A stretch of 62,106 nucleotides of DNA. Source: Betaproteobacteria bacterium (lineage in GTDB: Bacteria > Pseudomonadota > Gammaproteobacteria > Burkholderiales > Casimicrobiaceae). The stretch covers positions 3,861-65,966 of the forward strand of contig JAPUER010000044.1 in NCBI GenBank assembly GCA_027492485.1. The letters run 5' to 3'. The notes below the pieces were generated by a model that worked only from the letters and a program-made list of their open reading frames with translations, did no database searches and was not told the origin of the DNA. The number at the start of each line of letters is the position of its first letter. The stretch's first letter is position 1. This document shows positions 1-62,106 of this stretch, one piece after another. The translations under genes and the position numbers were made by a program.

Positions 1-49
1 GGTGGGCCGCCGCGCCAGGCGGCCGGGTTACGTGGTGAATGACGTCCGC

Positions 50-74
50 GTGGGCAACAAGTTGCCCACCCTAC
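50..74 (-). repeat. REP-like palindrome with GTAG head
   Basis: On the minus strand this reads GTAGGGTGGGCAAC-TT-GTTGCCCAC: a GTAG tetranucleotide followed by a perfect 9-bp stem with a 2-nt loop. A GTAG head next to a palindrome is the hallmark of REP sequences handled by RAYT transposases, and a RAYT remnant lies at 23981-24094. Similar elements are at 6978-7005 and 27057-27083. The rest of 1-232 holds no gene I can support. Confidence 0.6.
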
Positions 75-232
75 GCCGCCGCTGGCGCTCGCATGCGCTG
101 CTGGAATGCCCGTCATGCGTTCATTGCGGTCACAACGCGCTTGTTCGACAGCGCTTTGCGCCAAAATGCCCTTGATCGGCCCGGTGCGGAATCGTCCCGC
201 CGGGCCGCAGTTTTTTTTCGAGGAGTCATTGG

Positions 233-850
233 ATGAAGCTCTACTACAGCAACGGCGCCTGCTCGCTGTCCCCCCACATCGTGCTGCGCGAGTCCGGCCT
301 GCCGTTCACGCTGGTGCGCGCCAGCACCAAGACGCATGCGCTGGACGACGGCACCGACTACTACACGATCAACCCGAAAGGATCGGTGCCGCTGCTCGAG
401 CTCGATAATGGCGAGCGCCTGACCGAAGGCCCGGCCATCGTGCAGTACATCGCCGACCAGGCGCCGGACAAGAAGCTCGCGCCCGCCAACGGCAGCTTCG
501 AGCGCTATCGCGTGCAGGAGTGGCTGAACTTCATCACCAGCGAACTGCACAAGGGCTATTCGCCGCTGTTCCGGCCGACCACGCCGGAGGACTTCAAGCC
601 GGTGTTGCGCGAACTGCTGCTCAAGAAGTACGAATTCGTCGATGCCCAGCTCGCCGGCAAGCAGTACCTGATGGGCGACAGCTTCAGCGTGCCCGACGCC
701 TATCTGTTCACCGTCACCAACTGGGCGAAGGCGGTCGGCCTCGACCTCTCGAAGTTTGCCAATCTGCAGGCCTTCATGGCGCGCATGGCCGCGCGGCCGG
801 CGGTGCAGGCGGCGCTGGAGGCCGAAGGCCTGGTCCGGAAGGCCGCCTGA
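233..850 (+). CDS. gstA: Glutathione S-transferase, beta class
   Basis: 205-residue cytosolic GST that conjugates or reduces electrophiles with glutathione. It follows E. coli GstA closely through its whole length. The N-terminal thioredoxin fold carries the beta-class catalytic Cys10 in NGACSLSPH; NPKGSVPLL near residue 48 and the TEGPAIVQYIAD block around 64-75 form the glutathione site. The helical C-terminal domain has ELHKGYSPLF with His106, the second beta-class active-site residue. A GAGGAG ribosome-binding site precedes the ATG. The stop overlaps the start of the next gene (TGATG), so the two are translationally coupled. Confidence 0.93.
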   Translation: MKLYYSNGACSLSPHIVLRESGLPFTLVRASTKTHALDDGTDYYTINPKGSVPLLELDNGERLTEGPAIVQYIADQAPDKKLAPANGSFERYRVQEWLNFITSELHKGYSPLFRPTTPEDFKPVLRELLLKKYEFVDAQLAGKQYLMGDSFSVPDAYLFTVTNWAKAVGLDLSKFANLQAFMARMAARPAVQAALEAEGLVRKAA

Positions 851-1281
851 TGGGCGCCGTGGCCACCTCTCTGATCCCGGCGGCGGACGCCACGCTGGCG
901 GCGTGGCACGCGATGATCCGTGCGCGCGACACCGGCGGTCTGCCGGCCTTGCTGGCGGCGGATGCGGTGTTCCGCTCGCCGGTGGCGCACAAGCCCTACG
1001 CCGGCGCACCCGCGGTCGCGCTGATCCTGCAAACGGCGGAGCAGGTGTTCTCCAACTTCACCTATCACCGCAGCTTCGTCAGCGACGACGGGCAGTCGGT
1101 GGTACTGGAGTTCAGCGCCGACGTTGGCGACGGCGAACAGAAACGCGCACTCAAAGGGATCGACATGATCCGTTTCGGCGCCGACGGCAAGATCGTCGAA
1201 TTCGAGGTCATGGTACGCCCGGCAACCGGCGTGCAGGCCTTGGGCGAAGCGATGGGCGCGCGGCTGCGTGGACGGGTGTAA
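850..1281 (+). CDS. SnoaL/NTF2-like domain protein
   Basis: 143 residues from the ATG that overlaps the GST stop codon. The pattern of an N-terminal helix (TLAAWHAMIRARDTGGLPALL), the AVFRSPVAHKPYAG strand and a C-terminal DMIRFGADGKIVEFEVMVRP strand is that of the NTF2-like/SnoaL fold, a cone-shaped barrel used by small isomerases, hydrolases and ligand-binding proteins. No clear catalytic set stands out, so the substrate is unknown. Co-translation with the GST suggests a linked detoxification role (inference). Confidence 0.75.
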   Translation: MGAVATSLIPAADATLAAWHAMIRARDTGGLPALLAADAVFRSPVAHKPYAGAPAVALILQTAEQVFSNFTYHRSFVSDDGQSVVLEFSADVGDGEQKRALKGIDMIRFGADGKIVEFEVMVRPATGVQALGEAMGARLRGRV

Positions 1282-1305
1282 ACGACTGTCGGCGGTTCGG
1301 CCATC

Positions 1306-1422
1306 AGCTTTTTGGTGAAAGCCTTATTGGAATTGGGCTAACGTCATGAAACGACCGGAAGTCGACTTCCGGGAAAATATCGCCGCAAGCCCAATTGAAT
1401 TGGGCAATCTGGCAAAAAGCTG
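1306..1422. repeat. 117-nt dispersed palindromic element, copy 1
   Basis: Copy 1 of an unrecognised intergenic family. It starts AGCTTTTTGG and ends GGCAAAAAGCTG, giving 8-9 bp terminal inverted repeats. The centre is an 18-bp perfect palindrome, CCGGAAGTCGACTTCCGG (1355-1372). The right half holds a near-perfect hairpin, GCCCAATT-G-AATTGGGC. The element lies between convergent genes and is visibly more A+T rich than its surroundings. See copies at 9624, 12811, 17143, 41793 and 50021. Confidence 0.85.
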
Positions 1423-1517
1423 AACGGCCGCGACGGCGGCGCGCACCGCGCCGTCAACGGAAGTAACTGACTGGCAAGCTGACTCGGCAGCCGAGTGCGG
1501 AAGGGCTGGAGAGCGTT

Positions 1518-1634
1518 CCTCCCCCGCTTGCCGGGGAGGTTGGGAGAGGGTAAGCAGTCTCGCCAGAGCGTCCACCCGAAAGTGACCGCCGCCTTCATGC
1601 CGCCCCCCCAACCCTCCCCGGCGAACGGGGAGGG
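1518..1634. repeat. Inverted pair of CCCTCCCC-type hairpins
   Basis: Two hairpins, 1518-1539 (CCTCCCC..GGGGAGG followed by TTGGGAGAGGG) and 1612-1634 (CCCTCCCC..GGGGAGGG preceded by CCCAA), face each other. They resemble the common proteobacterial intergenic repeat with an AACCCTCTCC motif; related copies are at 30095-30115 and 53738-53761. They could end transcription of the two convergent genes, although no T-run follows. Confidence 0.5.
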
Positions 1635-1651
1635 AGTGGCGAATCGGCCGG

Positions 1652-2491
1652 CTACTGCCGTGGCTCGCCCAAGCGATTGACCACGATGGTGCGACCCGGC
1701 GGATAGCTCATCTGGATGTAATGATCCTGACCGCGGAAGTTATAAGTCACCTCGTAGTAGGCCGGCGGGCCACCCACGTTGTCGCAGCGGCGCACGTTGC
1801 GCGAGTAGGGCAGGTTGGCGTCGCCGCCGGCGTTGGCGCCGATCGCTGCGCCAGCGATGGCACCGGCCGCCGTCGCCGCATCGTTGCCGCGGCCGCCGCC
1901 GACCTGGTGGCCAAGAATGCCGCCGAGGATGCCACCGATGATGGCGGCGCCGACGTTCTGGTTGCTCTGGACAGGCGCCGCTTGCTGTTCATACCAGCAA
2001 CGCTGCTCGCCGCTGCCGCTCACCGCGTGCACCGAAGTGACCATGGCGTCGAACACCTGCTCGTTCGGGCGCCGGTAGTAGCCGTAGTTCGGCGCCCCCT
2101 GTGGCGGCGGCGCGTCCCAGTTGCCTTCGCCGCGGCGGTACGGGCGTACCGAGGTGATGTTGTCCTGCATGCCAAGCGCCTGCAGGGAGCCGTAGCTGCC
2201 CGGCTGCAGCACCACGCAGCGGCCGCGGAAGTTGTCGTCCTCGCATGCCAGCCAAGTGCCGCTGTCGACGTAGGCGGACGAGGCGATGTCGTTGAAACCG
2301 TTGTTGGTCAGGTTGCCGACCCGCGAGTTGATGGTAATGGCGCGGCCGCGAAAGCCGTCGTGCTCGTAGAGCGTGATGCCGGCCTGGGCGACGCCGGCGG
2401 CGAAGGTGCAGCAAGCAAGCAGCAGGGCAGCCGGCGCTCGGCGCCCGGCGGCGCGCGAGGCACGGGAAGAAATGACGGATTCCGTAGTCAT
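1652..2491 (-). CDS. Exported beta/gamma-crystallin-like protein with glycine-zipper domain
   Basis: 279 residues. A hydrophobic signal segment (about 20-37) ends at AGVAQA-G. Two Greek-key-type repeats follow: ITLYEHDGFRGRAITI (about 39-54) and LACEDDNFRGRCVVLQPGSYGSL (about 80-102), typical of the beta/gamma-crystallin fold. A glycine-rich membrane-inserting segment lies at about 178-222 (GAAIIGGILGGILGHQVGGG then GAIAGAAIGANAGG), the 17-kDa surface antigen/glycine zipper 2TM pattern. A conserved-looking tail ends VVNRLGEPRQ. AAGGA lies 8 nt before the ATG. Probably an outer-membrane or periplasmic envelope protein; its ligand is unknown. Confidence 0.8.
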   Translation of the reverse strand: MTTESVISSRASRAAGRRAPAALLLACCTFAAGVAQAGITLYEHDGFRGRAITINSRVGNLTNNGFNDIASSAYVDSGTWLACEDDNFRGRCVVLQPGSYGSLQALGMQDNITSVRPYRRGEGNWDAPPPQGAPNYGYYRRPNEQVFDAMVTSVHAVSGSGEQRCWYEQQAAPVQSNQNVGAAIIGGILGGILGHQVGGGRGNDAATAAGAIAGAAIGANAGGDANLPYSRNVRRCDNVGGPPAYYEVTYNFRGQDHYIQMSYPPGRTIVVNRLGEPRQ

Positions 2492-2528
2492 CGGGCAAGT
2501 CCTTTTGCAACTGATTCAGGAAACCGCA

Positions 2529-2681
2529 GTGTATGCCGCTGGCGCCGAGATTCGCGACCGCCTGCTGGCACAAGGCGCCGAACCGCGCCCGATGCCCGTG
2601 GCACAGTTCGCCGACTTCCTCAAGGCGGACGGCGTCAAGTGGGCGCAACTCGCCAAAGAGACGGGGATCAAGGTCGAGTGA
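2529..2681 (+). pseudogene. Remnant of a Bug/TctC solute receptor (C-terminus only)
   Basis: About 50 codons ending EFADFLK-like text: EIRDRLLAQGAEPRP, then PVAQFADFLKADGVKWAQLAKETGIKVE and a stop. This is the standard C-terminal ending of Bug-family receptors (compare the intact genes at 3497-4462 and 7827-8816, which end in the same pattern). The rest of the gene is missing, and upstream the frame runs into the divergent crystallin-like gene's promoter region. It is a decayed relic; I see no start codon that would make a sensible protein. Confidence 0.75.
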
Positions 2682-2715
2682 GGCGCCGTCATCGGTAGCG
2701 CCGGCACGGCTTCTT

Positions 2716-2733
2716 GGTATCATATGCGATACC
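2716..2733. promoter_or_regulatory. Putative operator of the PIN/RHH toxin-antitoxin operon
   Basis: GGTATCATATGCGATACC is a 6-bp inverted repeat with a 6-nt spacer that abuts the ATG at 2734. GATACC recurs at 2761-2766 inside the gene. RHH antitoxins bind short palindromes at their own promoters, so this is a likely autoregulatory site. It takes the place of a ribosome-binding site, so the mRNA may be leaderless or poorly translated. Confidence 0.45.
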
Positions 2734-3165
2734 ATGGCGCGTTGTCCTGTTATCGTTGTCGATACCAATGTCTGGGTCAGCGCGCTACGCTCCCGGCGTG
2801 GTGCTTCGTTCGGCTTGCTCGCAGCGCTGCCGGACAAAAAGTTTGAAGCGGTAATTTCTGTTCCGCTGGTGATGGAGTATGAGTCGGTGCTACATCGCCC
2901 GGGCCTGATTCCGCTGCACAGGGAACAGATTGATGCGGTGCTCGACATGCTGTGTTCCGTGGCGCGCTTTCAGAGCATTCACTTTCTGTGGCGCCCTCAG
3001 CTTGCAGATCCCAAGGATGAGATGGTGCTTGAGACTGCGGTGAACGCGGCTGCCGATTTTCTGGTAACCCATAACGTGAGCGATTTCGCAGCGGCCAGCA
3101 AGTTTGATTTGGCGGTCGTCACACCACGACAGTTTCTTGATCGCATGGAAGGATTGAAGTCATGA
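2734..3165 (+). CDS. PIN-domain toxin (putative RNase)
   Basis: 143 residues. The N-terminus IVVDTNVWVSAL carries the first metal-binding Asp of PIN nucleases, MEYESVLHRPG gives the central Glu, and PKDEMVLETAVNAAADFLVTHNVSDF gives the C-terminal acidic cluster. This matches the COG1569 group of toxin-type PIN proteins, which cleave RNA when released from their antitoxin. The start is the ATG right after the GGTATC/GATACC palindrome. The stop overlaps the antitoxin start (ATGA). The toxin comes first, the reverse of the usual order. Confidence 0.85.
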   Translation: MARCPVIVVDTNVWVSALRSRRGASFGLLAALPDKKFEAVISVPLVMEYESVLHRPGLIPLHREQIDAVLDMLCSVARFQSIHFLWRPQLADPKDEMVLETAVNAAADFLVTHNVSDFAAASKFDLAVVTPRQFLDRMEGLKS

Positions 3166-3395
3166 GTACGCTGAGTCTCCGTCTGCCTGAGTCCATCCAT
3201 CAGGGCGCGCGTGTCTACGCGGAAAAAGAAGGCGTCTCGATCAACCAGTTGGCTGCTACCGCGCTCGCCGAAAAACTGGCGGCGCTCGCTGCCGAAGACT
3301 ATGTAAAGGCGAGGGCAGTACGCGCCAACGCCAAAGCGTTTCGCGCGGCGCTGGCTGCGGTGCCGGACACTGAGCCAGAGCAGGGCGATCAATAG
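3162..3395 (+). CDS. Ribbon-helix-helix antitoxin partner of the PIN toxin
   Basis: 77 residues. STLSLRLPESIHQGARVYAEKEGVSINQLAATALAEKLAAL is a classic RHH/HicB-type DNA-binding segment (one strand, two helices), followed by a charged, alanine-rich tail that would wrap the toxin. The ATG overlaps the toxin stop, so the two are co-translated. Expected to neutralise the PIN toxin and repress the operon. Confidence 0.82.
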   Translation: MSTLSLRLPESIHQGARVYAEKEGVSINQLAATALAEKLAALAAEDYVKARAVRANAKAFRAALAAVPDTEPEQGDQ

Positions 3396-3496
3396 CGCCG
3401 AACCGGCGCGACCACCGTCCTTCGCCTGCACCGGTTGCCCGCCCGGTGGCTGACGGGCGTGGGGTCATTGACGTGGCTATCGCCGCGCCGCGACCT

Positions 3497-4462
3497 TCAA
3501 TCCACCGTCGCCCCGGAAGACGCCACCACCTTCGCCCACTTCTCCGTCTCGGCAACGATGGTTTTGCCGAAGTCTTCCGGTGTGCCGGGGATCGGTGAGC
3601 CGCCGAGTTCGGCGAGGCGGGCGCGCAGTTTCGGGTCGGCGAGCGCCTTGTTGATCGCGGCGTTCATCTTGTCGATGGCTTCGCGCGGTGTGCCTTTCGG
3701 CATGCCGACGCCGAACCACGCGGTCGCTTCGTAGCCGGGCACCGTGTCGGCCACGGTCGGCACGTCGGGGAACGACGGGTCACGCGTGGTGGAGGTGACG
3801 GCGAGCGCGCGCAGGTTGCCGCTCTTGAGGTGGCCGGCCGACGACGGCAGGTTGTCGAAGAACACCTGCACCTGGCCGCCGATCAGATCGGTCAACGCCG
3901 GGCCGGCGCCCTTGTACGGGACGTGCACCATGTTGCAGCCGGTCATCGACTTGAACAGTTCGCCGGAGAGGTGCGTCGAGGTGCCGTTGCCCGACGACGC
4001 CATGCTCACCTTGCCGGGATTGGCCTTGCAGTAGGCGATGAACTCGGCCACCGTCTTCACCGGCAATTTGTTGGTCACCTCCATCACGTTCGGCGAGCGC
4101 ACCAGCCCGGCAACCGGCGCGATGTCGCGCACAAAGTTGAACGGGAGCTTTTTGTACAGCGAGGCGTTGATGCCGTTGGCTGGATTGACCAGCAGCATGG
4201 TGTAGCCATCCGGCGGTGAATTGATCACGAATTCGGTGCCGATGTTGTTGCCGGCGCCGGGCTTGTTCTCCACCAGCACCTGCTGGCCGATGTTCTCGCT
4301 GAGCCACTGCGCCACGATGCGCGCCAGCACATCGGTGGTGCCCGCCGGCGGATAGGGCACGACCCACTTGATCGGTTTGTTCGGATACTGCGCGGCTGCC
4401 GCTGCGACCAGGCCGGCAACGGTGACGAGTGCGGCGAGCGCACGACGAACGGGATACTGCAT
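3497..4462 (-). CDS. Bug-family periplasmic solute-binding receptor (TctC-like)
   Basis: 321 residues from the ATG with GGAGG 10 nt upstream. A signal peptide (RRALAALVTVAGLVAAAAA) is followed by the family start QYPNKPIKWVVPYPPAGTTDVLAR, the GAGNNIGTEFVINSPPDGYTML block, HVPYKGAGPALTDLIGGQV and the C-terminal PEDFGKTIVAETEKWAKVV. These proteins bind carboxylates or other small metabolites in the periplasm, classically for tripartite tricarboxylate transporters. No tctA or tctB gene is in the window, so it is an orphan receptor, as is common in Bordetella and Cupriavidus. The ligand cannot be read from the sequence. Confidence 0.93.
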   Translation of the reverse strand: MQYPVRRALAALVTVAGLVAAAAAQYPNKPIKWVVPYPPAGTTDVLARIVAQWLSENIGQQVLVENKPGAGNNIGTEFVINSPPDGYTMLLVNPANGINASLYKKLPFNFVRDIAPVAGLVRSPNVMEVTNKLPVKTVAEFIAYCKANPGKVSMASSGNGTSTHLSGELFKSMTGCNMVHVPYKGAGPALTDLIGGQVQVFFDNLPSSAGHLKSGNLRALAVTSTTRDPSFPDVPTVADTVPGYEATAWFGVGMPKGTPREAIDKMNAAINKALADPKLRARLAELGGSPIPGTPEDFGKTIVAETEKWAKVVASSGATVD

Positions 4463-4572
4463 GACGTCCAATCCTCCTTGTTGCGCTGCCCTGAACTGCG
4501 GCGCTCGCCGGATTATCGGGCGGCGTGGCGGGCGCGGGTACAGGGATAGTCCGAAATGCGGAGGCGACCGCG

Positions 4573-5184
4573 CTACCGCGTCATCGGCAACGCCACGCCC
4601 ATCGCCATGAACATGCCGCCGCAGATTTGATTGAACTTGCGGCCCGCGCGTTGCAGCAGCGGACGGATGCGATGCGCGAGCAGGGCGAGGAGCCATTCCA
4701 CGAGGATTTCCACCGCCACGAAAATGCTGGCCATCAGGATGAACTGCGGCAGCAGATCGCGCGTGGAATCGATGAACTGCGGCAGGAAAGCGCCGTAAAA
4801 GAGCAGCGCCTTCGGGTTCGAAATCGCCGTCAGCAGGCCCTGGCGAAACATGGCGCCACCGCTGGTCTGCACGGCAGGCGCGGCATCGGCCATCAGCACC
4901 GGCGGCGAGCGCCAGAGCTGGATACCCAGCCAGATCAGGTAAGCGCCGCCGATCAGTTTGAGCACGATCAGCGCATGGGCCGACGCCTTCAATAGCGCGC
5001 CAATCCCCGCCATCGACAACGCAATCAGCAGCAGAAAGCCGAGCGCGCCGCCCCAGACCGTGAACCAGGTGCGACGGTGTCCGTGTAGCGCGCCGTGCGT
5101 CAGCACCAGAAGGCTGTTCGGCCCCGGCGTCAGCGAAAGCCCGAAGGCGGCGAGGATGTAGATGAGCAGGGTGTGGGTGGCCAT
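4573..5184 (-). CDS. LysE/RhtB-family amino-acid exporter
   Basis: 203 residues, the normal length for the RhtB group. It begins THTLLIYILAAFGLSLTPGPNSLLVL, whose TPGPN motif is diagnostic, and contains GGAYLIWLGIQLWRS and ISNPKALLFYGAFLPQFID, all family signatures. Six hydrophobic segments are visible. It acts in the inner membrane, exporting amino acids or analogues by exchange with protons. Monocistronic, with DUF817 upstream on the same strand. Confidence 0.92.
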   Translation of the reverse strand: MATHTLLIYILAAFGLSLTPGPNSLLVLTHGALHGHRRTWFTVWGGALGFLLLIALSMAGIGALLKASAHALIVLKLIGGAYLIWLGIQLWRSPPVLMADAAPAVQTSGGAMFRQGLLTAISNPKALLFYGAFLPQFIDSTRDLLPQFILMASIFVAVEILVEWLLALLAHRIRPLLQRAGRKFNQICGGMFMAMGVALPMTR

Positions 5185-5255
5185 GTTCTGATTATCGCTG
5201 CGCCCTGCGTGCCTTGGTCGCGCGTCCCGATTGACGCGACACAACGAGCTGGCAA

Positions 5256-5285
5256 CTGTGGGCGCGGGCAAGCCCGCTTCCACAG
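5256..5285. repeat. REP-like hairpin (CTGTGG..CCACAG)
   Basis: CTGTGG and CCACAG flank GCGGGC-AA-GCCCGC, giving a long hairpin just downstream of the DUF817 stop on the minus strand. It resembles the GTGGGAGCGG-type intergenic repeat seen doubled at 8957-9021. It could end or stabilise the DUF817 transcript. Confidence 0.5.
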
Positions 5286-5312
5286 ATATACAAACGATGT
5301 TTCTCCGGACCA

Positions 5313-6167
5313 TCAGGGCGCAAGGTGAATGCGTTCCTTCACATGCTTCAGGTTCACCACGATGGCGAACGTGAGCAGAGTCAGCGCCGTCCATGAGCTC
5401 CACTTGCCCAGATGCACGGTGGTCCACGCACCGAGCTGATTGGGGTATTTCCAGAGCCCGAAGAAGGTGCCCGCGTTCTCGGCCAGCCAGATGAAGAAGC
5501 CGACGAGGACCAGGCCCACAATCAGCGGCATCCGCCGCGTGCGGTCGAGCGGGCGAAACTCCACCCAGCAGCGCGCGTAGAGCCCGAGTGCAATGGCGCC
5601 GAAATACCAGCGAAAGTCGCCGATGTAGCGATGGGTGAAGAAGTTCACATAGAGCGCCACCGCCACCAACCCTGTCATCCAGTACGGCGGATGATTCACC
5701 ACCCGCATGTCGAGTGCGCGCCACACCTGAATGATGTAGCTGCCGACCGCGGCGTACATGAAGCCGGCGAACAGCGGCACCTCCATCACCTTGCTGTAAG
5801 CGAGCTCCGGGTAGCTCCAGGATTTCACGTTGGCCGACACCTTGAACGCCTCCAGCGCAAACCCCATCAGGTGAAACAGCATGATCGCCTTGAACTCGTC
5901 CCAGGTCTCAAGCTTCGCGTAAAGCATCCACGCCTGAATGCCCAGCGCCAGCAGCAGCAACACGTCGTAGCGCGGCACACCGAACACACCACCGCGTGGC
6001 ACCGCGAACACCGCAGCAAAGAACAGCCCCGCAAACAGGCAAGCCCGTGCTTCCTTGATGCCGAAATACCAGAACTCCACCGCAAAGCGACGCCAGCCGG
6101 AAAGCGCGTGGCGTGGGGCGCCGTTGGCGAAGTGGGTGTCTAACTGGTTGACTAGGGGGCCGATCAT
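5313..6167 (-). CDS. DUF817 integral membrane protein
   Basis: 284 residues with about eight hydrophobic segments. Family features include RRFAVEFWYFGIKEARACLFAG, HLMGFALEAFKVSANVKSWSYPE and FTHRYIGDFRWYFGAIALGL, ending ANAGTFFGLWKYPNQ-like and KWSSWTALTLLTFAIVVNLKHVKE. This matches the DUF817 family of uncharacterised inner-membrane proteins. No ribosome-binding site of note precedes the ATG. Function unknown. Confidence 0.85.
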   Translation of the reverse strand: MIGPLVNQLDTHFANGAPRHALSGWRRFAVEFWYFGIKEARACLFAGLFFAAVFAVPRGGVFGVPRYDVLLLLALGIQAWMLYAKLETWDEFKAIMLFHLMGFALEAFKVSANVKSWSYPELAYSKVMEVPLFAGFMYAAVGSYIIQVWRALDMRVVNHPPYWMTGLVAVALYVNFFTHRYIGDFRWYFGAIALGLYARCWVEFRPLDRTRRMPLIVGLVLVGFFIWLAENAGTFFGLWKYPNQLGAWTTVHLGKWSSWTALTLLTFAIVVNLKHVKERIHLAP

Positions 6168-6395
6168 TTGGGGATTTTGGCAGACAGGATTGGCAACTCG
6201 CTCGGTGGCAACGCGTCAGCGTCAACCGTACCTGCGCGGGCAGATTGTGGCGAGTGGAGTACCGTCCACAGTCGTAACGGCTTCCAGTAAGTCGTGAGGA
6301 TTGGTGATCACGCGCTCGCGTATGAAAGGGACTGAGCAGCAATGAGTTTCCACTGAACCGAACATTGCCGCCGTGAGGTCCTGGTGTCCTTCGTA

Positions 6396-6806
6396 TCAAA
6401 CATCAAGCGCCGCGTCCATTTCGACAATCGTTGGTTCAAGCCTCGAAAGGATGGACACGCATTCCCGATACCCGGTAACCAGAAATTCCCGAATCGGTGA
6501 CTCATGCTTCGTGTAGAAGTCGTGACGCGTCGCTTCAAGGTCGAACCAACCTCCTGCATGGACCTCGAACAACCAAGTCTTCTCAAATACGCCTGGAACA
6601 GCCCCTATCCACATACTTGCTAAGTCCAACTCGTCCAAAATTCTCAAGCCGCAATCGTCCAAAAACTCGACTCGCGCTCGACGACCGGAGCCCTTTGAGA
6701 TGAGGTCGATGACAGTAGTTCCGTTGTCTTTCCAATGGACGCCAGCAAGCTTTACGGTGTTATCACTGAACGGGACGGCTATGGGATCGAGCTGGACGGC
6801 ACGCAT
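6396..6806 (-). CDS. Hypothetical protein
   Basis: 136 residues from the first internal ATG (MRAVQLDP). Longer upstream readings are possible but look non-coding. The sequence is acidic and globular (WLFEVHAGGWFDLEATRHDFYTKHESPIREF), with no signal peptide or membrane segment. The region is clearly lower in GC than its neighbours, which suggests horizontal acquisition. The style recalls small immunity-type proteins, but I do not recognise a family. Confidence 0.55.
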   Translation of the reverse strand: MRAVQLDPIAVPFSDNTVKLAGVHWKDNGTTVIDLISKGSGRRARVEFLDDCGLRILDELDLASMWIGAVPGVFEKTWLFEVHAGGWFDLEATRHDFYTKHESPIREFLVTGYRECVSILSRLEPTIVEMDAALDV

Positions 6807-6977
6807 ACTCTGAAGTCTCACGGTTGGTGCGAAAGTCAACGCAAGGACGTGTGGATTTTGATGCTGCCTCCACAGAAGGGCTAGCACCGTAGAATGAAGT
6901 CCGACGGGGCGCGGTGCCCAGCGCGAACATAACAGTGTGCCGCGGGCAATAAGCAAACAAGTACACAACCTAGCGCC

Positions 6978-7005
6978 GTAGGTCGGAACGCTTGCGATTC
7001 CAGCG
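6978..7005 (+). repeat. Degenerate GTAG-headed REP-like palindrome
   Basis: GTAGGTCGGAACGCTTGCG followed by ATTCC: a GTAG head followed by the imperfect stem GGAA-CGC-TT-GCG-A-TTCC. It has the same layout as the elements at 50-74 and 27057-27083. It lies just downstream of the cupin gene stop. Confidence 0.4.
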
Positions 7006-7018
7006 AATGAGGCCTAAA

Positions 7019-7540
7019 TCAAACCTCACCATCCCAGTAGTCAAGATCGGTAGCAACGCGATGCATGCGACCGTCCTGCAGCAACGTGTCGCTGCGGCCA
7101 CGTGCGCCGGTGGCCATCGCCAGGTACTTGCCGGAATCGGGGTACTCGCAGATTTCCAGATCGGCGTTGACGCTGAGCGAGAGGTATTTGAGCGGCGCGT
7201 CGGACGTGTTGAGGATCTGGTGCGGATACTCGGGCCCCGGCGGGATGAAGATCACGTCGCCTGCCGCGATGGGCAGCATCTCGCCCGCGACGCGCAGCGT
7301 GCCGCTGCCTTCGAGCACGATGAAGGCTTCTTCTTCGGCGTAATGAAAGTGATACGGGCAAGCGCGCTTGCCCGGCGGCACGATGTCGACCGACATGCCG
7401 AGCTTCTTCGCGGCAGTGCCACGCGCGAGGCGCACGCCGTGGCTCTCGTAGTGCGGCGCACGTGTGAAGCTGCTCCAGCTCGCGTCGGGCGTGGCGAAAC
7501 TGCGGATCAACTGGCTGCGAAGGTCGTCGGCTTTTGACAT
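7019..7540 (-). CDS. Cupin-domain protein
   Basis: 173 residues from the ATG at MSKADDLRSQ. The double-stranded beta-helix core has PYHFHYAEEEAFIVLEGSGTLRV (cupin motif 1 with two His and a Glu as metal ligands) and PPGPEYPHQILNTSDAPLKYLSLS (motif 2 with the last His). Similar small cupins act as sugar isomerases, dioxygenases or stress-linked metal proteins. Substrate unknown; monocistronic. Confidence 0.85.
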   Translation of the reverse strand: MSKADDLRSQLIRSFATPDASWSSFTRAPHYESHGVRLARGTAAKKLGMSVDIVPPGKRACPYHFHYAEEEAFIVLEGSGTLRVAGEMLPIAAGDVIFIPPGPEYPHQILNTSDAPLKYLSLSVNADLEICEYPDSGKYLAMATGARGRSDTLLQDGRMHRVATDLDYWDGEV

Positions 7541-7633
7541 TGCTGTTCCTGCGATGGTGTTCTGGATGAATCTGCCGTTGTCCCGGTGTATCGGGTTGCT
7601 ATTGCGATAGCCGAGAACTGGCAGCAAAGACCT

Positions 7634-7730
7634 TGACGCAGATTACCGCTGATTTAACGCAGATTGCCGCAGATCAATTCGATTGAAATCAGCGCGAATC
7701 TGCGTGAAATCTGTGCAAATCTGCGTCAAA
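7634..7730. repeat. Cluster of ACGCAGATT-type short repeats, palindromic
   Basis: The left half has repeated GACGCAGATT / ACGCAGATTGCCGCAGAT and the right half the complementary GCGAATCTGCGTGAAATCTGTGCAAATCTGCGTC, so the whole block is an imperfect inverted repeat. The same words recur at 8853-8902, so the Bug gene at 7827-8816 is flanked by this repeat on both sides. Confidence 0.7.
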
Positions 7731-7826
7731 CGAGAGCCTCTGCGCGACGTTACACAATGGCTACGCCGAACATGCTGTGCGGGTCTTGCCACCGCCACAT
7801 GGATGCAGGTGCGTGTAGTGCCAGCC

Positions 7827-8816
7827 TCAATCGGCTTTGATGCCACGCTCGCGGACGATCTTGGCGTTGGTCGCCGATTCGGCGCGGATGAAGCGGGTGA
7901 ATTCGGCCGGGCTCATCACGGCCGGCACGTTGTCGAGCTGGGTCAGGCGTTGCGTCATGTCGGGCGTGGCGATGGCCTTGGCGACCTCGGCGTGCAGACG
8001 GTTGATGATGTCGGTGGGCACTTTGGCCGGCGCGAAAATGCCGAAGGTGCTGGTCATGTTGGCCTCCGGGAAGCCCAGCTCGGCGAGCGTTTGCACGTTC
8101 GGGAACGACGCCAGCCGTTGCGGTGCGCCGACGGCGAGAACCTTCAGCGTGCCCTTCTGCATCTGGCCGTTGGCGGCCGGGCTCGGGTTGGTGGTGAACA
8201 GTTCGAACTGGCCGCCCGCGGCATCGGTCACCACCTGGCCGCCGCCCTTGTACGGCACGTGGATCAGCTCCAGCCCGCTCTTTGCCTTGATGCTTTCGAC
8301 CATCAGATGGCCGAGCGTGGCGATGCCGCTGGTCGCGACGCGGATCGCGCCGGGCTTCGCCTTCGACTGCGCGAGCACGTCGGCAAAGGTCTTGCCGGTG
8401 AACGCGGGCGTCGCCAGCACGTAGACCGGCGAATACATCACGCTGGCGACCGGCGCCACGTCGTTGACCGGATCGAATGGCAGCTTGCCGAGATGCGGCA
8501 GCAACGTGATCGGGCTCACGGCGGAGATCGCCAGCGTGTAGCCGTCGGGCGCGGACTTTGCCATCGCGTCGATGCCGATGGCGCCGCCGGCACCGCCCTT
8601 GTTCTCGACGATGAATTGCTGGCCCATCTGGCTGCCGAGCTTTTCGGCCAACGCCCGCGCCACGGCGTCGGTGGTGCCGCCCGCCGGGTAGACGACGATC
8701 AGGCGGATGGGCTTTTCCGGGTAGGCGGCGTGGGCGGCCGGAGCAAAAGCGACGACAGCAGCCGCGATGAGCACGGCGAAGTCGCGAAATCGGGCGAGGG
8801 GCAGGAAGTTCTTCAT
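7827..8816 (-). CDS. Bug-family periplasmic solute-binding receptor (TctC-like)
   Basis: 329 residues. Signal peptide (FRDFAVLIAAAVVAFAPAAHA) then YPEKPIRLIVVYPAGGTTDAVARAL, ENKGGAGGAIGIDAMAKSAPDGYTL, IHVPYKGGGQVVTDAAGGQFELF and a C-terminal AEFTRFIRAESATNAKIV. Periplasmic ligand binding is expected; no transporter membrane genes are nearby. It is clearly a different paralogue from the receptor at 3497-4462, so the two probably bind different ligands. Related short repeats lie on both sides (7634-7730 and 8853-8902). Confidence 0.93.
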   Translation of the reverse strand: MKNFLPLARFRDFAVLIAAAVVAFAPAAHAAYPEKPIRLIVVYPAGGTTDAVARALAEKLGSQMGQQFIVENKGGAGGAIGIDAMAKSAPDGYTLAISAVSPITLLPHLGKLPFDPVNDVAPVASVMYSPVYVLATPAFTGKTFADVLAQSKAKPGAIRVATSGIATLGHLMVESIKAKSGLELIHVPYKGGGQVVTDAAGGQFELFTTNPSPAANGQMQKGTLKVLAVGAPQRLASFPNVQTLAELGFPEANMTSTFGIFAPAKVPTDIINRLHAEVAKAIATPDMTQRLTQLDNVPAVMSPAEFTRFIRAESATNAKIVRERGIKAD

Positions 8817-8852
8817 GGATACGGTGTTAGTCAGGATGGTGCCAGGATTTTT

Positions 8853-8902
8853 CGACGCAGATTACGCAGATTGCGCGGATTACACAGATTACCGCTGATT
8901 TC
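8853..8902. repeat. ACGCAGATT-type short repeats
   Basis: GACGCAGATTACGCAGATTG, then GCGGATTACACAGATTACCGCTGATT: a run of the same short words as at 7634-7730. It lies in the presumed promoter region of the Bug gene. Confidence 0.65.
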
Positions 8903-8956
8903 CGCGGCTTGGCATTGTCTTATGTGTGCAGATATGGATTCCTTGAGCGCAGGACG

Positions 8957-9021
8957 GTGGGAGCGGCCTTGGCCGCGATTCCCTGGCGGCATAAGCCATT
9001 CGCGGCCAAGGCCGCTCCCAC
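8957..9021. repeat. BIME-like pair of GTGGGAGCGGCC repeats
   Basis: Two 22-bp copies in perfect inverted orientation, 8957-8978 and 9000-9021, starting GTGGGAGCGGCC and carrying an internal GCGGCC-TT-GGCCGC hairpin, separated by 21 nt. The pair is the usual arrangement of REP elements as a BIME. It sits just past the YaeQ stop codon and could also stop transcription. Confidence 0.75.
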
Positions 9022-9041
9022 AACGGGCCCTGGCGCCGCTC

Positions 9042-9593
9042 TTAGCCAGCCGGGACCAGCAACGGCGCGAGTTCCACCTGCAAGCGCTCGGCCTCATCCG
9101 ACATCCACACCTCGCCATCCTGCACCATGCATTGCAGGTTGAGCGAGCGATCCGCCATCGCGGCCAGCGCCTTGCTGCTCGGGCCGCTGACGCTTTTTAC
9201 GGTGAGTTTCTCCTGCTTCGCGAGCAGCGCTTCGTTCTGCTGCCACCACATGTCGACCGTGCGGCCGCCGCCGTAGGCGTAGAGCGCGACGGCGTCGGCG
9301 CGGCCGCAGGCACGGCGGAGCGCGCGCTCGTCGGGCAGGCCGACCTCGATCCACTGCGTGATGCGGCCGGTGAGGTCGCGATCCCACAGCGCCGGTTCGT
9401 CGTCGGTGGAAATGCCCTTGCCGAACTCCAGCCGTTCGCTGGCGTTGAGCGCGAAGGCGAGCACGCGAACCATCATGCGCTCGCTGGTTTCGGACGGGTG
9501 GCGGGCGACGGTCAGCGCGTGGTCGGCGTAGTAGCCGCGGTCCATGTCGGCGACGTTGAGGTTGATCCTGAAGATGGTCGATTTGAGGGCCAT
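9042..9593 (-). CDS. yaeQ: YaeQ-family protein
   Basis: 183 residues, as in E. coli YaeQ. It begins MALKSTIFRINLNVADMDRGYYADHALTVARHPSE-style and contains SERMMVRVLAFALNA, GISTDDEPALWDRDLTGRI and WIEVGLPDE, all family hallmarks. YaeQ has a PD-(D/E)XK nuclease-like fold with an E-x-D..W-x-E arrangement. In enterobacteria it was first reported as a suppressor linked to RfaH loss. Cytosolic; precise role unknown. Confidence 0.93.
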   Translation of the reverse strand: MALKSTIFRINLNVADMDRGYYADHALTVARHPSETSERMMVRVLAFALNASERLEFGKGISTDDEPALWDRDLTGRITQWIEVGLPDERALRRACGRADAVALYAYGGGRTVDMWWQQNEALLAKQEKLTVKSVSGPSSKALAAMADRSLNLQCMVQDGEVWMSDEAERLQVELAPLLVPAG

Positions 9594-9623
9594 GCGGCGT
9601 TCCGTGCGGGATTTTTGAGAAGC

Positions 9624-9739
9624 AGCTTTTTCGTCAACGCCCTATTACACTGGGCGTCAGGGCTGAAAAGCTAATTAGTCGACATTTTGCCTTTTGTGGC
9701 CCTGAGCCCATATCGGCAAACGTTTTCACGCAAAAGCTG
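9624..9739. repeat. 117-nt dispersed palindromic element, copy 2
   Basis: 116 nt from AGCTTTTTCG to CAAAAGCTG, with a hairpin CGCCC-TATTACACT-GGGCG in the left half, central GTCGAC at 9678-9683 and GAGCCCATA in the right half (that stem is degenerate here). Lies between yaeQ and a cupin gene, both on the minus strand. Confidence 0.85.
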
Positions 9740-9765
9740 TATCGCGGAAACGGCACTCGCCACCG

Positions 9766-10152
9766 CTACGGCAGCTTGACGAAGGCGGTCACCAGCGGCT
9801 CGTCGCCGACCTGCCGGCTCCAGTGGCCGTGCACGGCCGGGTCGAAACTGGCGCCCTCGGGCAGCGTGTCGGCGGAAAAGAAATGCTCGCCGGCCCGGAA
9901 AATGCGGCTCGCGCCGTCCTGCAGCCCGATTTCCATGGCGCCGCCGAGCACGAACAGCCATTGCGGCCTCGTCGTGCAGTGCCACTGGCTGCGAAAGCCG
10001 ACCGGGCTTTGCCGCAGTTGCAGGCCGCTGGCCGGCAGCACCGCCGACAGCATCGATTGCGGCGTGCCTTCGCCCAGCGCGATGCGCTCGTCGCGAAAGC
10101 GGGCGCGACCGTCGGTGTCGGTGAACAGGATGACTTGCGTGAAATGGCTCAT
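9766..10152 (-). CDS. Small cupin-like protein
   Basis: 128 residues from the ATG at MSHFTQVILFTD. A compact beta-barrel pattern: GFRSQWHCTTRPQWLFVLGGAMEIGLQDG corresponds to cupin motif 1 and FRAGEHFFSADTLPEG to the following strands. The usual metal-ligand set is incomplete (one His, no clear Glu), so catalysis is doubtful. Cytosolic, function unknown. Confidence 0.7.
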   Translation of the reverse strand: MSHFTQVILFTDTDGRARFRDERIALGEGTPQSMLSAVLPASGLQLRQSPVGFRSQWHCTTRPQWLFVLGGAMEIGLQDGASRIFRAGEHFFSADTLPEGASFDPAVHGHWSRQVGDEPLVTAFVKLP

Positions 10153-10233
10153 GGCAGCGCAGTTGGCGGGCAAAGACGCAAGCGTAACGCGTGGCCCCGC
10201 CGGAAGTGCGCTGCCACGCCAGCGCTTCCGCGC

Positions 10234-10488
10234 TTAACGGCCGCGTTCGGTGCCGTCACCAGCGTGCACGTGGATGGTGACGCCGTCGAGCGTCACCTTC
10301 TGGCCGGCGCGGATTTTCGCTGTCTTGCGTGCTTCCGGCGCATCGTCGACCTGCACCGCACCGGTGGCGACCAGCGCCTTGCCTTGACCGCCGCTATCGG
10401 CGACACCGACGATCTTGAGCAGATTATGCAGTTCGATGTGCTCGTCGCGCAGCGTGAAGTGATGGACCTGAATAGGTTTTCGTTTCAT
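10234..10488 (-). CDS. S4-domain RNA-binding protein (YbcJ-like)
   Basis: 84 residues. ELHNLLKIVGVADSGGQGKALVATGAVQVDDAPEARKTAKIRAGQKVTLDG is a full S4 fold with the typical basic patch (ARKTAKIRAGQ). This is the size and layout of E. coli YbcJ, a small RNA-binding protein probably acting on ribosomes or rRNA. It starts MKRKPIQVHHFTL and stands alone upstream of the cupin-like gene. Confidence 0.88.
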   Translation of the reverse strand: MKRKPIQVHHFTLRDEHIELHNLLKIVGVADSGGQGKALVATGAVQVDDAPEARKTAKIRAGQKVTLDGVTIHVHAGDGTERGR

Positions 10489-10524
10489 GGCCGGCAGTAT
10501 GACACTGCCGCCACCGCGGCGGCG

Positions 10525-10713
10525 CTAGCGCGTCTTGCAGGTGTTGAAGCCGAAGATCGCGTAGGGCGGGCACCAGCCGATCAACCCGGTGGCCAGCGGC
10601 AGCACGCCCAGCCAGCCCCACCAACCGACGGTGCCGGTCGCAGCCAGTGCGATCAGGACCAACCCGACAACGATGCGCAACCCGCGATCGATGCCACCGA
10701 CATTTGCTTTCAT
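10525..10713 (-). CDS. DUF2892 membrane protein (YgaP-like)
   Basis: 62 residues. MKANVGGIDRGLRIVVGLVLIALAATG, then a second hydrophobic helix WLGVLPLATGLIGWCPPYAIFGFNTC. This is the DUF2892 hairpin membrane protein, related to the C-terminal membrane part of the rhodanese YgaP. The two Cys (WCPPY and NTCKTR) are conserved in the family. It often sits near sulfur or redox genes. A GTGA-N6-TCAC site lies about 120 bp upstream and a Crp/Fnr gene follows on the other side of it, so the neighbour probably controls it (inference). Confidence 0.85.
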   Translation of the reverse strand: MKANVGGIDRGLRIVVGLVLIALAATGTVGWWGWLGVLPLATGLIGWCPPYAIFGFNTCKTR

Positions 10714-10829
10714 GATGTTCCTCGTGATGTCTTGACGATTCGGCGCCGGCCAGCGCAGCCAGACCGCGTTGCGCGATCCCTGTGCTCCGGTGCCTGCCGG
10801 TATTTGAGCGCGGCGGCTGCGCGCTGTCG

Positions 10830-10843
10830 GTGACTCAGGTCAC
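10830..10843. promoter_or_regulatory. Putative Crp/Fnr operator upstream of DUF2892 gene
   Basis: GTGACTCAGGTCAC is a perfect GTGA-N6-TCAC site. The regulator at 10870-11511 has a CRP-type recognition helix (REIVTRLL), and CRP-type R-E-x-x-x-R helices read GTGA half-sites. On the minus strand a possible -10 hexamer CAAATA (10806-10801) lies about 33 bp from the site centre, a class II spacing. Confidence 0.5.
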
Positions 10844-10869
10844 ATAGCACGTCGCGGCCGCGTCGACGC

Positions 10870-11511
10870 TCAGGCGGCGCCGGCGAGCGCGCGCAGTTCG
10901 GCGCTGTTGATGATGCGGATGTGCTCGCGCGACAGCGCAATCCAGCCCTCGCGCTCGAAGCGGTGCAGCAGGCGGGTGACGATTTCGCGCACGGTGCCGA
11001 GGTCGTCCGCCAGCGCCTGATGGGTCACCGGCACCGTCTGGCCGTGGCCAAGCAGCGCGGCGGCGAGCCGCTGGTCGAGGCGGCGGAAGGCGACGGCGTC
11101 GACCAGCGCGGTCAGCTCCGCCATGCGTTCGGCGAACAGGCCGAGCACCGCCTCGCGAAACGCCGGCAGCGCCAGCCAGCGGGTGAACAGCGGCGGCGGG
11201 ATCAGCGCCAGACGGGTTGCCCGCGCGGTGATGCCGGTGGCCGATAACGCCCGGTGGCCGAACAGGCTGGCCGACGAGACCAGGCAGATCTCGCCGGGCA
11301 CCACGCGGTACAGCTCCAGCGAACGGCCTTCGCCCGACTGCCGCAGCACCTTGATCTCGCCGTCCAGCACCAGCGGAAAGCCCTGGCAGGGCTGGCCGAT
11401 GTCGAACAACTGGGCGCCGGCCGCCGCCGCCATCGCCGGCAGCGCGGCAAGCTCGGCCCGATCGGCGTCGGCGAGCGACGGATAGTGGTGAATCAGTTCC
11501 TCGATGGGCAT
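10870..11511 (-). CDS. Crp/Fnr-family transcriptional regulator
   Basis: 213 residues from the ATG at MPIEELIHHYP. An N-terminal cyclic-nucleotide-binding-type beta barrel (LFDIGQPCQGFPLVLDGEIKVLRQS, ELYRVVPGEICLVSSASLFG) is followed by a dimerisation helix and a C-terminal winged helix, VTHQALADDLGTVREIVTRLL. No N-terminal FNR cysteine cluster is present, only Cys in GQPCQG and GEICLV, and the cNMP-binding Arg/Ser set is not evident. The signal is therefore unknown; a redox role through the cysteines is possible. The neighbouring GTGA-N6-TCAC site fits its recognition helix. Confidence 0.88.
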   Translation of the reverse strand: MPIEELIHHYPSLADADRAELAALPAMAAAAGAQLFDIGQPCQGFPLVLDGEIKVLRQSGEGRSLELYRVVPGEICLVSSASLFGHRALSATGITARATRLALIPPPLFTRWLALPAFREAVLGLFAERMAELTALVDAVAFRRLDQRLAAALLGHGQTVPVTHQALADDLGTVREIVTRLLHRFEREGWIALSREHIRIINSAELRALAGAA

Positions 11512-11696
11512 GGCATGGGTCGCGGCGGCGACGCGGGCAGGGCGTGACCGCCATTGTCGCCAATCGGCGTCCGCCGACGCGGTTTGGCGCAAAATGGACG
11601 GATGCGACCGACCCGCAAAAAACGCGCTGAACCGCCGCGTCGTCGTCATCGTGCAGATCGACTGCTGCCGCCGGCGCGACGCGACAGGGCGCGGCG

Positions 11697-12767
11697 GTGG
11701 CCGTGACCGCGACCACGATTCCGGCGCCGGCGTCACCGCTGCGGCTGCTTATCCTCGGCGGTAGCGGTTTCATCGGCACCCCGCAGGTGCGCTACGCCGT
11801 CGACCGCGGCCACCGGGTGACGCTGTTCAACCGCGGCCAGCGCAGCAGCGCACGCATCGAAGGCGTCGAATATCTGACCGGCGATCGCGACCAGAACGAC
11901 TACGCCGCCCTGCAGGGCCGCCGCTTCGATGCCTGCATCGACAACGCCACGCTGGTGCCGCGCTGGGTGCGCGAGGCGGCCGCCGTGCTCGCCGGCAACG
12001 TCGGGCATTACACGCTGGTGTCGACGGTGTCGGTGTACGCCAGCGACGCCGAGCCCGACGCCGACGAAACGGCGGCGCGGGCGCCGTATTCGGGCGCTGC
12101 CGATCCGTTGGCGCTATCGCCGGCCGACGTGCGTGCCGACATGACGCTGTACGGTCCGCTGAAGGCGCTCTGCGAAGACGAGGCCGGGCGCTGCTTTCCG
12201 GGTCGCTGCGCCGTGCTGCGGCCGGGGCTGATCGTCGGGCCGGGCGATGAGAGCGATCGCTTCACCTACTGGCCGGTGCGCATTGCCCGCGGCGGCGAGG
12301 TGCTGATTCCGCCGCGCGCAGACCCGGTGCAGTGGATCGACGTGCGCGACGTGGCGGAGTGGAGCGTGCGGGTGGCCGAGCAGCGTCTGAGCGGTGCCTT
12401 CAACCTGAAAGGCCCGGCGCGGGCGACGACGATGGGCGAGATGCTCGACGCCGTTCGCGCCGTCGCCAATCCCGCCGCCGTATTGCGCGAAGCGTCGTGC
12501 GACTTTCTGCAGGCGCACGGGGTGCAGGCGTGGAGCGATTTACCGGTGTGGATCCCGGGCGTCGGCGACACTGCCGGCGCGCACCGCCGCAGCAGCGCGC
12601 GGGCGCTCGCCGCCGGGCTGACGCTGCGTCCGCTGGCGCAGACGGTGGCCGACACGCTGGCCTGGTGGCGGCAATTGCCGCCGTCGCGGCAGAATGCGTT
12701 CCCGGCCGGGAAATTCGGCCTGGCGCCGGCGCGGGAACAGGATTTGCTGCGTCGCCTTGCGGTCTGA
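11697..12767 (+). CDS. NAD(P)-dependent epimerase/dehydratase (extended SDR)
   Basis: 356 residues from a GTG; a second GTG at 11703 is an alternative. The Rossmann glycine motif GGSGFIG is at about residues 21-27, followed by VTLFNRGQRSS, typical of atypical extended SDRs that bind NAD(P). STVSVYASDAEPD and MTLYGPLKALCEDEA supply the Ser and the Y-x-x-x-K catalytic pair (YGPLK). RPGLIVGPGDESDRFTYWPVRIARGGEVL is the SDR C-terminal substrate region. The substrate, perhaps an isoflavone- or sugar-like molecule, cannot be told. Confidence 0.85.
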   Translation: MAVTATTIPAPASPLRLLILGGSGFIGTPQVRYAVDRGHRVTLFNRGQRSSARIEGVEYLTGDRDQNDYAALQGRRFDACIDNATLVPRWVREAAAVLAGNVGHYTLVSTVSVYASDAEPDADETAARAPYSGAADPLALSPADVRADMTLYGPLKALCEDEAGRCFPGRCAVLRPGLIVGPGDESDRFTYWPVRIARGGEVLIPPRADPVQWIDVRDVAEWSVRVAEQRLSGAFNLKGPARATTMGEMLDAVRAVANPAAVLREASCDFLQAHGVQAWSDLPVWIPGVGDTAGAHRRSSARALAAGLTLRPLAQTVADTLAWWRQLPPSRQNAFPAGKFGLAPAREQDLLRRLAV

Positions 12768-12810
12768 TTCGCGCCGGAATCTGCCTGCCGGACGACGGTT
12801 GAGGGTAATT

Positions 12811-12928
12811 GGCTTTTTGCTGAAAGCCGTATGTAAATTGGGCAGAAACCGCAATTTGACGTAAAGTCGACTTTGCTATTTTTCGCGTGATTGCCCATAT
12901 TGAATGGGCGTTGCATCGAAAAGTTGCT
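12811..12928. repeat. 117-nt dispersed palindromic element, copy 3
   Basis: 118 nt from GGCTTTTTGC to GAAAAGTTGCT, central GTCGAC at 12866-12871, right-half hairpin GCCCAT-ATTGA-ATGGGC. It ends 22 nt before the ATG of the hydroxylase gene, so it would lie in that gene's promoter or 5' leader. Confidence 0.85.
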
Positions 12929-12950
12929 ATCTGGCCGAGGACTGTTTCCG

Positions 12951-14078
12951 ATGCTCGAAAAACTCAACGAACTCAGCGAAGGCCACGGCGCGCTGAAGCC
13001 GGGACACGGTCTGGTGACTGGCGTGATTGCGCTGTCGCTGGCGGTGCTGTGCTTTCTGGGCGTGCTCGCCTTTCACTTTCCCGAATACCTCACCACGCCG
13101 CAGTTGCGCAAGAGCTACGACGTCGAACTGATCCGCAAGCTGATGCTCGCCGCGCTGGCGATTGCCGGCGGCCTCAGTCTGGTCAACATCGTGTGCAACC
13201 GGGCGCGCTGGCTGTCGGCCTTCGCTTTCCTGCTGGTGGCGCTCGCCGCGCTGCTCGGCGGCCACAAGGTGGACGTCGACCCGAACTTCCCCGATCACAC
13301 GCCCTACATCGGGCTCGACTGGTTCATTCTCGATCTGCTCGGCTCCTCGTTGATCTTCATCTTCATCGAAAAGCTCTTCGCGCTGCGCAAGGAGCAGCCG
13401 GTGTTCCGCGCCGAATGGCAGACCGATTTCCACCACTTCATCGTCAATCACATGATCGTCGGCTTCGTGCTGCTGGCGACCAATCTGATGGTGCACAAGT
13501 TCTTTGGCTGGGCGGCCAACGACGGCATCCGCGGCTGGGTGCAGGCGCTGCCGTTCTGGGCCGGCCTGCTGCTGATCATTCTGGTGGCGGATTTCGTGCA
13601 GTACTGGACGCATCGGGCGTATCACGAGGTGCCGCTGCTGTGGCGGCTGCATGCGGTGCACCACAGCGTCAAGAGCATGGACTGGCTGGCCGGTTCGCGG
13701 CAGCACGTGCTCGAACTGCTGATCACGCGCACGCTGGTGCTGGCGCCGATCTACGTGCTCGGCTTCTCCAAGGAGGTGATCGATGCCTACATCGTGATCG
13801 TCGGCTTCCAGGCGGTGTTCAATCACGCCAATGTCAGCGTGCGCCTGGGGCCGCTGCGCTACATCATCGTGACACCGAACTTCCATCACTGGCATCACAG
13901 TCAGGACCAGGAAGCGCTCGACCGCAACTACGCGGCGCACTTTGCCTTTCTCGACTACCTGTTCGGCACCGCGGTGAAGAGCGACCGCGCGTGGCCGGAG
14001 CGCTACGGCGTGCTCGGCGACTACGTGCCGAACGGCTTCATCAAGCAGTTCAAGTTTCCGTTCACCTGGAAGGGTTAA
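12951..14078 (+). CDS. Fatty acid hydroxylase / sterol desaturase superfamily membrane protein
   Basis: 375 residues from the ATG with GAGG 10 nt upstream; longer readings start inside the repeat element. Several membrane segments (about 20-42, 60-105, 125-140, 165-185, 200-215) and the three di-iron histidine motifs THRAYH, HAVHHS and HHWHHS in the expected order. Such enzymes use a non-heme di-iron centre to hydroxylate or desaturate lipids in the membrane. The substrate is not clear; bacterial relatives act on fatty acids, hopanoids or carotenoids. Confidence 0.88.
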   Translation: MLEKLNELSEGHGALKPGHGLVTGVIALSLAVLCFLGVLAFHFPEYLTTPQLRKSYDVELIRKLMLAALAIAGGLSLVNIVCNRARWLSAFAFLLVALAALLGGHKVDVDPNFPDHTPYIGLDWFILDLLGSSLIFIFIEKLFALRKEQPVFRAEWQTDFHHFIVNHMIVGFVLLATNLMVHKFFGWAANDGIRGWVQALPFWAGLLLIILVADFVQYWTHRAYHEVPLLWRLHAVHHSVKSMDWLAGSRQHVLELLITRTLVLAPIYVLGFSKEVIDAYIVIVGFQAVFNHANVSVRLGPLRYIIVTPNFHHWHHSQDQEALDRNYAAHFAFLDYLFGTAVKSDRAWPERYGVLGDYVPNGFIKQFKFPFTWKG

Positions 14079-14139
14079 CGGCGGCCGTCGGGCGGGGCCG
14101 CTGCGGAATGATCGCCGGCGTCACCTTTCCTTAACCCCG

Positions 14140-14180
14140 GTCATGGACAGTAGCGAAACCCGTTCGCTACAGTTCATGAC
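14140..14180. repeat. 41-nt near-perfect palindrome
   Basis: GTCATGGACAGTAGCGAA, loop ACCCG, then TTCGCTACAGTTCATGAC: an 18-position stem with one A-A mismatch and one G-T pair. It is placed between the hydroxylase stop and the UbiM-like gene. No T-run follows, so it is not a classical terminator. It may be a repeat or an mRNA-stabilising hairpin. Confidence 0.6.
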
Positions 14181-14265
14181 TCGGCTGCCGGCACGCGCCG
14201 CCAAGCACCGCGCGAAGGTGGAAAATACACGACGCGGATATTCGGATATTGGTTGAGAACTGCAT

Positions 14266-15459
14266 ATGGATTTTGATGTTGTCGTGATCGGGGCCGGGCC
14301 GGCCGGTTTGAGCTTCGCGCGGGCGCTGAGCGTCGCTGACGCCAACGCCGGGCAAACGCCGTTGCGTATCGCGCTGATCGAGTCGCAGCCGGAGGCGACG
14401 CTGGCGTCCCCGACCTTCGACGGTCGCGAGATTGCGCTCACCCACTTCTCGGCGCGCGTGCTGCGCGAGCTGGGCATGTGGGACCGCTTCCCGGCCGACG
14501 CCGTCTCGCCGCTGCGCGACGCCAAGGTGCTCAACGGCCTGTCGCTGCACGGCATGAACATCGATCACCGGGACGGCAACAAGGACGAACTCGGCTATCT
14601 CGTTTCCAATCACCTGATCCGCAAGGCGGCGTATGAAGCGGTGCAGGATTCGCCCAACGTCACGCTGATCTGCGACACCAAAGTGACCGATCTGCGTACC
14701 GATGCCGACGGCGGCTACGTCACGATGGCCGACGGCAGGACGCTGCGCGCGCCGCTGGTGGTGGCCGCCGACAGCCGCTTCTCGGCCGCGCGCCGTGCGA
14801 TGGGCATTCCGGCGCGCATGCATGACTTCGGCAAGGTCATGATGGTCTGCCAGATGGAGCACGACGAGCCGCACGAGCACGTCGCCTGGGAATGGTTCGA
14901 CTACGGGCAGACGCTGGCACTGCTGCCGATGAACGGCAACCGTTCCTCGGTGGTGCTGACGCTGCCGCAACACGAGATGCAGCCGCTCGAGGCGATGCCG
15001 GTCGCGGCCTTCAACGACGCCATCACCGCCCGCTTTGCGCGGCGGCTGGGCGACATGCGGCTGACCAGCACGCGGCACAGTTATCCGCTGGTGGCCGTCT
15101 ACGCCGATCGCTTCGTCGGCAAGCGCTTTGCGCTGATGGGCGACGCCGCCGTCGGCATGCATCCGGTGACGGCGCACGGGTTCAATTTCGGCCTCAAAGG
15201 TGCCGATACCTTGGCGCGCGGCATGCTGAAGGCGCGCGCCAGCGGCAGCGATTTCGCCGCCCCCGCCGTGCTGCAGGCTTACGAGAGCGCGCACCGCCGC
15301 GCCACCTTGCCGCTGTATCTGGCGACGCACGCGGTGGCCAAGCTCTACACCAGCGAATCGCTGCCCAGCCGCGTGCTGCGCGACGCCTTCCTCGGCATCG
15401 GGCAGCGGCTGACGCCATTCAAGCGGCTGGTCGCGGCGACCCTGACCGGCGCGCACTGA
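14266..15459 (+). CDS. ubiM: FAD-dependent ubiquinone hydroxylase, UbiM-like
   Basis: 397 residues. The FAD-binding GxGxxG (VVVIGAGPAGLSFARAL, residues 6-22), the DG motif region (LVVAADSRFSAARRAMGI) and the second FAD motif FALMGDAAVGMHPVTAHGFNFGL place it in the UbiH/UbiF/UbiM group. HDFGKVMMVCQMEHDEPHEHVAWEWFDYGQTLALLPMNG is the pattern I associate with UbiM, the 5-demethoxyubiquinol hydroxylase known from Neisseria. It would hydroxylate the quinone ring in ubiquinone biosynthesis at the inner membrane. Assignment to UbiM rather than UbiH or UbiF is from memory of the family. Confidence 0.75.
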   Translation: MDFDVVVIGAGPAGLSFARALSVADANAGQTPLRIALIESQPEATLASPTFDGREIALTHFSARVLRELGMWDRFPADAVSPLRDAKVLNGLSLHGMNIDHRDGNKDELGYLVSNHLIRKAAYEAVQDSPNVTLICDTKVTDLRTDADGGYVTMADGRTLRAPLVVAADSRFSAARRAMGIPARMHDFGKVMMVCQMEHDEPHEHVAWEWFDYGQTLALLPMNGNRSSVVLTLPQHEMQPLEAMPVAAFNDAITARFARRLGDMRLTSTRHSYPLVAVYADRFVGKRFALMGDAAVGMHPVTAHGFNFGLKGADTLARGMLKARASGSDFAAPAVLQAYESAHRRATLPLYLATHAVAKLYTSESLPSRVLRDAFLGIGQRLTPFKRLVAATLTGAH

Positions 15460-15497
15460 GCCGGCGCGAGCCGCGCTGCGGCGCCCGACGCTCATTG

Positions 15498-15592
15498 CAT
15501 TGCCAGATCAATAGGAGACTAGGCGCGACGACGCAGACAGTGCGTGAGCACGGCAAGGAGGAGCAACGACGTATCGTATTGATCTGGCAATG
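15498..15592. repeat. 95-bp element bounded by perfect 16-bp inverted repeats
   Basis: CATTGCCAGATCAATA (15498-15513) is repeated in inverse as TATTGATCTGGCAATG (15577-15592), with 63 nt between them that include GGAGACTAGG and AAGGAGGAGC. It lies between two convergent genes, 3 nt from the YitT stop. It has the form of a small non-autonomous element or a long-stem RNA. Unrecognised. Confidence 0.7.
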
Positions 15593-15595
15593 GAA

Positions 15596-16324
15596 TCAAA
15601 TGCCGTGGTAGCGATCGGGCCGATGATTGATTGCGATCACGAAGTTGAGCGCCGCCGCCGCCAGCACCGATAGCGCGACGCGGTCTGCTGGTAGCAGCAG
15701 CAGCGCCGCGCCGAGTATCGCCACGTCACACAGCATCTGCACGCTGCCGGCGCGCCAGCCTTTGCGTTGTTGCAGCCAGATCGCCATCGCGCCGAGACCG
15801 CCGAGGCTGGCGCCGTGGCGGATCAGCATCAGGATGCCGCTGCCGGCGAGCAGTCCGGCCATCAGTGCCGAGAAAACGGGATTGAGGCGGGCGAACGAAA
15901 TCAGGTGCGGCAACACCTCCGTATAGATGGCGAGCACCGCCACCGCGCAGAACGTCTTCAGCGTGAAGGTCCGCCCGAGCGCGCGCCAGGCGAACACGTA
16001 GAACGGCAGGTTCAGCGCGAACAGCACAGCACCGAGCGACCAGCCGGACGCGTAATGCGTCAGAAAGGAGAGCCCCGCAATGCCGCCCGGCAGCAGATGG
16101 CTGTCGCGCATGAACACCAGCGACAGCGCCACGAACAGGCAGCCGGTGAGGATGCCCTGCACGTCCTCCAGCGGCGTATGCGCGGCGCGTGGCGGCAGGT
16201 CGTCGTCCGGCGCGCCCGTCGCAGTGCCCTCCCTCGGCAACCGCGCGGGCGCATCGTCGCCATGCGTCTGCACCGGGCTGGCAGCGGTCTGGGCGGTTGT
16301 CGGGCCGTTCATGCGGGCGATCAT
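15596..16324 (-). CDS. YitT-family membrane protein
   Basis: 242 residues. A polar 55-residue N-terminal extension precedes five or six membrane helices: GILTGCLFVALSLVFM, HLLPGGIAGLSFL, FALNLPFYVFAW, TFCAVAVLAIYTEVLP, LLAGSGILMLIRHGASLGGLGAMAIWLQ and the last pair. The GGIAGLSFL and RHGASLGGLGAMA segments are typical of the YitT/DUF161 family of uncharacterised transport-like proteins. Inner membrane; substrate unknown. Confidence 0.85.
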   Translation of the reverse strand: MIARMNGPTTAQTAASPVQTHGDDAPARLPREGTATGAPDDDLPPRAAHTPLEDVQGILTGCLFVALSLVFMRDSHLLPGGIAGLSFLTHYASGWSLGAVLFALNLPFYVFAWRALGRTFTLKTFCAVAVLAIYTEVLPHLISFARLNPVFSALMAGLLAGSGILMLIRHGASLGGLGAMAIWLQQRKGWRAGSVQMLCDVAILGAALLLLPADRVALSVLAAAALNFVIAINHRPDRYHGI

Positions 16325-16629
16325 AGGCGCTCGCGGCGGGCAGAAAATTGCGCAACATCATGCTTTGCGGCTGCCGGCGTCGGCGGCGCCCCGGTTGCGC
16401 GGCGCGTTGCAGAGTGCTAAGTTACGCCTGTCGCCGATCACAGCGAAAGGAGACCAGCATTCAAGACGGAAAATTTCCAACGCTTTGCTGACGTTACCGA
16501 CCGCGCGCAATGCGCAATGACGCTCGCATGAGCGATCAACAAAAGCGCCCCACGGGGCGCTTTTTCATTGCCTCCGAACAACCGTGAATCGTGTGTGCGG
16601 GCGTGCGGGCGCACACGCAACGCCGGCAT
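16325..16629. other. Intergenic region with a bidirectional terminator and possible sRNA
   Basis: 305 bases with no gene I can support. It contains the strong hairpin at 16541-16566. On the plus strand a stretch from about 16400 runs into that terminator without a downstream gene, so a short transcript is possible. It includes AAAGGAGACC at 16445 without a following ATG. Weak evidence only. Confidence 0.4.
16541..16566. terminator. Bidirectional Rho-independent terminator
   Basis: AAAA-GCGCCCC-AC-GGGGCGC-TTTTT: a 7-bp all-G/C stem with a 2-nt loop, flanked by A's on one side and T's on the other, so it works on both strands. On the minus strand it lies downstream of the DUF1801 gene. On the plus strand it would end any transcript from 16325-16540. 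Confidence 0.85.
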
Positions 16630-17049
16630 TTACACGCGACGCGGCGCCATCGCCTGCACGCTCGCCGCAATGAGCGTTTGCAGCACCTCGCGGTCGACGT
16701 CGGCGAGGCGCTTGATGTAGAGGCAGACCTTGCCGGTCTTGTGTTTGCCCAGTCGGGCGAGCAGGGCGTCATGCTCGTCGAGGCCGGGCATGATGTAGAT
16801 GGTGAGATCGTTTTTGCGCGGCGAGAAGGCGGCGACCGGCCAGGGCTCCTCGTGCCCGTCGGCATATTGCAGGCGGTAGCGGCCGAAGCCGACGATGCTG
16901 CTGCCCCACATCACGGCGGCCTCGCCGGTCGCCTTCTGCATCATCGCCGCCAGCGCGCGGCAATCGTCATGGCGGGCCGGGTCCACTGCGGTGGCGAGAA
17001 ATTCGCCGAAGGAAACGCTGGTCGGCTTGGTCTTGGCTTCTTTCGCCAC
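16630..17049 (-). CDS. DUF1801 protein (YdhG-like)
   Basis: 139 residues from a GTG with GGAG 7 nt upstream; an upstream ATG is possible but its frame looks non-coding. The DUF1801 core is clear: MWGSSIVGFGRYRLQYADGHEEPWPVAAFSPRKNDLTIYIMPG, then LGKHKTGKVCLYIKRLADVDREVL. These small cytosolic proteins have a YdhG-like fold without a known activity. The transcript ends at the hairpin at 16541-16566. Confidence 0.85.
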   Translation of the reverse strand: MAKEAKTKPTSVSFGEFLATAVDPARHDDCRALAAMMQKATGEAAVMWGSSIVGFGRYRLQYADGHEEPWPVAAFSPRKNDLTIYIMPGLDEHDALLARLGKHKTGKVCLYIKRLADVDREVLQTLIAASVQAMAPRRV

Positions 17050-17457
17050 GGGCGGGCTCCTGCGCTGACGGTGGAAGGGAAGATTCGCCGCATTGGCAGG
17101 CGGAGCGTAGCGCAACCGGCGTCCGATCAACACGGAGGCATTGGCTTTTTCGTGTAACCCGCATGCGATATGGGCGGATGGCTAAAAAAGACAAGAAGTC
17201 GACTTTTTATGAAAAATGCCGCTGCGCCCAATTGCAATGGGCGTTACCGCAAAAAAGCTGCTACCGGGAAAACACTTCATCGGGCGTCAACGGCGACACT
17301 GTCGACGCCAGGCGACCGCTGGCGGGTGACGGCGACGAGGCGCGGAACCCTCGTCCGCGGCCGGCAGTCGGATAACGTTGATCCGGTTGGCGGGTGGCGC
17401 AACAGTGCCGCGCGCCAATCCCACGACGACACGCCAACGAGGACACGAGGAAACCCC
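17050..17457. other. Intergenic region between divergent genes
   Basis: 408 bases between the DUF1801 gene and the TerB-like gene. It holds copy 4 of the 117-nt element (17143-17260). The 200 bases after it show no recognised promoter or gene. GAGGACACGAGG lies just before the ATG at 17458. Confidence 0.75.
17143..17260. repeat. 117-nt dispersed palindromic element, copy 4
   Basis: 118 nt from GGCTTTTTCG to CGCAAAAAAGCTG, central GTCGAC at 17198-17203, left-half CCC-GCATGCGATAT-GGG, right-half GCGCCCA-ATTGCAA-TGGGCGTT. It lies between divergent genes. Confidence 0.85.
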
Positions 17458-18447
17458 ATGAATGTAGAACAGCAACGCGCCACGCTCGCCATCGCACTGA
17501 TGAGCGCATTCGCCGATGGCGGCAAGGATGGCCGCGAGCGCGACGCGCTGGAACGCATTGCCAGCCGGCTGACCGGCGAGGGCGGCAGCGCCGCCGGCCT
17601 CGACATGCAAAGCCTGTATCAGGACGTGATCTTCCGTCGCGTCACGGTCGAAAGCGCCGCCGCCGCGCTCGACGACGATGCGTCGCGCCGGCTTGCCTAC
17701 GAGATGGCGGTCGGCGTGGCCAACGCCGACGGCGCGCAGAACGAGCGCGAGCAGGCCTTCCTCGCGCAGTTGCGCGACGCGCTGCGTCTGTCCGAGGCCG
17801 ACGCCAATGCCATCGCGGCGGACGCCGTCAACATCGCCGGCGCGGCCTGGGGCGCCCCCGCCGACGCCGCGCTGCTGCAACCGTTGCCGGCCACACCCGG
17901 CGGCGCCGCACCGGCCGCCAGCGTCGATCGCGCCGAGCTCGACAAATCGATCCTCAACGCCAGCATCCTCAACGGCGCGCTGGAGCTGCTGCCGCAATCG
18001 TGGGCGACGATGGCGATCATCCCGCTGCAAACGCGCATGGTCTACAACATCGGCAAGGCGCACGGCTACGAGCTCGACAGCGGGCACGTCAAGGAATTCC
18101 TGGCCACCGTCGGCGTCGGTCTGGCGTCGCAGTATCTCGAGCAGGCCGGACGCCGGCTGATCGGCGGGCTGTTCGGCAAACTGGCCGGCGGACTGGTCGG
18201 CGGCATCGCACGCGGCGCCACCGGCATGGCGTTCTCGTTCGCCACCACCTACGCGCTCGGCCAGCTTGCCGTGCGCTACTACGGCGGCGGGCGCAGCATG
18301 AGCACCGAGGTGCTGAAGCAAACCTTCGACGATCTGCTGGCGCCGGCGAAAGAGATGCAGGCGCGCTACCTGCCGCAGATTCAGGAGAAGGCGCGCGGAC
18401 TCAACGTCGGCAACGTGATGGAGATGATCCGCGGCAACCGCGTGTAG
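17458..18447 (+). CDS. TerB-like / DUF697-type protein
   Basis: 329 residues. The N-terminal half (residues 5-125) is helical with two TerB-like acidic helices: MSAFADGGKDGRERDALERIA and AVGVANADGAQNEREQAFLAQLRDAL, the latter with the D-G-x-x-x-x-E pattern of TerB. The C-terminal half has ILNGALELLPQSWATMAIIPLQTRMVYNIGKAHGYEL and a glycine-rich membrane-like segment (FGKLAGGLVGGIARGATGMAFSFATTYALGQLAVRYY), as in YcjF/DUF697 proteins. A membrane-associated stress or envelope role is likely but unproven. Confidence 0.75.
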   Translation: MNVEQQRATLAIALMSAFADGGKDGRERDALERIASRLTGEGGSAAGLDMQSLYQDVIFRRVTVESAAAALDDDASRRLAYEMAVGVANADGAQNEREQAFLAQLRDALRLSEADANAIAADAVNIAGAAWGAPADAALLQPLPATPGGAAPAASVDRAELDKSILNASILNGALELLPQSWATMAIIPLQTRMVYNIGKAHGYELDSGHVKEFLATVGVGLASQYLEQAGRRLIGGLFGKLAGGLVGGIARGATGMAFSFATTYALGQLAVRYYGGGRSMSTEVLKQTFDDLLAPAKEMQARYLPQIQEKARGLNVGNVMEMIRGNRV

Positions 18448-18472
18448 CGGCGCGTGCGGCCGCGGCGGCGGG

Positions 18473-19465
18473 TCAGAACGTCAGACGTACTCCCAGCGTG
18501 AAGCGCCAGCCGCGGTCCGACTTGTCCGGGCCGCCATCGGCCGGATGCGGCACGCGGCCATCGGGCAAGCCGACGACGTCGGTTTCGTGATCGCGGTCGC
18601 GCTGATAGGTGAAGTTGCCGGTGGGGATCCAGATGCCGCCGTGGAAACGGCCGCCGAGGTAACCGGTCACCAGATCGTATGGGCCATGATGGGTAAGGCC
18701 TTCGTGCCAGTCATAGCTGCCATCGGAGCGCACGAAGCCGTGCGAGTCGATGTGCACGTTGCCCCGGTTCTCCTTCGGCGCCAGCTCGATGTGCAGCCGC
18801 GGGCCGTACCCCTTTTCGCGGTAGCCGCTGCCAAGGGTGGCAAGCTGGTTGAGCCAGCCGCCTTCGATCTTTGCCTCCGGGTCGTCGAACTTGAAATTCG
18901 CCAGCTTCTTCACGTAGTCGTGCAGCGCAAACATCATATTGCCGCCGCAGTGGAAGTCGAAGCCCGGCGGTTCGGCGCCGTTGTTGTAGGTCTTGATCGG
19001 CTGGCACTGATAACTGTCGAGGTCGATGCCTTTTGCCCGTGCGACACGCTTGACGCGCTGCACGATCGCGTTGTCGATCACCCGCAGCGCGGCGCCGTAG
19101 CGGTCGCGGCCCAGGATGTCGCCGTGCGGGTCGAGATAGGCGCGACAATGGTTGCAGCCGTCGATGCCGACGTCGAGGTGCACGCGCAAGCCCTCGCCGA
19201 CCTCGGTGAAGCCCACCGAGCAGTGCTGCAGGGAGGCCCGGCCCGGCGGTGTCGGGCGGTCGAGATCGAGCGCCAGTTTGCCGCTGCGCTCGGCCATTCG
19301 CTGCAACTCGAGCGGCCTGTCGCAGAAGAAATCGAAGCCTTCGGGCGTGCGGAAAAACTCCTTCACCTGCCATTTCACGCGGCCGTCGAGTTCGACGCCG
19401 ACCGTGCGCAAGCGCATCTTGACGCGGTTGATCAACTGATTGCGCAGGGTCATGTCATCGGCCAT
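18473..19465 (-). CDS. Hypothetical protein, conserved-looking
   Basis: 330 residues from the ATG at MADDMTLRNQ; GGGAGATC lies just upstream. No signal peptide or membrane helix. It holds many Cys and His (CDRPLELQ, SLQHCSVG, GIDGCNHCRAYLDPHGDILGRDRYGA, YQCQPIKTYN, FHCGGNMMF), including CNHC, so metal binding is possible. The C-terminal part is glycine- and His-rich (SYDWHEGLTHHGPYDLVTGYLGGRFHGG). I do not recognise a family. Confidence 0.7.
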   Translation of the reverse strand: MADDMTLRNQLINRVKMRLRTVGVELDGRVKWQVKEFFRTPEGFDFFCDRPLELQRMAERSGKLALDLDRPTPPGRASLQHCSVGFTEVGEGLRVHLDVGIDGCNHCRAYLDPHGDILGRDRYGAALRVIDNAIVQRVKRVARAKGIDLDSYQCQPIKTYNNGAEPPGFDFHCGGNMMFALHDYVKKLANFKFDDPEAKIEGGWLNQLATLGSGYREKGYGPRLHIELAPKENRGNVHIDSHGFVRSDGSYDWHEGLTHHGPYDLVTGYLGGRFHGGIWIPTGNFTYQRDRDHETDVVGLPDGRVPHPADGGPDKSDRGWRFTLGVRLTF

Positions 19466-19688
19466 GATGATCTCCCGAAACAGGCTCGCCGGGCACGGCG
19501 CCGCGCGCACGACGGCGGGCGACGTTGTGCCTCCTCATGGAAGACGGATTGCGGCAAGGCAACGCGTCATCGCCGCCGTTGCGCCGGTTTGTCCCGCTTT
19601 GTCCCGCTTCGCGCCGCCGCTACGTCCATGACGATAAGGCCGGCACGTGTGCAGTCGGGCGCACGCGCGGCCATGCAGGAGCAGAACC

Positions 19689-20129
19689 ATGACGACCAAT
19701 CTCTCGATGCAGCGATTGCTGGCGGCCACCATCGTGGCGGCGGTTTCGGCGGCGTTGGCGCTGACGCTGGCGCTGCACGTCGCCGCGCACGGCAGCGCCC
19801 CGCAGTGGCCGACCGCGGCGCAGGTGATCGGCATGAGCGCGTTCTTCAGCCTGTTCACGCTGCCGGTGGCATTCGTCCTTGCATTGCCGGTGGCCTGGCT
19901 GTGGCGGCGCATCGGGCCGCTGCATCCGGCGCAGTGCGCCCTGCTCGGCGCCGTGGCCGGCGTGCCCGCAGGTTACGGCGTGTTGCTGCTGGCCTTCGTG
20001 CCGACGCCGGGCTGGGTGTCCACGCTATGGTTCACTGCGGCCGGCGCCGCCGCCGGTCTGGCGATGGGCCACCTGCTGCGCGGCGACGGCGTGACCGCGG
20101 TGCCGCCGCGGCCGGCGGCGCCGCTCTGA
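19689..20129 (+). CDS. Small integral membrane protein, unknown
   Basis: 146 residues with four hydrophobic segments (about 8-30, 45-70, 82-102, 108-130), starting MTTNLSMQRLLAATIVAAVSAALAL-like and ending in a short Pro-rich tail. CATGCAGGAGCAGAACC precedes the ATG, with AGGAG at fair spacing. No conserved motif was recognised. Confidence 0.65.
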   Translation: MTTNLSMQRLLAATIVAAVSAALALTLALHVAAHGSAPQWPTAAQVIGMSAFFSLFTLPVAFVLALPVAWLWRRIGPLHPAQCALLGAVAGVPAGYGVLLLAFVPTPGWVSTLWFTAAGAAAGLAMGHLLRGDGVTAVPPRPAAPL

Positions 20130-20166
20130 CCGACCACGGATCAATCGGCGCCGGCGAGGCGTTTGC

Positions 20167-21300
20167 CTACGCCGCCATCCTTGGTCTGGCTAGCGCCGAT
20201 ACGCGATTGCGTCCCGCGGCCTTGCTCTGATAGAGGGCGCGGTCGGCGCGCGCCACGCATTCGTTGAACGGTGCATCCGGATTGACGGTGGTCACGCCGA
20301 GCGACAGCGTGTAGCGGTCCGGATCGCCGCTCGCGTCGGCTGCATGGTTCGGGGCGATGGCGCCGGGTGCCGCCAGCCGCACGCGCTCGGCCACCTGCGC
20401 CGTTTGTTCCAGCGTGGCGCCGGGCAGCAGCACCAGAAACTCCTCGCCGCCCCAGCGCGAGGCGATGTCCTGCTCGCGGCAGACGCCCGCGAGCAGCGCA
20501 CCCACCTGGGTGATGACGCGATCGCCAACGTCGTGGCCGTGACGGTCGTTGATCTGCTTGAAATGATCGATGTCAACCAGCAACACTCCGACCGGCTCAC
20601 CCGTGCGGCGCGCCCGCGCCACCACGTGCTGGCCCAGCGCCAGCAGGCTGCGCCGGTTGGCCAGGCCGGTCAGCGAATCGGTGGCGGCGAGATCGGCCAG
20701 CTTGCGTTCGGCTCGACGCACCGAGCGGTAATAAAAACGCGCGGTGAACGATGCCATGATGAACACCACCGTCACGTTGAAGGTGTGCACAATCGCGAGC
20801 CCGATGTCACCCAGCGGCGCGATCGGCCGCATCGCATGCGACGCCGCGTGCAGACCGAGATAGCAGGTCAGCAAAAGGCCCAGCAACAGCAGCATCAGGC
20901 GCACCCGGCCGCTGACCACGATGGCCGGGATGAACATCAGCAGGTAGTAGTGAAAGGCGCTGTCCCAGCCGATCAGCAGCGTGCCCAGCGCGGCATGGCC
21001 GAGCACTTCGATCCAGATGATGAACAGCGCGGGATTGTTGATGCGCCTGCGCAGCAGCGAGTACGCCACGCCATACAGCGCAATGCTCAGCAGATTGATC
21101 CAGGCCAGCAGTGGCGAGCCGAGCCCGAGGAACAGCACCAGCAGCGCGGCATCGACGCCGGCGGCGACCAGCGTTACCCGCCGCGTCATCGTCCAGAAGG
21201 CACTGCGACCGTGCCCGCGCGCCGGCAGGCCAACGGCGGTGAGAGGCAACTCGGTTGCCGACGGTGTGCTGGCAGTGTTCATCGGGAGAGAGGCAGGCAT
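20167..21300 (-). CDS. Membrane diguanylate cyclase (GGDEF)
   Basis: 377 residues. Six hydrophobic segments in residues 35-190 make a membrane sensor. The C-terminal GGDEF domain starts at ATDSLTGLANRRSLLALG (about residue 205) and has the active motif GGEEF, with an RxxD inhibitory site (REQD) exactly five residues before it. It should make c-di-GMP from two GTP and be subject to product inhibition. The start could also be the second ATG (MNTAS). Sensor ligand unknown. Confidence 0.9.
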   Translation of the reverse strand: MPASLPMNTASTPSATELPLTAVGLPARGHGRSAFWTMTRRVTLVAAGVDAALLVLFLGLGSPLLAWINLLSIALYGVAYSLLRRRINNPALFIIWIEVLGHAALGTLLIGWDSAFHYYLLMFIPAIVVSGRVRLMLLLLGLLLTCYLGLHAASHAMRPIAPLGDIGLAIVHTFNVTVVFIMASFTARFYYRSVRRAERKLADLAATDSLTGLANRRSLLALGQHVVARARRTGEPVGVLLVDIDHFKQINDRHGHDVGDRVITQVGALLAGVCREQDIASRWGGEEFLVLLPGATLEQTAQVAERVRLAAPGAIAPNHAADASGDPDRYTLSLGVTTVNPDAPFNECVARADRALYQSKAAGRNRVSALARPRMAA

Positions 21301-21456
21301 CGCTACGCCACGTTGCCGACAACGTTAACACGGCACCACGGTCGCGCCGGGCCGGCTATGCTTGGCCACATCGCAGCCGGCACCACGCCGGCGTGGCGCG
21401 GGGCCGCGCGACACACACCTCGTCGCTGCCCCTGCGGCGATGACAGGAGTCTGATG

Positions 21457-21693
21457 ATGGAACCAGGATTTCACGGGCTGTCGGAGCTCTTTGCGCAGTT
21501 GGGTCTGCCGTCCGACGACGACAGCGTGCAGCGCTTCATTGCCCGGCATGGCCCGCTCGCCGATGCCATCCGGCTGGAGGACGCACCCTGCTGGACGTCG
21601 GCACAGGCCGCGCTGCTGCGCGAGCAATTGCTGCAGGATGCCGATTGGGCCGAAGCCGTGGACGCGCTGAACGTCGCACTGCGCCGCCGCTGA
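21457..21693 (+). CDS. DUF2789 protein
   Basis: 78 residues: EPGFHGLSELFAQLGLPSDDDSVQRFIARHGPLAD, then DAPCWTSAQAALLREQLLQDADWAEAVDALNVALR. This fits the small DUF2789 family well. AGGAG lies 7 nt upstream of the second of two adjacent ATGs, which I take as the start. Cytosolic, function unknown. Confidence 0.85.
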   Translation: MEPGFHGLSELFAQLGLPSDDDSVQRFIARHGPLADAIRLEDAPCWTSAQAALLREQLLQDADWAEAVDALNVALRRR

Positions 21694-21795
21694 CTTGTCG
21701 CGACTGCGCCGGGCCGTTCGCTGCGACCGGCGTACCGTCGACCGTCCACGGCGACAGCGCCCATCCCGCGTGTCTGGTACGCAGGCGATCAGCGT

Positions 21796-22119
21796 CTAGT
21801 GGTAGTCGATCGTGGGCGTCGGCGCCCCAAAACAATAGCGCGCGTTGCCGACCTTGCCCTCGCTGTTGGCGCACGGGTGCGCTGCCCGCGTCTGGCCCGG
21901 TGGAGTCCCGCCGGCGAGCAGGGACGCCGGCAGTACACGACCCAGCGGCGCGTCGCCATCGCCGCCTCCGCGCACGGTCGACGCGGCAATGACAGGCCTG
22001 CCGCCCGCGCGGCCGTCGCCCGCGTCCGCCGCAGCCGGACGATGCGCGCCGGACAAATCAAGTGCCGTGAGAGCGCAGACGAGCGCGACCATGGTGACTG
22101 CAAGGCGAGTGGACGGCAT
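21796..22119 (-). CDS. Small secreted hypothetical protein
   Basis: 107 residues with a signal-like start (RLAVTMVALVCALTALDLSGA) and a GGGAG ribosome-binding site at good spacing. The mature part is Gly/Pro/Ala-rich with two Cys near the end (HPCANSEGKVGNARYCFG). The composition is low in information, so this may be a real small exported protein or a chance frame. Confidence 0.45.
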   Translation of the reverse strand: MPSTRLAVTMVALVCALTALDLSGAHRPAAADAGDGRAGGRPVIAASTVRGGGDGDAPLGRVLPASLLAGGTPPGQTRAAHPCANSEGKVGNARYCFGAPTPTIDYH

Positions 22120-22337
22120 TCGCGGCTCCCTGAATCAGGCGTCGAGACGCGGCCAGAGAAGATTGGGGTGCTAAGCGACCAACGCCTCGACAGTTGCATT
22201 GTTCGCTGGCGACCGGCCGCAAACTGCCGGCGGAAAGCGCGTCGCGCTGTAGGACAACATGCCGTGCGTGTTGCCTTCAGTGGTCACGGGCTGGCGTATC
22301 ATCGTCGCATCAATTGCCCGATCACGAGGAACCTGAC

Positions 22338-22850
22338 ATGCCGAAACTCGCCCGCACGCTGCTCGCCACGCTGGCGCTTGCCGCCTTGCCCGCCGCGCAG
22401 GCGCAGCCCGCAGCCGACGGCCGCCGGATTGCCGGAGAGATCGTCGAAATCTCGATGGGCGACTCGCTGTTTCAGGGCATGCGATCGAACATGGGCAACA
22501 TGATGGCCGGCTTGCCCAAACAAATGGGCCTGAACGACAAGCTCAACCCGAAGCAGCAGGCGATCATGGAGCGATTCATGCGCGAAACCTTCGATAACGT
22601 GCTCAGCCCCGAGTTTCTGACCAGCGTGCGCGCAGCCTACGCCGATGCGTTCGCCACGGTGTACAGCGTCGAAGAATTGCAGGGCATGCTCGACTTCTAC
22701 AAGTCGCCGACGGGTGTTGCGATGGTGCGCAAGATGCCGGATGCCATGCGCGTCGCCATCCCGCAAGTGCAGGCGATGACCACACCCTTCCTGCAGCGCA
22801 TCAAGGAGCGCTCCGCCGCGCTGGCGGAGGAATTGAAGGCTGCGCAATAG
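22338..22850 (+). CDS. DUF2059 exported protein
   Basis: 170 residues with a signal peptide (KLARTLLATLALAALPAAQA). The mature helical part has QAIMERFMRETFDNVLSPEFLTSVRAAYADAFATVYSVEELQGMLDFYKSPTGVAMVRKMPD, the DUF2059 core. GAGGAACCTGAC precedes the ATG. Periplasmic, function unknown. Confidence 0.88.
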   Translation: MPKLARTLLATLALAALPAAQAQPAADGRRIAGEIVEISMGDSLFQGMRSNMGNMMAGLPKQMGLNDKLNPKQQAIMERFMRETFDNVLSPEFLTSVRAAYADAFATVYSVEELQGMLDFYKSPTGVAMVRKMPDAMRVAIPQVQAMTTPFLQRIKERSAALAEELKAAQ

Positions 22851-23025
22851 CGTTGCCCGCGCGGTACGCGATGGTGGCCAGGCGGCCACGGTGTGGAGGA
22901 TTTGGTATCGACTTCGCCAGGTCGTCGATGCTTTCGCTTCGCGCCGTCTTCCCTTGCTGCCGGGATGCTGATACTGTTCGTCGCCATAGCCGCCCAGGGC
23001 GGATCGTGTGGGGAAGGGGGCGCTG

Positions 23026-23877
23026 ATGAACGCAATGAATGGAATGAACCGGTTCCACGCGCCGCGGTTGCGGTGGCTGCTGGCTGCAGTGCTGGCGCTC
23101 GGGACGTTGCAGGCCGAGGCCGCCATCACCGTCGTGGCGCACTATGCGCTCGGTGAGGCCGATAGCGGCGCGGTCGCCGGCGCAGTCGCTACCTCGGGCA
23201 CCACGCCTTCGGTCGGCGCAACCACGCTACCCGTGATCGGCACACCGCGGTACTCGACGGCCGGCGCCCCGCTGACGCGGCCGTCGCGGCTCAGCGTGTT
23301 GTTCAACGGCAGCACCGATGGTTTCCGCGCTCCGGCGGTCCTCTCCACGGCGACCGACAATTTCGGTGTCGAGGCGTGGGTTCGCGCCAGTTCCACGGCG
23401 GGCAATAGCCAGGTGGTCTACAACGGCAATTCGTCGAGCTTCGGCTGGGGCATCTTTCGCGCGGGTGCCAATTGGGGCTTGCTGTACGGCGGTAACGTGT
23501 TGGCGCAGACGCCGACGGCAAGCGTCGATTTGAATACCTGGACACACCTCGCGCTGGTGCGCAGCGGTGGCACGAGCACGCTTTACAAGAACGGGGTGGC
23601 CATCCTTACCGATGCCACGGCACCCAACACCCCGGCCGGCGCATTCGCGATCGGCATCGGCGCGCCGTCGAATGGCGAATACTTCGCCGGCAATATCGAC
23701 GAAGTCCGCGTGTTCACCTTCGCCGCCGGCCAGTTTGCAACCTCCGACCTGCTGACCGGCCTGGCCTACAACGATCCGCCCGCCGTGGTACCGGTGAACG
23801 CCCCGGCCTGGCTGCTCGCTGCGGCGCTGGCGTTGCTTGCGATGGGTGCAGGCGTCGTGCGTTCGCGTCGTGGCTGA
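23026..23877 (+). CDS. LamG/concanavalin-like surface protein with C-terminal sorting-type tail
   Basis: 283 residues from the ATG behind AAGGGGG. Signal peptide (WLLAAVLALGTLQAEA), then a LamG-like jelly-roll: FNGSTDGFRAPAVLSTATDNFGVEAWVRASS, TWTHLALVRSGGTSTLYKNGVAI and GEYFAGNIDEVRVF. The end is VPVNAPAWLLAAALALL, a hydrophobic helix, then RSRRG: a tripartite motif-helix-basic tail like PEP-CTERM or IPTL-CTERM sorting signals. It is probably a sugar-binding or adhesion protein held at the surface by an exosortase-type system not present here. Confidence 0.8.
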   Translation: MNAMNGMNRFHAPRLRWLLAAVLALGTLQAEAAITVVAHYALGEADSGAVAGAVATSGTTPSVGATTLPVIGTPRYSTAGAPLTRPSRLSVLFNGSTDGFRAPAVLSTATDNFGVEAWVRASSTAGNSQVVYNGNSSSFGWGIFRAGANWGLLYGGNVLAQTPTASVDLNTWTHLALVRSGGTSTLYKNGVAILTDATAPNTPAGAFAIGIGAPSNGEYFAGNIDEVRVFTFAAGQFATSDLLTGLAYNDPPAVVPVNAPAWLLAAALALLAMGAGVVRSRRG

Positions 23878-24200
23878 AGCGTACTCATAGCGCCCCGTGC
23901 CGCGACGATTGCGGTGGTGCTTGCCCGCCGCAATAGTGCCGACCCGTTGCTGCCGGCGCGCGGCACAATCGCAGCATGCATACGTCCGCGGCGCCCAGGA
24001 TTGGCCGCATTCAACCTTCCACCGTTACGTCCGCGACGGCAAGTTACCAGCCGATTGGGCGGGCGGTGCAGCGGAAATCTCGATCGCCGAGTAGCGGCGA
24101 AAAACAGTAGCGTGCGCACCAAAGTGCGCACCATATGACCCGATTCCAGGAATGTTGCGCTGGCAACGGCGATGCGCATTTTGATGCGCGCCCTACCTGG
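23878..24200. other. Intergenic region with a RAYT remnant
   Basis: 323 bases. The middle carries the decayed transposase C-terminus at 23981-24094. A short repeat GTGCGCACCAAAGTGCGCAC (24113-24132) follows. No intact gene. Confidence 0.75.
23981..24094 (+). pseudogene. Remnant of a REP-associated tyrosine transposase (RAYT)
   Basis: 37 codons read YVRGAQDWPHSTFHRYV, then RDGKLPADWAGG and a stop. DWP-[HY]-S-[ST]-FHRYV followed by G-x-[LY]-PADW is the C-terminal signature of IS200-like RAYT (Y1_Tnp) proteins that move REP sequences. The catalytic HUH and Tyr parts are gone. It ties the REP palindromes with GTAG heads in this window to a past resident RAYT. Confidence 0.8.
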
Positions 24201-25064
24201 CTACTCCTTCTTGACCAGCGATTTGTCGAGCAGCACCCAGAAGAATCGTGCGGGTCGATCACGGATGCTGGGAACCACAAGGTACGTGTCCTCGGTTTCT
24301 TCGATGAGGAAATACTTGGTGGGCTGCTCGCTGCCCGGCAGCCGAATCGTGATGGCTGGCAGCGCGTCGGCAGTGATGAGCGACTGTAGTTCGCCGTTGA
24401 CGTCGCGCGCAATCAGGGGGGCGAGGCGATTGATCGCGACTGTCGAAGACTCGCGTAACGAAGTTGCACCCGCCGCCGTCCAGCTGCCGTCGCCCGAAAG
24501 CGCGCGATGCGGGAACAGGGGATACGAATAGTCGCGACGGATTTCCTTGTCGTCGGCCCCTTTGAAGCGCGTCTTTACGCCCAGCGACGCTGCATATTGC
24601 GGTTCGGCTTTGGCGGGCGAAAGTCGCGCAAATACGCGTAGTTTGACGCCGGGCTCTTCCGGCGTGCCTTTGGTGACCTTGTATTTCTCCGGACTTTCTG
24701 TGGCGAGCTTTTCCAGGGCCGCGTTCATCTCGTTGAACCACTTCAGCTTCAGCGCGTCGATGGCAGAGCCCGCGCCTTCCTTGGCGGCGTTCTGTGCGCG
24801 AGCGCTGTCGATACCGGTACCGACCAGCGCGCCGATGGCTCCGCCGAGCATGCCGATGGTGCTAAACACTTTGCCCTGTCCGCCCGCTGGCGCGACCAGG
24901 ACGTGGCTGCCTTCGAGAAGCGCGTCACCGGCGGGTGTCTCGGTCATAGTGGAGATTTCCTCGTCGACCGCAGTCACGCGCACTTGCGCGTGCAGTGGTA
25001 CAACGGCCACGGTGAACGAGAGGGCTAGGACCAACGCGCGGATGTGCGGGAAGCAGGTTTTCAT
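24201..25064 (-). CDS. Exported protein with glycine-zipper segment, unknown
   Basis: 287 residues from MKTCFPHIRALV (an ATG two codons upstream is also possible). Signal peptide ends near VVPLHA-Q. A glycine-rich helix, STIGMLGGAIGALVGTGIDSARAQNAAKEGAG (broken here at the comma-free run, about residues 68-98), could insert in a membrane. The rest has beta-rich segments (YKVTKGTPEEPGVKLRVFARLSP, TKYFLIEETEDTYLVVPSI). First gene of a three-gene, same-strand cluster with the two lipoproteins upstream. Function unknown. Confidence 0.7.
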   Translation of the reverse strand: MKTCFPHIRALVLALSFTVAVVPLHAQVRVTAVDEEISTMTETPAGDALLEGSHVLVAPAGGQGKVFSTIGMLGGAIGALVGTGIDSARAQNAAKEGAGSAIDALKLKWFNEMNAALEKLATESPEKYKVTKGTPEEPGVKLRVFARLSPAKAEPQYAASLGVKTRFKGADDKEIRRDYSYPLFPHRALSGDGSWTAAGATSLRESSTVAINRLAPLIARDVNGELQSLITADALPAITIRLPGSEQPTKYFLIEETEDTYLVVPSIRDRPARFFWVLLDKSLVKKE

Positions 25065-25266
25065 GGTCAATGTCGGATGAAATGAACGTTCGGCAGCGGG
25101 CCGAATTGGTTCAAGCGTACGTTATCAGGGCGAGGCTTACCGCGTGTTGGTGGGCGAATTCGCGCCGAGTAGTTTGGCGCCTGATGTTTCGGTGCTTAGG
25201 AAAATCGAACCCGACGCCCTTACGCTACCTCCACGCCTTTAACTTGTGCTGCAAAGTGCCTGTGTA

Positions 25267-25998
25267 CTACTCCATCGACACCGAAATCCCTCCCACCCGG
25301 GCGGGCAACAGGGCGATGCGATGTGGCGGCACGTACGACGTGATCGCTACGCCGCGGACGATGAGTACGCCATTACCTCCCGGGAAAAGTGCTGTTATCC
25401 CGGTCAGTGCAAGTGCGTCTGGCGTCGTATGAATAGCTGCGAACGCCGCGCCGCGTGGCACATTGACGTGAAAGACCGGCTCGGTGGGTGATTCGACGTT
25501 TGGCGGTCGCGGTGTGCTTACTTCGAGCAACTGGCGGTTGCCATCGAGAAACGCGACCACGGGCACGAACATCTCCGGGCCGTCCAGTCCGGTGACCGCG
25601 TCCTTGTAGCGACGCGGGCTCAGGCTGCTAACTACTTTGAGGCGTGCGGTATCACTGACAACCGGCGAGAATGCCAGCAGCGCGTAGTAGCTGCGGTTGC
25701 CGTGCAGCTCGACAATCTGCGTCGATGGCCAGGTGCCAAGCGCGGCGCGAAATGGTTGCGCATCATCGGCGCGGCCGTGCGGGCGCACCTTCATCAAATC
25801 GTCGCAGCAATCCTTCGCAGTGGCGAGGTCACGCGCATGCTCTGCACGTCGCGCCAGAAAAGCCGCTTCATTGCCGCGGACAAGGTTCTCTGTCATCTCC
25901 CGAATCCGCGTCTCGTCAACGCATCCGGCCAGCGATGCGGCCAGTGCCGCAACGGCCGCCACGCGAATGAAGGTTGGTCTGAATTTGGTTTGCGTCAT
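25267..25998 (-). CDS. Lipoprotein of an unknown family, paralogue A
   Basis: 243 residues from MTQTKFRPTF. The lipobox LAASLAGC predicts a lipid-anchored protein. The mature part has AKDCCDDLMKVRPHG, then STQIVELHGNRSYYALLAFSPV, PRRYKDAVTGLDGPEMFVPVVAFLDGNR and VPRGAAFAAIHTTPDAL. The same four blocks occur in the next gene (26277-26981), so the two are paralogues. The CCDDL motif with paired Cys is unusual. Function unknown. Confidence 0.75.
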   Translation of the reverse strand: MTQTKFRPTFIRVAAVAALAASLAGCVDETRIREMTENLVRGNEAAFLARRAEHARDLATAKDCCDDLMKVRPHGRADDAQPFRAALGTWPSTQIVELHGNRSYYALLAFSPVVSDTARLKVVSSLSPRRYKDAVTGLDGPEMFVPVVAFLDGNRQLLEVSTPRPPNVESPTEPVFHVNVPRGAAFAAIHTTPDALALTGITALFPGGNGVLIVRGVAITSYVPPHRIALLPARVGGISVSME

Positions 25999-26276
25999 GG
26001 CGGATGGCGAAGTCAGGGGTGCCTGGCCATTATCCGACTTGCGCATGAGCCGCAGCCGTGATTAGCGCGACGCGCGTAGTCAAGGCACTTCAGGTCGCGG
26101 GAGGCGACAAATCCGCCAAATCAGCCATGCCGCCGCACGATCCCCGGATTACGACACAGGCGAGACAAAGTAGCCGGAAATCAACGAGGGCTCGAAGCGC
26201 GCCTAATCCGGGTTACGGCGCCGCGCGGTGCGGAACAAGTCGAGCCCCTCCTATTAAGTCTTTTATTGCCCGCAGT

Positions 26277-26981
26277 TCAGTTCGGCTGCATCACGTTGAC
26301 TAAGCCCGAAAGTGCAGGATAGAGCCAAAGACTGATGGACGGCGAAGTGATTGGAATCCAGACTTTCCCGGCTGGTACCGCCATGGTTGCACCGCCAAAG
26401 GTCACCCATCGCGCAGGCATTTGCAAGGAGGTCGGTGACGAGTGCAGCACCAGGAATGCAGCGCCCTTTGGGAGTTCCACATTCCCGCCGAACCCAAGCC
26501 CCTCGGTCGCCGCCACCAACGTTGGCACCACCGTACCGATCCGGCCGCGGGCACTGTCAAGGAAAGTGACTGTGGCAATAAAAATATCGCCGTTTCGGCT
26601 TCCCGTGACGGGATCGACGTAGGTACGCGACGCCGGGGGACTCGCAATCCAGATTTGCTCCCCCCCGGCTGCGGGCTCGGACAATGCGATCAGGGCGTAA
26701 AACGATCGAAAACCCTCAATTTCGACGACACGCTCATTGGGCCATCCGCCAATCGGCACGATCGCTGGAATACCCCTGTTGAGCATTACCCAAGGGTTCA
26801 CTTTCGTCAGGTCATCACAACATTTTGGATGCTTTGCAACGTCAAGCTGTTTGCTGGTCAGTTGCGCCCGCTGTTGCTCTGGCGACGGCGTCAACGGCGT
26901 ATCCAGTGCGCAGCCACACAGCATGCTCAGAACAAGCAGCAACCATGGCGTTAGCAGTGAATTCGAATGTCCGCGTGGCAT
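26277..26981 (-). CDS. Lipoprotein of an unknown family, paralogue B
   Basis: 234 residues from MPRGHSNSLLTP. Signal and lipobox LVLSMLCGC. Mature part: KCCDDLTKVNPW, ERVVEIEGFRSFYALIALSEP, SRTYVDPVTGSRNGDIFIATVTFLDSAR and LPKGAAFLVLHSSPTSL, matching paralogue A block by block. No good ribosome-binding site was seen before this ATG, so the start is uncertain, but the lipobox supports it. Envelope protein, function unknown. Confidence 0.7.
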   Translation of the reverse strand: MPRGHSNSLLTPWLLLVLSMLCGCALDTPLTPSPEQQRAQLTSKQLDVAKHPKCCDDLTKVNPWVMLNRGIPAIVPIGGWPNERVVEIEGFRSFYALIALSEPAAGGEQIWIASPPASRTYVDPVTGSRNGDIFIATVTFLDSARGRIGTVVPTLVAATEGLGFGGNVELPKGAAFLVLHSSPTSLQMPARWVTFGGATMAVPAGKVWIPITSPSISLWLYPALSGLVNVMQPN

Positions 26982-27039
26982 ATTGTCAGGATGTGAGAAC
27001 GGGATGAGAGTAGCACGCGGAACGTCGACGATTTCGACA

Positions 27040-27903
27040 CTAGGGGGCCTGCGTGCGGCGGGACCGCAAGCGTCCCGCCCTACCGAGCTTCGGATCAAAG
27101 CGCGGCGTGTCGACGAAGTGTCGCCAGTATCGGTCAAAGAATGCAGCGACGCGTGACAGTGCAATCGGATCAGTATGAGGGTTTTGCCGCGCGGGTCGGC
27201 TTTCTGGAAAATAGCAGCCCTCGGCATGATCGGCTACGTTGGGCATGAATTGCGCGACGAGACCTAGGCTGGTGTCATTGCAGTTGGCCACCATTCGTCC
27301 GAAGGATCGCGACGTTAGTTCCATCGGCAGCGGATCCGAGACAACTTCGTCAAGCATTTCTGCTTCATCGTTGGGGCCAACAATTCGACAGGCGATGTAT
27401 TTACGCCAATGGGTGATCGGACTTTGATCCGACACGATCAAATGCACCACCGCAACGTACGGCACCCCAAGCCGCAGTAGGCCTCGTGCCTGCGAGAAAC
27501 CGAAGTCGTTTGGAGACTTCCCGGGCTTTGCGAAGGAAGCACGTATTACCTTTATTTCGACGGCCATTACTCTGCTAAGGAACAACCGCCCTCGCTCATA
27601 CGGGACGATCAACAGGTCAATGTCGCCTGGCTGGACCGCACGTGGAAATACCAGATGTGTCGGCACCAACGCGCTTATGAAGACGCCACTTGGCTCGGAC
27701 ATTTCCCAAAAGTAGTCGGGCTGTAGCTCACGGTAAATGTTGCCGAAATGGCGACGCCTTGCGATCAGCGACCAAATGAGCGCGGGCTCAGTGTTCGCGG
27801 CAGCGTCCTTTTCGGAAAGTGCGAATAGCGGCTCGCCATGTTCAAACGCTCGCGGGCGATTGCGAATATCGTGCGTCTGGTCTTCCGGCAAAACTAGTCG
27901 CAC
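27040..27903 (-). CDS. Hypothetical protein, possible PD-(D/E)XK nuclease-like fold
   Basis: 287 residues, no signal peptide. The central part GDIDLLIVPYERGRLF, then LSRVMAVEIKVIRASF, has the D-x(n)-E-x-K layout of PD-(D/E)XK nucleases, followed by SQARGLLRLGVPYVAVVHLIV, a strand-helix-strand that fits the fold. The last codons (PKLGRAGRLRSRRTQAP) are read from a REP palindrome at 27057-27083, so the natural C-terminus may have been altered by insertion. Lower GC than the flanking nrd genes. Could be a defence or repair nuclease, or an inactive relative. Confidence 0.6.
   Translation of the reverse strand: MRLVLPEDQTHDIRNRPRAFEHGEPLFALSEKDAAANTEPALIWSLIARRRHFGNIYRELQPDYFWEMSEPSGVFISALVPTHLVFPRAVQPGDIDLLIVPYERGRLFLSRVMAVEIKVIRASFAKPGKSPNDFGFSQARGLLRLGVPYVAVVHLIVSDQSPITHWRKYIACRIVGPNDEAEMLDEVVSDPLPMELTSRSFGRMVANCNDTSLGLVAQFMPNVADHAEGCYFPESRPARQNPHTDPIALSRVAAFFDRYWRHFVDTPRFDPKLGRAGRLRSRRTQAP
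27057..27083 (-). repeat. REP-like palindrome with GTAG head
   Basis: On the minus strand: GTAGGGCGGGACGC-TT-GCGGTCCCGCC: a GTAG head followed by GGCGGGAC..GTCCCGCC with one inner mismatch. Same layout as 50-74. It lies inside the 3' end of the reading frame at 27040-27903. Confidence 0.65.
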
Positions 27904-27981
27904 CGTTATGCGCCAAGTATTCCGCCTGCAAGCTCAGTTGGACTTGCACATGGACAAGTTAGAAATCGACGAGTTGGCTCG

Positions 27982-29208
27982 CTACTCCCAGCTCAACGCC
28001 CCGCCCGTCTGATACTCAATCACGCGCGTCTCGAAGAAGTTCTTCTCTTTCTTGAGGTCCATCACTTCCGACATCCACGGGAACGGGTTCTCGGCCTTTT
28101 CGAATAGTTGGTCGAGGCCGATTTGCTGGCAGCGGCGGTTGGCGATGAAGCGCAGGTATTCCTTGAACTGCGTGGCGTTGAGGCCGAGCACGCCGCGCGG
28201 CATGGTGTCCTCGGCGTAGGCGTACTCGAGCTCGACGCCGCGCTTGATCAGCTCCTTGATCTCGTCCTTGAACGATTCGGTCCAGAGCTGCGGGTTTTCG
28301 AGCTTGATGGTGTTGATGAGGTCGATGCCGAAGTTGCAGTGCATCGATTCGTCGCGCAGGATGTATTGATACTGCTCGGCGGCGCCCGTCATCTTGTTTT
28401 GCCGGCCAAGCGAGAGGATCTGCACGAAGCCGACGTAGAAGAAGATGCCTTCCATGATGCAGGCGAAGACGATCAGGCTCTTCAGCAGCTTCTGGTCGTT
28501 TTCGAACGTGCCCGTGGTGAAGTTCGGGTTGGTCAGCACGTCGATGAACGGGATCAGGAATTCATCCTTGTCGCGGATGCACTTGATCTCGTGGTACGCG
28601 TTGAAAATCTCGGCTTCGTCGAGACCCAGCGACTGCACGATGTACTGATAGGCGTGGGTGTGAATCGCTTCCTCGAACGCCTGGCGCAGCAGGTACTGCC
28701 GGCACTCGGGCGCGGTGATGTGGCGATAGGTGCCGAGCACGATGTTGTTGGCGGCGAGACTATCGGCGGTGACGAAGAAGCCGAGGTTGCGCTTGACGAT
28801 CAGGCGCTCGTCGTCGGTGAGCCCGCCGGCGCTGGTGGGGCGCTTCCACAGCTCGATGTCGCGCTGCATGTTGATCTCTTGCGGCATCCAGTGGTTGGCG
28901 CAGCCGCCGAGGTATTTGTCCCACGCCCAGGTGTATTTGAAGGGGACCAACTGGTTGACGTCGGCGCCGCCGTTGATGACGCGCTTGTCCTCGGCGCGCA
29001 CGCGACGCCAGCGGCTGTCGAACTCGGGGTTGCCAACGCTCGACATGCGCGGCTCGGCGGCGACCGGCCGCGGCTGTTCGTGCATCTGCGCGCGGTAGTC
29101 GGCCACCTGCGCGGCAGTGGGCGGCGGCACGCTCGGGCGCGTGGGCTGCGGCGCGGCGGCGGCAGCGGGTTGGGCCGGGGTGACGATGTCGTCGTCAAAA
29201 TTGAGCAT
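27982..29208 (-). CDS. nrdB: Ribonucleoside-diphosphate reductase class Ia, beta subunit
   Basis: 408 residues. Makes and holds the tyrosyl radical used by NrdA to reduce ribonucleotides. Iron ligands and radical Tyr are in place: Asp149 in VTADSLAAN, Glu180 and His183 in [10 protein letters not shown] and the radical Tyr187. A proline/alanine-rich 45-residue N-terminal extension precedes the conserved fold. The C-terminus TGGALSWE would dock into NrdA. It is separated from nrdA by 1.65 kb holding three small genes, unlike the usual adjacent arrangement. NrdR control is likely (nrdR at 59344). Confidence 0.97.
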
Positions 29209-29270
29209 GGCGTACTACTTTCTTTCGGTCACCGCGCTCTGGCGATGAAAGCCGGGGCGCGAACTGCGGT

Positions 29271-29537
29271 TTACTGGACGGACTCGAGCTTGGAGTAAAG
29301 GTAGGAGGGCGAGATGTCGATGCCGCCGCGCTCCCATGACAGGGTGGCGAGGCCCTCGTCGAGCGAGAGCTCGGCGAAAGTGGCCGGATCACGCAGCGCT
29401 TCGAGGTCTTCACCCCAGAGGTCGTCGGAGAGGTCGACGATGCCTGCCTTGCCGTCGCTGAACTGGAGCCACATTTGATAGTCGCCCATGTGCCGGGCGT
29501 TGCTCAGTCGCGGGTTTGGGTCGACAAGATCTTGCAA
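29271..29537 (-). CDS. DUF2442 protein
   Basis: 88 residues from a TTG start with GGAG about 10 nt upstream. NARHMGDYQMWLQFSDGKAGIVDLSDDLWG, then LRDPATFAELSLDEGLATLSWERGGIDISPSYLY, is a complete DUF2442 fold (small beta-rich protein, often near toxin-antitoxin or regulatory genes). It lies between nrdB and the DUF1508 gene, same strand. Function unknown. Confidence 0.82.
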   Translation of the reverse strand: MQDLVDPNPRLSNARHMGDYQMWLQFSDGKAGIVDLSDDLWGEDLEALRDPATFAELSLDEGLATLSWERGGIDISPSYLYSKLESVQ

Positions 29538-29604
29538 TGCGGTGGTGCTCCGTGGGTTTTTCGGAATGCACTAAAGCTGGGCCAATGCCCGTCAATGCGT
29601 TCGG

Positions 29605-29640
29605 AAAAACGCCGGAGAGCTTTTGCAAACTCTCCGGCGC
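29605..29640 (-). terminator. Rho-independent terminator after the DUF1508 gene
   Basis: On the minus strand: GCGCCGGAGAG, loop TTTGCAAAAG, CTCTCCGGCG, then TTTTT. The stem is 10 bp and the T-run is immediate. It lies 42 nt past the stop codon of the DUF1508 gene, so that gene's transcript is probably separate from DUF2442-nrdB. Confidence 0.85.
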
Positions 29641-29681
29641 GCAGTTCGCGCGGGTGGGTACCCGTGGCGGCTTGCTGCGTA

Positions 29682-29849
29682 CTAGGCGCCGGTGTAACCG
29701 TTGAGTCTCGCGTTTTCTTTGCAATCCTTCGGGGTCACGTAGCCTTGCGACGACGCTCCGATGATGTTGCCGTTCGACGCGATCCGGCGCCAGCGATGCT
29801 TGCCGGCCTTATCCTGGTAGAACTCCCACTTGTGTTCTTTTGTTGCCAC
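29682..29849 (-). CDS. DUF1508 (YegP-like) small protein
   Basis: 55 residues from a GTG with a near-perfect GGAGGTGA ribosome-binding site (29860-29853). Residues 8-24 read WEFYQDKAGKHRWRRIA, then SNGNIIGASSQGYVTPKDC: the one-copy form of the YegP/DUF1508 repeat, a small alpha/beta domain common in proteobacteria. The GTG start is easy to miss. Its own terminator follows. The function of the family is not settled; it is often linked to stress. Confidence 0.88.
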   Translation of the reverse strand: MATKEHKWEFYQDKAGKHRWRRIASNGNIIGASSQGYVTPKDCKENARLNGYTGA

Positions 29850-30094
29850 AGATCACCTCCCTTCCTTAAGGTACACACACTCGACCCGAACCAATTACGT
29901 GAACCGCCGGGCGACGGGGGTGTGCAATACGCGGAAGACGCCTCGCGCGAATCGAGGCCATCCCCGCACTTACAGCCAGTGCCGAACACCCTTCGCTCGG
30001 GTGATCGTCAGCCCGTACCGGCGCTGGCGACGAATCGGCGGCTTGCTGCGGTCAGGGCTCTGCGGTCATTGCATGTGCAGAACCCTCACCCCAA

Positions 30095-30115
30095 CCCTCT
30101 CCACGCGGGAGAGGG
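30095..30115. repeat. CCCTCTCC..GGAGAGGG hairpin
   Basis: AACCCTCTCC-ACGC-GGGAGAGGG just past the stop of the LysM gene (minus strand), preceded by CCCTCACCCC. This is the widespread proteobacterial intergenic hairpin, also at 53738-53761. It may serve as a 3' end structure. Confidence 0.55.
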
Positions 30116-30127
30116 CGGCCGGGTGAC

Positions 30128-30634
30128 TTAGAGCGGCGGGATACGCAGCTTCTGGCCGGGGTAGATCTTGTCGGGATGCGAGAGCATCGGCTTGTTGGCT
30201 TCGAAGATCACCGGATACTTGTTGCCATCGCCATACGCGGCCTTGGCGATCGCCCACAGCGTGTCGCCGCGGACGACGTCGTGATACGTCGCTTCCGGCT
30301 CGCTCTGGTCGACCGACATGTTGTCGTTGACGTTGGTTACGCCGGCCACGTTACCGCAGCAAAGCAGCGCCTTCTCCTTGGTCGCCTGATCGGCGGCGAC
30401 GCCGAAGACGCTGACCGTGGAGGACGTGGCGTCGAAAGTGACGACCAGACCGGTGATGGTCAGGCCCTGCGCTTCGATGTACGACTGGATGGCGTCGCCG
30501 GCCTGACGGTTGGCGGCGTCGAGCTTTTCCTTGGCGGCGGCATCGTCGGCGGCGGCGGCTTGTGCGGCCGCTTCAGCGTCCTTGTGGCCGAACAGTTTTT
30601 CGCCGGCATCCTTGATGAAACTGAAAAAACCCAT
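30128..30634 (-). CDS. kbp: BON-LysM protein, Kbp/YgaU-like
   Basis: 168 residues with no signal peptide. N-terminus MGFFSFIKDAGEKLFG is the family start. A BON domain (about 55-105: GLTITGLVVTFDATSSTVSVFGVAADQATKEKAL) is followed by a LysM domain (about 117-166: YHDVVRGDTLWAIAKAAYGDGNKYPVIFEANK, ending YPGQKLRIPPL). E. coli Kbp binds K+ in the cytoplasm. GGAGACTCAA precedes the ATG. It lies between nrdA and nrdB. Confidence 0.93.
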   Translation of the reverse strand: MGFFSFIKDAGEKLFGHKDAEAAAQAAAADDAAAKEKLDAANRQAGDAIQSYIEAQGLTITGLVVTFDATSSTVSVFGVAADQATKEKALLCCGNVAGVTNVNDNMSVDQSEPEATYHDVVRGDTLWAIAKAAYGDGNKYPVIFEANKPMLSHPDKIYPGQKLRIPPL

Positions 30635-30750
30635 TTGAGTCTCCTTTGCTTTGGTTAGGGTGGTTGTGTCAGCAAATGCTGGGAACCACCATAACGCCGA
30701 TTATTGCGTGGTTGGTCGTCGCGACAAATCTGATTTGGCGATATCCATGT

Positions 30751-30780
30751 CTACTGGCACGCCTCATAGTCGGGATTGTG
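30751..30780 (-). repeat. Degenerate copy of the last 30 nt of nrdA
   Basis: These 30 bases match 30861-30890 (the coding end of nrdA) at 25 of 30 positions and lie exactly 110 bases downstream of it. They still read NPDYEACQ-stop on the minus strand, with one redox Cys now Tyr. It is the scar of a short tandem duplication. Confidence 0.75.
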
Positions 30781-30845
30781 GTTACGGCCGGTGCTGCGCA
30801 CCTTAACTTGCGCTGCACGCAAGTTAGCCTGCACCGCAATCCCGA
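30770..30845. repeat. Nested stem-loop downstream of nrdA
   Basis: TCGGGATTG (30770-30778) pairs with CAATCCCGA (30837-30845). Inside, CGGTGC pairs with GCACCG, and the core TAACTTGCG-CTGCA-CGCAAGTTA (30804-30826) is a perfect 9-bp hairpin. It lies in the nrdA 3' untranslated region. No T-run follows, so it may protect the 3' end rather than terminate. Confidence 0.65.
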
Positions 30846-30860
30846 ATGCAAACTGTGTGG

Positions 30861-33845
30861 TCACTGACACGCCTCACAGTCGGGATTGTCAATGCTGCAG
30901 AACTTCATGTCGGAGGCTGGCAGTCCCGCTGCAACCGCCGGGTTGCCGAGCACTGCTGCGGCGGGCACGACGATCGGCGCGGCGCTCGCGGCCTGCGCGA
31001 TACCGCCCGATGACGGCACGGCATTCAACTCACCGCCCTTGCCGGTGGATTTTTCGGCGCTGGTGGCGGCCAGCGTGCGCAGGTAGTAAGTGGTTTTGAG
31101 GCCGCGCTTCCATGCCAGCTTGTAGAGCTCGTCGAGCTTTTTGCCCGAGGCGCCGGCCATGTAGATGTTGAGCGATTGCGCCTGATCGATCCACTTCTGG
31201 CGACGCGACGCAGCCTCGACCAGCCACAGCGGATCCATCTCGAATGCGGTCGCGTAATTGGCCTTGAGATCGTCCGGGATGCGGTCGATCCTGGCCAGCG
31301 CGCCGTCGAAATACTTGAGATCGGCGATCATCACTTCGTCCCACAGGCCGCGCGCCTTCAGGTCGTCGACGAGGTGCTCGTTGATGACGGTGAATTCGCC
31401 GGAGAGGTTCGACTTGACGAACAGATTCTCGTAGTTCGGCTCGATGCAGGCCGAGACGCCGATGATGTTGGAGATGGTCGCCGTCGGCGCAATCGCCACG
31501 CAATTCGAATTGCGCATGCCGTGAATCTTGATCCGCTCTTTCAGCGTCGACCAGTCCATCGCGATCGACGAATCGACTTCGACATAGCCGCCGCGCTCAT
31601 CGGCCAGCAGCTTGAGCGATTCATGCGGCATGATGCCGCGATCCCACAGCGAACCCTTGTACGAGCTATAGCGGCCGCGCTCCTCGGCGAGCTCGGTGGA
31701 GGCCCAATAGGCGTAGTAGCAGACCGCTTCCATCGAGCGGTCGGCAAACTCCATCGCGTCCTGCGAGGCGTAGGGCGTGCGCATCATGTGTAGCGCGTCC
31801 TGGAAGCCCATGATGCCCAGGCCCACCGGGCGGTGCTTCAGGTTCGAGGTGCGTGCCTTCTTGACCGCGTAGTAGTTGATGTCGATCACGTTGTCGAGCA
31901 TGCGCATGGCAGTGCGCACGGTCTTTTGCAGCTTGGCGTGATCGAGCACGTAGCCGCCGTCGACCTCCATCATGTGATTGACGAGATTGACGGAGCCGAG
32001 GTTGCACACGGCAATCTCGGTCTCGCTGGTGTTGAGCGTGATCTCGGTGCACAGGTTCGACGAGTGCACCACGCCCACATGCTGCTGCGGCGAACGGATG
32101 TTGCACGGGTCCTTGAAGGTGATCCACGGGTGCCCGGTCTCGAACAGCATGGTCAGCATCTTGCGCCACAGTGTGGTGGCCTGGATGGTCTTGAACAGCT
32201 TCAGTTCGCCACGCGCCGCCCTCGCTTCATATTCGGTGTATTTCGCCTCGAAGGCCTTGCCGAACAGATCGTGCAGGTCGGGGGTATCGGCCGGCGAGAA
32301 CAGCGTCCAGGTGCCGTTCTCCATCACGCGCTTCATGAACAGGTCGGGAATCCAGTTCGCCGTGTTCATGTCGTGCGTGCGACGGCGGTCGTCGCCGGTG
32401 TTCTTGCGCAGTTCGAGGAATTCCTCGACGTCGAGATGCCAGCTTTCGAGGTAGGTGCAGACGGCGCCCTTGCGCTTGCCGCCCTGATTGACCGCCACCG
32501 CCGTGTCGTTCACCACTTTCAGGAACGGCACCACGCCCTGCGATTCGCCGTTGGTGCCTTTGATGTGCGAGCCCATCGCACGCACTTGCGTCCAGTCGTT
32601 GCCGAGACCGCCGGCGAACTTCGACAGCAGTGCGTTTTCCTTGATTGCTTCGTAGATGCCGTCCAGGTCGTCGGCCACCGTGGTGAGGTAGCACGACGAA
32701 AGCTGCGAACGGTGGGTGGCCGAATTGAACAGCGTCGGCGTGCTCGACATGAAGTCGAAGCTCGACAGCAACTGGTAGAACTCGATGGCCCGCGCCTCGC
32801 GGTCGGCCTCGTTCAGCGCCAGCCCCATGGCGACGCGCATGAAGAACGCCTGCGGCAATTCGAAACGGCGGTCGGCGCCGTTCGCCGTCGTCTGGCGATC
32901 GATCAGGAAGTAGCGGTCGTACAGCGTCTGCAGACCGAGGAAGCCGAACTTGAAGTCGCGCGTATGATCCAGCGCCTCGCCAAGTTTCTGCAGATCGAAG
33001 CTGGCGAGATCGGGATTCAGCAGACCGATCTTGATGCCATGCTTGATGAACTTCGGAAAGTACTCGGCGTATTTGGTCGCCATGTCGGCCTGCGACGCCT
33101 CTTCGCCGAGGATTTCAAAGCGGATCGAATCGAGCAGCAGGCGTGCCGTGACGAAGCTGTAGGCCGGGTCTTTCTCGATGTACTGGCGGGCGGCCAGTAC
33201 GACGCACTTGCGCACCTCTTTCGCCGAAACGCCGTCGTACAGGTCCTTCAGTGTTGCTTTCAGGATCAGGTCGGCATCGGCGGCGCCATGCAGCCCCTCG
33301 CAGGAGGACTTGATCAGTTCGCGCAGACGCAGCAGATCGAGCGGCTTGCGCACGCCGTCCTCGACGACGTGGAGGATCGATTCCTGATCGGCTTCTTTTG
33401 CGGTCTTTGCCTGCGCGGCGCGTTCCTGCGTGCGCTTTTCGCGGTAGAGCACGTAGGCGCGGGCAACTTCATGCTCGCCTGAGCGCATCAGTGCCAGTTC
33501 GACCTGATCCTGGATTTCCTCGATGTGGATGGCGCCGCCTTCCGGCTTGACGCGCATCAGGGCGCGCATCACGGCGTCGGTCAACTGCTGTGTCAGCTCG
33601 CGGGCGCGGGCCGAAGCTGCGCTCTGGTTGCCATGCGCGGCCAGATAGGCCTTGGTCATCGCAACCGTGATTTTGGACGGCTCGAAGCCGACCACCGAAC
33701 CGTTGCGACGGATGACCTTGTACAGCGCGGCCCTGCCGGCCTCAGGCGTGGCCGTTGAACTGCCGCTGACGAGCCCCATGACGGCGGGGTTGACGGCGGG
33801 ATTCAAAGCGGCGCCACCAGATTGGGCGGAAGGGGAATCGAGCAT
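30861..33845 (-). CDS. nrdA: Ribonucleoside-diphosphate reductase class Ia, alpha subunit
   Basis: 994 residues, a long NrdA. An N-terminal ATP cone (YKVIRRNGSVVGFEPSKITVAMTKAYL, about residues 43-69) gives allosteric activity control, and a second cone-like stretch follows (about 150-200). Active-site Cys lie in SQLSSCYLTT and IAVCNLGSVNL, with NLCTEI carrying Asn, Cys and Glu of the radical site. The C-terminal swinging-arm Cys pair is CEAC at the end. GGAGA lies 7 nt upstream of the ATG. It reduces NDPs to dNDPs with NrdB. NrdR-like boxes lie about 280-330 bp upstream. Confidence 0.97.
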   Translation of the reverse strand: MLDSPSAQSGGAALNPAVNPAVMGLVSGSSTATPEAGRAALYKVIRRNGSVVGFEPSKITVAMTKAYLAAHGNQSAASARARELTQQLTDAVMRALMRVKPEGGAIHIEEIQDQVELALMRSGEHEVARAYVLYREKRTQERAAQAKTAKEADQESILHVVEDGVRKPLDLLRLRELIKSSCEGLHGAADADLILKATLKDLYDGVSAKEVRKCVVLAARQYIEKDPAYSFVTARLLLDSIRFEILGEEASQADMATKYAEYFPKFIKHGIKIGLLNPDLASFDLQKLGEALDHTRDFKFGFLGLQTLYDRYFLIDRQTTANGADRRFELPQAFFMRVAMGLALNEADREARAIEFYQLLSSFDFMSSTPTLFNSATHRSQLSSCYLTTVADDLDGIYEAIKENALLSKFAGGLGNDWTQVRAMGSHIKGTNGESQGVVPFLKVVNDTAVAVNQGGKRKGAVCTYLESWHLDVEEFLELRKNTGDDRRRTHDMNTANWIPDLFMKRVMENGTWTLFSPADTPDLHDLFGKAFEAKYTEYEARAARGELKLFKTIQATTLWRKMLTMLFETGHPWITFKDPCNIRSPQQHVGVVHSSNLCTEITLNTSETEIAVCNLGSVNLVNHMMEVDGGYVLDHAKLQKTVRTAMRMLDNVIDINYYAVKKARTSNLKHRPVGLGIMGFQDALHMMRTPYASQDAMEFADRSMEAVCYYAYWASTELAEERGRYSSYKGSLWDRGIMPHESLKLLADERGGYVEVDSSIAMDWSTLKERIKIHGMRNSNCVAIAPTATISNIIGVSACIEPNYENLFVKSNLSGEFTVINEHLVDDLKARGLWDEVMIADLKYFDGALARIDRIPDDLKANYATAFEMDPLWLVEAASRRQKWIDQAQSLNIYMAGASGKKLDELYKLAWKRGLKTTYYLRTLAATSAEKSTGKGGELNAVPSSGGIAQAASAAPIVVPAAAVLGNPAVAAGLPASDMKFCSIDNPDCEACQ

Positions 33846-34124
33846 GCAAACGTCTCCGAAAAACTGTCATTCATTGGTAAGGGTGGCGGCATGACGGCAG
33901 CGCCTGATGATGACTTTCGTCAACTGGCCTGCCGATCGCGTGCGCCCCGGGCCTCCCAACCCGCCCCTCCTGTCGCATCGACGTCCGTATCCGGAATTCC
34001 GTGCTTGCCAATCGCGCCGCTGACGAGGCACCCGCCTCGAACGCCATGCGCGCGACACACACGAAAACTCGCCTGTTCATGCAAGCTGGTCCGCAAAGTC
34101 GATGGAACAGGCGAAGAATACGAC

Positions 34125-34172
34125 CAACAATATCTAGTGGTCAAGCGGCATTCGAACCACAAGATGTTGGGG
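34125..34172 (-). promoter_or_regulatory. Two tandem NrdR-box-like sites
   Basis: Box 1 at 34125-34140 (CAACAATATCTAGTGG) matches the NrdR consensus ACACwATATATwGTGT at 12 of 16 positions; box 2 at 34157-34172 (CCACAAGATGTTGGGG) matches at 11 of 16. They are offset by 32 bp, about three helical turns, the spacing NrdR needs for cooperative binding. The repressor gene nrdR is in the window (59344-59847). Confidence 0.6.
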
Positions 34173-34308
34173 TTGGGGGCGCAGTTTTACCACGACGGTG
34201 GTCGAAGGGATGACTGCCGCGTGCGATGGCGCATGCAGCTTGGTTCCGCCGCGTGCGGGAGTGTTTTTCCCCGGTCCAGGCACAGTTTTTTCCGCACTTT
34301 TTCTCGGC

Positions 34309-34317
34309 TTTTCCACA
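34309..34317 (+). promoter_or_regulatory. DnaA-box-like 9-mer
   Basis: TTTTCCACA fits the relaxed DnaA box TTWTNCACA; TTATCCCC follows at 34321. DnaA regulates nrdAB in E. coli, so a link to replication is plausible. A single 9-mer is weak evidence. Confidence 0.3.
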
Positions 34318-34320
34318 GGC

Positions 34321-35034
34321 TTATCCCCGCCGGCCGATGTGGTGAAGCTGTTGTCCGGCCACCACAACGGCGGTTTCATCCGCGTCGAGCGACACCGGGG
34401 ACGAACCCGTTACGCTGCCGAAAGACGGCAGCACCACGCCGCGATGGTGCCGCCAGAAACAGGGCAGCGCCACGCTGTCGCGCCCGGTCGTCAAGCGCAG
34501 TGCCGGGTGCAGATGTCCCGCCAGTTCAATCGTGTGGTGTCGCGTGGCCGACTGCGGCGAAGCGGCCAGCAGCGGTTCATGCAGGCAGGTGAACGGCCCC
34601 AGCGTAAACGGCTCGGCGACCAGTTGCAGGCCCCAGTGTGCCGGCGGGTCGCCGGCGTGACGATCATGATTGCCGCGCACCAGCGTCATCGCGACCTCTG
34701 CGTGCCGCTCCCGGAACTGTCTGAACTTGCGGTCGAGCGTCGCGGTGTAGCTTTCCCGTGTGTGAATCAGATCGCCAAGGATGACCAGATGTGAGGCCCG
34801 ATGTGCATCGAGCAGCGCCGCAATGCGATCGAGGTCGTGCCCGGAATGTCCGCCCGGCATCGGTACGCCGGCCGCGCGAAAGCTGGCCGCCTTGCCGAGG
34901 TGCACGTCGGCGACAAACAGCACCCGTTGCTGCGGCCACAGCAGCGCGCGCGCCGACAGGCAAAGCAGGGTTTCGTCGTTGATCGCGATGGGCAGGCCAT
35001 CGCGCGCCGACGCGATGGCTCTCACCGGTGCCAC
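34321..35034 (-). CDS. pdeM: PdeM-type metallophosphatase (DNA-repair-associated)
   Basis: 237 residues from a GTG. Calcineurin-like phosphoesterase motifs: VLFVADVHLGK (D-x-H), LVILGDLIHTRESY (GDxxH-like), VRGNHDRH (GNHD) and ELAGHLHPA (GHxH-like). This is the PdeM ('ligase-associated DNA damage response endonuclease') layout. In many bacteria it pairs with an Lhr-type helicase and an ATP-dependent DNA ligase; neither is here. Instead a YcaQ-type glycosylase lies 7 nt upstream, so a repair pair is likely. Confidence 0.88.
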   Translation of the reverse strand: MAPVRAIASARDGLPIAINDETLLCLSARALLWPQQRVLFVADVHLGKAASFRAAGVPMPGGHSGHDLDRIAALLDAHRASHLVILGDLIHTRESYTATLDRKFRQFRERHAEVAMTLVRGNHDRHAGDPPAHWGLQLVAEPFTLGPFTCLHEPLLAASPQSATRHHTIELAGHLHPALRLTTGRDSVALPCFWRHHRGVVLPSFGSVTGSSPVSLDADETAVVVAGQQLHHIGRRG

Positions 35035-35041
35035 CGCGCGG

Positions 35042-36301
35042 TCATTGCCGTCCCGCAGCGGCGAGCGCGCGCACTGCCTCGCGCAGCGGTCGCGCGAACG
35101 CGGCAGGCTGGCAGCGGACGACGCGTACCGATGGCGTGCCGTGCCAGCGCGCGCAGCGATGCAGTGCGCCTGCGATATCGCTGGCGAGCATGTCGTCGAT
35201 CAGCACACCCGGTTCCAGATGCAGTGCGCGGACTTCGAACACGCCGTCGTCGCGATGGGCCTTGGCATCGACACGCCCGACCAGTTCATCGCGAACCAGG
35301 ATCGGCAGCGTGAAATAACCATAGCGGCGCTTCGCCGCGGGCGTATAGCACTCGATACGGTAGTCGAAGTCGAACATCGCCAGCGCCCGCTCGCGATCCC
35401 ACACCAGCGGGTCGAACGGCGACAGCAGTGTGCAATGCGTTGCCTTCAGCCGGCCACCACGGGAAGCGCGCAGCAGCGCAAGATTGTCGCGATGAACGTA
35501 GCCAGGCCAGCGCCAGCCCTCGACCATGACTTTCAGCAGCTCGCCGCGGTCAACCAGCGCGTCGGGGTGGGGCCTGGGTTGTGTCTTGAGGGCATGCCGG
35601 AAGTAGTCGCCAATCCAGCGCGCCGGCACCACGCCGAGCGCCTTGACCGTCGCCAGCGTCCAGGTACGGTCCACCTCGTCGCGCGACGGCACGGCAGCGT
35701 CGTCATGCAGCGATTGCGGCAACACCCGTTCACGAACGTCGTAGATGCGATGAAAGTTCTCGCGGCGGGCAACCATGATTTCACCGGCTGAAAACAGCGT
35801 TTCGATGCGCAGCTTGTCGGGTTTCCAGTCCCACCAGCCGTTGCCGCTACGGCCGTCTTCGTGCTCGAAGTCGGCGGCGCGTACCGGTCCGTCTGCGCGT
35901 ACCTGTTCAAGCAGATCGAGATGCCCGGCCGGATCGGTCGCCAGCCGCTCGGCGCTGCGCGACATGCCGGCAGCTTCGAGATGCAGCATCTGGCGCCGGT
36001 ACTGCGGGTAGTGCTCGATGGGCAGAAAGCAGGCCGCGTGCGCCCAGTACTCGAACAGCCGGCCATCGGCCAGCAACTCGTCGAGCCACCGCCGCGGATA
36101 GTCCCCCAGCCGGCTCCAGAGCACCAGATACGGGCTGCGCGCCACGATGTGGATGGTGTCGATTTGCAGCAGGTGCATGCGGCGTATTGCGGCCAGCAGA
36201 TCGCGTCTGCGCGCGGCTCGTGCCGGCGGCGACAGCAGGCCGGTCGCCGCGAGTTGCAACGCGCGCGCGGCGCGGAGTGAAAGCTGGATGTCGGTACTCA
36301 C
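35042..36301 (-). CDS. YcaQ/AlkZ-family DNA glycosylase (HTH_42, winged helix)
   Basis: 419 residues. The catalytic loop LLQIDTIHIVARSPYLVLWSRLGDY has the Q-x-D motif used by AlkZ-like enzymes to open alkylated bases and crosslinks. Also present are LFEYWAHAACFLPIEHYPQYR, LLSPFDPLVWDRERALAMFDFDYRIECYTPAAKRRYGYFTLPIL and LVGRVDAKAHR (C-terminal barrel), all family features. It unhooks interstrand crosslinks or removes bulky alkyl bases. Gene order with pdeM (7-nt gap) suggests co-expression. Confidence 0.9.
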   Translation of the reverse strand: MSTDIQLSLRAARALQLAATGLLSPPARAARRRDLLAAIRRMHLLQIDTIHIVARSPYLVLWSRLGDYPRRWLDELLADGRLFEYWAHAACFLPIEHYPQYRRQMLHLEAAGMSRSAERLATDPAGHLDLLEQVRADGPVRAADFEHEDGRSGNGWWDWKPDKLRIETLFSAGEIMVARRENFHRIYDVRERVLPQSLHDDAAVPSRDEVDRTWTLATVKALGVVPARWIGDYFRHALKTQPRPHPDALVDRGELLKVMVEGWRWPGYVHRDNLALLRASRGGRLKATHCTLLSPFDPLVWDRERALAMFDFDYRIECYTPAAKRRYGYFTLPILVRDELVGRVDAKAHRDDGVFEVRALHLEPGVLIDDMLASDIAGALHRCARWHGTPSVRVVRCQPAAFARPLREAVRALAAAGRQ

Positions 36302-36384
36302 GATGCTCGCTGCCAGGACGGGGCTGGCCCGCCTTCATACAATAACGACCTTGCCCATATTTTGCCGTTGCCCGGATTCGCGCT

Positions 36385-36951
36385 ATGTCCATCAAGTCTG
36401 ACCACTGGATTCGCCGCATGGCGCAACACCACGCGATGATCGAACCGTTCGTGCCGGACCAGGTGCGCTACGTGGACGGCCACAAGATCGTCTCCTACGG
36501 CACCTCGAGCTACGGCTACGATATTCGTTGCGCTGACGAATTCAAGATCTTCACCAACATCAACTCGACCATCGTCGACCCCAAGGCGTTCGACGAAAAG
36601 TCGTTCGTGGATTTCAAGGGTGACGTCTGCATCATTCCGCCCAATTCCTTCGCGCTGGCGCGCACGGTCGAGTATTTCCGCATCCCGCGCAGCGTGCTGA
36701 CCATTTGCGTCGGCAAAAGCACGTACGCACGTTGCGGCATCATCGTCAATGTCACCCCGTTCGAGCCCGAGTGGGAGGGTTATGTGACGCTGGAGTTCTC
36801 CAACACCACACCGTTGCCGGCCAAGATTTATGCCGGCGAGGGTTGCGCCCAGGTGCTGTTTTTCGAAAGCGATGAAGTCTGCGGCACCTCCTACAAGGAC
36901 CGCGGCGGCAAATATCAGGGTCAGAGCGGCGTGACGCTGCCGAAGACCTGA
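36385..36951 (+). CDS. dcd: dCTP deaminase
   Basis: 188 residues, the usual length. Converts dCTP to dUTP for dTMP synthesis. It starts [22 protein letters not shown]-style, with [74 protein letters not shown] (the S-x-x-A-R and V-T-P-x-x-E active site) and the C-terminal GQSGVTLPK tail that closes over nucleotide. It stands divergent from the YcaQ-like gene. Confidence 0.97.
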
Positions 36952-36966
36952 AGCGCGGCAACGCAG

Positions 36967-37584
36967 GTGGCGGACAGTACGGCACGAACGATCGGCCTGT
37001 TGCTCGCCGCTGGCAGCGGGCAGCGGTTCGATCCGGCGGCACCGGGCCGCAAGCTGGAGCAACTGGTCGACGGGCGCAGCGTTGCATCGCATGCGTTGCA
37101 CGCGCTGCTCGATTGCTGCGATGCGGTATTGCTGGCGGCACGTACCGCGAACGCACCGATTGCGCTGGAGGCAACTGCACTCGGGGTCGGGGTGCTGGTG
37201 CCGGAAACTTCGGCACTGGGCATGGGCCATAGTCTGGCGGCCCTGGCGGTCGCGGCGACGGAACGCTTTCCGATGGCGGAAACGCTGGTGGTCGCGCTGG
37301 CCGACATGCCGTGGATCGAGCCGGCCACGGTTCGCCAACTAATTGACGTCTCGCGCACTCGGGATGCCATCGTGCAGCCGGTTTTCGACAGTGCCAAAGG
37401 ACGCATCGTCGGACACCCGGTCGTGTTCCCGATGCGCTACTGCGACGCGCTAGCCGCGTGCACGGGCGATACCGGGGCGAGGGAGGTGCTGCGCCGTCAC
37501 GCGGCAGATCTGTTGCAGATCGCGGTGCAGGATCCGGGTGTAATTCGCGATGTCGACACGCCGGCGGACTTGGAGCCCGGCTAG
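36967..37584 (+). CDS. MobA/MocA-like nucleotidyltransferase
   Basis: 205 residues from a GTG. The NTP-transferase signature LLLAAGSGQRFDPAAPGRKL is at residues 11-30, with LVVALADMPWIEPATVRQL (metal-binding Asp) and GHPVVFPMRY further on. Closest in style to MocA-type CTP:molybdopterin cytidylyltransferases and their relatives. No other molybdenum genes are in the window. It lies 15 nt after dcd, so probably in one operon. Confidence 0.82.
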   Translation: MADSTARTIGLLLAAGSGQRFDPAAPGRKLEQLVDGRSVASHALHALLDCCDAVLLAARTANAPIALEATALGVGVLVPETSALGMGHSLAALAVAATERFPMAETLVVALADMPWIEPATVRQLIDVSRTRDAIVQPVFDSAKGRIVGHPVVFPMRYCDALAACTGDTGAREVLRRHAADLLQIAVQDPGVIRDVDTPADLEPG

Positions 37585-37622
37585 CCGGCAGGCCTTGACG
37601 TCGTGTATCGGAGGATCGCTAG

Positions 37623-39266
37623 CTAAAGGGTCATCACACCAACATTGCCAAGCTGCATGCGCCACCACGATTCGATGGCGTGTGCTTCGAGCGGTTTGGC
37701 GATGTAGAAGCCCTGAATTTCCTCGCAGCCGATTTCGCGCAGAATCGACAGTTGCAGCGGGGTCTCCACGCCTTCGGCGATGATGCGCATGCCGAGGCTA
37801 TGAGCGATCGCGACGATGGCCTGCACAATGCCGCGCCGGGGCTTTTCGTCGATGTGCTGGATGAAGCTGCGGTCGATCTTGATGGTGTGAAACGGTAACC
37901 GCGTCAGGTAGCTGAGGCTCGAATAGCCGGTGCCGAAGTCATCCAGCGTCAGGGTGACGCCCATTTGCCCGAGCGTATCGAGGGTGTCGATGACGTTTTG
38001 CGGATTGCCCACCAGCATCGACTCGGTGATTTCGAGGTCGAGGTAATTGGGCGGAATGCCGGTGCGGGCGATGGTGTCGTCCACCGATTTGAGCCAGCCC
38101 GGATCGGCCAGCTGCCGCGCCGAGACGTTCACCGAGATGCGCGGATGGATATCCTGCGCCCGCCACAGTTTGAACTGCTCGCAGGCCATTGTCAGCGCCC
38201 GCTGGCCGAGCGGATTGATGATGCCGCTCTCCTCGGCGATCGGGATGAATTCGGCCGGCTGAATCAGCCCACGGGTGTGATGGCGCCAGCGCAGCAGGGC
38301 TTCGAGCCCGGTCGGCGAGCCGGTGTCCGAGTCGACCTGCGGCTGGAACATCAGAAAGAATTCGCCGGCGGCGAGACCACGCCGGATGTCGTTCTCGAAC
38401 TGCGTGCGCAGCGCCTGCTGGCGGCTGGAACCGCCCGAAAAATGCTCGATGCGGTTGCGCCCCGCCTGCTTAGCGGCATACATCGCGGTGTCGGCATTCT
38501 TGATCAGTTCCGACGCGTTGGCGCCATCGTGGGGATAGATGGCGATGCCGAGCGACGCCGGCATGGTCAGGCTGGTGCCGGCGACCTCGAAAGGCTTGCT
38601 GAGCGTTTCCAGAATGCCCTCGGCCACGGTGAGCGCCACGTGTTCGGCGTGCTGCGCTTCGAGCCGGGAGATGAGCACCACGAATTCGTCGCCGCCGAAG
38701 CGTGCCACCACATCGTCCTGCCGCACGGCGGCCTGCAGGCGGGTCGCCGCCGCACGCAGGACGGCGTCACCGGCGTCATGGCCGAGGCTGTCGTTGTAAT
38801 TTTTGAAGAAGTCGAGATCGACGAACAGCACGGCAACGCGGCTCTTGTCGGACGCCGCACTCTTGACTGACTCTTCGAGCTTGGTGCGAAACAGCAAACG
38901 GTTCGGCAACGAGGTCAAGGGGTCGGTCTGTGCGATCTGCACGGCACGCATGGTGGCGGAATGCAGCTCCCGCGTGCGTTCGCGCACGCGGGTTTCGAGC
39001 GTTTTCTGATAGTTGGTGATTTGCTGCCGGCTGGCCGACAACTGGTGCGCCATCTCGTTGAACGCGCGGACCAGCTCACCGGTCGGGCCGCGCGAATGAA
39101 TGGGCACTTCGACGTGAAAATCGCCATGCGACAGCGATCGCGTGGCGTCGGTCAGGGCCTTCATCGTCCGTCGCGTGCGCAGCGACGCCAGCCAAGCCAG
39201 CAAGCCAATGACCAGCAGCCCGACCAGTACGATCAGGCCTTCAATCAGGTGCGCTTGGCTAGGCAT
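37623..39266 (-). CDS. HAMP-GGDEF-EAL protein
   Basis: 547 residues. One membrane helix (8-28), a HAMP segment (about 30-82: RTMKALTDATRSLSHGDF), a coiled coil, then a GGDEF domain (about 115-285) with intact FGGDEF and an RxxD inhibitory site (RQDD) five residues before it. An EAL domain (about 295-545) follows, with LEALLRW, NVSARQL, DLEITES, DDFGTGYSSLSYL, KIDRSFI and EGVET all present. Both activities look possible; which dominates cannot be told. Inner membrane, c-di-GMP turnover. Confidence 0.93.
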   Translation of the reverse strand: MPSQAHLIEGLIVLVGLLVIGLLAWLASLRTRRTMKALTDATRSLSHGDFHVEVPIHSRGPTGELVRAFNEMAHQLSASRQQITNYQKTLETRVRERTRELHSATMRAVQIAQTDPLTSLPNRLLFRTKLEESVKSAASDKSRVAVLFVDLDFFKNYNDSLGHDAGDAVLRAAATRLQAAVRQDDVVARFGGDEFVVLISRLEAQHAEHVALTVAEGILETLSKPFEVAGTSLTMPASLGIAIYPHDGANASELIKNADTAMYAAKQAGRNRIEHFSGGSSRQQALRTQFENDIRRGLAAGEFFLMFQPQVDSDTGSPTGLEALLRWRHHTRGLIQPAEFIPIAEESGIINPLGQRALTMACEQFKLWRAQDIHPRISVNVSARQLADPGWLKSVDDTIARTGIPPNYLDLEITESMLVGNPQNVIDTLDTLGQMGVTLTLDDFGTGYSSLSYLTRLPFHTIKIDRSFIQHIDEKPRRGIVQAIVAIAHSLGMRIIAEGVETPLQLSILREIGCEEIQGFYIAKPLEAHAIESWWRMQLGNVGVMTL

Positions 39267-39381
39267 GCGTGCAAGTGTACGGGCGGGGCACGAACACCGG
39301 TTAGCTTTCCGTTAGTGCAGCGTTTCGCGTAGATCGGGCAAAAGACACACTTTTATGTCCCAAGAAGAGCGAAACACGGCA

Positions 39382-40908
39382 CTAGGCGGTGACCACCGGG
39401 ATTTTGCCGATCCGCGCTTGCCATTCTTTCGGACCGGTTTGATGCACGCTGGTGCCCGACGCGTCGACCGCGACGGTGACCGGCATGTCCTGCACGTCGA
39501 ACTCGTAGATCGCTTCCATGCCGAGATCGGCAAAGCCGAGCACTTTGGCGCCCTTGATGGCCTTCGAGACCAGATAGGCAGCACCGCCGACCGCCATCAG
39601 ATACGCGGCCTTGTGCTTTTTGATCGACTCGATGGCCACCGGGCCGCGCTCGGCTTTACCGACCATCGCGATGAGGCCGGTTTGCGCCAGCATCATCTCG
39701 GTGAACTTGTCCATCCGCGTTGCGGTGGTCGGGCCGGCGGGGCCGACCACCTCGTCGCGCACCGGATCGACGGGGCCGACGTAGTAGATGACCCGATTGC
39801 TGAAATCCACCGGCAGCTTTTCGCCCTTGGCCAGCATGTCGGCGATGCGCTTGTGCGCGGCGTCGCGCCCGGTCAGCATCCGGCCGTTGAGCAACAGCGT
39901 TTGCCCCGGCTTCCAGCTCGCCACTTCTTCGCGGGTCAGGGTGTTGAGATCGACCCGCTTCGACAGCTTGACGTCCGGCGCCCAGTGCACGTCGGGCCAG
40001 GCGGCGAGCGATGGTGGCTCGCAATAAGCCGGGCCGGAGCCGTCGAGCACGAAGTGCGCATGCCGCGTGGCGGCGCAGTTCGGGATCATCGCCACCGGCT
40101 TCGACGCCGCATGCGTCGGGTACATATTGATCTTGATGTCGAGCACCGTGGACAGTCCGCCGAGTCCCTGCGCGCCGATACCCAGCGCGTTGACTTTTTC
40201 GTAGAGCTCGATGCGCAATTCTTCGGTCTTGTTCTGCGGGCCGCGCTTGCGCAGGTCGAACATGTCGATCGGCTCCATCAGCGATTGTTTGGCGAGCAGC
40301 ATGGCCTTCTCGGCGGTGCCGCCGATGCCGATGCCCAGCATGCCTGGCGGGCACCAGCCGGCACCCATCGTCGGCACCGTTTTCAACACCCAGTCGACCA
40401 GCGAATCGCTCGGGTTGAGCATCGCGAACTTGCTCTTGTTCTCGCTGCCGCCGCCCTTGGCCGCGACATTGACGTCGATCGTGCTGCCCGGCACCAGTTC
40501 CATCTGGATCACGGCCGGTGTGTTGTCCTTGGTGTTCTTGCGTTCGAACAGCGGATCGGCCACGACCGAGGCGCGCAGCTTGTTGTCCGGGTCGTTGTAG
40601 GCGCGGCGCACGCCTTCGTTGACGGCGTCGTCGATGCTGCCGGCGAAGCCCTCGAAGCGCACGTCCATGCCAATCTTGAGGAACACATTGACGATGCCCG
40701 TGTCCTGGCAGATCGGGCGGTGGCCCTCGGCGCACATCTTCGAATTGGTCAGGATCTGCGCGATGGCATCCTTCGCCGCGGGCGAGGCTTCGGCCTCGTA
40801 GGCGCGGGCCAGATGCTCGATGTAGTCCTGCGGGTGGTAGTAGCTGATGAATTGCAGCGCGGCGGCGATGGATTCAACGAAATCGGCGTACTTTATGGTG
40901 GTGGGCAT
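39382..40908 (-). CDS. fumA: Fumarate hydratase, class I (4Fe-4S)
   Basis: 508 residues, the long single-chain class I form. Catalyses fumarate to L-malate in the TCA cycle. Cluster-binding Cys candidates are in HRPICQDTGIVN, GWCPPGMLGIGIGG and PNCAATRHAHF. The N-terminal alpha domain (residues 1-300) and C-terminal beta domain (KAAYLMAVGGAAYLVSKAI, ending in MEAIYEFDVQDMPV) are fused. Cytosolic. With acs and aceA it serves acetate use. Confidence 0.95.
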   Translation of the reverse strand: MPTTIKYADFVESIAAALQFISYYHPQDYIEHLARAYEAEASPAAKDAIAQILTNSKMCAEGHRPICQDTGIVNVFLKIGMDVRFEGFAGSIDDAVNEGVRRAYNDPDNKLRASVVADPLFERKNTKDNTPAVIQMELVPGSTIDVNVAAKGGGSENKSKFAMLNPSDSLVDWVLKTVPTMGAGWCPPGMLGIGIGGTAEKAMLLAKQSLMEPIDMFDLRKRGPQNKTEELRIELYEKVNALGIGAQGLGGLSTVLDIKINMYPTHAASKPVAMIPNCAATRHAHFVLDGSGPAYCEPPSLAAWPDVHWAPDVKLSKRVDLNTLTREEVASWKPGQTLLLNGRMLTGRDAAHKRIADMLAKGEKLPVDFSNRVIYYVGPVDPVRDEVVGPAGPTTATRMDKFTEMMLAQTGLIAMVGKAERGPVAIESIKKHKAAYLMAVGGAAYLVSKAIKGAKVLGFADLGMEAIYEFDVQDMPVTVAVDASGTSVHQTGPKEWQARIGKIPVVTA

Positions 40909-40944
40909 GATCGGAGGCGTGGAAATTGGTGGGCGCGAAGGCGG

Positions 40945-41589
40945 TCAGTGCTTGTTGCCGCCCGGCGGCGACATCAGGCGGTCGGTCATGGCAATAGCCA
41001 TCGCCGAGAACAGGAACGCAATGTGGATTGCCGTCTGCGCAATCAGCGTCTTCTCGGTGTATTGCTCGGCGTTGATAAAGGTCTTGAGCAGGTGGATCGA
41101 CGAGATGCCGATGATCGCGGTGGCGAGCTTGACCTTGAGCACCGACGCGTTGACGTGCGACAGCCATTCCGGCTGGTCGGGGTGGCTTTCCAGCTCCATC
41201 CGCGAAACGAAAGTTTCATAGCCACCGACGATCACCATGATGAGCAGGTTGGAGATCATCACCACGTCGATCAGGCCCAGCACCAGCAGCATGATCAGCG
41301 TCTCGGTCAGCTTGGTCGGCACCGGCGCGCAGACGCGATCGGCCACCTGCGCCGCAGTCGGGTCGCACGGTTGAACCGAGCTGGCGATGGCGGCGACCGC
41401 CTGCGACGAACCAAACGCCGCCTCGATCAGATGCACCAGCTCGACCCAGAAGTGAAAGACGTAGACCGCCTGGGCGACGATCAAGCCGAGATAAAGCGGC
41501 AATTGCAGCCAGCGGCTGGCAAAGATGATGGCGGGCAGCGGGCGCAGGCGGCGGTTCGATGCGACGGCGGGAGATTGCGTGGACTTCAT
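40945..41589 (-). CDS. UPF0114 (YqhA) family membrane protein
   Basis: 214 residues from the ATG at [10 protein letters not shown]. About four membrane helices: [61 protein letters not shown] and [23 protein letters not shown], which are family signatures. A loop of about 50 residues with two Cys (VQPCDPT.. RVCAPV) is longer than in E. coli YqhA. It lies 36 nt downstream-to-upstream of fumA on the same strand. Function unknown. Confidence 0.88.
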
Positions 41590-41792
41590 GGCGCACTCGG
41601 GGCGCAGCGTCGACGCGTTTGGCATCGTGCAGCCGCCGGCCCGGACAGGGACGATGGAAAAAGGCAGTTTAGCACCCGCAGTTGCCCGCTAGCGGGTGCC
41701 GGGGCGCGGGCATTTGCCGTCGAGCGATCGCGCGGCAAGGGCCATGCAAGAGCGCTTCCCGACATGGCGGAGGAACAAGATTTCAGCATAAC

Positions 41793-41909
41793 AACTTTTT
41801 GTTGAAACTACCTTTGCATAAGGCATAGCATCGAGAAATACTCATTATCGACTTCGCATAGATTTGGCATCCAAGTCCATATTCGTTGGGCGTTTCACGT
41901 GAAAGCTGT
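41793..41909. repeat. 117-nt dispersed palindromic element, copy 5 (most diverged)
   Basis: 117 nt from AACTTTTTGT to GTGAAAGCTG. The centre is ATCGAC (41847-41852) instead of GTCGAC. The right hairpin is GTCCA-TATTCGT-TGGGC, where a C-to-T change is tolerated as a T-G pair. The left hairpin is CCTT-TGCAT-AAGG. The spacing of all landmarks is kept. Confidence 0.75.
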
Positions 41910-41965
41910 ATGCCAGTCCTATGTAAGACTCACGTCAATGACCGCCGCTATCGTGTCGGCAGTTT

Positions 41966-41996
41966 CTCCCCGTCACGGAGGCCATTGTGCGGGGAG
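41966..41996 (+). promoter_or_regulatory. Hairpin in the presumed acs leader
   Basis: CTCCCCG (41966-41972) pairs with CGGGGAG (41990-41996) around a 17-nt loop, then CTTT. It lies 63 nt before the acs start. It could be an attenuator-like or stabilising structure; no T-run long enough for a clear terminator. Confidence 0.35.
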
Positions 41997-42059
41997 CTTT
42001 CAAGTCATACTTTGCCATCGTGCGCCGTCGTGCACTGACTGAAACAGGAGGAGTGAACC

Positions 42060-44036
42060 ATGTCTGCCATTGAATCCGTCCTTGTCGAAAATCGCGTGTT
42101 TCCGCCGTCGGCCGCGTTTACCGCGCAGGCCAACGTCAAGCCCGCCGATTTCGAGGCGATGAAGGCCAGGGCAGACCGCGATCACGCCGGTTTCTGGGCC
42201 GATCTCGCCCGCGAAAACCTGATCTGGTCGAAGCCGTTCACGCAGTCGCTCGACGACAGCGATGCCCCATTCTTCAAGTGGTTCGCTGACGGCGAACTCA
42301 ACGCCTCCTACAACTGCCTCGACCGGCACCTGAACACGCCGGTCGCCGACAAGACGGCGATCATCTTCGAGGCCGACGGTGGCGACGTCACCCGCGTCAC
42401 TTACCGCGAGCTCTACAAGCGCGTTTGCCGCTTCGCCAACGGCCTGAAAGCGCTCGGCTACAAGAAGGGCGATCGCGCGATCATCTATCTGCCGATGTCG
42501 ATCGAGGCGGTCGTCGCCATGCAGGCCTGCGCGCGCATCGGCATGACGCATTCAGTGGTGTTCGGCGGCTTCTCGGCCAAGAGTCTGCAGGAGCGCATCG
42601 TCGACGTCGGCGCCACGCTGGTGATCGCCGCCGACGAGCAGATGCGCGGCGGCAAGGCGATCCCGCTGAAGCCTGCTGTCGATGAGGCGTTCGCAATGGG
42701 CGGCTGCGACGCCGTGCGCCACACCATCGTCTACAAGCGCACCGGCGGCAACGTTGCCTACGGCCCGAAAGACATTGACTGGGCCAAGGTCGAGGCCGGT
42801 CAGGCCGAAGACTGCCCGGCCGAAATGGTGGGCGCCGAACATCCGCTGTTCGTGCTCTACACCTCGGGCTCGACCGGCAAGCCGAAGGGTGTGCAGCATT
42901 CCACCGGCGGCTATCTGCTGCATGCCATGCTCACCATGAAGTGGACGTTCGACATCAAGCCGGACGACGTCTTCTGGTGTACCGCCGACGTCGGCTGGGT
43001 GACCGGCCACACCTACGTGACCTACGGCCCGCTCGCCGTCGGTGCCACCGAAATCATCTTCGAAGGCGTGCCGACCTACCCGAACGCCGGGCGCTTCTGG
43101 GACATGATCCAGAAGCACAAGTGCACCGTGTTCTACACCGCGCCGACGGCGATCCGCTCGCTGATCAAGGCGGCCGACACCACGCCTGATTTCGCTCCGG
43201 GCACGTACGATCTGTCGTCGCTGCGCCTGCTCGGCTCGGTTGGCGAGCCGATCAATCCTGAAGCGTGGATGTGGTACTACAAGAACATCGGCGGCGAACG
43301 CTGCCCGATCGTCGACACCTTCTGGCAAACCGAAACCGGCGGCCACATGATCACGCCGCTGCCGGGCGTGACGCCGCTGGTGCCGGGCTCCTGCACGCAG
43401 GCGCTGCCGGGTATCGCCGCCGCGATCGTCGATGAAACCGCGAACGACGTGCCGAACGGCGCCGGCGGCATTCTGGTGGTCAAGAAGCCGTGGCCGTCGA
43501 TGATCCGCACCATCTGGGGCGATCCGGAGCGCTTCAAGAAGTCCTATTTCCCGGACGAGCTCAAGGGCTATTACCTGGCCGGCGATGGCGCGGTGCGCGA
43601 CGCCGTGCATGGCAACTTCCGCATCACCGGCCGCATCGACGACGTGCTGAACGTCTCCGGCCACCGTCTCGGCACCATGGAGATCGAGTCCGCGCTGGTC
43701 GCCAATCCGCTGGTGGCCGAAGCCGCCGTAGTCGGCCGTCCGGACGATACTACGGGCGAGGCAGTGTCGGCCTTCGTCGTACTCAAGGGCGCCCGCCCGG
43801 TCGACAAGGAGGGCGCTGCGAAGATTGCGAAGGAGCTGCGCGACTGGGTCGGCAAAGAGATCGGGCCGATCGCCAAACCGAAGGACATCCGCTTCGGCGA
43901 CAACCTGCCGAAGACGCGCTCCGGCAAGATCATGCGCCGGCTGCTGCGCGCCATCGCCAAGGGCGAAGAAATCACCCAGGACGTATCGACGCTGGAAAAC
44001 CCGGCCATCCTCGAACAGCTCAAGCAAAGCCTCTAG
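42060..44036 (+). CDS. acs: Acetyl-CoA synthetase (AMP-forming)
   Basis: 658 residues. Activates acetate: ATP plus CoA plus acetate to acetyl-CoA, AMP and PPi. The AMP-binding P-loop [11 protein letters not shown] lies around residues 265-276, [18 protein letters not shown] is the substrate and adenylate site, and [23 protein letters not shown] is the hinge. The regulatory and catalytic Lys is in [14 protein letters not shown] near residue 622, the site acetylated by Pat-type enzymes. AGGAGG lies 7-8 nt upstream. Followed by a symporter pair fit for acetate uptake. Confidence 0.97.
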
Positions 44037-44215
44037 ACCCGACGGCGCCCGGCAGCGCGGGCAGTGGCAGGCAATGCGCGGCGTCCGCGCCGCCAGCCTA
44101 CGCTGTCGCCGCCGGTCCTGTCGGTCGGGCCACCGGCGCGGACAAACTGCCGTCGCCAGTGCAAAATCGCGGCGGTTTGCGTTCGCCCGCCCCGCGAACG
44201 GGCGGGAGCGTAGCG

Positions 44216-44533
44216 ATGCAGGTTTTCTTGGTGATCGTGCACAACATGGTGATGCTGGTGGGCGCCCTGTACATCGCACAGTTTGTCGTCGGCATCTTCA
44301 ACTGGCCGGCGCGCGAAAACAACCCGATTTACCGCCTGTTGCGCTTTCTGGCGTCGCCGGTGACGGCTGTCGTGCGGGTCATCACGCCCGCTGCCGTGCA
44401 GGACCGGCATGTACCGGTGGTGGCGTTCATCCTGCTCTTCTGGCTGTACCTGACGCTGATCGTGGTGCGGCTGTATCTGCGCCGACCCGAACTATTCCAG
44501 TCGCTGTCGGTGCCCGGGGTGGTCGCGACATGA
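44216..44533 (+). CDS. Small membrane protein, YggT-like
   Basis: 105 residues from the ATG behind GGGAG. Two hydrophobic regions: VIVHNMVMLVGALYIAQFVVGIFNW and VVAFILLFWLYLTLIVVRLYL, with NPIYRLLRFLASPVTAVVRVITP between them. This resembles the YggT pattern (N-P-[IL]-Y-R-x-[LI]-x-x-x-x-x-P) of inner-membrane proteins involved in osmotic or envelope functions. It follows acs, same strand. Confidence 0.7.
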   Translation: MQVFLVIVHNMVMLVGALYIAQFVVGIFNWPARENNPIYRLLRFLASPVTAVVRVITPAAVQDRHVPVVAFILLFWLYLTLIVVRLYLRRPELFQSLSVPGVVAT

Positions 44534-44558
44534 CGCCGCTCGCAGCGATCTGCTCGTG

Positions 44559-45155
44559 ATGGCCTCGCTACGCGGCTACGTCCTCCGCCAGATCGCTTCC
44601 TGGGCCATTCTGTTCCGGCGCAACGGTCTCGCATTCGCCTGCTACGAGCGGGCACTGCGCAACGACGGCAACGATACGGCGACGCTTGCGCAGCGGGCGT
44701 ACCTGCATGCGCAGTCGCCCGCCGCCGACGATCGCCTGCGCGCGATTGCCGGATTCGAGCGCGTCGTCGCGTTGAAGCCAGGGGACGCCGATACCTGGTT
44801 TAACCTCGGGTTTTTGCGCCAGCAGCAGGGCGATCATGCCGTCGCGATCGACGCCTTCGAGCGAGCGCTCGCGCTACGCCAAGGGCTCGATCGCGCCTGG
44901 TACGGCCTCGCGTTGTCGCGCATTGCCAGCGGCGACGACGCTGCCGCCATCGAGGCCCTCCGCAAGAACATTGCACTGCAACCGATGAGCCCGCATGGAT
45001 TCATGGCGCTGGCGCGTGCGCAATACCGGTTGCAGCAAATCGAGGCATGCGAGAAAACGATGCGGCGCCTCGGCGCATTCGATCCGCGCAACGCGGCGCT
45101 GCTCGAAGACGAAACCGGCATTCGGATCGGCGTCGAACGCTGGTGGCGCCGTTGA
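44559..45155 (+). CDS. Tetratricopeptide-repeat protein
   Basis: 198 residues. About four TPR units: AFACYERALRNDGNDTATLAQRAYLHAQS, RAIAGFERVVALKPGDADTWFNLGFLRQQQGDHAVAIDAFERALALRQGLDRAWYGLALSRIASGDDAAAIEALRKNIALQP and the last one up to MRRLGAFDPRN. No signal peptide; the start is either GTG 44556 or ATG 44559. Likely a protein-interaction scaffold. It lies between acs and the symporter pair. Confidence 0.82.
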   Translation: MASLRGYVLRQIASWAILFRRNGLAFACYERALRNDGNDTATLAQRAYLHAQSPAADDRLRAIAGFERVVALKPGDADTWFNLGFLRQQQGDHAVAIDAFERALALRQGLDRAWYGLALSRIASGDDAAAIEALRKNIALQPMSPHGFMALARAQYRLQQIEACEKTMRRLGAFDPRNAALLEDETGIRIGVERWWRR

Positions 45156-45368
45156 TGCGCCGGTCTCCTCGGTGAACGCCGCTGCGCGCGGCGGGTCGGC
45201 GCTGAGCCGGTGCAAGCATGCGCGCGGGCGCGTCTGGCCCTCTTTATCTCTGCGGAAAACTCGGATACGCTTTGCCGGCACCCTGCTGGTTTCAGGGTGC
45301 CGGTCACGGTCGGGCGACACGACGTTTGCAATCTTTTTGAGCAAAACGACCGCAGCGAGGAGGAAGCA

Positions 45369-45632
45369 ATGCAGTTGACCGAGAGGCACCGCGAGTACTG
45401 GCGCAGAAACCTGCGCATCACGGCGGTTCTGATGGCAATCTGGTTTGTGGTGACCTTTGTCGTCGGCTACGCTGCCCGCGATCTGTCCTTCAATTTTTTC
45501 GGCTGGCCTTTTTCGTTCTGGATGGGCGCGCAGGGGGCGCTGATCGTCTACGTGATTCTCATCTGGTATTACGCGCGGACGATGAATCGCCTCGACCGCG
45601 AGTACGGCGTGGACGAGGCCGATGAAGAATGA
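45369..45632 (+). CDS. DUF4212 symporter small subunit
   Basis: 87 residues, two membrane helices (about 18-40 and 50-70). HREYWRRNLRITAVLMAIWFVVTF, then FFGWPFSFWMGAQGALIVYVILIWYYARTMNRLDREYGV, is the DUF4212 pattern of the small subunit that always precedes VC_2705-type sodium/solute symporters. GCGAGGAGGAAGC precedes the ATG. Stop and next start overlap (ATGA), so the pair is translationally coupled. Confidence 0.92.
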   Translation: MQLTERHREYWRRNLRITAVLMAIWFVVTFVVGYAARDLSFNFFGWPFSFWMGAQGALIVYVILIWYYARTMNRLDREYGVDEADEE

Positions 45633-47695
45633 GTAGCGCCGGCAGCCAGCGCGCGTTCAAGGCACAGCTCAAGAAGATATACGCCTGGTACACCGGCGGC
45701 TTCGTCTTGTTTGTTGTGGTGCTTGCGATTCTCGAAAAGCTTGGCATGCCACGGGCCTGGATCGGCTATGTCTTCCTGCTGGCGACGGTGCTGCTGTATG
45801 CCGGGATCGGCGTCATGAGCCGCACTTCGGATGCGTCCGAATATTATGTTGCCGGGCGCCGCGTCCCGGCCGTGTTCAACGGCATGGCGACCGGTGCCGA
45901 CTGGATGTCGGCGGCATCGTTCATCGGCATGGCCGGCACCCTCTACCTGCAGGGCTATTCGGGCCTCGCGTTCATCATGGGGTGGACCGGCGGCTATGTG
46001 CTGGTCGCGCTGTTTCTGGCGCCTTATCTGCGCAAGTTCGGCCAGTTCACCATCCCCGATTTCCTGGGCGACCGCTACGGCGGCAACACGGCGCGCTTCG
46101 TCGGCGTGCTGATCGCCATTCTCTGCTCGTTCGTCTACCTCGTGGCACAGATCTACGGCGTCGGGCTGATTACTGCGCGACTGACCGGACTGTCGTTCGA
46201 GGTGGGTGTGTTCGTCGGCCTTGCGGGCATGCTGGTCTGCTCCTTTCTGGGTGGCATGCGTGCGGTGACCTGGACGCAGGTGGCGCAATACATCATCCTG
46301 ATCATTGCTTACCTGATTCCGGTGGTGTGGTTGTCGATGAAGCACACCCACAGCCCGCTGCCGCAGCTTGCCTACGGTGCTGTACTGGAAAAAGTGACGG
46401 CCCGCGAAGAGCAGTTGCTGAAGGATCCGAAGGAACTCGAAGTGCGCCGACTGTTTGCCGATCGCGCTGCCGCTGCGGAAGCCCGGCTCAAGGCATTGCC
46501 CGGTTCGTTCGATAGCGGCAAGGCGCAGTTGCAGAAGGTGCTCGACGAGGCGAAGGCATCTCATGCCGGCAGCGAACAAATCGTCGCCGCGCAAAAGGCC
46601 GTGGATACCTATCCGCGCGATGCCGCTGCGGCCCGGGTGGCCTGGACCAAGGAGGCGGCGCTCAAGGGGCGATCGGCAGCGCCGCTGCGTCATGCCGAGG
46701 CGTTTCCGGCTGCCACCGAGCAGGCGCGCAACGTTGCCCGAAAAAATTTCCTCGCCCTGATCTTCTGCCTGATCGTGGGCACGGCCGCGCTGCCGCACAT
46801 CCTGATGCGTTACTACACCACACCAAGCGTGCGGGAAGCGCGAACCTCGGTGTTCTGGTCGCTGTTCTTCATCTTCCTGCTTTACGTCACGGCGCCGGCG
46901 CTGGCGGTGCTGGTGAAGTTCGATATCTACACGATGCTGGTGGGCACCGAGTTTTCGAAACTGCCGGCGTGGGTGAACTCCTGGGCGCGCGTCGATCCAT
47001 CGTTGCTGTCCATCGCGGACGTGAACAAGGACGGCATCGTGCAGCTGGCCGAGATCGTGATCGGCGGCGACATCGTGGTGCTGGCGACGCCCGAGATTGC
47101 CGGGCTTCCGTACGTCATCTCGGGGCTGGTGGCCGCCGGCGGTCTGGCGGCGGCGCTGTCCACCGCCGACGGGCTGCTGCTGACCATCGCCAACGCCTTG
47201 TCGCACGATCTCTACTACAAGATGATCAACCCGAACGCCTCGACGGCCACCCGCGTCGGCGTGTCGAAGGCGCTGTTGCTGGTGGTGGCGCTGGCCGCGG
47301 CCTGGGTGGCGTCGCTGAAGACGGCAGACATCGTGTTTCTGGTATCGGCGGCATTTTCGCTGGCTGCCGCCGGGTTCTTCCCGGCGCTGGTGCTCGGCAT
47401 CTTCTGGAAACGCACGAGCAGCGCAGCCGCCGTGCTCGGCATGATCGCCGGCACGGCGGTGACCTTCTACTACATGGCGACGACGCAACCCTGGATGCGC
47501 GGCCTGTTTGGTGTGACGCGACCGATCGCCGAGGCGACCTGGTGGGATATTCAGCCGATCTCGGCCGGCGTCTTCGGGGTGCCGCTCGGCTTCGTGATCA
47601 TCGTCGTGGTCAGCCTGCTGACGCCGGCGCCGAAGCCGGAAGTGCAGGCGCTGGTCGATAACCTGCGCTACCCGAATCTGAAAGCCGCCGATTGA
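45629..47695 (+). CDS. Sodium:solute symporter, VC_2705 subfamily (acetate-type)
   Basis: 688 residues, SSS family, with about 13 membrane helices. YYVAGRRVPAVFNGMATGADWMSAASFIGMAGTLYLQGYSG is the N-terminal sodium/substrate region shared with ActP. A soluble, charged insertion of about 110 residues (about 255-370) separates helices. A 12-residue EF-hand-like loop, DVNKDGIVQLAE, is at residues 464-475. The location behind acs and DUF4212 supports import of acetate or a similar short-chain acid with Na+. Confidence 0.9.
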   Translation: MSSAGSQRAFKAQLKKIYAWYTGGFVLFVVVLAILEKLGMPRAWIGYVFLLATVLLYAGIGVMSRTSDASEYYVAGRRVPAVFNGMATGADWMSAASFIGMAGTLYLQGYSGLAFIMGWTGGYVLVALFLAPYLRKFGQFTIPDFLGDRYGGNTARFVGVLIAILCSFVYLVAQIYGVGLITARLTGLSFEVGVFVGLAGMLVCSFLGGMRAVTWTQVAQYIILIIAYLIPVVWLSMKHTHSPLPQLAYGAVLEKVTAREEQLLKDPKELEVRRLFADRAAAAEARLKALPGSFDSGKAQLQKVLDEAKASHAGSEQIVAAQKAVDTYPRDAAAARVAWTKEAALKGRSAAPLRHAEAFPAATEQARNVARKNFLALIFCLIVGTAALPHILMRYYTTPSVREARTSVFWSLFFIFLLYVTAPALAVLVKFDIYTMLVGTEFSKLPAWVNSWARVDPSLLSIADVNKDGIVQLAEIVIGGDIVVLATPEIAGLPYVISGLVAAGGLAAALSTADGLLLTIANALSHDLYYKMINPNASTATRVGVSKALLLVVALAAAWVASLKTADIVFLVSAAFSLAAAGFFPALVLGIFWKRTSSAAAVLGMIAGTAVTFYYMATTQPWMRGLFGVTRPIAEATWWDIQPISAGVFGVPLGFVIIVVVSLLTPAPKPEVQALVDNLRYPNLKAAD

Positions 47696-47729
47696 CCCGC
47701 AAGCAGACGGCGGCGGCCGCCGGCGGTCT

Positions 47730-48344
47730 TTAGCTTGCTGCCGGATCGGTCTGCCGGAATGACGGCCGTGCGGCAATTTTCTTGTAGTGCCGCGCCAGAT
47801 TGGGATGCGTGTTTTCCCAGGCAATGTCCGGGTAGCGCAGCTTCAGGTAACCGAGCGCACAGCCGGCGGCGATGTCGGCCAGCGACAACGCGTTGCCAAC
47901 GCAGAATTCGCGCTCGCCAAGCTCGCGCGCCATTTCGTCGAGGCAGGCGGCAATCTTGCTGCGCTGCCGGTCGATTTGCCGGGCGCTGGATTCGTTCTTG
48001 TCCGGTCGCGCCGCTTCCACGCGCGCCAGGATCGCCGCGTCGCAGAGCCCGTCGGCGATGGCCTCCCAGCGCTTGGCCGCAATGCGGTCGCGCGACGACT
48101 CCGGGATCAGACGGTGCACCGGCGACAGTCCGTCGAGATATTCGACGATGACCCGCGAATCGAACAGGCTGGTGTTGTCATCCATGATCAGCGCCGGAAC
48201 CTTGCCGAGCGGATTGAGGCGCGTCAGTTCGGGCGCCGGTGCCCACGGATCGACGATCTCGAGATCGAGATCCAGTTTTTTTTCTGCTGCCACGATGCGC
48301 ACCTTGCGGGCGTAGGGGCTGGCGTTCGAATGGAGGAGTTTCAT
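47730..48344 (-). CDS. Glutathione S-transferase, YibF-like
   Basis: 204 residues. MKLLHSNASPYARKVRIVAAEKKLDL carries the N-terminal Ser (S7/S9 region) of the YibF-type GSTs, NPLGKVPALIMDD is the glutathione cis-Pro motif and SLFDSRVIVEYLD the gamma-Glu site. The C-terminal domain LSLADIAAGCALGYLKLRYPDIAW is standard. Not a close paralogue of the beta-class GST at 233-850. Substrate unknown. Confidence 0.9.
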   Translation of the reverse strand: MKLLHSNASPYARKVRIVAAEKKLDLDLEIVDPWAPAPELTRLNPLGKVPALIMDDNTSLFDSRVIVEYLDGLSPVHRLIPESSRDRIAAKRWEAIADGLCDAAILARVEAARPDKNESSARQIDRQRSKIAACLDEMARELGEREFCVGNALSLADIAAGCALGYLKLRYPDIAWENTHPNLARHYKKIAARPSFRQTDPAAS

Positions 48345-48553
48345 GTTTGTAATTTGTTACTGGGTACGACGGGGTCGCATCCCGCTGCGACGAATCTAGC
48401 ACGACATCGCGAGGCTGCAAATGCGATCCGACGACAGCGGATAATACGGGGCTGCGACTGCTTGACAAAGACGTTCTTTTGCCGGCAATCGCGTCAGTAT
48501 TTCCCGGCGATTCGGCGCCTCGGTGCACGTTCAACGTAGTGCCGGTGCGTCGA

Positions 48554-48584
48554 CCGCAGCCACCGCAGCCACCGCAGCCACCGC
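48554..48584 (+). repeat. 9-nt tandem repeat upstream of purB
   Basis: Three and a half copies of CCGCAGCCA end 13 nt before the purB ATG. The repeat could vary in copy number by slippage and change purB leader length. No Shine-Dalgarno sequence is visible between it and the ATG. Confidence 0.7.
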
Positions 48585-48596
48585 TTTTCCTCATTC

Positions 48597-49976
48597 ATGG
48601 CCACGATCGATACCCTCATCGCCCTGTCCCCGCTGGACGGGCGCTACCAGCGCAAGGTTGCCGCGCTCGGCGACGCCTTCAGCGAATTTGCCCTCACCCG
48701 CGAGCGCGTGCGCGTCGAGTTTGCCTGGCTGCGCTCGCTCGCCGCCGAGCCGGACATTGCCGAGTTGCCGCCGCTGAGCGACCAGGCGTTGGCGTTCCTC
48801 GACGCGCTGGTGGCCGGGTTTTCGGTGGATGACGCAGCGGCGGTGAAAGCCATCGAGGCGACCACCAATCACGATGTGAAGGCGGTCGAATACTGGATCA
48901 AGGACAAGTTCAAGGCGCTGCCGGAGTTGGCCCCGCACGCCGAATTCGTGCATTTCGCCTGCACCTCGGAAGACATCAACAACGTCGCGCACGCGCTGAT
49001 GCTCAAGCGCGGCGTTCACGGCACACTGCTGCCGCAGCTTGACGATGTGATTGCATCGCTGGCAACGCTCGCCATCGCCACGGCGGAGCTGCCGATGCTG
49101 TCGCGCACGCATGGTCAGGCGGCCACACCGACCACGATGGGCAAGGAGATCGCGCTGTTCGTCGACCGCCTGCGCCACGCGCGGGCGCAGATTGCCGCCG
49201 CGCCGCTGCGCGCCAAGATGAATGGCGCCGTCGGTAACTACAACGCCCATCTTGCGGCATATCCCGAGGTGGACTGGCCGGCCCTGTCGCAGGGCACGGT
49301 CGAGACGCTGGGCCTCGTCTGGCAGCCGATGAGCGCACAGATCGAGCCGCACGACTACATGGCTGAACTGTTCGACGCCATCGCCCGCGCCAACACCGTT
49401 TTGATCGACTTCTGCCGCGATACCTGGGGCTATGTCTCGCTTGGTTTCTTCAAGCAGCGATTGAAGGAGGGCGAGGTCGGCTCCAGCACCATGCCGCACA
49501 AGGTCAATCCGATCGATTTCGAAAACGCCGAGGGCAATTTCGGCCTCGCCAACGCGCTGTTGCGCCATCTCGCCGAAAAGCTGCCGGTCTCGCGCTGGCA
49601 GCGCGATCTGACCGACTCCACAGTGCTGCGCAACATGGGCGTGGCGGCGGGCTACAGCCTGCTTGGTCTGGTCTCGGCGCGGCAGGGCATCGGCAAGCTC
49701 GAAGTCAACGCCGACGCCATGCTGGCCGACCTCAATGCGAATTGGGAAGTGCTGGCCGAGCCGGTGCAGACGGTGATGCGGCGCTACGGCGTATCGGGCG
49801 CCTACGAGCAGTTGAAGGCATTGACGCGCGGCCAGCGCATCACGCCACAGGCGATGACGGCCTTTATCGACGGGCTTGACATTCCGGCCGCAGCGCGCGC
49901 GGCGCTGCGCGAGCTGACGCCGGCCCGCTACACCGGCCTCGCGGCCGAACTGGCGCGCCGTTACGCGCTGCCGTAG
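48597..49976 (+). CDS. purB: Adenylosuccinate lyase
   Basis: 459 residues, the E. coli-like form. Two steps of purine synthesis: SAICAR to AICAR plus fumarate, and adenylosuccinate to AMP plus fumarate. Starts ATIDTLIALSPLDGRYQRK; HFACTSEDINNVAHALML, LSRTHGQAATPTTMGKE (His region), and the lyase signature SSTMPHKVNPIDFENAEGN near residue 296 with the catalytic Ser loop. No ribosome-binding site is clear. Cytosolic. Confidence 0.97.
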   Translation: MATIDTLIALSPLDGRYQRKVAALGDAFSEFALTRERVRVEFAWLRSLAAEPDIAELPPLSDQALAFLDALVAGFSVDDAAAVKAIEATTNHDVKAVEYWIKDKFKALPELAPHAEFVHFACTSEDINNVAHALMLKRGVHGTLLPQLDDVIASLATLAIATAELPMLSRTHGQAATPTTMGKEIALFVDRLRHARAQIAAAPLRAKMNGAVGNYNAHLAAYPEVDWPALSQGTVETLGLVWQPMSAQIEPHDYMAELFDAIARANTVLIDFCRDTWGYVSLGFFKQRLKEGEVGSSTMPHKVNPIDFENAEGNFGLANALLRHLAEKLPVSRWQRDLTDSTVLRNMGVAAGYSLLGLVSARQGIGKLEVNADAMLADLNANWEVLAEPVQTVMRRYGVSGAYEQLKALTRGQRITPQAMTAFIDGLDIPAAARAALRELTPARYTGLAAELARRYALP

Positions 49977-50287
49977 CGTCGGGACAGTCGCCGCCGTTTG
50001 CGTGGCCGTGGAAAGGCTATAGCTTTTTCATAGAAGCCCTATTGCATGCGGCACCAGCGCAATATTTTCCAATTGTCGACTTTTGCCATTTTGAAGCCGC
50101 GAGCCCATAGCGAATGGGCATTGAGCATAAAAGCTGATTACCGCGGCAGCCGTCGTCCATCGCCGGTGCGATGCATATCTATAGGGTAATTTTTGCTATC
50201 GGGGTTGCCGATTGCAGACCTAGAATCGGTCGTGAAGCTGCATTGCAGTTCCCGATGAACTGGCCATATCCGGAGGAGGAGATGCCA
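49977..50287. other. Intergenic region before fccA
   Basis: 311 bases. It holds copy 6 of the dispersed element (50021-50136) and the fccAB promoter region. TATAGGGTAATTTTTGC around 50180 is A+T rich and may include the promoter. A GGAGGAGGAG ribosome-binding site is at 50272-50281. Confidence 0.65.
50021..50136. repeat. 117-nt dispersed palindromic element, copy 6
   Basis: 116 nt from AGCTTTTTCA to CATAAAAGCTG, central GTCGAC at 50075-50080, right-half hairpin GCCCAT-AGCGA-ATGGGC. Lies between purB and fccA, same orientation of genes. Confidence 0.85.
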
Positions 50288-50617
50288 ATGAAAAAAACGA
50301 TAACGATTCGCGCCGCGGCGCTGGCGGCGTCGGCGATGCTGGCGGTGGCCGCACAGGCGCAGTCCGCGGCCACCGCCGTCAGCCCGCATCTGGCGCGCAA
50401 TCTGGCGGCGCAATGCGCCAACTGCCACGGCACCAATGGCCGCAGTGTGGGCGAAGTGCCGTCGCTCGCCGGCCAGTCGGCGGCGGTGCTGGTCAACAAG
50501 ATGAAGGACTACAAGGACGGCAAACAGCAGGCCACCATCATGCATCAGCTGTCGAAGGGTTACACCGACGAGCAGATCGCACTGATCGCCGATTACTTCT
50601 CGAAACAGCCGAAATAA
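50288..50617 (+). CDS. fccA: Flavocytochrome c sulfide dehydrogenase, cytochrome subunit
   Basis: 109 residues from the second ATG behind the GGAGGAGGAG site (MPMKK is two codons longer). Signal peptide to about residue 25, then a single class I heme c site CANCH (Cys43, Cys46, His47). IMHQLSKGYTDEQIALIADYFSKQP is the C-terminal helix, with a Met that can be the sixth heme ligand. It takes electrons from FccB in the periplasm. 13 nt before fccB. Confidence 0.9.
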   Translation: MKKTITIRAAALAASAMLAVAAQAQSAATAVSPHLARNLAAQCANCHGTNGRSVGEVPSLAGQSAAVLVNKMKDYKDGKQQATIMHQLSKGYTDEQIALIADYFSKQPK

Positions 50618-50630
50618 CGGGGGAGCGCAC

Positions 50631-51917
50631 ATGAACACCTTCAATCGTCGCGACTTCGTCAAATCCGCCGGCGCGCTGTCGCTGCTCGGCACCTCGGCCA
50701 TCACCGGTTGCGCCAGCGTCGGCGGCGCCGCCAGACCCAAAGTAGTGGTGGTCGGCGGCGGCTACGGCGGCGCCACCGCGGCCAAATACATCGCCATGTG
50801 GAGCGAAGGCAAGATCGACGTCACGCTGGTCGAGCGCGGCGACATGTTCGTCTCCTGCCCGCTGTCCAATCTGGTCGTCGGTGGCTCGCGGCAGATCGGC
50901 GACATCTCGGTTGCTTACGACGGCCTCAACAAATACGGCATTCGTCGCGTCAAGGGCGAAGCGGTCGGCTTCGACGCCGACAAAAAGACGCTGGCGCTGG
51001 CCGACGGCAGCACGCTGCCTTATGACCGCCTGATCCTGTCGCCCGGCATCGATTTCATGCTCGAATCGTTGCCCGGCCTCGCCTCGGCCGAGGCGCGCAG
51101 CAAGGTGCTCGCCGCCTGGAAAGCCGGCCCGGAAACGGTGGCGCTGCGCAAGCAGCTGGTCGACATGAAGGACGGCGGTGTCTATGCCATTCAAATCCCG
51201 AAGGCACCGTATCGCTGCCCGCCAGGGCCGTATGAGCGCGCCTGTCAGGTGGCGTGGTACTTCCAGCAGGCGAAGCCGAAGTCGAAGGTGCTGATCCTCG
51301 ACGCCAACGAAGACGTGGTGTCGAAGAAAGGGCTCTTCATGAAGGCCTGGAACGGTCAGTTCAAGGGCCTGGTCGAGTACCGTAACAATCAGGAAATTCA
51401 GGACGTCGACGCCAAAACCAACACGCTCAAGATGTCCTTCGGCGACGACCTCAAGGCAGACGTGCTGAACGTGCTGCCGCCGATGCGCGCCGGCAACATC
51501 GCCACCCAGAACGGCCTCAACAATTCGAACAAGCGCTGGTGCCAGATCGACTGGCTGACCTACGAGTCAACCGCCGTGAAGAACGTGCACATCCTCGGCG
51601 ACGCGCTGCAGATTGCGCCGCTGATGCCGAAGTCCGGTCACATGGCGAACCAGCATGCCAAGGTGTGCGCGGCGGCGGTGATTGCGTTGCTCACCGGGGA
51701 GGCGGTCAACGCCACGCCGATGGTCGCCAACACCTGCTACAGCTTCATCGACGACAAGAACGTGGTGCATGTGGCGTCGGTGCATCGCTACGACGCGGCG
51801 CAGAAGACGATGGTCACCGTCGCCGGCTCGGGCGGATTGTCGGCCGATGCCAATCGCACCGAGGGCACCTTCGCCAACAGCTGGGCACGCAACATCTGGG
51901 CCGACATGCTCGCCTGA
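50631..51917 (+). CDS. fccB: Flavocytochrome c sulfide dehydrogenase, flavoprotein subunit
   Basis: 428 residues. A Tat signal (NRRDFVKSAGALSLLG) exports it folded. FAD-binding VVVVGGGYGGATAAKYI at about 38-55, MFVSCPLSNLVVGG holds the Cys for covalent FAD, and Cys in APYRCPPGPYERAC and ANTCYSF match the redox disulfide region. It oxidises sulfide to sulfur species and passes electrons to FccA. Ends with its own terminator at 51938-51968. Confidence 0.95.
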   Translation: MNTFNRRDFVKSAGALSLLGTSAITGCASVGGAARPKVVVVGGGYGGATAAKYIAMWSEGKIDVTLVERGDMFVSCPLSNLVVGGSRQIGDISVAYDGLNKYGIRRVKGEAVGFDADKKTLALADGSTLPYDRLILSPGIDFMLESLPGLASAEARSKVLAAWKAGPETVALRKQLVDMKDGGVYAIQIPKAPYRCPPGPYERACQVAWYFQQAKPKSKVLILDANEDVVSKKGLFMKAWNGQFKGLVEYRNNQEIQDVDAKTNTLKMSFGDDLKADVLNVLPPMRAGNIATQNGLNNSNKRWCQIDWLTYESTAVKNVHILGDALQIAPLMPKSGHMANQHAKVCAAAVIALLTGEAVNATPMVANTCYSFIDDKNVVHVASVHRYDAAQKTMVTVAGSGGLSADANRTEGTFANSWARNIWADMLA

Positions 51918-51937
51918 GCGCAATCGCCGTCCCGGCC

Positions 51938-51968
51938 AAGCCCGCGCACTTCGTGCCCGGGCTTTTTT
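51938..51968 (+). terminator. Rho-independent terminator of fccAB
   Basis: AAGCCCG-c-GCAC-TTC-GTGC-c-CGGGCTT followed by TTTT: a long stem with one opposed C-C mismatch and an immediate T-run, 21 nt after the fccB stop. Confidence 0.9.
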
Positions 51969-52367
51969 GTTGCGTATTTGCGACAGCGACTGGACGATGG
52001 CGCAATGCTGTCGCCAGTCGTCGCGTTCTGCACAGCACGCGCCGGCGGCATCAGTTCACGTCAAATGACGCCGCAAGTCGTTTGAATTTGCGGTGCTTTT
52101 TCCATGCTGGCCGCGTCGCGGAAGCTGTTTTCAAATTGTGCGCCGCAGTGCGCAAAACGCAATTTCACGATGTGGAATCTTTCATCCCGTGAAAACATTT
52201 TGCAAACCATTGTTTTTTAACGTTTTTTTTGACTTTCCGAGTGCAATGCGCAGCCGAATCGGATATGCTGCGAAGCAATAACAAGATGTTCGACGGTTTT
52301 CCGCTTCGTGGAAGCAGGCGGAACCGGAAAAAAGAGGATCGAGTTTTAGTCTGAAAGGCAACCCACC
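51969..52367. other. Upstream region of aceA
   Basis: 399 bases, unusually A+T rich for this genome. It contains an inverted repeat CCGCAA(52071-52076)/TTGCGG(52088-52093), a TTTGCAAA palindrome at 52199-52206 and TTGACT at 52229-52234. The TTTGCAAA word is like motifs bound by RamB/ScfR-type regulators of acetate genes, a suggestion only. No gene seen. Confidence 0.5.
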
Positions 52368-53714
52368 ATGAGTCAATCCGCATCCGTTCAAGCCAAGATG
52401 GCCGAAGCCGTCGCTGCCCTCGAAAAAGACTGGGCCACCAACCCGCGCTGGAAAGGCATCAAGCGCAACTACAGTGCCGCCGACGTCGTGCGTCTGCGCG
52501 GTACCGCCAACGTCGAGCACACGCTGGCCAAGAAGGGTTCGGAAAAACTCTGGAACCTCGTCACCACCGAGCCGTTCATCAATTCGCTCGGCGCGCTGAC
52601 CGGCAATCAAGCCATGCAGCAAGTCAAGGCCGGTCTCAAGGCGATTTACCTCTCGGGCTGGCAGGTCGCGGGCGACGCCAACCTCGCCGGTGAGATGTAT
52701 CCCGACCAATCGCTGTATCCGGCCAACTCGGTGCCGTCAGTCGTTCGCCGCATCAACAACACACTGATGCGCGCCGACCAGATCCAGTGGATGGAAGGCA
52801 AGGACGACGTCGACTACATGGCGCCGATCGTGGCCGATGCCGAAGCCGGTTTCGGCGGCGTGCTCAATGCTTACGAGTTGATGAAGGCAATGATCGACGC
52901 TGGCGCGTCGGGCGTGCACTTCGAAGACCAGCTCGCCAGCGTGAAGAAATGCGGCCACATGGGCGGCAAGGTGCTGGTGCCGACGCGTGAAGCCGTCGAA
53001 AAGCTGACTGCCGCGCGCTTCGCGGCCGACGTGATGGGCGTGCCGACGGTTCTGCTGGCACGTACCGATGCCGAAGCCGCTGACCTGCTGACCAGCGACG
53101 TCGACGAAAACGATCGCCCGCACTGCACCGGCGAGCGCACCGTCGAAGGCTTCTACAAGACCAAACCGGGCTTCGAACAGGCGCTGTCCCGCGGCCTCGC
53201 CTACGCACCGTATGCCGATCTGATCTGGTGTGAAACCGGCAAGCCGGACCTCGAATTTGCGCGCAAGTTCGCCGAAGGCATCCACAAGAAGTACCCCGGC
53301 AAGATGCTCTCGTACAACTGCTCGCCGAGCTTCAACTGGAAGAAGAACCTCGACGAGGCCACCATCGCCAAGTTCCAGCGCGAACTCGGCGCGATGGGCT
53401 ACAAGTACCAGTTCATCACGCTGGCCGGCTTCCACAGCCTCAACTATTCGATGTTCAACCTCGCCCACGGCTACGCGCGCAACAACATGAGCGCCTTCGT
53501 CGAGCTGCAGGAAGCCGAGTTCGCAGCTGCCGAGAAGGGCTTCACTGCCGTCAAGCATCAGCGCGAAGTGGGCACCGGCTACTTCGACGCCGTGACGCAA
53601 GTGATCCAGGGCGGCCAAAGCTCCACCACCGCGCTGCACGGTTCGACCGAAGACGAACAGTTCTTCGACGACAAGAAGCCGTCGCTCAAACTCGCGGTCG
53701 GACAAAACGACTAG
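52368..53714 (+). CDS. aceA: Isocitrate lyase
   Basis: 448 residues, close to E. coli AceA in length. Cleaves isocitrate to glyoxylate and succinate, first step of the glyoxylate bypass. The catalytic [11 protein letters not shown] has Cys195. DADPLDIFARTDAE-type region appears as [24 protein letters not shown] and the conserved barrel strands are complete. AAAGG precedes the ATG. Malate synthase is not in the window. Works with acs for growth on acetate. Confidence 0.97.
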
Positions 53715-53737
53715 TCGGTCGGGCCAGCCTCTTTGCC

Positions 53738-53761
53738 CCCTCTCCCGCAAGCGGGAGAGGG
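53738..53761. terminator. CCCTCTCCCGC hairpin after aceA
   Basis: CCCTCTCCCGC-AA-GCGGGAGAGGG: an 11-bp perfect stem 24 nt past the aceA stop, followed by TTGGGATGAGGG. It belongs to the common intergenic hairpin repeat. It probably ends or protects the aceA mRNA, though the T-run is missing. Confidence 0.55.
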
Positions 53762-53837
53762 TTGGGATGAGGGCGACCGCAAAATTTTTTGCGACAAGGG
53801 TTTGCACCGATTCGGTGAAAAAAGCACCAGAAAGGGC

Positions 53838-53865
53838 TTGCCGGTCTTATAAATGACCCTATAAT
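53838..53865 (+). promoter_or_regulatory. Strong sigma-70 promoter of the candidate sRNA
   Basis: TTGCCG (53838-53843), 16 bp, TATAAT (53860-53865). The -10 is perfect and the -35 has four of six bases. The start would be about 53872. Confidence 0.75.
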
Positions 53866-53871
53866 CCGCAC

Positions 53872-53948
53872 TGATTTCCTCGAGGAGGAGGGAACCCTTC
53901 AGCCCGCGCCGCGTCGACCGTCAAAGGAAGCGCCCGCGGGCTTTTTTC
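53872..53948 (+). ncRNA. Candidate small RNA
   Basis: About 77 nt between the strong promoter above and a terminator made of AGCCCGCG (53901-53908) and CGCGGGCT (53935-53942) followed by TTTTT. The 5' part has TTCCTCGAGGAGGAGGG, which can form a small hairpin and holds a purine-rich GGAGGAGG stretch. No start codon follows that stretch, so it is not a leader peptide. Lies between aceA and a convergent methyltransferase-like gene. I cannot match it to a named RNA. Confidence 0.6.
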
Positions 53949-54020
53949 TGCCCGACAGGCTGCCGTGCTGGCAACTTCGCACCGCCGCGCGCAACTGCTA
54001 TTGCGGCGTTCGCGGCATCG

Positions 54021-54758
54021 TCACAGCGCGGTTTTCACCGGCGCCAGCGCCTTCAACCAGCGCTCGAATGGCAGTTTGTACTCAGCCCGCAGCGCGCGTG
54101 CGCGGGCCTGGATTGCACGCGCGTCAAGCGCCGGCAGCGGCGCCTTGCTGGCGATCACCGTTACGTTTTCGGTGGCGATTGCCGGCAACAGCACGATGTT
54201 GTCGACGCCGAACACCGCGCGCAGGCGCCGCAGTCCGCCGCGATAGCGCGACACGCTGCTCCACATATTGGCAACGAACACGCCGTTCCTGCGCAGCGTG
54301 CGGTGTGCTTCGGCGTAAAACTCGGCGGACTCGAGCGCGCCGACACGGCCGCGGCCGTCGTAGCAATCGACCCAGATCCAGTCGAAACTCGCGGCGGGTC
54401 GTTCCATGATGACTTTCGCGGCATCGCCTGACGTGATGCGGACACGGCTGTCGTCATGCGGGAGCGGAAAGGCGGAATGCGTCAGCGCAATGACATCGTC
54501 GCGCAGCTCGACGATATCGAGACGCTTCAGGCTTTCGCCCCAATTGGCCAGCGCCCAGCGCGGCAGCGACCCCACGCCGAGACCGGCGACATAGATGTGC
54601 TTTGGCGGCGGCACCAACAGCAGCGCGGCACACATGTCCTGCGCGTAACCGAGTGCCAGTTCGTCCGGGCGCGAAATGCGCATCCGGCCCTGTACCCATT
54701 CCGAGCCAAAGTGCAGGGTGCGAAAGCCGAGATGTTCCGAGATGAGGAGGTCAGACAT
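54021..54758 (-). CDS. Spermidine synthase-like methyltransferase-fold protein
   Basis: 245 residues from the ATG at MSDLLISEHLG. KHIYVAGLGVGSLPRWALANWGESLKRLDIVELRDDVIAL is the nucleotide-binding strand-loop-helix (usually GGGDG), and WIWVDCYDGRGRVGALESAEFYAEAHRTLRRNGVFVANMW matches the spermidine synthase core. The polyamine-site Asp pair of true synthases is not obvious (DCYDG instead of DSTDP). It may be a fused-family relative with another substrate. Confidence 0.82.
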   Translation of the reverse strand: MSDLLISEHLGFRTLHFGSEWVQGRMRISRPDELALGYAQDMCAALLLVPPPKHIYVAGLGVGSLPRWALANWGESLKRLDIVELRDDVIALTHSAFPLPHDDSRVRITSGDAAKVIMERPAASFDWIWVDCYDGRGRVGALESAEFYAEAHRTLRRNGVFVANMWSSVSRYRGGLRRLRAVFGVDNIVLLPAIATENVTVIASKAPLPALDARAIQARARALRAEYKLPFERWLKALAPVKTAL

Positions 54759-54901
54759 GAATGGTGCGAAGACCTTGCGACAGGAAGGGAAATTACAGGA
54801 AAGGAATTTTGCCCTGACCGCCGCCGCCGGGGTGCGTGTCAACGCCGGGCCAGAGCGAGCCAATAGAATAGTGCCTCTGCAACCGGGAAGCGCTCTTTGT
54901 C

Positions 54902-56047
54902 ATGACCACGCCCAAGCCCTCATTGGCCGCAGTACGCGGCGCTGCTTCACCGACGCCATCGGTTCTTGCGCCGGTGCCCGAAATCATCGCCGAGCTGAAG
55001 GCCGGCCGAATGGTGATTCTGGTCGATGAGGAGGATCGCGAAAACGAAGGCGATCTGGTGCTGGCGGCGGAGTTCGTCACGCCCGAGGCGATCAATTTCA
55101 TGGCCAAGCACGCCCGCGGCCTCGTTTGTCTGACCCTGACGCCGGAGCGTTGCCAGCAGTTGAACCTGCCGCTGATGACGGCCAGTAATCGATCCGGCTT
55201 CGGCACCAACTTCACCCTGTCGATCGAAGCGGCAGAAGGCGTGTCCAGCGGCATCTCCGCTGCCGATCGCGCCCGCACCGTGCAGGCGGCGGTGGCCTTC
55301 AATGCCAAGCCTGCCGACATCGTGCAGCCGGGACATATTTTTCCGGTGATGGCGCAACCGGGCGGCGTGCTGATGCGCGCCGGCCATACCGAAGCCGGCT
55401 GCGACCTGACGCGCATGGCGGGCCTGACGCCCGCCGCCGTGATCTGCGAAGTGATGAAAGACGACGGCACGATGGCGCGCCTGCCGGACTTGTTGCTGTT
55501 CGCCAAAGAACATGGCCTCAAGATTGGCGCCATCACCGATCTCATCCAGTACCGCGCGGCGCAGGAAAACCTCGTCGAATGTGTCGGCGAAAGGCCGCTG
55601 CAAACGGCTCAGGGCGAGTTCATCTTGAAGGTTTTCCGCGAAAAACTCGCCGATGCCACCCATCTCGCAATCGTCAAGGGAACGCCCAGCCGCGAGCGGG
55701 AAACCGTTGTGCGGGTGCATGAGCCGCTGTCGGTCATCGACGCACTCGACGCCGGCGCAGCCGTGCACTCGTGGAGCATTGCGCAGGCGCTGGCCCGGCT
55801 GCAACTGGCGGATGCCGGCGTGCTGGTGCTGTTGCACCGCAGCGAGTCGGCGGCGGACTTGCGCGATCGCGCGCTGAACGTGAAACCGCTCAACGCACAC
55901 AAGGTCGATTTGCGCTCCTACGGCATCGGCGCGCAGATTCTGCGGGCGCTCAACGTCGGCAAGATGCGACTGCTCGCCAAACCACGCCGCATGCCGTCGA
56001 TGACCGGGTTCGATCTCGACGTCGCCGCCTACGAAGAGCAACCCTAG
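54902..56047 (+). CDS. ribBA: DHBP synthase with degenerate GTP cyclohydrolase II domain (RibBX)
   Basis: 381 residues. N-terminal RibB domain (about 24-225) makes 3,4-dihydroxy-2-butanone 4-phosphate: DEEDRENEGDLVLAAEFVTPEAINFMAKHARGLVC has the acidic loop, and RAGHTEAGCDLTRMAGL the catalytic His/Glu region. The C-terminal RibA-like domain (about 230-381) lacks the three zinc Cys and much of the GTP site: where RibA has a Cys-rich block, this reads VRVHEPLSVIDALDAGAAVHSWS. It is thus likely inactive as a cyclohydrolase, as in the RibBX forms of betaproteobacteria. First gene of the rib block. Confidence 0.92.
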   Translation: MTTPKPSLAAVRGAASPTPSVLAPVPEIIAELKAGRMVILVDEEDRENEGDLVLAAEFVTPEAINFMAKHARGLVCLTLTPERCQQLNLPLMTASNRSGFGTNFTLSIEAAEGVSSGISAADRARTVQAAVAFNAKPADIVQPGHIFPVMAQPGGVLMRAGHTEAGCDLTRMAGLTPAAVICEVMKDDGTMARLPDLLLFAKEHGLKIGAITDLIQYRAAQENLVECVGERPLQTAQGEFILKVFREKLADATHLAIVKGTPSRERETVVRVHEPLSVIDALDAGAAVHSWSIAQALARLQLADAGVLVLLHRSESAADLRDRALNVKPLNAHKVDLRSYGIGAQILRALNVGKMRLLAKPRRMPSMTGFDLDVAAYEEQP

Positions 56048-56116
56048 TTCGGGCGGCGACAGGCGGCCGCGGCGGCTGCCGGTCGCTGCAAACCCACAAC
56101 ATAAAGTACATCCAAC

Positions 56117-56590
56117 ATGTCTCTGCAACCGATCATGAAACTCCGCGGCGCCGGCCTCCGTGTCGGCGTTGTCACTGCGCGCTTCAATGCTGCCATTGGC
56201 GAAAAGCTGCTGCGGGGTGCCCGTCAGGCACTGTCCGACATGGGCGTCGAAGCCAACGATGTCGTCGAAGTCACGGTGCCGGGCGCGCTGGAAATCCCGC
56301 TTGCGTTGCAGGCCTTCGCCGCGACCGAGGCATTCGACGCGCTGGTCGCGCTGGGCTGCGTCGTCAAGGGCGATACCTATCACTTCGAGGTCGTCTGCAA
56401 CGAGTCGGCCGCCGGCATCGCCCGCGTCGGCCTCGACCTCGATGTCGCCATCGGCAATGGCGTGCTGACCGCCTTCACCGACGAACAAGCCGACGCGCGA
56501 GCAGAGCAGAAGGGCTACGAGGCCGCGCAGGCGGCGATCGAAATGGCGCTGCTGCAGGAGTGGACGCACTCCAACTTTGGCGAGAACTAG
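56117..56590 (+). CDS. ribH: Lumazine synthase (6,7-dimethyl-8-ribityllumazine synthase)
   Basis: 157 residues. Condenses the RibB product with the RibD product. GLRVGVVTARFNAAIGEKLLRGARQAL has the N-terminal phenyl-site; EVTVPGALEIPLALQAF, VALGCVVKGDTYHFEVVCNESAAGI (His catalytic) and NGVLTAFTDEQADARAE are family motifs. Forms large hollow or pentameric assemblies in this family. 69 nt after ribBA, 15 nt before nusB. Confidence 0.97.
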   Translation: MSLQPIMKLRGAGLRVGVVTARFNAAIGEKLLRGARQALSDMGVEANDVVEVTVPGALEIPLALQAFAATEAFDALVALGCVVKGDTYHFEVVCNESAAGIARVGLDLDVAIGNGVLTAFTDEQADARAEQKGYEAAQAAIEMALLQEWTHSNFGEN

Positions 56591-56605
56591 ACGCTGGAAT
56601 CAACG

Positions 56606-57118
56606 ATGAGCGACAACGAAGTGGCAGCGACGGCGGGCGCCAGCGCCCAGCCGACCGGCGGCAAGCCGGCCAGACCAAAATCGGCACGGCGCTGGGCGCG
56701 CGAGCTCGCCGTGCAGGCGCTTTACGAGCTGTTCGTGGCCGGGCATGAAGTTGCTGCCGTGCGTTCGCGCACCGAGAGCGACCCCGATTTCAAGCGGGCC
56801 GACAAGGAGTTCTTTCGCGAGCTGTGGACAGGGGTGACCGGCGACGTCGATGCCCTGATCGGCGCAGTGCAGCCGCACGTCGACCGGCCGTTTGCGCAAG
56901 TCAGCCCGATCGAGCGCAGCATCATCCTGATCGGCGCCTGGGAGCTCAGGCAGCGAGTCGACATTCCGTATCGCGTGGTGATCAACGAATCGGTCGAACT
57001 GGCCAAGACGTTTGGCGGGACCGACGGTCACAAGTGGGTGAACGGTGTTCTCGACAACCTGGCGCCGCTGCTGCGGGCCGACGAGGTCGCTGCCGCGCCG
57101 GCGCGCAGCAAGCGCTGA
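56606..57118 (+). CDS. nusB: Transcription antitermination factor NusB
   Basis: 170 residues, with a 30-residue polar N-terminal extension before ARRWARELAVQALYELFVAGHEV. All-helical; RPFAQVSPIERSIILIGAWELRQRVDIPYRVVINESVELAKTFGGTDGHKWVNGVLDNLA is the conserved C-terminal core. Binds NusE and boxA RNA in rRNA antitermination. The ribH-nusB pair is a widely kept arrangement. Confidence 0.96.
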   Translation: MSDNEVAATAGASAQPTGGKPARPKSARRWARELAVQALYELFVAGHEVAAVRSRTESDPDFKRADKEFFRELWTGVTGDVDALIGAVQPHVDRPFAQVSPIERSIILIGAWELRQRVDIPYRVVINESVELAKTFGGTDGHKWVNGVLDNLAPLLRADEVAAAPARSKR

Positions 57119-57156
57119 TTCGGCACCGGTAAGGTCCGCTGCCCGCTGCGCCCGCG

Positions 57157-58197
57157 ATGACCGAGTTTGAACTGATCGAACGCTTCTTCAAACGGCCCTG
57201 CCGCACGGCACTGCTGGGCAATGGCGACGATTGTGCGCTGCTGGCACCGGCACCGGGCAATGTGTTCGCCGTCACCACCGACACCCTGGTTGCCGGGCGG
57301 CACTTCCTGCCTTCGCTTGCTCCGGAACGCCTCGGCCGCCGGGTGGTGCACGTCAATTTGAGTGACCTGGCCGCGATGGGGGCGGCGCCGCGCTATGCCT
57401 TGCTGTCGCTGACCCTGCCGGACATCGACGAGATCTGGGCCGCGGCCTTCGCTCGCGGGCTGTGGGCAGCGCTGGACGAGTTTGGCGTCGAACTGGTCGG
57501 CGGCAACACGACCCGCGGGCCGCTGGCGATCGCGCTGACGGCGCTGGGCGAGCTGCCGCCGGGGCAGGCGCTGACCCGCGCCGGCGCGCGGACGGGTGAC
57601 GAGCTCTGGGTCAGCGGCCCGCTTGGCGATGCCGGCTGGGCCTTGACCAGCCTGTTGCAGGACCGGCAACGCGCCGGCGATCTTGCCATCGATGCCAGCG
57701 CCGCACAGATCGACAAGTACGAATGCCCCACCGCGCGCATTGGTCTGGGCATCGCTCTGCGGGGCCTGGCGAGCAGCTGCATCGACATTTCGGACGGCCT
57801 GCTAAGCGAGGCGCAACATCTCGCCACCGCCTCCGCGGTCGACATCGATGTCGACATCGATGCCATCCCGACCGGCATCGTCGGCATCGACCGCCGCGAT
57901 AGGTGGTCGGCGGCAACCGAGATGAACGCCGTTGCTGGCGACGTTGAACGCTCGCGCATCCTTCGTGCGCAGATGGCACAGCATTGCCTGCTGGCGACCG
58001 GCGATGCATACGAATTGCTGTTCACTGCGCCGTCGCCGCGACACGCCGAAGTGTCGCGGCTGCTGGCGACGCACGGGTTGCCGGGCGCTTGCATCGGCCG
58101 GGTGTCCGCCGCTTCGAGCACGCCTGCCGTTCGCGTGCTTGACGCACAATCACGTCCGATGCATATGGAAAGCAAAGGCTGGGACCACTTCGCATGA
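57157..58197 (+). CDS. thiL: Thiamine-monophosphate kinase
   Basis: 346 residues. Phosphorylates thiamin phosphate to the diphosphate cofactor. FELIERFFKRPCRTALLGNGDDCALL, TTDTLVAGRHFLPSLAPERLGRRVVHVNLSDLAAMGAAPRYALLSL and VGGNTTRGPLAIALTALGELPPGQALTRAGA are the metal and nucleotide motifs. SSCIDISDGLLSEAQHLATAS follows. The last ATGA overlaps pgpA. Confidence 0.96.
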   Translation: MTEFELIERFFKRPCRTALLGNGDDCALLAPAPGNVFAVTTDTLVAGRHFLPSLAPERLGRRVVHVNLSDLAAMGAAPRYALLSLTLPDIDEIWAAAFARGLWAALDEFGVELVGGNTTRGPLAIALTALGELPPGQALTRAGARTGDELWVSGPLGDAGWALTSLLQDRQRAGDLAIDASAAQIDKYECPTARIGLGIALRGLASSCIDISDGLLSEAQHLATASAVDIDVDIDAIPTGIVGIDRRDRWSAATEMNAVAGDVERSRILRAQMAQHCLLATGDAYELLFTAPSPRHAEVSRLLATHGLPGACIGRVSAASSTPAVRVLDAQSRPMHMESKGWDHFA

Positions 58198-58697
58198 GCG
58201 ACGTTGCAATACACCACGGCCGCGCGCCGACCCTGCGTTTCATGCTGTCGCATCCGGCGCACCTGATTTCGCTTGGTTTCGGTGCGGGGCTGGCGCCATT
58301 CGCGCCGGGCACCTTCGGCACGCTGCTCGGGCTGTTTGCCGCGCGCTGGCTGCAGCCCATGCTCGGCGACGGGCTGTTCTTTGCGCTGCTGCTGGCGGCG
58401 CTGGTCGTCGGCACCTGGGCGGCGGGCGTCACCGGCAGGGCATTGGGCGAGAGCGATCACGGTGCGATCGTGTGGGACGAGGTGATTGCCATGGCGCTGG
58501 TCACGGCCATGTTGCCGGGGGCGATGTGGAAGCAGGCCTGGGCATTTCTGCTGTTCCGCTTTTTCGACATTCGCAAGCCTGGGCCGATAGGCTGGGCGGA
58601 CCGCAACGTCAAGGGTGCGTTTGGCGTGATGCTGGACGATCTGGTTGCCGCCGCGTTGACGCTGCTCGTGTTTGCGATCTGGATTCGCGTTTTCTGA
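58194..58697 (+). CDS. pgpA: Phosphatidylglycerophosphatase A
   Basis: 167 residues, inner membrane. Removes phosphate from phosphatidylglycerophosphate to give phosphatidylglycerol. LISLGFGAGLAPFAPGTFGTLLG, then DHGAIVWDEVIAMALV and FRFFDIRKPGPIGWADRNVKGAFGVMLDDLVAA: the last block holds the D-x-x-K-P-x-P-I-x-x-x-D metal-binding signature. Starts within the thiL stop (ATGA), so co-translated. Confidence 0.96.
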   Translation: MSDVAIHHGRAPTLRFMLSHPAHLISLGFGAGLAPFAPGTFGTLLGLFAARWLQPMLGDGLFFALLLAALVVGTWAAGVTGRALGESDHGAIVWDEVIAMALVTAMLPGAMWKQAWAFLLFRFFDIRKPGPIGWADRNVKGAFGVMLDDLVAAALTLLVFAIWIRVF

Positions 58698-58716
58698 CCC
58701 TTGCGAGGTGAGCGCG

Positions 58717-59271
58717 ATGCACGCCCTGTTCGACGAATGGCTCAAGCTGGCGGCCTGTCTTGGCCAGCAGTGCGTTGCCGGCGGCCGGGTCATTGCCGGC
58801 GCCGAGAGCTGTACCGGAGGCCTGATCTCCGCGGTGCTGACCAGCGTCAGCGGTTCGTCGGCGTGGGTGGATCGCACGCTGGTGACCTACAGCAATGACG
58901 CCAAGGTCGCGCTGTTGGGCGTGGCGGCGGCAACGCTTGACGCGCACGGCGCGGTCAGCGAGGAGACCGCACGGGAAATGGCGCTGGGCGCCTTGCGGCG
59001 GGGTCGCGACGGTCATGCTGACAATCCGGCCAACATCGCCTATTCGGTGACCGGCGTCGCCGGCCCGACCGGGGGCACGGCAAGCAAGCCGGTTGGCCTG
59101 GTTTGTTTTGCCTTTGCCATCATCGATAACGGGCAGACGCGAACCATGTCGGTCAGCCGGCGCTTCGACGGCGACCGCAGTGCGGTCCGCGAACAGAGCG
59201 TCAATTTTGTTCTTGCTGAATTGCTCCGTCTCACGGCGTTGCCCCTGGACGCGATCGCGCGGCCCGAATGA
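58717..59271 (+). CDS. pncC: Nicotinamide-nucleotide amidase (CinA C-terminal type)
   Basis: 184 residues from the ATG at MHALFDEWLK. Deamidates nicotinamide mononucleotide for NAD recycling. VIAGAESCTGGLISAVLTSVSGSSAWVDRTLVTYSNDAK, GAVSEETAREMALGAL and SVTGVAGPTGGTASKPVGLVCFA are signature motifs with the catalytic Ser in AESCTGG. It lacks the N-terminal CinA domain. 19 nt after pgpA. Confidence 0.95.
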   Translation: MHALFDEWLKLAACLGQQCVAGGRVIAGAESCTGGLISAVLTSVSGSSAWVDRTLVTYSNDAKVALLGVAAATLDAHGAVSEETAREMALGALRRGRDGHADNPANIAYSVTGVAGPTGGTASKPVGLVCFAFAIIDNGQTRTMSVSRRFDGDRSAVREQSVNFVLAELLRLTALPLDAIARPE

Positions 59272-59343
59272 GCGGTTTGACCCGATACACTGCGAACACT
59301 GCCGGCACCGGCCTTTCTCCAGCTCCAGTTCGTACCCATCCGC

Positions 59344-59847
59344 ATGAAATGTCCGTTTTGCGGCTCGCTTGACACACAGGTTGTCGATTCTCGTGTTTCT
59401 GAGACGGGTGACGCCATCCGCCGCCGGCGCAAGTGTCTGGCATGCGACAAGCGTTTCACCACCTTCGAAACGGTGGAGATGCGCATGCCGCAAGTGGTCA
59501 AAAGCAACGGCACGCGCATCGATTTCAACGTCGAAAAAATCCGCACCGGCTTCAATCGGGCGCTGCACAAGCGATTCGTGCCGACCGAATTCGTCGATCA
59601 GGCGATTGCCCGCATCACCGCCAATATCCATAGTCTCGGCGAGCGCGAAATTCCGTCGCGCAGCATCGGCGAAATGGTGATGGCGGAGCTCTACAAACTC
59701 GACAAGATCGCCTATATCCGTTTTGCCTCGGTCTACAAGTCGTTTCAGGACGTGGAAGATTTCCGCTCGGCGCTGCACGAGGTCGAGCGCCCGGCTGCGG
59801 CCAAAACTGCAAAGAAGCTCGCCCCGCGGAAGCCGCGTAATGTTTAG
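59344..59847 (+). CDS. nrdR: Transcriptional repressor NrdR
   Basis: 167 residues. Zinc ribbon with Cys3/Cys6 and Cys31/Cys34 ([17 protein letters not shown]), then an ATP cone (about 46-136: [30 protein letters not shown]). It binds ATP or dATP and represses ribonucleotide reductase genes at paired NrdR boxes; two such sites lie upstream of nrdA at 34125-34172. A basic tail ends [11 protein letters not shown]. The stop overlaps ribD, a common pairing. Confidence 0.97.
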
Positions 59848-60934
59848 CGCCGCCGATGAAACGCATATGCGCCGCGCGCTCGAATTGGCCGCGCTGGCGA
59901 TGAATCACGCCACGCCCAATCCGCGCGTCGGCTGCGTGATCGTGCGTGACGGCCGCGTATTGGCCGAAGGTTTTACCCAGAAACCCGGCGAGGCGCATGC
60001 CGAGGCGCACGCCATACGCAACGCCCGCGCCAAAGGCGTCGATCTCAGGGGCGCCACCGCATATGTGACGCTGGAACCCTGCAATCATTTCGGCAAAACG
60101 CCACCGTGTACCGAGGGGCTGATCGCGGCGGGCATCGGGCGCGTCGTGGCCGCGATGGAAGACCCGAATCCGGTGGTCAGCGGCGGCGGCTTCGTTCGTT
60201 TGCGCGAGGCTGGCGTCGACGTGCGCGTCGGCCTGCTCTCGCACGATGCGACGGAAATCAACATCGGCTTCATCAAGCGCATGACGACCGGGCTGCCTTG
60301 GGTTCGCTGCAAGGTGGCGGCGAGCATCGATGGCCGTACCGGGCTTGCCAATGGCGAATCGAAATGGATTACCGGCGACGAGGCGCGGCGTGACGGCCAT
60401 CGCTGGCGCTCGCGCGCCTGTGCGGTGTTGACCGGCAGCGGTACCGTGAAGCAGGACAATCCGCAGATGACCGTGCGCGGCGTTGCCACCACACTGCCGC
60501 TGCGCCAGCCGCTGCGCGTGGTGCTCGACCACCTGGGCGAGCTCAGCCCGCAGGCTAAGGTGTTGCAGGGCGGCGCGCTGGTCTACTGCTCGGATCACAT
60601 GGCCGTCGGGTTGCCGGCAAATGTTGAAGTCGTGCGCATGCCGGATGCGGCGCGTCCCGGCAAGATAGATCTTGCCGCCGCCAAGCACGCTTTGGGTGAG
60701 CGCGGCATCAACGAACAGCACGTCGAAGCGGGCGCCCGTCTGATGGGGCCATTGATTGCCGCCGGACTGGTCGATGAACTGCTGGTTTACCTGGCGCCGA
60801 AGCTCCTGGGCCGCGATGCCCGCGAAATGTTCTCGCTCGCGGCACCGGAAAGGCTTGCCGACGCGATGCAGTTCGACCTTCATGACGTTGCCCGCGTCGG
60901 CGACGATGTCCGCATACTGTTGCGCAGCAAGTAG
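59840..60934 (+). CDS. ribD: Bifunctional riboflavin deaminase-reductase
   Basis: 364 residues from the ATG that overlaps the nrdR end. N-terminal deaminase (about 1-145): HAEAHAI with zinc His53 and Glu55, and [11 protein letters not shown] with Cys81 and Cys90. C-terminal NADPH reductase (about 150-364): [25 protein letters not shown] and [27 protein letters not shown]. It makes the pyrimidine precursor that RibH condenses with the RibB product. Confidence 0.97.
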
Positions 60935-60951
60935 CGGCGCAGGAGAACACC

Positions 60952-61557
60952 ATGTTTACTGGAATCGTAACCGGCCTCGGCCGCGTAACTGCCCATCAAC
61001 CGATCGGCGACGGCCAGCGCATCGCGGTTGCGTGCGGCGACTGGCCGCTCGACGACATCGCGATCGGCGACTCGATCATGCATTCGGGCTGCTGTCTGAC
61101 GATTGTCGAGAAGGGGCCGGGTGTCCTGCGTTCCGACGTGACTGCACATACTTTGAGCATCGTCACCGGGCTCGGTGTCGGGGCACTGGTCAATCTCGAA
61201 AAGTCGCTGACGCTGGCCGACAAGCTGGGTGGTCATCTGGTGACCGGACACGTCGACGCGGCCGGCATCGTGACGCAGTGGAAAAACCTCGCCGAAAGCT
61301 GGTTGCTGGAGGTTGAGGTGCCGGCGCATCTGGGCAAATTCATCGCGCAGAAAGGCTCGATCACGGTGAACGGCATCAGCCTCACCGTGAACAGCGTCAG
61401 CGATACGGCGACCGGCACGCGCTTTCAGGTCAACGTGATTCCGCATACTTTCGAGGTCACCAACTTCAGCGAACTGAAGCAGCGCGACCGCGTGAACATC
61501 GAGATCGACACCATCGCGCGCTACGTGGAGCGAATGACGAGTGCGCCGATGGGTTAG
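60952..61557 (+). CDS. ribE: Riboflavin synthase, alpha chain
   Basis: 201 residues, two tandem lumazine-binding repeats. First: MFTGIVTGLGRVTAHQPIGDGQRIAVACGDWPLDDIAIGDSIMHSGCCLTIVEKG. Second: LVTGHVDAAGIVTQWKNLAESWLLEVEVPAHLGKFIAQKGSITVNGISLTVNSVSD. The trimer dismutates two lumazines to riboflavin. GCAGGAGAACACC precedes the ATG. Last gene before the CRISPR array, whose end lies 25 nt after it. Confidence 0.97.
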   Translation: MFTGIVTGLGRVTAHQPIGDGQRIAVACGDWPLDDIAIGDSIMHSGCCLTIVEKGPGVLRSDVTAHTLSIVTGLGVGALVNLEKSLTLADKLGGHLVTGHVDAAGIVTQWKNLAESWLLEVEVPAHLGKFIAQKGSITVNGISLTVNSVSDTATGTRFQVNVIPHTFEVTNFSELKQRDRVNIEIDTIARYVERMTSAPMG

Positions 61558-61581
61558 GTAAACGTTGTTGCTTCCCGTACA

Positions 61582-62106
61582 CGCTTGCACCGTCCTCGAC
61601 AGCGTGACGCGGGAGACGTCGGCCAGCGCGGAGAGCACGGACGCACGGCAGGTTTCAATCCACTCCCGCGTCGTGTGACGCGGGAGATCGCTGCGCGCCG
61701 ATCTGCACAGCCTGAAGAAGGAGTTTCAATCCACTCCCGCGTCGTGTGACGCGGGAGACGCAAGCTGCTCCTCCGACAGCATGTTGTCGGCGATGTTTCA
61801 ATCCACTCCCGCGTCGTGTGACGCGGGAGACCGATCTGCGCTGGGGCGACGGCGTCGTGAAGCTCGTTTCAATCCACTCCCGCGTCGTGTGACGCGGGAG
61901 ACGACCGCGCCCACCGGCGCAGGGCAGATTGTGCAAGTTTCAATCCACTCCCGCGTCGTGTGACGCGGGAGACACACGACGCGTTTTGCCGAGATCGCCG
62001 CGAACTTGTTTCAATCCACTCCCGCGTCGTGTGACGCGGGAGACGGTGACACAGCACCGTCACTATCTCACCACTCGTGTTTCAATCCACTCCCGCGTCG
62101 TGTGAC
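61582..62106 (-). CRISPR. Leader-distal end of a CRISPR array
   Basis: Eight repeats: a degenerate terminal one (61582-61618, only the right half conserved), then 61652-61688 (last base changed), 61723-61759, 61795-61831, 61866-61902, 61937-61973, 62008-62044 and one cut by the window end (62079-62106). Repeats are 37 nt. On the minus strand they begin GTCTCCCGCGTC and end GTGGATTGAAAC, with a 10-bp hairpin CTCCCGCGTC/GACGCGGGAG. Spacers are 33-35 nt. The degenerate end on the left and the ATTGAAAC 3' end put the leader to the right, beyond the window. No cas gene is visible. The 3' end is shared by I-C and type III arrays; 37 nt is long for I-C. Confidence 0.98.

Follow-up and report, generated by a model that had tools for sequence, protein, structure and literature searches.

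Evenly spaced 122-bp dyad elements in a Burkholderiales genus look like the sites of an undescribed chromosome-organising system

Six palindromic elements between the genes of a 62,106-nt stretch of a betaproteobacterial genome (the window) are a real family and part of a chromosome-wide set. They are probably binding sites of a putative multi-subunit complex that would organise the chromosome into units of about 11 kb. From the anatomy, number, conservation and spacing of the elements, set out below together with other explanations, we infer that proteins bind the sites, that they do so as a complex of several subunits, and that the sites have an architectural role.

All six copies were found where the preliminary description had placed them, with the ends and the length of 116-118 nt given there and with GTCGAC at the centre of every copy except the fifth, which carries ATCGAC. 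They start with RRCTTTTT and end in text of the AAAAGCT type (AAAAGTT in copy 3). The motif reaches 3 nt beyond these ends on each side, as seen in 58 strict matches from the own genome, which brings the element to about 122 bp. The stems that had been described held up only in part: the full left-half CCC...GGG is confined to copies 2 and 4, and copy 2 is without the right-half GCCCA...TGGGC. Listed without a strand, the elements are distributed as follows. Element 1 (1303..1424; earlier 1306-1422) has a GTCGAC centre and lies between a convergent gene pair. Elements 2 (9622..9740) and 3 (12810..12926) occupy tandem spacers, the former between 9042-9593 and 9766-10152 on the minus strand and the latter between 11697-12767 and 12951-14078 on the plus strand. 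Element 4 (17141..17261) is found in the divergent spacer between 16630-17049 (-) and 17458-18447 (+), and element 5 (41790..41910; centre ATCGAC) in that between 40945-41589 (-) and the acetate-CoA ligase gene 42060-44036 (+). Element 6 (50018..50138) is located 3' of purB (48597-49976, +). All six copies sit between predicted genes, one in a convergent, three in tandem and two in divergent arrangement, and the claim of a palindromic intergenic family present in every gene orientation was borne out.

Further copies in the genome, for which the preliminary description had proposed a search, are many. The strict pattern RGCTTTTT-N-GTCGAC-N-AAAAGCY matched 43 times on the forward and 38 times on the reverse strand in the 4.12 Mb of the own genome, compared with 1 and 0 matches for a control pattern read backwards. 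A profile made from own-genome elements gave 42 matches in 475 kb of the sister genome G038, all of at least 27.5 bits, and the reversed-sequence control never rose above 6.7 bits in that stretch. Contiguous stretches from three species of one Burkholderiales genus contained 42 (G038), 31 (G000, contig C79, counting one element split in two) and 26 (G208) matches. The density of 82-88 per Mb across the three stretches corresponds to about 310-395 elements per genome, a total extrapolated from contiguous stretches of mostly fragmented assemblies. The split element of G000 (C79:196040-196400) is apparently a single element broken near its centre by a palindromic GC-rich insert of about 200 bp; the insert is of the GGGGAGGG/CCCTCCCC type and apparently belongs to a different repeat family. 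On the same contig, only about one half scores at 79997-80062, 84375-84436, 146909-146993, 161456-161533, 300029-300113 and 327122-327184, and we regard these elements as half-eroded sites or as sites with one functional half.

Each site is a 122-bp dyad of the form WWCAGCTTTT...AAGTCGACTT...AAAAGCTGWW. A single half-site consensus was obtained from 71 centre-distinct elements of the own genome, and the half is 57 or 58 nt long in 133 of 142 cases in a search that permitted more. On its outer side stands the WWCAGCTTTT block; the lateral operator further in, a W-tract and one half of the AAGTCGACTT palindrome at the centre make up the rest, and the spacing of the blocks is fixed to about 1 bp; the boundaries of the own-genome matches are sharp and their termini inverted. 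Some columns of the half-site accept A and T alike and nothing else, or G and C alike with few exceptions; positions 45-46 of the 58-nt halves, for example, are 100% W and about half A, half T. The outer and central blocks are common across the genus and the lateral operator varies by lineage, being GCCCATT..ATGGGC-like in group A and AACGACC..GGTCGTT in group B. In the own genome, a member of group A, two of 75 elements (L011 and L024) carry the group B operator in both halves and five have mixed halves. The summed information amounts to 78-84 bits per site (25 of 26, 23 of 31 and 40 of 42 matches, the short ones dropped), whereas some 13.5 bits suffice to specify one site per 11-12 kb. This surplus makes it likely that several proteins or subunits would act at each site. 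Helical phasing of the blocks looked promising by eye and was given up as an argument, as the best A/T period was 7.6 bp in group A, 9.8 bp in group B and 9.7 bp in group A2, with no clean 10.5-bp helical period in the periodogram.

The preliminary description had also considered a structured RNA and had named covariation among the copies as a check. On this criterion the structural reading fails, because the agreement between the two halves does not exceed what the base frequencies of each column, taken separately, would produce. Identity at mirrored positions was 0.436 against 0.427 expected from column composition in 33 elements with two 58-nt halves, 0.432 against 0.431 in 38 elements of group B, and 0.453 against 0.448 in 20 elements of group A2. 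Among 23 sequences, 60.0% of cells were paired compared with 58.6 +/- 1.0 after shuffling (40 of 500 shuffles were as high) and the covariation score was 0.196 compared with 0.185 +/- 0.013. One of five covariation measures exceeded the shuffles, namely further pair types with 114 against 103.1 +/- 4.7 (8 of 500 as high). Some excess left-right identity occurs at positions 31-33 (z 2.6-3.6), in part because A and B subtypes are mixed in these GGGC columns, and the lateral dyad of group B is slightly over-complementary (0.496 vs 0.463). In favour of an RNA, or else a single-stranded DNA hairpin or cruciform, the predicted RNA folds of four copies in the window surpass those of shuffled sequences (z -5.19, -3.25, -3.29 and -4.01). 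Good folds follow from the dyad consensus alone, however; the folds of copies 5 and 6 do not surpass those of shuffles (z 0.32 and -0.51), and no Rfam family reached its gathering score in the window, in agreement with the preliminary description, which could not name one. We consider such a structure highly improbable. Both halves obey one consensus independently, as expected of a symmetric protein-binding site, and the observations argue against an RNA or hairpin and for a DNA dyad.

The elements are a property of one genus. The strict pattern occurred in two of 200 genomes of an order sample, the own genome included, and in one of 369 genomes of a class sample, the own genome, so that absence at class and order level refers to the strict pattern only. 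Within the family it was found in 11 of 64 genomes, all from the own genus of 17 members. Profile R1, built from the sequence of 86 elements and counted over the best 150 (genus) or 56 (rest of the family) scored candidates per genome, detected the element in 16 of the 17 genus members and in none of 47 genomes from the other six genera of the family. By this profile G211 is the genus member without elements. About 13 were present in G163, compared with a few hundred (extrapolated) in other members; judging by these two genomes, the set can be dispensed with in this genus. A scan of named contigs returned at least 93 stretches. Among the 80 loci listed, 58 are from Burkholderiales and 15 from Pseudomonadota or Proteobacteria, and seven are isolated matches from other taxa, which on inspection by eye have no inner motif and seem fortuitous. 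One group A2 element (57.6 bits; L263:8843-8957) is carried by a 12.5-kb contig that was classified as viral and has genes for a primosomal protein, a minor tail protein and an ATP-dependent DNA ligase. Here a phage may be making use of the site of its host, and by analogy the element is reminiscent of the gyrase site of phage Mu.

Positions are largely shared between species. For all five window elements covered by the comparison of gene order (elements 2 to 6), G038 has an element between the same two genes. G214 likewise has an element after the orthologue of 11697-12767, the gene 5' of element 3, and one upstream of the orthologue of the ligase gene next to element 5. In a nucleotide-level comparison, 87 own-genome matches were tested and 19 had both flanks within the G038 stretch, with G038 gaps of up to 2.9 kb. 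An element lay between the flanks in 18 of these 19 matches, equivalent to 17 of 18 distinct elements since two matches are halves of one split element, and in 11 of 12 where the G038 gap was below 1 kb. In the reverse direction, 14 of 42 G038 elements were testable and 13 had a counterpart in the own genome. Two sites were therefore present in one of the two species and absent from the other. At G000:C79 ~99593-99842 the spacer measures 249 bp with an element, compared with 58 bp without one in G038, which represents a gain or loss of a site.

Aligned orthologous elements were 0.61 identical, compared with 0.58 for unrelated ones (13 pairs, a few of them imperfectly centred). Their identity climbs from 0.31 in low-information columns to 0.76 in high-information columns, and the non-motif bases are near saturation. 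The element downstream of purB was recovered by pattern in G038, G214 and G215, partially by profile in G208 and by eye in G212, and variants without the GTCGAC centre were seen by eye in G213, G198, G206, G204 and G125. The variants keep AGCTTT and GGGC-type blocks, and the centre is replaced in some lineages. The site was not seen in G207, G210, G205, G211 and G163 in this comparison, which covered the genus apart from G209. For the distant member G163, 12 of its 13 places were tested and a protein match of any kind was obtained for five of them among the sequences compared; at three of the 12 loci both flanking genes matched genes beside G000 or G038 elements (one flank of L226 over 52 residues only), and at a fourth locus this held for one side. 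The sites thus keep both their place and their motif while the rest drifts, which is the behaviour of binding sites under selection and not of a recent mobile repeat. Shared positions together with near-saturated non-motif bases suggest that the copies are maintained, unlike inert relics.

The elements are also evenly spaced. Mean gaps were 11.4-12.0 kb in the three stretches and the coefficient of variation (CV) of the gaps was 0.46-0.64, compared with about 0.95 by chance. In the G038 stretch (42 elements in 475 kb, a mean spacing of 11.3 kb; C1:1275000-1749999) the CV was 0.54 and one of 41 gaps was shorter than 4.3 kb, a cut picked after the G038 gaps had been seen. A random choice among the 153 intergenic spacers gave 12.0 such gaps on average, and a CV as low as 0.54 arose in a fraction of 0.00005 of 20,000 draws. 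The group B contig C15 of G208 (318 kb, 26 elements) had a CV of 0.46 and none of its 25 gaps fell below 4.3 kb. Spacing on contig C79 of G000 (359 kb, 31 matches) was less even than in G038 and G208, with a CV of 0.64, a uniform-null fraction of 0.0052 and two of 30 gaps below 4.3 kb, the shortest of which reads as the split element. Along the whole single-contig chromosome of G038, the 93 elements among the top-scoring matches listed were uniformly distributed (KS p 0.83) and left no gap below 4.3 kb, where 8.0 were expected.

No element among the 42 of the G038 stretch shared over 30% of its length with a predicted gene, genes having been predicted by a simple codon model that may miss small ones. 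Among G038 spacers of at least 150 bp, elements used 16 of 38 and seven of 46 tandem, 11 of 34 divergent and six of 14 convergent ones; the difference between tandem spacers on the minus strand (16/38) and the plus strand (7/46) is possibly tied to replication direction. The 60 own-genome elements comprised 20 in convergent, 26 in tandem and 12 in divergent spacers and two unclassified ones, one at a locus edge and one overlapping a predicted ORF. Convergent spacers appeared enriched in the strict G000 set (20 of 60 elements vs nine of 70 background spacers of at least 100 bp), an enrichment that is weak or absent in G038 (six of 14 convergent vs 34 of 118 other spacers used). The statement that the elements are no shared promoter or terminator agrees with these data. 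A terminator role was rejected because elements occupy divergent and tandem spacers of at least 150 bp in G038 at similar rates (11/34 vs 23/84), and a promoter role because the use of gene orientations does not fit it.

A MITE- or ERIC-like element had been suggested at the outset. The likeness, one of general features, lies in a length of about 120-130 bp, the palindromic form and the intergenic location. ERIC and MITE copies within one genome are close copies of each other. In contrast, the present elements share only the motif, show no excess of target duplications, are conserved in position and are evenly spaced. An active MITE finds no support: target-site duplications were not in excess among 120 pattern matches at lengths of 2-9 and offsets of 0-2 bp, the largest signal being two cases against 0.64 expected at length 5, and the polymorphism in position between species that such an element would imply is limited to two differences (17 of 18 and 13 of 14 positions shared). 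The three G163 loci with matching flanks on both sides and the even spacing speak against an active MITE as well. A REPIN/RAYT system was likewise rejected, given that Y1 transposases occur in 15 of 17 genus members and not in the element-bearing G163, whose assembly is listed as 98% complete; Y1_Tnp was the one protein family profiled across the genomes. An ancient MITE is another proposal, in which each 58-bp half is a transposon end, the two set back to back, and the pair spread once and was then inherited vertically, inert or domesticated, target immunity having caused short-range repulsion between copies. Inverted termini and sharp boundaries would fit, as would the deficit of close neighbours that target immunity would give, the low number of copies in G163 and the 249-bp spacer with an element in G000 next to the 58-bp spacer without one in G038. 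In principle, past target immunity might have left the even spacing behind as a fossil. Nevertheless, we hold this origin to be unlikely: there is no excess of target-site duplications, no full-length relative with an internal gene came to attention, G163 has elements without Y1 transposases, and the conserved GTCGAC centre would be needless for transposing two ends. Positions are, moreover, largely shared while the non-motif bases are near saturation, so that copies appear maintained, which argues against inert fossils and not against a domesticated one.

Known sequence-specific systems of the chromosome also share features with the elements. As strong DNA gyrase sites, of the kind represented by the SGS of phage Mu or by BIME-2 of E. 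coli, they would load gyrase at regular intervals. Gyrase is near-universal and the elements turned up in a single genus, which speaks against this proposal, as do the nearly invariant AGCTTTT and GTCGAC blocks and the lineage-specific lateral operators, given that the gyrase motif is degenerate, and the best A/T periods of 7.6 bp (A) and 9.7-9.8 bp (A2, B), where a strong gyrase site would have a GC profile with a 10.75-bp period, symmetric about the point of cleavage. On the other hand, the E. coli gyrase motif is described as 130 bp long, symmetric and alternating between A/T and G/C, and the Mu SGS, itself part of a phage, delimits a topological domain (available portion of PMC6379681). 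A long dyad, A/T-G/C alternation and recognition over more than 100 bp are common to both, and the viral-classed contig carries one element as Mu carries its SGS. The A-type profile reached z 1.94 at the Mu dyad, the highest of 14 centres printed, provided that the bottom strand is cut 4 bp right of the annotated site; this position ranks only 985 of 36,586, and a stagger to the left gives z -0.26. With this weak Mu match, and with elements in hundreds and evenly spaced, we judge gyrase sites an improbable explanation. We rate as quite improbable the dispersed sites of a positioning system of the Noc or SlmA kind (nucleoid occlusion, or anchoring at the membrane or in division) or a global transcriptional insulator, although many dispersed intergenic dyad sites in every gene orientation would suit either. 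Sites of matS/MatP, SlmA and Noc are likewise palindromic, sequence-specific and chromosome-organising, and matS is 13 bp long. Those sites are short and biased towards or away from Ter, while the present ones are 122 bp, number in the hundreds and show no such macrodomain bias among the 93 best-scoring elements listed for G038. The 50 SlmA sites, 12 bp long, fall mostly within coding regions and are missing from Ter, which is where MatP binds (PMC3116907, in the part available); the uniform and intergenic placement in G038 differs in both respects. The similar use of divergent and tandem spacers argues against a terminator. The roughly 600 BIMEs of E. coli are proposed supercoil barriers (PMC6907758, available portion) and REPs are palindromes of 20-40 bp (PMC3733652, available portion). 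The present elements resemble them as hundreds of palindromic intergenic copies per genome and plausible topological barriers, and differ in that each is one 122-bp dyad of fixed design whose halves do not covary as those of a hairpin would, and in their even spacing and mostly unchanged positions.

Hundreds of large, evenly and uniformly placed, largely orientation-indifferent sites point to a role at the level of the chromosome, and they look like an undescribed chromosome-organising system. In the mechanism that we favour, a putative multi-subunit protein complex would bind each double-stranded dyad site of about 122 bp, and several hundred intergenic sites, one about every 11 kb and mostly fixed between species, would serve as regular landmarks of the chromosome. 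Most likely, the bound complexes would bridge one another or act as supercoil barriers, dividing the chromosome into roughly 300-400 loops or topological domains. More tentatively, the system may be a scaffolding dedicated to this genus, with a clade-specific complex on some 300-400 sites of 122 bp, about 11 kb apart, that forms regular loops or supercoil domains; we regard this as quite possible. Even if the architectural reading fails, several hundred evenly spaced, position-conserved sites of 80 bits are unusual, and we know of no family to which they belong.

Topological domains of E. coli are reported to span 10-400 kb, with barriers placed apparently at random and their nature described as an open question (PMC6907758, available portion). 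A hard-wired domain ruler as proposed here would differ from these randomly placed barriers. The available portions of PMC6379681, PMC6907758, PMC12306157 and PMC3116907 contain no description of the element, the subscription literature lying mostly outside this scope. In the bacterium studied here, units of the chromosome appear to be marked out at a regular spacing by the DNA sequence, and the sites can be read, deleted, moved and used as bait. If the architectural reading is true, they would provide several hundred genetically defined candidates for domain landmarks and lead directly to the protein.
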